From: a virus
Length of the DNA stretch: 24,102 nt
IMG/VR virus record: IMGVR_UViG_3300010354_000643
Coordinates: 1 to 24,102 of that record
Direction: 5' to 3' (one strand)
Part shown: positions 1 to 24,102 of the stretch, one piece after another
Layout of the letters: each line of letters opens with the position of its first letter
How positions within the stretch are numbered: position 1 is the stretch's first letter
Notes under the pieces: model-generated
The model's database searches: none
Seen by the model: the letters and a program-made list of their open reading frames with translations, nothing else
Told to the model about the DNA's origin: nothing
Made by a program: the position numbers and the translations under genes

Positions 1-3000
1 AAATTCCTCCATTTTGAGGTTTATATAGATTTCCACCAATATAATTATTAGAATAAATTATTTGTTCAGCATTCGGTAAAGTTTGAGTAGATACAGTTGA
101 TTGATTTGTTTGAGCAGTCCAAACTTTAAAATCACTAGATGATGAGCAAATTAAAGAAATAGCATATTGCTTATTGGGTTCTAAGTATATTGGCGATGGG
201 AATTTAACATTTGTTGCAGATTGTCCAGTGCTTGATGTTGTAATTCCAGTTGGATAAACTTCTGTCCTAGCATAATCTTGAATCAAATTAGTCTTTGGCA
301 CTCCACCAATATCTGTTTCTCTAATCTCAACAAACATTTTTTCGTTATTATCTTTACTTGAGAAATACAAGTCAACGGAAGTTAAAAACATTCCATCATT
401 ATCGGTTCTAAATGTCTGTGATAATGAATCTGTTTTTAATGCATTTAATGGTAATGCTGGTGATGATCTTCTTAAAGAAACATTACTTGTATTTGTTTGT
501 GAATTTATAATTCCTGATGCATAGAAAGTATTTTGTGTGAAAGAAATCGAAGTAGATGATGAATTAGTAAAGCTAGAAGATAACTTAAAAGTTTTAGTTC
601 CAACTCCAAATGATAATGTGGGTGTTGGGGTTTGAAGGGGGTCCTTTATAAAGAAACACCCTATTAAATCGCCATAATTATCAGTTATTAGAGATTGTTT
701 TAAAACTGATGCTTGAGCACCTGAAGTTTTTCCTACTAAAATTGCTCCTTGTGGAAGGTATCCAAAAAATCTTCCAGATGCATCATCTGATAAAGAATAA
801 GTATCAATATTTAAAATCGTTGATGATGGTGAATATATTGGAATAGATAAAGAAGTATTATATGGATTTTGGGAATAAGTTAAAGAGGGGGCAACAGAAT
901 TATAAACACCTTTTTTATGAGATGCTGTTGCTAATCTAAAGCAAGAGACTTTAACACCATTGTAATAAGCATTAACAGTTTCTCCAGTTTGGAATGCTGG
1001 AGAACCAGTAGTCATAGATATCTGTAAAAGTTTTGGAATAACATCAATATTTGAATTTCCATCAAAGAAAGAATAATATTGAGTATTTGGCTTAAGTCCA
1101 GTTGCATAGAACTGAACATTTTTGGATTTGAAACTATTTGAAGGTTTTGTACTTAAAATAAGTTCATTTACAAATGAATTATTCCATTCTCCCTGTGTTC
1201 TAATTACAACTCCATTTTCATAGTTAATTGATCTTACCCATGTATCAGAAGATGGTGTTAATTTAACGTAACCATTGTAATTTGCTATTCCTGCTGGATT
1301 AATATTTTGTTGAGCAGTTGCATAAGTTTGCCCAATTCCTGCAGAAACCTCAGTATAATTTAAAGTTACAATATCACCAGTTTTCTTCACATTTGCATCT
1401 AAAAGACTTAGATCCGAAGAAAAATCTGCATTTTCTATATTAATATCCGGACTAACTCCAATTTCTGATTTTAAAGAATATGAAGATATATCGCAATTAA
1501 GTTCTTGATTCTTAGTATTAATTATACAGTTAGCATCCAAATTTTCTAAATCAATAAATTCATTATTCTTAAAATCATCTACAAAAAATCCAGATTTAAA
1601 TCTATCAATTCCATCAGAATCTAATATTTGTAATGATTTTGTATTTAATTCCAATAATGATAATGAAGATGCTATCTCAACATTATTAATCCTATCTTCA
1701 AGAGATCCAATATCTTTCATTGTATATCTCTTATTGCTCACTAATGAAACTATGCTATCACTGGAGTTATAAAGATATGCTGGATGTTCAATGATTGCAA
1801 CATCCATAGAATCATCAATAGTTGTTGGTGCTTTTGGATTTTGTGCTGAAATTCCTTTTATTAAATTGAAAGTTCCATTTTTGTTTAATACAATTTTATC
1901 AATTCTTGGGAGATAATATGAATATCCTATTAAAGAACTTTCATTAGGTGCTAGAATTAAAGATGGATTATTTGGAGACGTGACAAAATATCTACTAGAA
2001 AAATCAAAAGGTGATTGAGATGTGGATGTAAATGGTGCAACTCTTGGTCTAAAATCTAAAGTGTCGGAAGATCTTAAATTATTTGATAAAATAGGAATAT
2101 CCTTTTCATATCTTTCGGCATCATATGATGCAACAGTATAAACATCTCCATCATCATCAGATGGTACAGTATAGTAGTCAAAAATAACTAATAATTTTCT
2201 GGAAGGTATAGATGATGTATTTTTTCTAATTATTTTAGAATAATCATAATATTGTTCTTTTTGACCTTTATCAAGAACATATTCTTGAGATCTATTAATA
2301 TAAAATCCAGTATCAATGCTTTGTATTGATGAAACAATATTAGATTCTTTGAAAACAACAGTTTCGCCATTAATAAATTTATTAGAATTTAGATATACAA
2401 ATTCAATCTTTGTCGGTGAATTCTTTGTTACTACTTGAGCTATAGCACCACTAGTTTGACCAATAACTTTTTCACCCAATATTGCGTTAACATTTAAATT
2501 AACACCAGTTTGAAAATTTAATCCATCCAAAACTGGGGAAGATTGGTTGATAGATTCATAAACAGCAATTACATTTGCAACATCTGGAACATTTAGTGAA
2601 ATTTCTTCATCTTCAATTCTTAATCCATAATATTTACTAGTTGACAGTCCAGAAAGTGCAGTAGAAAATCCAGCAATACATTTATCTACTTCTAATTTTT
2701 GACTTCTGATATAATTTTTTTTCTTATTTTTGATTGAATTTTTTCTAGCAGTAGCATTAACTACAATATTAGATTGTAATGTTCTTAATCCACTTAAAGT
2801 TATAAAAGTTCCAGATCCATCTAAAGAAAATTTATCAGATGTTAAAGATTCTATTTTTCCATCAGAATAAAATACTGAATATTTTTCTGCATCAAAATTA
2901 TCGAAATAAGCGTTATCGATATCTATGTCAGATAAACTTAAGGTTAAAGTTCCATTAGAGTTTGTAGATTTATTTTTTGCTTGTCTATTTACTTTTAATT

Positions 3001-5062
3001 CCGATCCAACAAAATTAACATCAGATACATTAGTATTATTTAATTTAGCATACAAGTAAGCATTTTCTTCATTTTGAATTGAGGGGTAACCAACAGAAAA
3101 ATTAACACTTGTTGTTGAATTTGGTCTTCCACCATCACAAACTCCACTTACTGTCGAAACACCAGAAAGAGTGATGATTAAACCATCAGAAGAAATGGAA
3201 GAAATTCTATTAAAAGTTTCTGCAGATAATCCTGTTCTCTGATATCGAATAATTGTATTAGTATTAACTCCAACAAAAGTTCTACCTGGAGATGATGCTA
3301 TTCCAGAAGCATTGATAATTAAAACGTCATTTGAATTGAAATTTTTTAATGTTTCCCGTGATAAAACAGTATCAGCAACAAAATCTGTTGATAATCCTAT
3401 AGAACTACAATCTTGATATACCGATTTAATATCATTTGTGCTATATGTTTTAACAGATTGTATTGACCTTGAAAATTCTTTTGACCCATTGATTGAAATT
3501 TGTTCACCTGGTGAAAAAATTCCAGATGTTTGAGTTAATGTAATTATTTCACTTGTTGGGTTAATAACGACATATCCAGAAGCTCCACTATTTTCTCCTT
3601 TAACATATGATGATGCTGGACAAGAATCAGAATCAAGAGATTGATTTAAAGTAATCTGGGTATAAGTTTGAACATCAAATAGATACAAATTCCAATTTGT
3701 ACTAGAACTTGAATAAGTATTATTATCCAACCCAAAAGAATATATTCTTGCCTTCCCTATTTCATTTCCAGATGCGGATGTAGTGGAATCCTTTCTCTGA
3801 TCATAAAAACTAACCGTATAGTTATTATCAATTCCCAATAAAGGAGATCCAGAAACATTATTAACTTTCAATAAATTTCCCATTTCAAAGGGAACTAATG
3901 AAGTAGAAATAATTTTTTTATCTCTTGGCTTTTCAACATCAAGGATTGTTGTTTCATTTTTTTCAATATCAAATCCACGAACATATGCCTTTCCTGGAGA
4001 AATTGATATTGATAATAAATCATTTGATGGGGTATTATTTTGATCAGTTTTTTGATTTTCTAAATAAATTCCATTTGAAAAAATTCCATCATTTAATGAA
4101 TTTTTTACATTGACGCTAAATGGAATTGTAGCATAATCGCCAGATTCGTCATATGTTCTTTGAGCAATATATTCTTTAATTAATGAATATGTGTTATTAT
4201 CCTGTAATTTTTTTACAACACCATTGGAAACTCTCAATACTTCAATAAAATTTTGATCGTTAAAATCATTAATGGATTTTGCCGTTAGTGATGCACTAAT
4301 TTTTAATCTATCTGCACCTGGAGCAGAATAATTAGCAAATCCTCTAGCATTATCAAAAAGATCTGGATTTGAATCTGAGGCAAATTCAATTGATTCTTGA
4401 ATTTGTAATCCTACTCTGTAAGATGGTGTGTTTGTATATTGATCAAGAATAATAGTTTCATCATTTACTGTTACAAATGATCCTCTAATATAATAAACTC
4501 CCTTAGATATTGATACTGCGGATCCAATAGACGTAGCATTTCTGTTAATTAAAGATGCTATTGTTTGTCCGGAATTAATCGTTGTATTTACATAATTAAA
4601 TGTATCTAAACTTATTAGAGTTTCTCCATCAGTAAATTGATTGATATTAAAATTAACATCAGAAGTCAGATATTTAACATATAAAGTATAATTTCCTTTT
4701 GACGATTTATTCTTCGTTAAAACATTTTTTACAATAGCTGTAATTTGTGAATTTTGACCTTTAATTTTCTTTCCAATTAAATTTTTTAAATATACTCCAA
4801 TATCAATACCTAAATGTGAATCATTAATTTGTACTGCATAATAATTTGGATCATATGTCGTATTTCCTGGAATGACTATGGATCCTTCTTTAAAAAAGTG
4901 TGATCCAAATAATTCTATTTGATTTTGAAGTATAGACTGTAATGTAATTAATTCCCTAGATTGAACTGGAAACCCTGGTTTAAACAGTACCCTATAAAAA
5001 TTCTTTGATGGGTCAAAATCATCAAAATATGGTGATATATTTAAATCTGTTTTTTGGGACAT
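1..5062 (-). CDS. DUF4815-type virion structural protein (partial, C-terminus outside window)
   Basis: The frame starts at an ATG at 5062 and stays open to the left edge, giving 1687 visible codons. The N-terminus (MSQKTDLNISPYFDDFDPSK, then NFYRVLFKPGFPVQSRELI) matches the opening I know from DUF4815 proteins of T4-like cyanophages. Further family-like landmarks are DTLDFRPR near residue 1000, YYLPRIDKIVL near 1045-1058 and KRYTMKDIGSLEDRI near 1108-1122. A second module near residues 1545-1660 (MFVEIRE, then PIYLEPNKQYAISL) looks like a jelly-roll-type beta domain. No signal peptide or membrane segment is seen, and the composition is Ser/Asn/Thr-rich. The start lies 2 bases after the gp8 stop, so the two genes are probably cotranscribed late. 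Its place after gp8 suggests a baseplate-periphery or fibre-attachment role analogous to T4 gp9/gp10. That role is inference; the DUF family itself has no established function that I know of. Confidence 0.85.
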   Translation of the reverse strand, partial: MSQKTDLNISPYFDDFDPSKNFYRVLFKPGFPVQSRELITLQSILQNQIELFGSHFFKEGSIVIPGNTTYDPNYYAVQINDSHLGIDIGVYLKNLIGKKIKGQNSQITAIVKNVLTKNKSSKGNYTLYVKYLTSDVNFNINQFTDGETLISLDTFNYVNTTINSGQTIASLINRNATSIGSAVSISKGVYYIRGSFVTVNDETIILDQYTNTPSYRVGLQIQESIEFASDSNPDLFDNARGFANYSAPGADRLKISASLTAKSINDFNDQNFIEVLRVSNGVVKKLQDNNTYSLIKEYIAQRTYDESGDYATIPFSVNVKNSLNDGIFSNGIYLENQKTDQNNTPSNDLLSISISPGKAYVRGFDIEKNETTILDVEKPRDKKIISTSLVPFEMGNLLKVNNVSGSPLLGIDNNYTVSFYDQRKDSTTSASGNEIGKARIYSFGLDNNTYSSSSTNWNLYLFDVQTYTQITLNQSLDSDSCPASSYVKGENSGASGYVVINPTSEIITLTQTSGIFSPGEQISINGSKEFSRSIQSVKTYSTNDIKSVYQDCSSIGLSTDFVADTVLSRETLKNFNSNDVLIINASGIASSPGRTFVGVNTNTIIRYQRTGLSAETFNRISSISSDGLIITLSGVSTVSGVCDGGRPNSTTSVNFSVGYPSIQNEENAYLYAKLNNTNVSDVNFVGSELKVNRQAKNKSTNSNGTLTLSLSDIDIDNAYFDNFDAEKYSVFYSDGKIESLTSDKFSLDGSGTFITLSGLRTLQSNIVVNATARKNSIKNKKKNYIRSQKLEVDKCIAGFSTALSGLSTSKYYGLRIEDEEISLNVPDVANVIAVYESINQSSPVLDGLNFQTGVNLNVNAILGEKVIGQTSGAIAQVVTKNSPTKIEFVYLNSNKFINGETVVFKESNIVSSIQSIDTGFYINRSQEYVLDKGQKEQYYDYSKIIRKNTSSIPSRKLLVIFDYYTVPSDDDGDVYTVASYDAERYEKDIPILSNNLRSSDTLDFRPRVAPFTSTSQSPFDFSSRYFVTSPNNPSLILAPNESSLIGYSYYLPRIDKIVLNKNGTFNLIKGISAQNPKAPTTIDDSMDVAIIEHPAYLYNSSDSIVSLVSNKRYTMKDIGSLEDRINNVEIASSLSLLELNTKSLQILDSDGIDRFKSGFFVDDFKNNEFIDLENLDANCIINTKNQELNCDISSYSLKSEIGVSPDINIENADFSSDLSLLDANVKKTGDIVTLNYTEVSAGIGQTYATAQQNINPAGIANYNGYVKLTPSSDTWVRSINYENGVVIRTQGEWNNSFVNELILSTKPSNSFKSKNVQFYATGLKPNTQYYSFFDGNSNIDVIPKLLQISMTTGSPAFQTGETVNAYYNGVKVSCFRLATASHKKGVYNSVAPSLTYSQNPYNTSLSIPIYSPSSTILNIDTYSLSDDASGRFFGYLPQGAILVGKTSGAQASVLKQSLITDNYGDLIGCFFIKDPLQTPTPTLSFGVGTKTFKLSSSFTNSSSTSISFTQNTFYASGIINSQTNTSNVSLRRSSPALPLNALKTDSLSQTFRTDNDGMFLTSVDLYFSSKDNNEKMFVEIRETDIGGVPKTNLIQDYARTEVYPTGITTSSTGQSATNVKFPSPIYLEPNKQYAISLICSSSSDFKVWTAQTNQSTVSTQTLPNAEQIIYSNNYIGGNLYKPQNGGI

Positions 5063-5064
5063 GT

Positions 5065-6621
5065 TTAGAATTCCAGTATGATTTTAATGTCTTCTTTTTG
5101 TCTGGGATTTCTTGTAACTATTGGTCTATTATCCAAATAAAGAATAGTTCCGCTTGATTTATTTATCTCCGAAGGTGCGATTCCATTTGTAAATTTAGAT
5201 GATAAATTAACTATCTTAGATGAAGAAATTGAAGTAGTAATTCCTGAAAAATTCGCATCAATTGTACAACTAAAACTATTTTCCGAGGTTATAGTTCCAC
5301 CAAAAGGATTAAAACTAACAATAGTAGATTCATTAGCAACGTTAAAAGAATCTTTTTGATCTTGAGTTGTAGAATTAAAATATAATGATCTATCTGTAAA
5401 ATATTTTAAAACTTTTGTTTCTGTATCATATGATGCTATATAACCAACGGCTGTCCCAATGCCCGGAACAGATTGATATATTTTAGTTCCAGGTATAGCA
5501 TCAGATTCATTCGTTACTGCAGATAATTTTAATGCAGAAAGACCAGAAAATTCACCATCAGTAAATACTGTTGTATCAGACCCATAAATTGTTGGATTTT
5601 TAATAATTCCAATCTGAGCAAATTTTGTATCTACGGGAAAATCTTTAGTTGAATCATCAAATCTAGAATATATAAGAACTCTTTCAGATCCCAATTCTGA
5701 ATAAGGATCATATCCATGTCCTTTTGAAGGGGGAATTATTGGGATTAAATTTGCAAATGCAGTTGCACCAGAATTGATTGAAGAAAGATCAACTCTCCCA
5801 TAAGTATAATTTTTACCACCTGAAGATACGATGGCTTCTGTTATTTTTCCACCATCAACATTAACAACTACTTTTCCACCAGTACCATCTCCCAATATAT
5901 CAAGTTCAGCATTCGTAGAATTATATCCTGATCCTTGATTTTGAATATAGATTTTTTTTATTTGGTTACCATTTATGGATGAATTTGCATTTTCACGAAC
6001 AGCTTGTATTTGTGCATCCGTTGATGTTTCCCAATTATTGGGAATTGGTATATATTCTACAGAATCGAATTTAATAATATCACTTGGAGATACTGTAAAT
6101 AGATATTTCCAAATATATCCATCTCCACTTTCTCCTGCTCTAGATGGTTCAAGATCTATAAAAGTAGGTTCATCTTGGGAAAAATTTCCAGATGGTTTAA
6201 CCGCACTAGAACCATTATCAATACATATATAAACTCTATAATCTTTATTAATTACATAATAATTTGCATCATATAATCTAGATGAATTTGTTTGTGGTGA
6301 TTGATTATTGATACTATAATCATGTCTATACATTTCATAAATTGTTCCCTGTTTCCATTCAACTTTTTTTATTACCCTTCGCACATTATTAGATGATATC
6401 TTTCTGCCAAATATAATTGTATTTTTGACATGATTTAAATAATTAAAATCATCTCTTGGACTAGGAATACTAGAATCCCACGTAGTAGATCTACCAATAC
6501 CAACACCAACAGGGTTTGGCAGACTCAAAAAAACATAGTAAGAATTGTCAGTATTTTCAATAGAATCGACAAAGTTTTTGGCGTTTAAAATTCTAAATTG
6601 GTCTGTAACAATTGCAGCCAT
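5065..6621 (-). CDS. 8: Baseplate wedge protein gp8 homologue
   Basis: This 518-aa protein resembles T4 gp8, a dimeric component of the baseplate wedge. Shared landmarks are an N-terminal IVTDQFRI (T4 IVTSKFRT), the central GDGYIWKYLF (T4 GDGYVWEYLF, here about residues 164-173) and the C-terminal LYLDNRPIV followed by EDIKIILEF (T4 MENRPPII, then EINILFTF). T4 gp8 is about 334 aa. The extra length includes residues about 226-275, with two GG-x-GY-type beads (NQGSGYNS and SSGGKNYT) like those repeated in the giant upstream protein. It has its own perfect late promoter 19 bases before the ATG, and its stop is 2 bases from the next gene. The ATG at 6621 gives the family-like N-terminus; the ribosome-binding site is weak. 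The gp8 assignment is firm; how the insert behaves is unknown. Confidence 0.92.
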   Translation of the reverse strand: MAAIVTDQFRILNAKNFVDSIENTDNSYYVFLSLPNPVGVGIGRSTTWDSSIPSPRDDFNYLNHVKNTIIFGRKISSNNVRRVIKKVEWKQGTIYEMYRHDYSINNQSPQTNSSRLYDANYYVINKDYRVYICIDNGSSAVKPSGNFSQDEPTFIDLEPSRAGESGDGYIWKYLFTVSPSDIIKFDSVEYIPIPNNWETSTDAQIQAVRENANSSINGNQIKKIYIQNQGSGYNSTNAELDILGDGTGGKVVVNVDGGKITEAIVSSGGKNYTYGRVDLSSINSGATAFANLIPIIPPSKGHGYDPYSELGSERVLIYSRFDDSTKDFPVDTKFAQIGIIKNPTIYGSDTTVFTDGEFSGLSALKLSAVTNESDAIPGTKIYQSVPGIGTAVGYIASYDTETKVLKYFTDRSLYFNSTTQDQKDSFNVANESTIVSFNPFGGTITSENSFSCTIDANFSGITTSISSSKIVNLSSKFTNGIAPSEINKSSGTILYLDNRPIVTRNPRQKEDIKIILEF

Positions 6622-6639
6622 ATTATTAGCTTTTTTCTA

Positions 6640-6647
6640 TATTTATA
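6640..6647 (-). promoter_or_regulatory. T4-type late promoter upstream of gp8
   Basis: On the minus strand this reads TATAAATA, identical to the T4 late -10 consensus recognised by gp55-type sigma factors. It lies in the 44-base gap between the giant gp7-position gene and gp8. Transcription would begin about 13 bases upstream of the gp8 ATG. It probably boosts gp8 and the DUF4815 gene independently of the very long transcript from gp25-gp6-gp7. Confidence 0.75.
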
Positions 6648-6665
6648 ATGAAGTTTAGAACCAAA

Positions 6666-9600
6666 TTATAAATCATCTTTTAGTTCTTTACTTAAACCTC
6701 CCGTTAATCTTAAACCATATCCTCTTCTGACTATTTGTGGGAACGTAGTTAGACCGCTATTAACTGTATATCCACTTACGGCAATTGAAACTGGATTAGA
6801 TTCTCTTGTTATTCCATACAATCTACCCCAGGAAAATCTACCACAGAATTTGCCAGAAGTTTCAATTCCAACAATATTTGATGTTGAAAGAACATTGCAA
6901 GTTATAATACCTACTAAATTATTTCTGGATATTTGACTAATAACATAAACATTATCGAAAAATGTTGTTCCAATACCCACTACATCAGTATCGGAAGTAT
7001 TAATCGACGTTACCCCATTTCCTATATTGGTTTCCGAAACTAATATAGGATATCCAACTTTTAAGGAATCTATAATAGATGATGAATCGTATAAAACATT
7101 AAATGTTAAAGCTTTTGATACATTTACACCAAATCCACGAGAGGTGGATATTCCAGTTATAATACCAGAAAATCCATCAACAAAAGTAATTTCTCTAATA
7201 TTCTCAGTTAGAATTGGTGGCTCTTCACAAAGGATAGATGGTGGATTTTGTGATGTATATCCACTGCCTGGATTTATAATAGTAACTGAAGTTATGATTC
7301 CTGAACTAGATACATTTGCTGTTGCAAGTGCGGTAGATCCAATTCCTATAGGATTTGATATTTTTAAAGTAATGGTAGAATTTGGTACATATCCATTACC
7401 ACCAGTTAGAATTCCAATGGATGAAATTGTAGACATACCACTGACAGTTGCTGTAAATCCTGCAGCAATTGGATCTGAAGAATCAATAATAAATGCTTTA
7501 AATCCAGATTCGGATAATTTTATATCAGTATTTGGATCATTTTCTTCATATTTAAATAATTGAGCATAATCTACAAATATTTCTTTATCTGTAGGTTTAA
7601 CATCTTTGATAATTCTTGCGGAGGGGAAAACATATGATTCTAAAGAATCTCTAGACTTAGGTTGATAATCCTCATTGATAAACAAATCTCTTTTTTGCTT
7701 AGTCCAATGTAAAGGTTTAAAATTATCATCATCAATTCCATCACCAAGATAAATGCCCGTTTCTACAATATCAGCACTTTGAATGAGGGAAACAATACGG
7801 TTATCTTGCCTAATTGAGTTTAGAACTTCATTATTTTTATCTATTTGGACAGTATCTCCTGGTTTTATAGTTTCATTTACACTTACTTGGAAACTATCAA
7901 CATCCTTTGTCCCCCTATAGAAAAATATTGCTATATTATCTTCTGGTTTTGGAGCTTCAGTAAATCTAAAAGTAGTTCCTCCGGTAAAAGTATAGGATAC
8001 CCCAGGTTCTTGTAGAACACCATTTAAAAATATTAAGAGAATAGTGTCGAAATCAATTAAATCTGATTCCGGGTTACTTCTATCTTTTTCAAAACTAAGT
8101 AATTCATTATTTCTAAACAGTGGGAATCTCTTTCTTACACCATTTTGGAATAATTTTATACTATCAATATAATCTAATTCTCCAAACTGCCAACATGCAA
8201 ATGAATCATTAAAAATATTTTCTACGGTAAATATTAACTCTTCTATTGGATCAGACAATCTTGCATCGGTTACTAATCCAACAACTTTAAATTTATCACC
8301 TATATTAAAGGCATATCCTGGTTTGGTAATTGTAAAAGATTCTACTCTAAAGAAACTTTGACCTATACCAGTTTCTTTACTTTGCCCAATATTTACACTT
8401 ACTGAAAAACCAATACCTGTAGTCGTTGTATTTCCAACTGATAGTCTAGAAACTCCTGTGATTGGTAGATTATTATAATTTGGACTATCAATTTTTAATA
8501 TTGGATTAGTATATCCACTTCCACCATTTATGACGTTAAATGCTAAAGTTCCACCAGTTCCGACTGTTGCTGTTATAGTAGCACCATATCCAGTAGAATC
8601 GGTTATTCCGATTGAGATAACATTTCCCCTATAACCAGAACCAACAATATCTGTTGATCCTATTCCTACGGCAGTGATGCTTCCCCCAGCGCCGATAACT
8701 GCCGTAACAGAAGCGCCAACTAAAGGTGCATATCCTAAACCTCCAGTGGATCCCAAAGAAAGTATAATTCCACCACGAGGAATTTGATTTTGGTTGATAT
8801 CGTAATCAACTATTACAATTTCTTCAGTATTTGGTCTTGTAATTCCTGTAAAAGAAATCGTAGTAATTCCTGTTAAAGAATTTAAATCATAATCAAATCC
8901 GGCATTATTTTCAGTACTTGGTATTTGGAATATATCGTTAATAAAAACTAATCCGCTACCAGGCTCTGCCCCACCTATATTTTGACCATCTTTTGTGAGG
9001 GTAAATGTTCTTTCAGTTCCATTAAATTGATCTGATATATCATCATATATTCTATTTAATTCATAATCTCTGCGTAAAAAGACTCTTCCATTAAATGTCG
9101 ATTTTGGTAAAGGTAAACTAGATGTATCTAATCTATCATTATCACCTCTACCAGCTGGTGGTTCTGAAAAATGAATTTTATTTCCAACAATATTAAATGA
9201 TCCTCTATAAATTCTAGCTTCGGTACTATCCAAATGTGTGGTTGCTGATGAACCAACAAATCCTCTTTCAACTTCGACTAAAGGTATTGTTCCTAAACCT
9301 GTAATTGGACCCAAATTAGTCGTTCCAAATCCAACATTGTTAACTCTGAAAAATTCTTCATCAACTTTTATCAAATCTCTAGGTTTTATAGAAGAAATTC
9401 CAGATAATCCTATAAATGTATCTGCTATTCCTATTGATCCGTCATTATATTGTAATGAATAATTGAGGGGAGTCCATAGAACTGGATATTGATTAACACC
9501 ATTAACTGTAATTACACATTTTTCAAGTTTTTTCTTCATCTCTAAACGATGAGCATTTCCAGATCCATTTGAATTATAAGTAAATCCTATATCTGTTGTT

Positions 9601-12600
9601 TCATTTCCTGATAATCCAGTAAGTTTAAATCTATCACCATCAATTCTAATCGCATAAACTGTTGAAGGTGCAATATCGGTAATAATTCCTGTAATATAAT
9701 TAGATCTAATGGATGTTTGTGTAGAAGTATTTGAAATAACTATAGAATTGTTTAAATTCGTAGAATAATAAGTACCTTCAATTAAAGAATTTAAACTTTG
9801 ACTTGAAGTAATAGAATTAATTCCGATTGAAACAATTGACCCAACCCCCACATTAGTATCAGATAAGAAAATACTAGATCCGACACTCAATAAAGTAGTA
9901 TTCGCTATACCTGTAATTACTGTTGATCCTGTGGAAACAACATCACCAACAAAATAAGTGAATGTAGAACCAATTGATATAATTGTCGTTCCTGCGGAAA
10001 CTGAAGATCCTAAAATTAAATCTCCAACATTAATTCGTGCAGTAGAGGCAACTCCAGTTATTGTTGAAAATCCTACTATAAAATCTCCAGTAAAACTTCT
10101 ACCTCCAACTATGGTTGTCCCAATTCCAACTGGACTTGGAACAATTCCAGGTAATGTAGAATCTGCAGTATAAATAAGTTCCTCTCCTGTTTGGAAGAAA
10201 TGATTTGGAATTGTAAAGACTCCAGTTTCTTTATTCAAAATATTAGATTTAGAAGGATTAAATGTTTTTTGGAAAATTGGAGTTCCTTCATAATTAAGAT
10301 CAAAAGATAATCTATCTTTTCCAAAATTGTTCAAAGAACCATAAAATGCAGTTTTTAGTTCTTCAATAGCAATTCCATAAGTTAAATTATCTGGTTGATT
10401 AAATTCGTCGCTATCAAAATATATAAATTGATCATATTTTTGAATTAAAATCGGATCAGATAAAAATCTCAAATCTGGATAGAATTTAATAATAACTTTT
10501 GAATTTTCAATTTCTGCACCAAATGTTCCAATTCCAGATGTTGAAGCAGTTCCAACTGATAAAAATGGATATTGCCTTAGAGCAACTGATTCATTATCAG
10601 AAACTGCAAGAAATTGGTGGAGAGCGACTGTCGTACCAACTCCAACTCTAATTAAAGATTTTAGGGTTCCTTCCACACCCAAATCATAAGAATGAATTGT
10701 TGTATTACCAATAGATACCTGATAAGAAGATTCTAGTCTTGCACTTCTTTCCAATCCAGGATCTTGATCTCCAACCAAATATCTATAAGTGCCTATACCA
10801 GAAGATGTTGTTCCAAATCCAACTGTTTTAGATTTTAAGGTGACTCTAGAATTGGTATTGTTTGTAAAATTTAATTTAAATATTCCATTTTCAACGCTTA
10901 CTCCAAAAGTTCCTATAAATCCAAAAGAAGATCCACTTATAGTGTTTTCAGTATCAAAATAATATTCACTAATATATGAATTTGTTCCATCGTGATAAGC
11001 TAGAACTTCAAAATAATTCATATCTAAAGTATCTTCATTTTTAATAAAAACATTAGAATATACAGAATTAATTGATTCAAATTGAGATTGGAATATATTA
11101 GTTGTTATTCCTATTGTGGGGCATGTATTTATTTTTCCAGATAATCTCAAAAATCCTAAATCAGTGTATCCCACACCAATATTTTCAAAATTTGGTGTAA
11201 AATAATCCCTATAAACTTTTAGATAATAACTAGTTGTAAAAGGATCTGCAGGATCAAATCTTAAAGTGTTATTATTATTGTATGCAAAAACTCCACTCAA
11301 ATTTCCCAAAGAAGAATCACCAGTATAAAGATCGGATTTGTTGAGTGTATATGTATTTGCGTAATTATTTAAAACTACCAATTCTGATGCTTGTATGTTA
11401 GTTTTTTGTTCATCCGTAATTTGAATTAAAAATTTTGCAAAATTATCAGTAACTGAATATTCTAATACTTCACTAAATGTATCTTTGTTTATTTCGGAAC
11501 TGGAGAATTTACCGCTAATATCATCAATTTGAAGACATCTATTTGAAATACATTGAATATAATCTGCAACTTTTTTAGATTTTAAAATAATTGCATTTGA
11601 AGAATTTGCTGTTGGTAAATAATCTAAAGCGAGATCAAAATTATTAACAGTATCTACTCTTTGTTCAGAAATAAAATCTAAAACCCTTGTTAATGATTGA
11701 TCAGAACCTATTCCAACTGCTGATGTTGATGTAATTCCAACGTCAACAAAGTTTTTCATGCCTGTTGGGTGAACAAGACGATTTATAGAATCTTTAACAA
11801 CATCAAAAGTTAAAACTTTATTTTTTATATAACCTTCACCTGATGTTTTTATGGAATATGAAAGATTTTGGTAATAATCATTATCAGGTAACACTTGCTG
11901 ACTATCGTTTAATTTTCCAATATCGTTTTTCCAACCATAATTTTTTTCATTTGATGACCTTACAATAAAATTACCAGATAATCTAATATCTTCATCTACT
12001 TTTGCAATATTTCCAGAATTCTCTCCTGTTAATAAATCATTATAAGAAAGATTTTTCTCTCCAGATACTATTAAATAATTTTTATATGAATTATCTATTA
12101 ATAAATTAGTTTTTTGACCATTAACAACAAGATATTCACCATTATAAAAAATTCCCGAAACTTGATTTATTTTGAATAATGGATAATTCTCTTCTTTTAC
12201 TATACTTGAGAACGTTGTTTGTATTGGAGATGCAACTCCAGCATTGCTAGTAACTTCTCCTATATTATACTTTAAAATTGCGGGAATAGAATTTATAAAC
12301 TCAACTACTCTAAAAAATTTGTATCCATTATCTGGTGAATTAAAACCAGTTCCTGGAGTAACTGTATTTCCTAATTCATCTGTTATCGATTGTCTTTGAA
12401 TTCCCTCAACAAAAATATAATCATCTACTTTAAATGGTGGTGTTGTAAATCCATTGATAGGAGGTGTAGAAATTTCACACTCAACAATCCCATTTGCGTA
12501 ACTTACGACTTTTTCTACGCCAATACCATTGCTATTTTTTTCGGTAAAAATAGTATGGCTGACTGATTCTAGACCTTTTGGTTCTTCGATAATAGAAACA

Positions 12601-15600
12601 TCTAAAATTGCACTACCACTCAAGTTTGCTTCTATTACACCGGAAGAGATTTTTTTTCTAGAAATATCATTAACTAATGATAAAACTGGTGGAGATATGA
12701 AATTTCTACCTCCAAAAGTAACTGTAATGTTATCAATTTTATCATCATCTTTGAGACGAATTAATCTTGATATATCCGCCTTTGGTTTTAATGTCTTATC
12801 TGATGCATATTCAAAACCCTCATTTAAAATATTAAGATCTTCAATTTTTCCGATATTTGTTGATTTTGGTTTTATAATTGCATTTGTTCCAGAACTAGAA
12901 CTGCTTATACCAGAAACATATGGTAATTTTTTATATCCAAATCCACCAGATATTAAATATAATTTTTCTATTCCACCTTTTGCGTTTTGGGAATTTGTAT
13001 AGTATCTAATAGTTTCACATTCATTCTTAACATATGAATATTTTTCAGGAACATCTCTTAAAGAAATACTAAAGGTGGTAGTGCCAACTCCAAAAACTGA
13101 ATATTCTCCGTTATAAACACTATCTTGATATAAAATCTTAGATGCATCTCTAACTTCAGAATCAACTGGGAGTAAAGATCCAGATTTTTCTAAATTGTAA
13201 TAGAGACTGAAAGGAATATCATTATTAAATCCAATTGTAATTGTAGCATTTGATGATATTCCAACTGTTCCAAGTCCCGAAATTGAAAAAGACGACGTAC
13301 TTCCGGTAGAAACAAATTCATTTTTAAATTGAGAATCGAAGAAGAATTTTAATTTATAATCTACAAGAGAAGAATCAGATACATTAAAAATAAGATCATT
13401 ATTTTTAATAACATTTAATTGAGGATTAATTAAACTTATTTCTTGATTTGATCCTCCAGTTGTTAAAATAGATACATATTTTGGTGGGAAAGATATTGAA
13501 TCTTTATGAGTATCACATAGGTAAATATAATCTGCATCTACCCTGTTAATAAAGTATGGTCCCGTAGATAATCCAGAAGCAATTGAATCTAAAGAGTTAT
13601 AAAAAACTTTATCTCCAGTTATAAATCCATGCGAAGGAATATTAATTTGACTGGTAATTGTACTTATTCCTGATGAACTAAACTTTCTAGGATTTACTAA
13701 AATTTTATCAAATGATGAATTATATTTTATGTAAACACTACCAGAAGTTCCAATTCCAGTTGCTAATCCAGGATTTACAATTAAATTAATTTTATCACCA
13801 TAATTTAAATTATGTGATGTTGAGACCGAAACTTGAGTGGTTATTTTTTTAATATTTGCCTTTACTTGATTATTTTCAGATTCGAAATAATAGTAATCGC
13901 TATTCGATCCTGATTGATTGAAGAATAAACCATTTGTAGTTGTTGTTAATCCAATACTAGTTACAATACCAATTGTGTTTGGGGTTCTATTGATAATGTA
14001 AACATATTGACTATTTCCTGATGAAGGAAGATTAAAGTCTGAAGAATTTGAAGTATTCCTAACTACTAAAGGATCGAATCCATTTGGTTTGACAAATAAA
14101 ACTTTTTGATTATTTTTGAAGGGGTGATTTGGAATGTATATACTTTGATTTTCTACAGAAATATTAGTAGATTGATTTCCAAGTTGAGATGAAATAACAT
14201 TAAATTTTCCTGTTTCAAGTCCAACACTTACAGATTTAGTTGGATTGAAGTATATTCTTTCATTTTCATTGGAATCAAAATACTCTACATCTAAATCAAT
14301 TAAAAATGTATTTGGATAAAAACTTATCAAAGTTCCTGCAGTATGTCCAATCGACACTGGTCGGGACACTCTTAAAATATTTTCATTTTTAAAAATATTT
14401 AAAACAGAAACAACTTCATTTTCAATTTTTAGAGAAGATCCAACACTAACATTATTGGGTATATCTGATACGTATATGTCAGTAATTATTCCAGATACAG
14501 AATTAGATGGAACACTATAAACTAATGATGATAAATTTGAAGGAATTTTAATACTATAAAATCCATTTAATTTTGATATTGAACTCGTAGAAACTCCAGA
14601 AATATCTATAGTATCGCCATCTAATAAATTATGGTATGGATTGATTTTAACTTCTAATTGATTTTCGGTTAGTCTTTTTATGATTGCATTTTCATATATT
14701 TCACTAGTTGTTGAAATTTTTACAATTTCTTTTCCAGTAATGAAGTTAACAGAAGCTGAAGCTCCGCTTCCTTCAGTATCATTATTATCAAATACTAAGT
14801 AATCATTTACAGAATACCCATCACCCGGTTCAACCACAGACAAACTTTCAATACTTCCATCAGAAACAGAATTAATTAAAGCGGTTTGCTTTAAGATTTT
14901 ATTTGATTCTAAAATAAAATCATTATTGGAATAATTTTGATTTACTCTATATGGGAATGTATTTCTAATCAATCTTGATTGATTAAAATTAAAATTTTGC
15001 TTTTGATTTATATTTGCAAAGACAGGAGATCCTTTATAAGTATTACCTACAAAATAAGGAAATTCTGGTACTAAATTATTGGAGATTAAACTAGTTGTAA
15101 GTCCAACATAATAAGCATAAATTCCATTTGGAAAATCTGGAGTTTTACTAAATCTTCCATTATGTTGATCTAAATCTCCGTTTGCGGTATACTTATAGTC
15201 TTCAACAAAAAATCCAAGATCAAATTCAGCAGGTCTGTTGGTTACATTAGAAAAATTTTTAGTATATCCAACATTTAATAATTTTATAGTAGAATTGTCA
15301 TCATTTGGATTTGAATATCCATATGGTCCATATATTGGATAACCATCGTAAGACCATCCAATAATTTTTGAATGAGATTGTCCTAAATCTGAAAAAGATA
15401 CCCCTTCTCTGCTAGTTGAATATCCTACAATTCCATATGATAAATCATTTTCATCTTCAACTAATATTTCATCAGAAAACTTGTAATTATTGTTGACAGT
15501 TAGAGATCTAACATCAATCATTAAAGATCCATTTTTTCCAGATGATTTAACAAAAATTGAAGTGTTATTTGGATCATAATTTGTTCCACCATTTATTACG

Positions 15601-18600
15601 ATAATGTTAATAATTTTTCCATCTTCAACGTTAGCTCTTAGTTTAGCACCGACTCCAGTACCATTAACAATTAATTCCGGAGATGAATTATAATATTTTC
15701 CTCTATTTTGAACTTCAACTTTTACTATTTTTCCATTAATTATAATAGGTTTCAATTGAGCTGAAAATCCATTTTGTATATTAATTAATGGTCTCTTATG
15801 AAAATCAAAAATTGTGGATCCATAGTCTGTTCCTGGTTCATATAAGTAAGCATCTACAATTTCTCCCCTAAAAACAGGGGTTGCAGTAATTGTTCCAATT
15901 ACACCAGAATACTCAATTTCTAAATTAAGTTTTATCTTTGGATATTCAAATATTTGTGAACCAGATCCACTAGAAGAAAAAATTACATTTTTATTTCTTT
16001 CAAAATTATCTTTTGAAGGACTTAAAGATATTATTCCTGCATCAGCAAGTTTAAAATTGGAGTCATCTATTTTAAGAACATAATATTGATTGTTAGTTGA
16101 AATCCCAGAAATTGGGGTTGAAATTGTCGATCCAAATCCAATTTCAGTTCTATAATTTATCAAATCACCATGATTAAATCCATGATTTTTAAATGATATT
16201 ACACTAGAAATAGTTGATATTCCACTTGGATTAATTTTTAAAGATCTATTTTCATATCCAGATCCACCATTGAGAACTTTAATATTAGTTAAAATATTTT
16301 TTCCTTCTAATAACCTAAATTTATGAATTCCTCCAGCATTTGCTGTAGTAAATCCGACTGTATTAATTCCGGAATTTAAATCAGATAATGTATTATAAAG
16401 TTTAATCGAACTAGTATTAATAATTTCTGGAAAATATATTGCACCATTTATCAAATATCTCCCTTGATCTGTATTAGATTGTTGATAAGTTCCAATACCA
16501 AGAGGTTGATTTCCATTAGGATTGTAAACTATGGGAGTTCCATTTTGTAAATTATGAAATTCTAGAAAAGAAATTGTTTCATCACTTACATTGAGTCCAC
16601 CACCAAATGTGGAAAGTTGAGCATTAAAATCAAGTTCTTTAAATTGCTCTTCAACTATTGGTAATAAAACAGCACCAGATCCATTTCCTCCAGTTACCGA
16701 GGCTGAAATCACTCTTTGAACATTTACCGTATTAGGATCAACAATAACTTCCTTTAAATTTCCTTTAACAATAACGTCAACCAAAGCAGTTGTTCCAGTG
16801 CTTGTTACTGGGTTTGAAATTACAACTGTAGGTGGAGATAAAACATCATAATCACTTCCAGGATTCAATACTTTGAGATTGGTTAAAGGTCCATAATATA
16901 TTTTACTATTTGACTTATAGTTTATAATTTCAACTCCATTTATAAGCATTCCCACTGGACCAGGATTTGTTTCTGTAGGAGATCCAGATTTAATACTTGG
17001 GTTTAATGGAATTTTTCTTAATATTTTTTTAGGTGTTAATTTTTTATTTCCGCTATGTTCTAGTATAGTAAAAGTGTGTGTAGAAATTTGAGATGATCTA
17101 TCAAATTTAACCGCATTATTTGTCCCAATAAAAGATTTTGCATTATACAATCTTATTTTATTTTTTATATCTGTACTATTTGAAGGTTCAATTACTTCAA
17201 CATAATATGTTTCATTGGGAGATAATCCATTAATTTGATACGGAGAACCAGTATATACTACAGTATCACCAGTAATAAAAGAGACTTCTGTTGGAAAAGA
17301 TATTACAGTATATTTTTCTTCTCCAGTATCTTCTAAAATTATTTTTCCAAAGTTGGGGAAAATATCAGTTATATTTGAAGTTGATGTAATTGATAATGAT
17401 TGCGATACTATTTGTTTATCTACTGTATAATCTGGTAAAGAATTTGATGCAACATGAATATAATTCGATTCTTCATCGTAAGTATTCTGGACATTTGCAA
17501 TAATTTTTGGATATTTTAAAGGTAGATTAGATGAAGATGCATATTTTATATTTCTTCTAATACTGATTTTTCGATTTGAATTTATTGCAGTTATATTTTT
17601 ATCTAAAGATACAACTTCATTTATTATGGAAGTTACAATCGCATTTTCTACGATTATATTTTCAGAGTTTCTATCTAGAATATTGACCGAATCTCCGACT
17701 TTTAAACTCGATTTATCTGGAATTTCGTATAATGTTACTTGATTGCTAGCAAAAGATTTAATTTCATATCTTGAACTTGTATTATAAATCCAAGAATTGA
17801 ACATTATTTGTTTATAAGATTTATTTGTTGGGTTTTCAATTTTTTCCCCAATATGTTTAACGGATATAGATTCTCCAACTGATCTGAAGTAAATATCATT
17901 TTGATTTTCAAGTTCTGATAAAATACCTGTAATTCTTAATTCTACTTTTTTAGATGTATCTCCCTTTTCATATCCATAGACAATTTTATCAGATGTTAAA
18001 TCTGATCCAGGACTAATTTCAGATGTTACTCCCACACAACCAAAAAATTGATTTATACTTTTATTTGTATAAGTTATAGTTTGGTTATTGCAAGTAAATT
18101 TACCAGATTCATCAAATCCAATTGTAGAATCTACAGTAATAACTGATGAATTAATTTCAACCTTATCAATAACTTTTGTTTTTGGTGTAATTTGAAAGGT
18201 TCCTTCAATTAAACTTTTATCATTAAATCCTGCAAATAATTGAATTTTATAATAATTTTTATTGTTTCTCTTAATAATTTCTACTTCGGAAACTGGACCA
18301 GAAGCAGTATCGTCTATACTCCTAATTTCTTGACCAACTAAGTTATTTGGATCTCCACCAGAAATTAGCTCTGTTACTAATACTTCTCTTCTAATAAATT
18401 CAGCATCAGAAGGTTTAATTAAAAAATCTTCTAATTTTAAAATTGTAGGTGTTACGCCATATAAAACATTATATAAAATTCTAAATGATTCATCAGTTCC
18501 TTTTGTTTGGTAAAAGCTTTTAATTTGCTTTATAAAATTATTTACATTCAGTTCTGAAACAAAATCTACATTTTCAAATCCTGGAGCAAGAGTTTGCTTT

Positions 18601-19112
18601 AATTTTTTATAAAACTCTTTTAAAAATAAAGAACTTAAGTTGTGTACGGGACTTGTGGTATTATGAGAAGCAGCTTTAGAACTAGAAAATTCTAATTCTT
18701 CTGGATTATCCGAATTGTGATAATTTACAATTCCACTAAATCCTCTTACACATCCAGTAAAAGAATTTGTTGTAATTCCTGTGTATGTAATAATTTCATC
18801 ATTAATTTTAAGTAGTCCATATTCAGATGGAAAACCTTTTGTATTATTGACGTAGATGGTTGTATCGCTAATACTAACAGGTGATGATAAAGTATAAGTT
18901 CCAGAAATTACTTCTGGAGTTAAGTTGTTTAATTTTTGATATTGATCTAAATTCTCAGCAACATCAATTGATCCGCCCTGAAATTCCTGAGAGATGTAAT
19001 ATTGTTTTAGAAATTCTGCAAATTTAGGAGTTTCTGATATGACAAACTCTGGTAACTGATTTTCAATAATTTGCTGAATTTTAACTCTAGAATCAAAACC
19101 AGTTGTTATCAT
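6666..19112 (-). CDS. 7: Giant gp7-position baseplate wedge protein with YHYH domain and GG-x-GY repeats
   Basis: A single uninterrupted 4148-aa frame lies between gp6 and gp8, where T4 encodes wedge initiator gp7 (1032 aa). The N-terminus (DSRVKIQQIIENQLPEF, then FLKQYYISQE) matches cyanophage proteins at this locus; gp7 identity rests on synteny more than on motifs. Modules seen: a conserved N-terminal head to about residue 240; about 15 GG-x-GY beads scattered over residues 740-3960; a YHYH-like domain at about 1215-1345 (DGYPIYGP near 1255, DQHNGR near 1313, with YAYY where YHYH is expected); a Gly/Thr/Ser-rich repeat stretch at about 2988-3108; and a C-terminal region ending in FSWGRLYGI and RRGYGLRL. 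The ATG follows the gp6 stop by one base, behind a good GAGG site. It probably forms the bulk of the wedge or arms projecting from the baseplate. No signal peptide or catalytic motif is evident. Confidence 0.85.
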   Translation of the reverse strand: MITTGFDSRVKIQQIIENQLPEFVISETPKFAEFLKQYYISQEFQGGSIDVAENLDQYQKLNNLTPEVISGTYTLSSPVSISDTTIYVNNTKGFPSEYGLLKINDEIITYTGITTNSFTGCVRGFSGIVNYHNSDNPEELEFSSSKAASHNTTSPVHNLSSLFLKEFYKKLKQTLAPGFENVDFVSELNVNNFIKQIKSFYQTKGTDESFRILYNVLYGVTPTILKLEDFLIKPSDAEFIRREVLVTELISGGDPNNLVGQEIRSIDDTASGPVSEVEIIKRNNKNYYKIQLFAGFNDKSLIEGTFQITPKTKVIDKVEINSSVITVDSTIGFDESGKFTCNNQTITYTNKSINQFFGCVGVTSEISPGSDLTSDKIVYGYEKGDTSKKVELRITGILSELENQNDIYFRSVGESISVKHIGEKIENPTNKSYKQIMFNSWIYNTSSRYEIKSFASNQVTLYEIPDKSSLKVGDSVNILDRNSENIIVENAIVTSIINEVVSLDKNITAINSNRKISIRRNIKYASSSNLPLKYPKIIANVQNTYDEESNYIHVASNSLPDYTVDKQIVSQSLSITSTSNITDIFPNFGKIILEDTGEEKYTVISFPTEVSFITGDTVVYTGSPYQINGLSPNETYYVEVIEPSNSTDIKNKIRLYNAKSFIGTNNAVKFDRSSQISTHTFTILEHSGNKKLTPKKILRKIPLNPSIKSGSPTETNPGPVGMLINGVEIINYKSNSKIYYGPLTNLKVLNPGSDYDVLSPPTVVISNPVTSTGTTALVDVIVKGNLKEVIVDPNTVNVQRVISASVTGGNGSGAVLLPIVEEQFKELDFNAQLSTFGGGLNVSDETISFLEFHNLQNGTPIVYNPNGNQPLGIGTYQQSNTDQGRYLINGAIYFPEIINTSSIKLYNTLSDLNSGINTVGFTTANAGGIHKFRLLEGKNILTNIKVLNGGSGYENRSLKINPSGISTISSVISFKNHGFNHGDLINYRTEIGFGSTISTPISGISTNNQYYVLKIDDSNFKLADAGIISLSPSKDNFERNKNVIFSSSGSGSQIFEYPKIKLNLEIEYSGVIGTITATPVFRGEIVDAYLYEPGTDYGSTIFDFHKRPLINIQNGFSAQLKPIIINGKIVKVEVQNRGKYYNSSPELIVNGTGVGAKLRANVEDGKIINIIVINGGTNYDPNNTSIFVKSSGKNGSLMIDVRSLTVNNNYKFSDEILVEDENDLSYGIVGYSTSREGVSFSDLGQSHSKIIGWSYDGYPIYGPYGYSNPNDDNSTIKLLNVGYTKNFSNVTNRPAEFDLGFFVEDYKYTANGDLDQHNGRFSKTPDFPNGIYAYYVGLTTSLISNNLVPEFPYFVGNTYKGSPVFANINQKQNFNFNQSRLIRNTFPYRVNQNYSNNDFILESNKILKQTALINSVSDGSIESLSVVEPGDGYSVNDYLVFDNNDTEGSGASASVNFITGKEIVKISTTSEIYENAIIKRLTENQLEVKINPYHNLLDGDTIDISGVSTSSISKLNGFYSIKIPSNLSSLVYSVPSNSVSGIITDIYVSDIPNNVSVGSSLKIENEVVSVLNIFKNENILRVSRPVSIGHTAGTLISFYPNTFLIDLDVEYFDSNENERIYFNPTKSVSVGLETGKFNVISSQLGNQSTNISVENQSIYIPNHPFKNNQKVLFVKPNGFDPLVVRNTSNSSDFNLPSSGNSQYVYIINRTPNTIGIVTSIGLTTTTNGLFFNQSGSNSDYYYFESENNQVKANIKKITTQVSVSTSHNLNYGDKINLIVNPGLATGIGTSGSVYIKYNSSFDKILVNPRKFSSSGISTITSQINIPSHGFITGDKVFYNSLDSIASGLSTGPYFINRVDADYIYLCDTHKDSISFPPKYVSILTTGGSNQEISLINPQLNVIKNNDLIFNVSDSSLVDYKLKFFFDSQFKNEFVSTGSTSSFSISGLGTVGISSNATITIGFNNDIPFSLYYNLEKSGSLLPVDSEVRDASKILYQDSVYNGEYSVFGVGTTTFSISLRDVPEKYSYVKNECETIRYYTNSQNAKGGIEKLYLISGGFGYKKLPYVSGISSSSSGTNAIIKPKSTNIGKIEDLNILNEGFEYASDKTLKPKADISRLIRLKDDDKIDNITVTFGGRNFISPPVLSLVNDISRKKISSGVIEANLSGSAILDVSIIEEPKGLESVSHTIFTEKNSNGIGVEKVVSYANGIVECEISTPPINGFTTPPFKVDDYIFVEGIQRQSITDELGNTVTPGTGFNSPDNGYKFFRVVEFINSIPAILKYNIGEVTSNAGVASPIQTTFSSIVKEENYPLFKINQVSGIFYNGEYLVVNGQKTNLLIDNSYKNYLIVSGEKNLSYNDLLTGENSGNIAKVDEDIRLSGNFIVRSSNEKNYGWKNDIGKLNDSQQVLPDNDYYQNLSYSIKTSGEGYIKNKVLTFDVVKDSINRLVHPTGMKNFVDVGITSTSAVGIGSDQSLTRVLDFISEQRVDTVNNFDLALDYLPTANSSNAIILKSKKVADYIQCISNRCLQIDDISGKFSSSEINKDTFSEVLEYSVTDNFAKFLIQITDEQKTNIQASELVVLNNYANTYTLNKSDLYTGDSSLGNLSGVFAYNNNNTLRFDPADPFTTSYYLKVYRDYFTPNFENIGVGYTDLGFLRLSGKINTCPTIGITTNIFQSQFESINSVYSNVFIKNEDTLDMNYFEVLAYHDGTNSYISEYYFDTENTISGSSFGFIGTFGVSVENGIFKLNFTNNTNSRVTLKSKTVGFGTTSSGIGTYRYLVGDQDPGLERSARLESSYQVSIGNTTIHSYDLGVEGTLKSLIRVGVGTTVALHQFLAVSDNESVALRQYPFLSVGTASTSGIGTFGAEIENSKVIIKFYPDLRFLSDPILIQKYDQFIYFDSDEFNQPDNLTYGIAIEELKTAFYGSLNNFGKDRLSFDLNYEGTPIFQKTFNPSKSNILNKETGVFTIPNHFFQTGEELIYTADSTLPGIVPSPVGIGTTIVGGRSFTGDFIVGFSTITGVASTARINVGDLILGSSVSAGTTIISIGSTFTYFVGDVVSTGSTVITGIANTTLLSVGSSIFLSDTNVGVGSIVSIGINSITSSQSLNSLIEGTYYSTNLNNSIVISNTSTQTSIRSNYITGIITDIAPSTVYAIRIDGDRFKLTGLSGNETTDIGFTYNSNGSGNAHRLEMKKKLEKCVITVNGVNQYPVLWTPLNYSLQYNDGSIGIADTFIGLSGISSIKPRDLIKVDEEFFRVNNVGFGTTNLGPITGLGTIPLVEVERGFVGSSATTHLDSTEARIYRGSFNIVGNKIHFSEPPAGRGDNDRLDTSSLPLPKSTFNGRVFLRRDYELNRIYDDISDQFNGTERTFTLTKDGQNIGGAEPGSGLVFINDIFQIPSTENNAGFDYDLNSLTGITTISFTGITRPNTEEIVIVDYDINQNQIPRGGIILSLGSTGGLGYAPLVGASVTAVIGAGGSITAVGIGSTDIVGSGYRGNVISIGITDSTGYGATITATVGTGGTLAFNVINGGSGYTNPILKIDSPNYNNLPITGVSRLSVGNTTTTGIGFSVSVNIGQSKETGIGQSFFRVESFTITKPGYAFNIGDKFKVVGLVTDARLSDPIEELIFTVENIFNDSFACWQFGELDYIDSIKLFQNGVRKRFPLFRNNELLSFEKDRSNPESDLIDFDTILLIFLNGVLQEPGVSYTFTGGTTFRFTEAPKPEDNIAIFFYRGTKDVDSFQVSVNETIKPGDTVQIDKNNEVLNSIRQDNRIVSLIQSADIVETGIYLGDGIDDDNFKPLHWTKQKRDLFINEDYQPKSRDSLESYVFPSARIIKDVKPTDKEIFVDYAQLFKYEENDPNTDIKLSESGFKAFIIDSSDPIAAGFTATVSGMSTISSIGILTGGNGYVPNSTITLKISNPIGIGSTALATANVSSSGIITSVTIINPGSGYTSQNPPSILCEEPPILTENIREITFVDGFSGIITGISTSRGFGVNVSKALTFNVLYDSSSIIDSLKVGYPILVSETNIGNGVTSINTSDTDVVGIGTTFFDNVYVISQISRNNLVGIITCNVLSTSNIVGIETSGKFCGRFSWGRLYGITRESNPVSIAVSGYTVNSGLTTFPQIVRRGYGLRLTGGLSKELKDDL
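9785..10150 (-). repeat. Gly/Thr/Ser-rich tandem segment in the giant wedge protein
   Basis: About residues 2988-3108 of the giant protein contain degenerate copies of a roughly 25-residue unit: INVGDLILGSSVSAGTTIIS, then FVGDVVSTGSTVITGI, then LLSVGSSIFLSDTNVGVGSI with VSIG. The pattern V-G-x-x-V-x-G-x-x-(V/I)-x-x-GT-x-(V/I)-xSI resembles short beta-strand repeats of phage fibres and bacterial adhesins. I infer a beta-rich spacer or binding arm. The copies are diverged, so this is not a nucleotide-level perfect repeat. Confidence 0.55.
15095..15365 (-). other. YHYH-like domain inside the giant wedge protein
   Basis: Codons for about residues 1250-1340 of the giant protein carry GWSYDGYPIYGPYGYSNP, then DLDQHNGRF, then IYAYYVGLT. 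The DG-x-PIYGP and HNGR landmarks are those of the YHYH family (Pfam YHYH). That family occurs in secreted proteins of bacteria and, as I recall, in large cyanophage structural proteins. The name-giving tetrapeptide is replaced by YAYY, so a metal- or histidine-dependent function, if the family has one, may be lost. The exact domain edges are uncertain. Confidence 0.7.
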
Positions 19113-19113
19113 A

Positions 19114-20982
19114 TTACCTCGTTATTTGACCGTTTGCGTAACTTGAAGTTGAATCGAAACCAATACCAGAAATTTGTTCACCAGAAGAAATGGTGTCCTT
19201 TTTCATATTTATGGTGCTTTTAGAAACATCAAAAATTAAATACAAATCTTTGAGTCCAATTACATCATTAGACTCTGGGACTGCCTGTATTTCGATCACA
19301 CCATCTGGAAGATCGGACGAAGTAATATTAATTGTATTGATTATAATTTCACCTTTAAGGTAATTAACAGTTCCGATTGATTTTTTAACAATTTGATATT
19401 GATCAGGAACAGGAGTTTTTTTAATAATTGATAAAACTCCATTCTCATCATCTACAGGAACATCCGTAAAATATACTTTTTCGTTTTCTCCTAAAATATT
19501 AAATCCTGTGCTTTTAATGTTATATCCTTTTGGATTTCTATGAAATTTATTACCAAAGCAAATCTCATATTGTGCATACTTATTTAACACACTATTCATA
19601 TTTCTTCTCATTCTCACTTTAGTAATATTCGATGTGATTGCAGTATCAACGTTATCAATTACTTGAACTACCTTACTATACTTAAATCTACCTCCAAACT
19701 TATTGAAGTCTATAGAGGTGGAATATTTTGTTAAACTATTGATTACATTTGTTCTAAGATCTTCAATAGAAGAAACCGAAGATGTATTATAATAAACAGT
19801 ACTATCTATTTCAACATACAATAGTTTCAGATCAATTATTTTTTGGTTGATTCCTGCAACAGAATATTTTTTAAGATCATTCAAAATACTGTTTTTTGTA
19901 AAATCTGATATTGATGTTCCATTCTTTGGTTTAATACTGATTAATACTGTTCCATACTGTGGAGGGCTAAGTTCCTCTCCTCCAACAATCGAAACAGATT
20001 CAGTATTTGGGTAAATTTGTTGAATTACTGCTTCATAGTCTCTCGCAGTTACGGCACGATACTGCGATGAATAGACTCTAGGGGCAAAGTATTTAACAGA
20101 ATCGATAGACTCAATTGGTGCCCCACCTTCTGCCTTCTGAACGGTTGTTATTGATACGGTTCCAACTGGACTGATACTAGATCCATTAGAATCTACAATT
20201 GTTCCTGAAAATGTGAAAACTCTTGCACCATTTCCTTCCTCATCATCAGTAATAATATAATTCACATAGACTGTTTGATTATTTTCTAATTTTTTACCAA
20301 ACTTACCATCTCCGAATAATAATTCATATTTCTCATCGGAAATTTCTTGTATCAAAAATATTTCCGAATCATCTTTAATTTCAAAAAGATTATCAACTAA
20401 CTTATAAGTTCTACTTCCAACTTTAACTTTAATTGTGCTACTATCAATTCCAGTATTGTCTAAGGTAAATCTTTGATTAAGAGAAGAATCAACTACAAAA
20501 GATTTGTTTAATAAAATACCCTGATAGACTGTAAGATTTGTAAAAGATGCAACACCATTCACAACCCTTACTGTTACATCTTCAGGAACACTGAAGACAT
20601 GAGATGTTGTTTCTCCAACCCCACCAATACAAACTAAACCAGCTTTAAGAGTAACCTGTGGTATAGTAATGTTTGTTGGGATATTAACATTAAATGATAT
20701 GACTGCCTTTGCTGCCTTTCTGGAACGTGGTACATAACCAATATTACGTGCTAGTGATACAACGTTCTCACGAACCGTTGCAGAGTCTAAAAAAGACTCA
20801 TTCACAATCATGTTTGAATTGAATGCAGTAATATAAGTGTTATAAGCTAGAGTATCGAGTAAAATCGAAAAGTTAGATCCTTCAAAGTCAAAATCCGTGA
20901 ATGTCGAATTCGCACGGAGATAATCTTTGATAGAAGTTTTAATTTGATCGAAATCTAGATTCGTAAATTTAGTAAAAGGCAT
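19114..20982 (-). CDS. 6: Baseplate wedge protein gp6 (baseplate J-like)
   Basis: This 622-aa protein corresponds to T4 gp6 (660 aa), the dimeric wedge protein that forms the continuous ring joining the six wedges around the hub. The N-terminal block matches T4 closely: FTDFDFEGSNFSILLDTLAY (T4 FLDYDFEGSRLNVLCDLLAY), then ESFLDSATVRENVVSLARNI with GYVPRSRKAA (T4 NGYLPTSKSAA). The block TARDYEAVIQQIYPN near residues 310-325 matches T4 TATDYDTFVSERFG, the baseplate J core. The rest is beta-rich. The ATG is one base after the gp25 stop, and the gp6 stop is one base before the giant gene, so translational coupling is likely. The gene belongs to the late unit that starts at the promoter before gp25. 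Nothing appears truncated. Confidence 0.95.
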   Translation of the reverse strand: MPFTKFTNLDFDQIKTSIKDYLRANSTFTDFDFEGSNFSILLDTLAYNTYITAFNSNMIVNESFLDSATVRENVVSLARNIGYVPRSRKAAKAVISFNVNIPTNITIPQVTLKAGLVCIGGVGETTSHVFSVPEDVTVRVVNGVASFTNLTVYQGILLNKSFVVDSSLNQRFTLDNTGIDSSTIKVKVGSRTYKLVDNLFEIKDDSEIFLIQEISDEKYELLFGDGKFGKKLENNQTVYVNYIITDDEEGNGARVFTFSGTIVDSNGSSISPVGTVSITTVQKAEGGAPIESIDSVKYFAPRVYSSQYRAVTARDYEAVIQQIYPNTESVSIVGGEELSPPQYGTVLISIKPKNGTSISDFTKNSILNDLKKYSVAGINQKIIDLKLLYVEIDSTVYYNTSSVSSIEDLRTNVINSLTKYSTSIDFNKFGGRFKYSKVVQVIDNVDTAITSNITKVRMRRNMNSVLNKYAQYEICFGNKFHRNPKGYNIKSTGFNILGENEKVYFTDVPVDDENGVLSIIKKTPVPDQYQIVKKSIGTVNYLKGEIIINTINITSSDLPDGVIEIQAVPESNDVIGLKDLYLIFDVSKSTINMKKDTISSGEQISGIGFDSTSSYANGQITR

Positions 20983-20983
20983 T

Positions 20984-21385
20984 TTATCTTCTTGTTGCCT
21001 CTAAAATGTATGTAAATTGTTGGCGAGGAAAATCCTGTCCTATAATATCGAAATAAACATTTACATCGAATGCATTTTCATCATATCTTGGAAAAACTTC
21101 TACAGTTACATTATCTGCACGAGGTTCATATGTTAAAATTGCATTTCTGACCTGTGTTTCAACAGTTGATGCACTTCCATAGTCAATAAAGTCAAACAAA
21201 CTTGTCGATAAATTTGAACCAAAGGAAGGATTAAAAAATCTTTCACCAGGTATGGTTTGTATGATGTTGCGAATAGACCTTTTAATCGCTTGTTCATTTT
21301 TAAGTACAAGAATATCTCGCGTAACTGGATGCATGTCAAAAGACAAGCTAATATCTTTAAATTGGCGAGATATTCTTTGTACCAC
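20984..21385 (-). CDS. 25: Baseplate wedge protein gp25 (gpW/gp25 family)
   Basis: At 133 aa this matches T4 gp25 (132 aa), the small wedge protein with a lysozyme-like fold that contacts the sheath-side core bundle. Diagnostic features are FFNPSFGSNLSTSLFDFID (T4 FDPEFGCDLSDQLFENMT) at about residues 50-68 and the hallmark EPR motif in LTYEPRADNVTVEVFP at about residues 84-99. The start is a GTG: the next codons give MVQRISRQF, an in-frame TGA lies four codons upstream, and no ATG is available at the N-terminus. No clear Shine-Dalgarno is present in the short leader. The gene is first in the late unit, about 24 bases downstream of a perfect TATAAATA, and its stop is one base from gp6. Confidence 0.95.
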   Translation of the reverse strand: MVQRISRQFKDISLSFDMHPVTRDILVLKNEQAIKRSIRNIIQTIPGERFFNPSFGSNLSTSLFDFIDYGSASTVETQVRNAILTYEPRADNVTVEVFPRYDENAFDVNVYFDIIGQDFPRQQFTYILEATRR

Positions 21386-21408
21386 TGAAACAAATCAAGT
21401 CTTGCTTG

Positions 21409-21416
21409 TATTTATA
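21409..21416 (-). promoter_or_regulatory. T4-type late promoter for gp25-gp6-gp7
   Basis: On the minus strand this reads TATAAATA, a perfect T4-type late -10 element. The first transcribed base would lie near 21403, leaving a leader of about 17-18 bases before the GTG of gp25. The element overlaps the TAA stop (21412-21414) of the preceding 83-aa gene, so the same bases terminate one gene and position late transcription of the next. Confidence 0.75.
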
Positions 21417-21663
21417 TCCCTATCCCGTAATTTGGTTCAGTTCCGTACTCCCAATCATCGTAGTCTTCATCATTGCGAATTTGTGCATGTAATTCAGATT
21501 GTTCCTTCAAATGATGCTTTTTGAGAGGAATATCATCATGCATAATCTCTTGAATGACTTTTTTTGATGAATTTTCGACTGTATAATCAGTTACAAGATG
21601 ATTCGTGCCCCACATTTGCATCATATAGTCAACATTTCGATCTGGATTTGGTGAATTTGCCAT
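21412..21663 (-). CDS. Hypothetical cyanophage protein, 83 aa
   Basis: I do not recognise a function. The protein is soluble and strongly acidic at its C-terminus (DEDYDDWEYG), with a basic and His-rich middle (PLKKHHLKEQSELHAQI). It has no membrane segment or signal peptide. It is collinear with gp25, lies directly upstream of it, and has the same AT-rich codon use. Its stop codon lies inside the late promoter of gp25. The ATG at 21663 lacks a clear ribosome-binding site. A position next to gp25 could mean a small virion or assembly factor, but that is only a guess from location. Confidence 0.65.
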   Translation of the reverse strand: MANSPNPDRNVDYMMQMWGTNHLVTDYTVENSSKKVIQEIMHDDIPLKKHHLKEQSELHAQIRNDEDYDDWEYGTEPNYGIGI

Positions 21664-21695
21664 TTTTTGTTCTAAATGAAGGAAAATTAGAACTT

Positions 21696-21719
21696 TTTAA
21701 GGGGTTTCTATCCCTTAAA
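21696..21719 (-). terminator. Perfect 8-bp stem-loop after the early gene unit
   Basis: TTTAAGGG at 21696-21703 and CCCTTAAA at 21712-21719 form a perfect inverted repeat with an 8-base loop. It sits in the 67-base gap between the 152-aa gene (stop at 21731) and the 83-aa gene (ATG at 21663). The lower half of the stem is A/T and neither strand has a long T tract after it. It could therefore be a weak intrinsic terminator, or a processing or stability hairpin at the end of the early transcript. Confidence 0.5.
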
Positions 21720-21730
21720 TTGGCTTAAAA

Positions 21731-22189
21731 TTATTTATTTCGAATGCTCTGAATCATTTCATAGTCATTTTCAAGTATTTTTCTTAAATATTCATCGTCC
21801 CACAAGTCATAATAATTAGTTTTTGCCAAAATTTGCCTCATTTTGGTCAAAAATTCTGAATTTTGGTATAAAACAAGATTATAAAGTCCATTATTCGTCT
21901 GAACTCCGTTAATAAAACTGGGTTCGTCTCTAAAATCATCGAAAAATTTGTACTTTGGATATATTTGATTCAATTCTTCGATTTTTTGTCGTCCATATTC
22001 AAGATCTAAATCATCTTCAACTACAAAAATAACGACACCAAAGTCCTCATTTAGGGGTTTGATGTCGTCAATTAAACATTTTACTATTTTATAAGTATTT
22101 GCCTTTGCAAATGGGCAAATTGAATGTCCTTTAAGATCTGGATGAGATGTTTTAATTCTTTGAATCCACTCTTCCAGATCTTTTATCAT
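21731..22189 (-). CDS. Hypothetical 152-aa protein with N-terminal SICPFAK motif
   Basis: The N-terminal pattern LEEWIQRI followed by HSICPFAK (residues about 5-30) recalls the W-x-x-R...CPFAK start of the DUF1415 family. The rest (FGVVIFVVEDDLDLEYG, IYPKYKFFDDF and a charged C-terminal helix) is not enough to assign a function. A mixed alpha/beta soluble fold is likely; no membrane segment is seen. The ATG overlaps the stop of the 51-aa basic protein in an ATGA arrangement, with AAGG seven bases upstream, so it is translationally coupled and belongs to the sigma70-driven unit. A hairpin follows. Its role is unknown; the single Cys with flanking His could be redox- or metal-linked, which is speculation. 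Confidence 0.8.
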   Translation of the reverse strand: MIKDLEEWIQRIKTSHPDLKGHSICPFAKANTYKIVKCLIDDIKPLNEDFGVVIFVVEDDLDLEYGRQKIEELNQIYPKYKFFDDFRDEPSFINGVQTNNGLYNLVLYQNSEFLTKMRQILAKTNYYDLWDDEYLRKILENDYEMIQSIRNK

Positions 22190-22341
22190 CCTTTACCTTG
22201 TCCTCTGTATCTTTTACGAGCTCCATTGCGAGAAGACGCGGCGTATTTTGTTCCTGCACCTTGCCCTTGACGAGATTTCTTGGGGGGTCCTGGAATATAA
22301 GAAGTACGCTTATTCAGTCCGCCTTTTGCTTTTACCGCCAT
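22186..22341 (-). CDS. Small basic cyanophage protein, 51 aa
   Basis: The ATG at 22341 opens a 51-aa protein starting MAVKAKGGLNKRTSYIPGPP and ending GARKRYRGQGKG. About a third of its residues are Lys or Arg, with many Gly and almost no acidic residues. I recall small proteins of this type as conserved in T4-like cyanophages, with no established function. The composition suggests nucleic-acid binding, possibly RNA or DNA compaction, which is inference. A good GAGG site precedes the start. The upstream gene stops 2 bases before it, and its own TGA overlaps the next ATG (ATGA). It uses more GC-rich codons than the structural genes, which fits an Arg/Gly-rich protein. Confidence 0.85.
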   Translation of the reverse strand: MAVKAKGGLNKRTSYIPGPPKKSRQGQGAGTKYAASSRNGARKRYRGQGKG

Positions 22342-22343
22342 AA

Positions 22344-22511
22344 TTAATCCTCTATAATTTCGTGTGTAATTTCGTGAGGTTCTGGAGTACCTGTCTCATA
22401 AAACTTCTGAGCCAGGTCCTCCATTGCATCAAAAAAATCTTCTTCAGAAAGATCTGAAAAGATCTTTTCCCCCTTGCATGTGATGTTAAAACGTGAGTGA
22501 TTGTTAGTCAT
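22344..22511 (-). CDS. Small hypothetical protein, 55 aa
   Basis: I choose the ATG at 22511 (MTNNHSRFNITCKGEKIFSD). It overlaps the TGA of the preceding glycosyltransferase-like gene by one base (TGATG), a common coupling arrangement. The frame is open further upstream to 22562, but that 17-residue extension lies entirely within the upstream gene. The protein is acidic (DLSEEDFFDAMEDLAQKFYE, then HEITHEIIED), probably helical, and lacks a membrane segment. Its function is unrecognised. Its stop is 2 bases before the 51-aa gene, so it is part of the same operon. Confidence 0.8.
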   Translation of the reverse strand: MTNNHSRFNITCKGEKIFSDLSEEDFFDAMEDLAQKFYETGTPEPHEITHEIIED

Positions 22512-23263
22512 CAAATGATTCTTGTTTTTTCGTGACCGACTCTGACGCGAGGATCGCACCAAATTTCAAAGCCTGCTTCCTTTGCATCCAAACAGAAACT
22601 CACATCTTCTCCACACATATCCTGAACTTCACCAGATTCAAAAACTTGCATCTTTGGTGCAAACCAAGGATACTTCATTTCTGGATGTTCAAAGACTCCG
22701 TGCTTGATCAGAAGCCAACCAAATCCCGTATAATCAACTGTAAAAGGCTTTCTACGCTTTGAGATTGATTCCAAGGTCTCATGATTCATGACTCCACCAT
22801 TATTGCGGAAATCATCCTCTTCCAACCAATGTGCTACAGAGGTCGTCACACCATCTTCGGTACAATACCAACCTGCTGCGATGTCTTGATCCATTAATAC
22901 GAGTTGATAAAATTTCTCTGTATTAAAGACAATATCACTATCAATCCAAAGTTGATAATCATAATTTAATTTACCATCCCAAGGAATCTGATCTGGACCA
23001 CGAAGAACATTTGCACCCAGACACTTGCAACGTGCAAAGTTCACCATGGAAGAATAGTCTTGTGAAATTTGAATACTTGCACCATTCTGGACAAGATCAA
23101 AACAAAGTTGCACAAAACTTTTCAGGTAGGTGTAAGAGACTCCTCTTCCAGGCAAACAGAAAACGACGGACTTACCGCGAATCATTTCTCTTGCCTTACT
23201 ATAATCCCATTCTTCAGTTACAACTGAAGGGGCTTTTGCTTGTACTGTGAATCCTTTAGCCAT
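22511..23263 (-). CDS. Glycosyltransferase-like protein (GT-A fold)
   Basis: This 250-aa protein has the layout of small GT-A glycosyltransferases. An N-terminal nucleotide-binding-like segment (SVVFCLPGRGVSYTYLKSF, residues about 32-50) is followed by a DxD motif in LWIDSDIVF, with D108 and D110 placed to bind metal and sugar nucleotide. Then come VDYTGFGWLLIKHGVFE and a C-terminal MCGEDVSFCLDAKEAGF (G218-E219-D220) with DPRVRVGHEK, where His244 may help hold the metal. Related proteins are frequent in T4-like cyanophages, but I cannot name the donor or acceptor. It could modify virion proteins, host envelope or phage DNA. It is the first gene of the sigma70-driven unit. The ATG at 23263 gives a natural N-terminus but a poor ribosome-binding site. 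It is full-length for a compact single-domain enzyme. Confidence 0.82.
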   Translation of the reverse strand: MAKGFTVQAKAPSVVTEEWDYSKAREMIRGKSVVFCLPGRGVSYTYLKSFVQLCFDLVQNGASIQISQDYSSMVNFARCKCLGANVLRGPDQIPWDGKLNYDYQLWIDSDIVFNTEKFYQLVLMDQDIAAGWYCTEDGVTTSVAHWLEEDDFRNNGGVMNHETLESISKRRKPFTVDYTGFGWLLIKHGVFEHPEMKYPWFAPKMQVFESGEVQDMCGEDVSFCLDAKEAGFEIWCDPRVRVGHEKTRII

Positions 23264-23285
23264 AAGAAATTGTAATTACGTCAAT

Positions 23286-23314
23286 ATCATACAACATTAT
23301 GTATGCTTTGTCAA
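23286..23314 (-). promoter_or_regulatory. Sigma70-type promoter for the glycosyltransferase operon
   Basis: On the minus strand TTGACA (23314-23309) is followed after exactly 17 bases by TATGAT (23291-23286). That is a perfect -35 and a five-of-six -10 at ideal spacing. Transcription would start near 23279, about 16 bases before the ATG at 23263. Such host-type promoters drive early genes in T4-like cyanophages. The unit read from it is the glycosyltransferase-like, 55-, 51- and 152-aa genes. Confidence 0.75.
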
Positions 23315-23315
23315 T

Positions 23316-23487
23316 CTATTTCTTTTCACTCAGAATAATTTCGCTTCCATCTAAAGATATACTAATTTCGGTATCTTCGTACCATGATAATTCGTTCGCC
23401 ATCCACTCAGGAATTACAACATAATAATCGCCATTAATTGGATCGACTTGTAGGGGTTGAAAATTTTCTCCGGAATTTTTTTTCATT
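23316..23487 (-). pseudogene. AbrB/SpoVT-like small protein with apparent 1-base frameshift
   Basis: From 23459 to the TAG at 23318-23316 the minus strand encodes QPLQVDPINGDYYVVIPEWM, then ANELSWYEDTEISISLDGSE and IILSEKK. This is close to the AbrB/MazE swapped-hairpin pattern (VIP...L...G..I.I..DG..I.L). That frame has a TGA at 23486-23484 and no ATG, GTG or TTG before the coding block. The obvious ATG at 23487 reads MKKNSGENF in the other frame and would join the block if one base were missing from the A8 run (23484-23477) or the T5 run (23464-23460). It may be a sequencing error, a real pseudogene, slippage-dependent expression, or initiation at ATT or at the inner ATG (W-M-A-N). A shorter product of about 28 residues from that inner ATG is possible. 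Confidence 0.55.
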
Positions 23488-23611
23488 TCGTGTAATCGAT
23501 ATTACCTTTTTGTTTTTATATATGATTTTTATAAGTTTGAATGAAATAGAGAGGTGGCGAAAGCAAGACTTTATAGCTTAGGGGATCCATTAAAATTATA
23601 TACGGGGGCGG

Positions 23612-23626
23612 CGCCCCGAAGGGGCG
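23612..23626. terminator. GC-rich hairpin at the composition boundary
   Basis: CGCCCC (23612-23617), loop GAA, GGGGCG (23621-23626) is a perfect 6-bp stem. A competing stem pairs GGGGC at 23605-23609 with GCCCC at 23613-23617, so two hairpins are mutually exclusive. It lies about 40 bases after the stop of the GC-rich 57-aa ORF. On the minus strand it is followed by a C-rich stretch and then TATATAATTTT, so it could terminate transcription leaving the GC-rich segment. Confidence 0.4.
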
Positions 23627-23663
23627 ACCGCACCGCATCTGCTGCAGGCACGAACGCATGAGG

Positions 23664-23837
23664 TCACCACTGCGGCGCACGAACATCATCGGCATGGAGC
23701 TCAGCGAACTGGGCAGCCCACATGCTGGCGGTCGTCCCCCAGGGAGGGGTCAGGTTGTTGAAGTTGGTGCCGTTGTTGCGGTATGCCACCCAGATGGTCT
23801 GACGATCGGTGAGGCGGGTAGCTGGGGAGAGGCGCAT
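23664..23837 (-). CDS. Unrecognised 57-aa ORF in GC-rich segment
   Basis: The ATG at 23837 opens MRLSPATRLTDRQTIWVAYR, and the frame ends RAPQW and TGA. Its codons are strongly biased to C/G in third position (CGC, CTC, ACC, AAC), as expected for a real gene in GC-rich DNA and unlike the phage genes to its left. There are five Trp or Tyr residues in 57. It has no signal peptide or membrane segment and no family I can name. A TAG lies in frame 12 codons upstream, so the start cannot lie much earlier. It sits 49 bases after the stop of the next ORF on the same strand, so the two may be cotranscribed. Confidence 0.5.
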   Translation of the reverse strand: MRLSPATRLTDRQTIWVAYRNNGTNFNNLTPPWGTTASMWAAQFAELHADDVRAPQW

Positions 23838-23886
23838 CGGGTCGGTGTCGGTTGCTTTGGAATTCTACAGGGTCAGGGGGCAGGGG

Positions 23887-24102
23887 TCAATACCCCAACC
23901 ACACCAGAAACTCACCGCAGTCGATCCGCTCCCCTTCCATGTGCCCATAGTCGGTGGCGAAGTCAGAGAGGCACGAATGCATGGCGGCAGACTCCAGAGC
24001 GATGTGCCAGGGGATGGTGTCGTTGGCGGGGTGAGAGCAATCCCAGAGGATGTCGGAGAAGGTCGTGCCAGGGGCGTACACGTTCAGGCAGTCGCGGAGG
24101 GC
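23887..24102 (-). CDS. Unrecognised partial ORF at right edge, GC-rich
   Basis: The frame is open from the window edge for 71 codons to a TGA at 23889-23887. It enters as ALRDCLNVYAPG and ends DCGEFLVWLGY; a GTG at 24081 is a possible but unproven start, so the true N-terminus may lie outside. Four Cys and several His/Asp residues (DCSHP, MHSCLSDF, IDCGEF) are visible, but no family is recognised. Codon use is GC-rich, like the 57-aa ORF that follows 49 bases later. The function is unknown. It could derive from a GC-rich cyanobacterium or from another phage. Confidence 0.45.
   Translation of the reverse strand, partial: ALRDCLNVYAPGTTFSDILWDCSHPANDTIPWHIALESAAMHSCLSDFATDYGHMEGERIDCGEFLVWLGY

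Follow-up and report, generated by a model that had tools for sequence, protein, structure and literature searches.

A three-stranded glycine-rich bead recurs in a giant gp7-like baseplate protein of a cyanophage and in other virion and bacterial proteins

The window that we analysed is a 24,102-nt stretch of viral DNA which, judged from its relatives, belongs to a T4-like cyanomyovirus. Its minus-strand genes include gp25, gp6, a gp7-like wedge protein of 4148 amino acids, gp8, and a VrlC/DUF4815 protein (positions 2-5062) that is incomplete because it is interrupted by the window end. The giant gene has gp6 and gp8 as its neighbours, an arrangement that T4 and cyanophages share, and the order gp25-gp6-giant gene-gp8-VrlC is kept in the Synechococcus phages S-T4, ACG-2014f, and S-8S55. 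Profile matches together with the gene order 25-6-7-8 identify the two wedge proteins, and the T4 gp8 structure (1n7z) aligns with residues 163-202 and 482-518 of gp8. As an aside, gp8 of S-T4 (17001-18563) is annotated as starting at 17331, which looks about 330 bases late, because both the reading frame and the match start at 17001.

6666..19112, minus strand: giant gp7-like baseplate wedge protein, 4148 aa (phrog_2885 baseplate wedge, 3568 bits)
5065..6621, minus strand: gp8 baseplate wedge protein, 518 aa (PF09215, 4.5e-11)

Both proteins contain copies of a unit that we call the bead. A bead has 36-45 residues and consists of a strand, a GxGY turn, a second strand, a GxGA loop, and a third strand; the consensus is G-x-I-x-x-hydrophobic-x-hydrophobic-x-N-x-G-x-G-Y, a short strand, G-x-G-A, and the third strand. 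The conserved residues are mainly glycine and tyrosine, and they lie in turns. DSSP finds three strands per bead in the AlphaFold models of gp7 and gp8. The pLDDT is about 90 across the gp7 bead region that spans residues 700-1470 and about 80 across the gp8 beads, within a gp8 model that is weak as a whole (mean pLDDT 61). The first-pass annotation had described the unit as hydrophobic-x-V-x-N/GG-x-GY followed by a strand; this is a true element, but it covers just the portion of the bead from the first strand to the turn. The bead is likely to be a structural module. The beads of the window are listed below, with the residue named in the first-pass annotation ("earlier") where it differs; probabilities are from profile-profile comparison.

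5854..5970, minus strand: gp8 bead A, aa 218-256 (bead HMM and run counts)
5734..5853, minus strand: gp8 bead B, aa 257-296 (bead HMM and run counts)
16764..16895, minus strand: gp7 bead 741, aa 740-783 (probability 96, profile of non-gp7 beads)
16623..16763, minus strand: gp7 bead 785, aa 784-830, without the GxGY turn, absent from the earlier list (probability 96)
16206..16301, minus strand: first part of gp7 bead 943, aa 938-969 (probability 93; AlphaFold strand order)
15870..15944, minus strand: probable remainder of bead 943, aa 1057-1081 (suggested by model strands 362-369 and 378-393)
15738..15869, minus strand: gp7 bead 1082, aa 1082-1125, absent from the earlier list (probability 94)
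15624..15737, minus strand: gp7 bead 1126-1163, earlier 1130 (probability 98)
15501..15623, minus strand: gp7 bead 1164-1204, earlier 1169 (probability 96)
14730..14861, minus strand: gp7 bead 1418-1461, earlier 1421 (probability 93; 96 with T4 gp18 98-138)
12855..12980, minus strand: gp7 bead 2045-2086, earlier 2049 (probability 94)
12747..12854, minus strand: gp7 bead 2087-2122, earlier 2091 (probability 83)
12633..12746, minus strand: gp7 bead 2123-2160, earlier 2128 (probability 96)
8556..8681, minus strand: gp7 bead 3478-3519, earlier 3486 (probability 89)
8433..8555, minus strand: gp7 bead 3520-3560, earlier 3525 (probability 89)
8268..8366, minus strand: borderline bead 3583-3615, earlier 3591 (probability 53; 93 with bead 1418)
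7305..7436, minus strand: gp7 bead 3893-3936, earlier 3897 (probability 98)
7197..7304, minus strand: gp7 bead 3937-3972, earlier 3941 (probability 97)

The first-pass annotation counted about 15 beads in the giant protein. Twelve of these 15 sites are supported and 3591 is borderline, but 2418 and 3445 give no signal. With beads 785 and 1082, gp7 has 14 supported beads in total. The two beads that had been proposed in gp8 are both confirmed, although they lie at 5734-5970, outside the interval of 7230-16890 that had been given for the repeats.

Several other domains are interspersed with the beads of gp7. A YHYH domain (PF14240, 8.6e-28; aa 1244-1345, window 15078-15383) lies between beads 1164 and 1418. 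Two inserted barrel domains (aa 831-937 and 960-1057, window 16302-16622 and 15942-16235) both carry an H-(N/G)-(L/F)-x2-G motif, which has further copies near residues 1494, 1663, 1767, 1828, and 2971. The first barrel resembles a domain of the E1 proteins Uba1/Uba6 (VIA-align Z up to 8.5), and the second resembles the endosialidase barrel of phages K1F and phi92 (Z 6.1-6.6, 20-26% identity). The strand order in the AlphaFold model suggests that an inserted barrel domain divides bead 943, whose remainder would start at residue 1057. In S-8S55 gp7, the homologue of bead 3893 is interrupted after its second strand by about 300 residues that contain propeller-like repeats, and its third strand follows them; thus a bead can itself house further domains.

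Are these copies homologous? A profile built from 16 window copies had 61 matches of more than 8 bits among a set of phage proteins, whereas reversed or shuffled versions of these proteins had none. This profile is circular for the window itself, so only held-out hits were counted, and because the test was partly circular we added three independent ones. First, profiles built from gp8 alone score 11-17 bits on gp14, VrlC, and further virion proteins, while controls reach at most 2.1. Second, when per-bead profiles of orthologs were compared all against all, the median probability was 56 for bead against bead and 0.3 for bead against control; sites 2410 and 3446 match almost nothing in this bead-against-bead matrix. 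Third, a profile of 287 beads from outside gp7 was slid over the alignment of gp7 orthologs. The supported sites score 83-98, and the highest of 187 reversed windows scores 32. By this kind of profile-profile match above reversed controls, 14 gp7 beads and both gp8 beads belong to the family. With a broad bead HMM, phage proteins yield 1174 hits that exceed 10 bits, all confined to gp7, gp8, gp14, VrlC, and a small number of further virion proteins, and reversed or shuffled sequences yield 0, so the beads are not chance. Two-bead profiles of gp8 and of gp7 1126-1204 match each other with probability 97.8. Thus the proposal that the copies within gp7, and those of gp7 and gp8, share ancestry is borne out.

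In most cases the actual unit comprises two beads rather than one. Each of the 81 gp8 ORFs that we scanned has two beads (162 hits), and complete gp8 runs consist of exactly two in 74 of 74 cases. At bacterial loci, even runs outnumber odd ones by 71 to 16, and 55 of 87 runs are exact pairs. There is no even bias in gp7 (104 even, 137 odd) or in VrlC (15 and 15); perhaps divergent or interrupted beads were missed in the odd runs. From the run lengths and from the alignment to T4 gp18 that is discussed below, we infer that two tandem beads together probably make up a single small, closed beta barrel of six strands.

Beads are not confined to gp7 and gp8. They also occur in the neck protein gp14, in VrlC, in lambda-type tail tubes, in a CrtC lipocalin, and in a multicopper-oxidase protein. 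In relatives of our phage, the VrlC beads lie at about residues 1830-2010, past the portion that is contained in the window. A genome scan with a single gp14 stretch as the query found 60 bacterial loci from many phyla. The lambda-like tail tube proteins of Pseudomonas and Stenotrophomonas (PF16460, 2e-49) contain exactly one bead pair. This is the identical type of bead: the Pseudomonas pair matches the PHROGs of cyanophage gp14 (3e-12), gp8 (4e-10), and gp7 (2e-9). On the other hand, the tail tubes have a single, consensus-like pair in a siphophage-type tube, and their solved relative, 25vd, lacks it. Because 25vd aligns on either side of the pair (residues 110-200 of the bead-bearing tube stand opposite 106-113), the pair is a clean insertion. 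In bacterial genomes, the CrtC lipocalin protein holds one pair, and four units precede the multicopper oxidase domain; as far as the domains tell, the CrtC lipocalin protein and the proteins with multicopper oxidase domains are distant from phage genes. We found no bead in gp7, gp8, or gp14 of T4, and none above 4 bits in gp18 of the cyanophage S-T4. Searching phages with the consensus pair by tblastn gave no match, probably due to low-complexity masking.

The copying was ancient and extended beyond gp7 and gp8. Beads at the same position are 44% identical across phages, whereas different beads are just 29-30% identical, whether within one phage or between two; similarity among beads at the DNA level is no higher than background; and in a tree of 80-residue pairs, the pairs group by position, with modest support. 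The idea of a mobile bead that is copied within and between genes therefore needs qualifying. Beads do occur in other virion proteins and have been cleanly inserted into tail tubes, but these identities and the background-level DNA similarity speak against recent copying. Nor do the data support a special sharing between touching virion proteins, as had been suggested. The beads of gp7 and gp8 do not form an exclusive clade either: the C-terminal pair of gp7 clusters with the pairs of gp14, tail tubes, and CrtC in the tree (again with modest support).

We also compared the bead pair with domain I of the T4 tail sheath protein gp18 (PDB 3FO8 and 3FOA), an inserted, outward-facing six-stranded barrel that binds the retracted long tail fibres (PMC3004832). 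Domain I has six strands and a helix, and the model of the gp8 pair resembles it in the register that the GxxY motif gives. Residues 222-298 of gp8 superpose on 99-188 of gp18 over 72-74 residues (rmsd 2.6-3.0) with a Z of 6.3, which is within the range of common arrangements. This structural alignment starts with 222 opposite 99, and the offset of 123 is the same as that from aligning GSGY of gp8 with GSNY of gp18. In profile comparisons, T4 gp18 98-138 matches gp7 bead 1418 with probability 96 and bead 3585 with 91, while control windows of gp18 reach at most 6. The second half of domain I has no such sequence support (the best comparison with beads gives 33, which is not significant) and it carries an inserted helix; and of course gp18 is a different protein. 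We consider it probable, not proven, that domain I is a diverged bead pair. Three gp18 mutations, G106S, S175F, and A178V, inhibit fibre retraction (PMC3004832). In numbering with the methionine removed, these fall on the glycine of GSNY and on residues of the SSSGLAA loop, and these two loops correspond to the two signatures of the bead.

The bead does not seem to be catalogued. No model in our copies of Pfam and NCBIfam matches it. The bead profile and the consensus pair gave only chance-level matches in the PDB, a Foldseek search of the PDB with a long gp7 segment gave no match at E < 0.001, and a search of the literature for the motif yielded no pertinent paper. The top VIA-align row for the gp7 bead region, which was barely probed this way, is a T cell receptor chain (Z 3.9). 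We rejected the tail of cyanophage A-1(L) as a comparison as it is from an unrelated myophage. A known parallel is the Ig-like decoration domains of lambda gpV, T5 pb6, and T4 Hoc, which are also beta domains on virion proteins, are exchanged between phages, and have been proposed to provide weak adhesion. However, the bead repeat is a half-domain of three strands that is marked by GxGY and GxGA, and it is inserted in loops, whereas Ig-like domains are mainly terminal. Among phage proteins, no Pfam Ig model matches the bead stretches at E values up to 1; the sole Ig hits are below the cut-off and lie elsewhere (gp7 614-642 and VrlC 1352-1408).

What might the beads do? We propose that the bead would be a half-domain of about 40 residues and that a tandem pair would close into a six-stranded barrel whose ends are near each other, so that such a barrel could sit within a loop of another protein and leave the fold of its host undisturbed. 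On this view, pairs entered gp7, gp8, gp14, and VrlC of the cyanomyoviruses at an early date and multiplied there, and they reached tail tubes and further bacterial proteins by separate insertions; domain I of T4 gp18 is most likely such a pair that has diverged. In the virion, a pair would form an outward knob that, through its two glycine-rich loops, docks fibres or adjacent proteins or is weakly adhesive. We lean, though not strongly, towards this view of the pair as a docking or adhesion knob that would be exposed in cyanophages. A broader version is that a single widespread and uncatalogued insertion domain has been reused by phages for docking fibres or proteins, with the GxGY turn and GxGA loop as the docking site in the T4 sheath, in the baseplate and neck of cyanophages, and in the tail tubes of siphophages. 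This seems rather doubtful to us, but it may be so.

Another explanation is that beads are decorations that weakly bind carbohydrate at the cell surface and thereby speed adsorption. Insertions at the surface of tail tubes and baseplate proteins would fit, such a role has been proposed (and is unproven) for the Ig-like domains on phage tail tubes (PMC8718954, PMC9230969), and the adjacent barrel domains of gp7 resemble a phage endosialidase barrel. But the beads do not share any obvious pocket of conserved polar or aromatic residues, and we think that glycan binding is unlikely. Alternatively, beads could be pure scaffold: inert spacers that make the baseplate of cyanophages larger and stiffen gp7 and gp8. 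The beads of gp7 do alternate with other inserted domains, and their positions are kept across the clade. Nevertheless, domain I of T4 gp18 makes no inter-subunit contacts in the sheath and yet its loop mutants have functional effects (PMC3004832), and we are skeptical that the beads are inert. Finally, that the motifs are chance glycine-tyrosine turns without homology is extremely improbable overall: sites 2418 and 3445 (2 of 15) do behave this way, but the 1174 hits, with 0 in controls, and the high profile probabilities rule it out for the two gp8 sites and for 12 of the 15 in gp7.

The bead family brings recurring glycine-rich stretches of large cyanophage virion proteins, and of many bacterial proteins, under a single name and offers a solved structure as a candidate for their fold. 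It is also a case, outside of the Ig-like domains, of beta domains being swapped among virion proteins. And since the probable kinship with gp18 connects abundant marine viruses with a domain of the T4 sheath for which mutants are known, a docking role for the bead should be testable.
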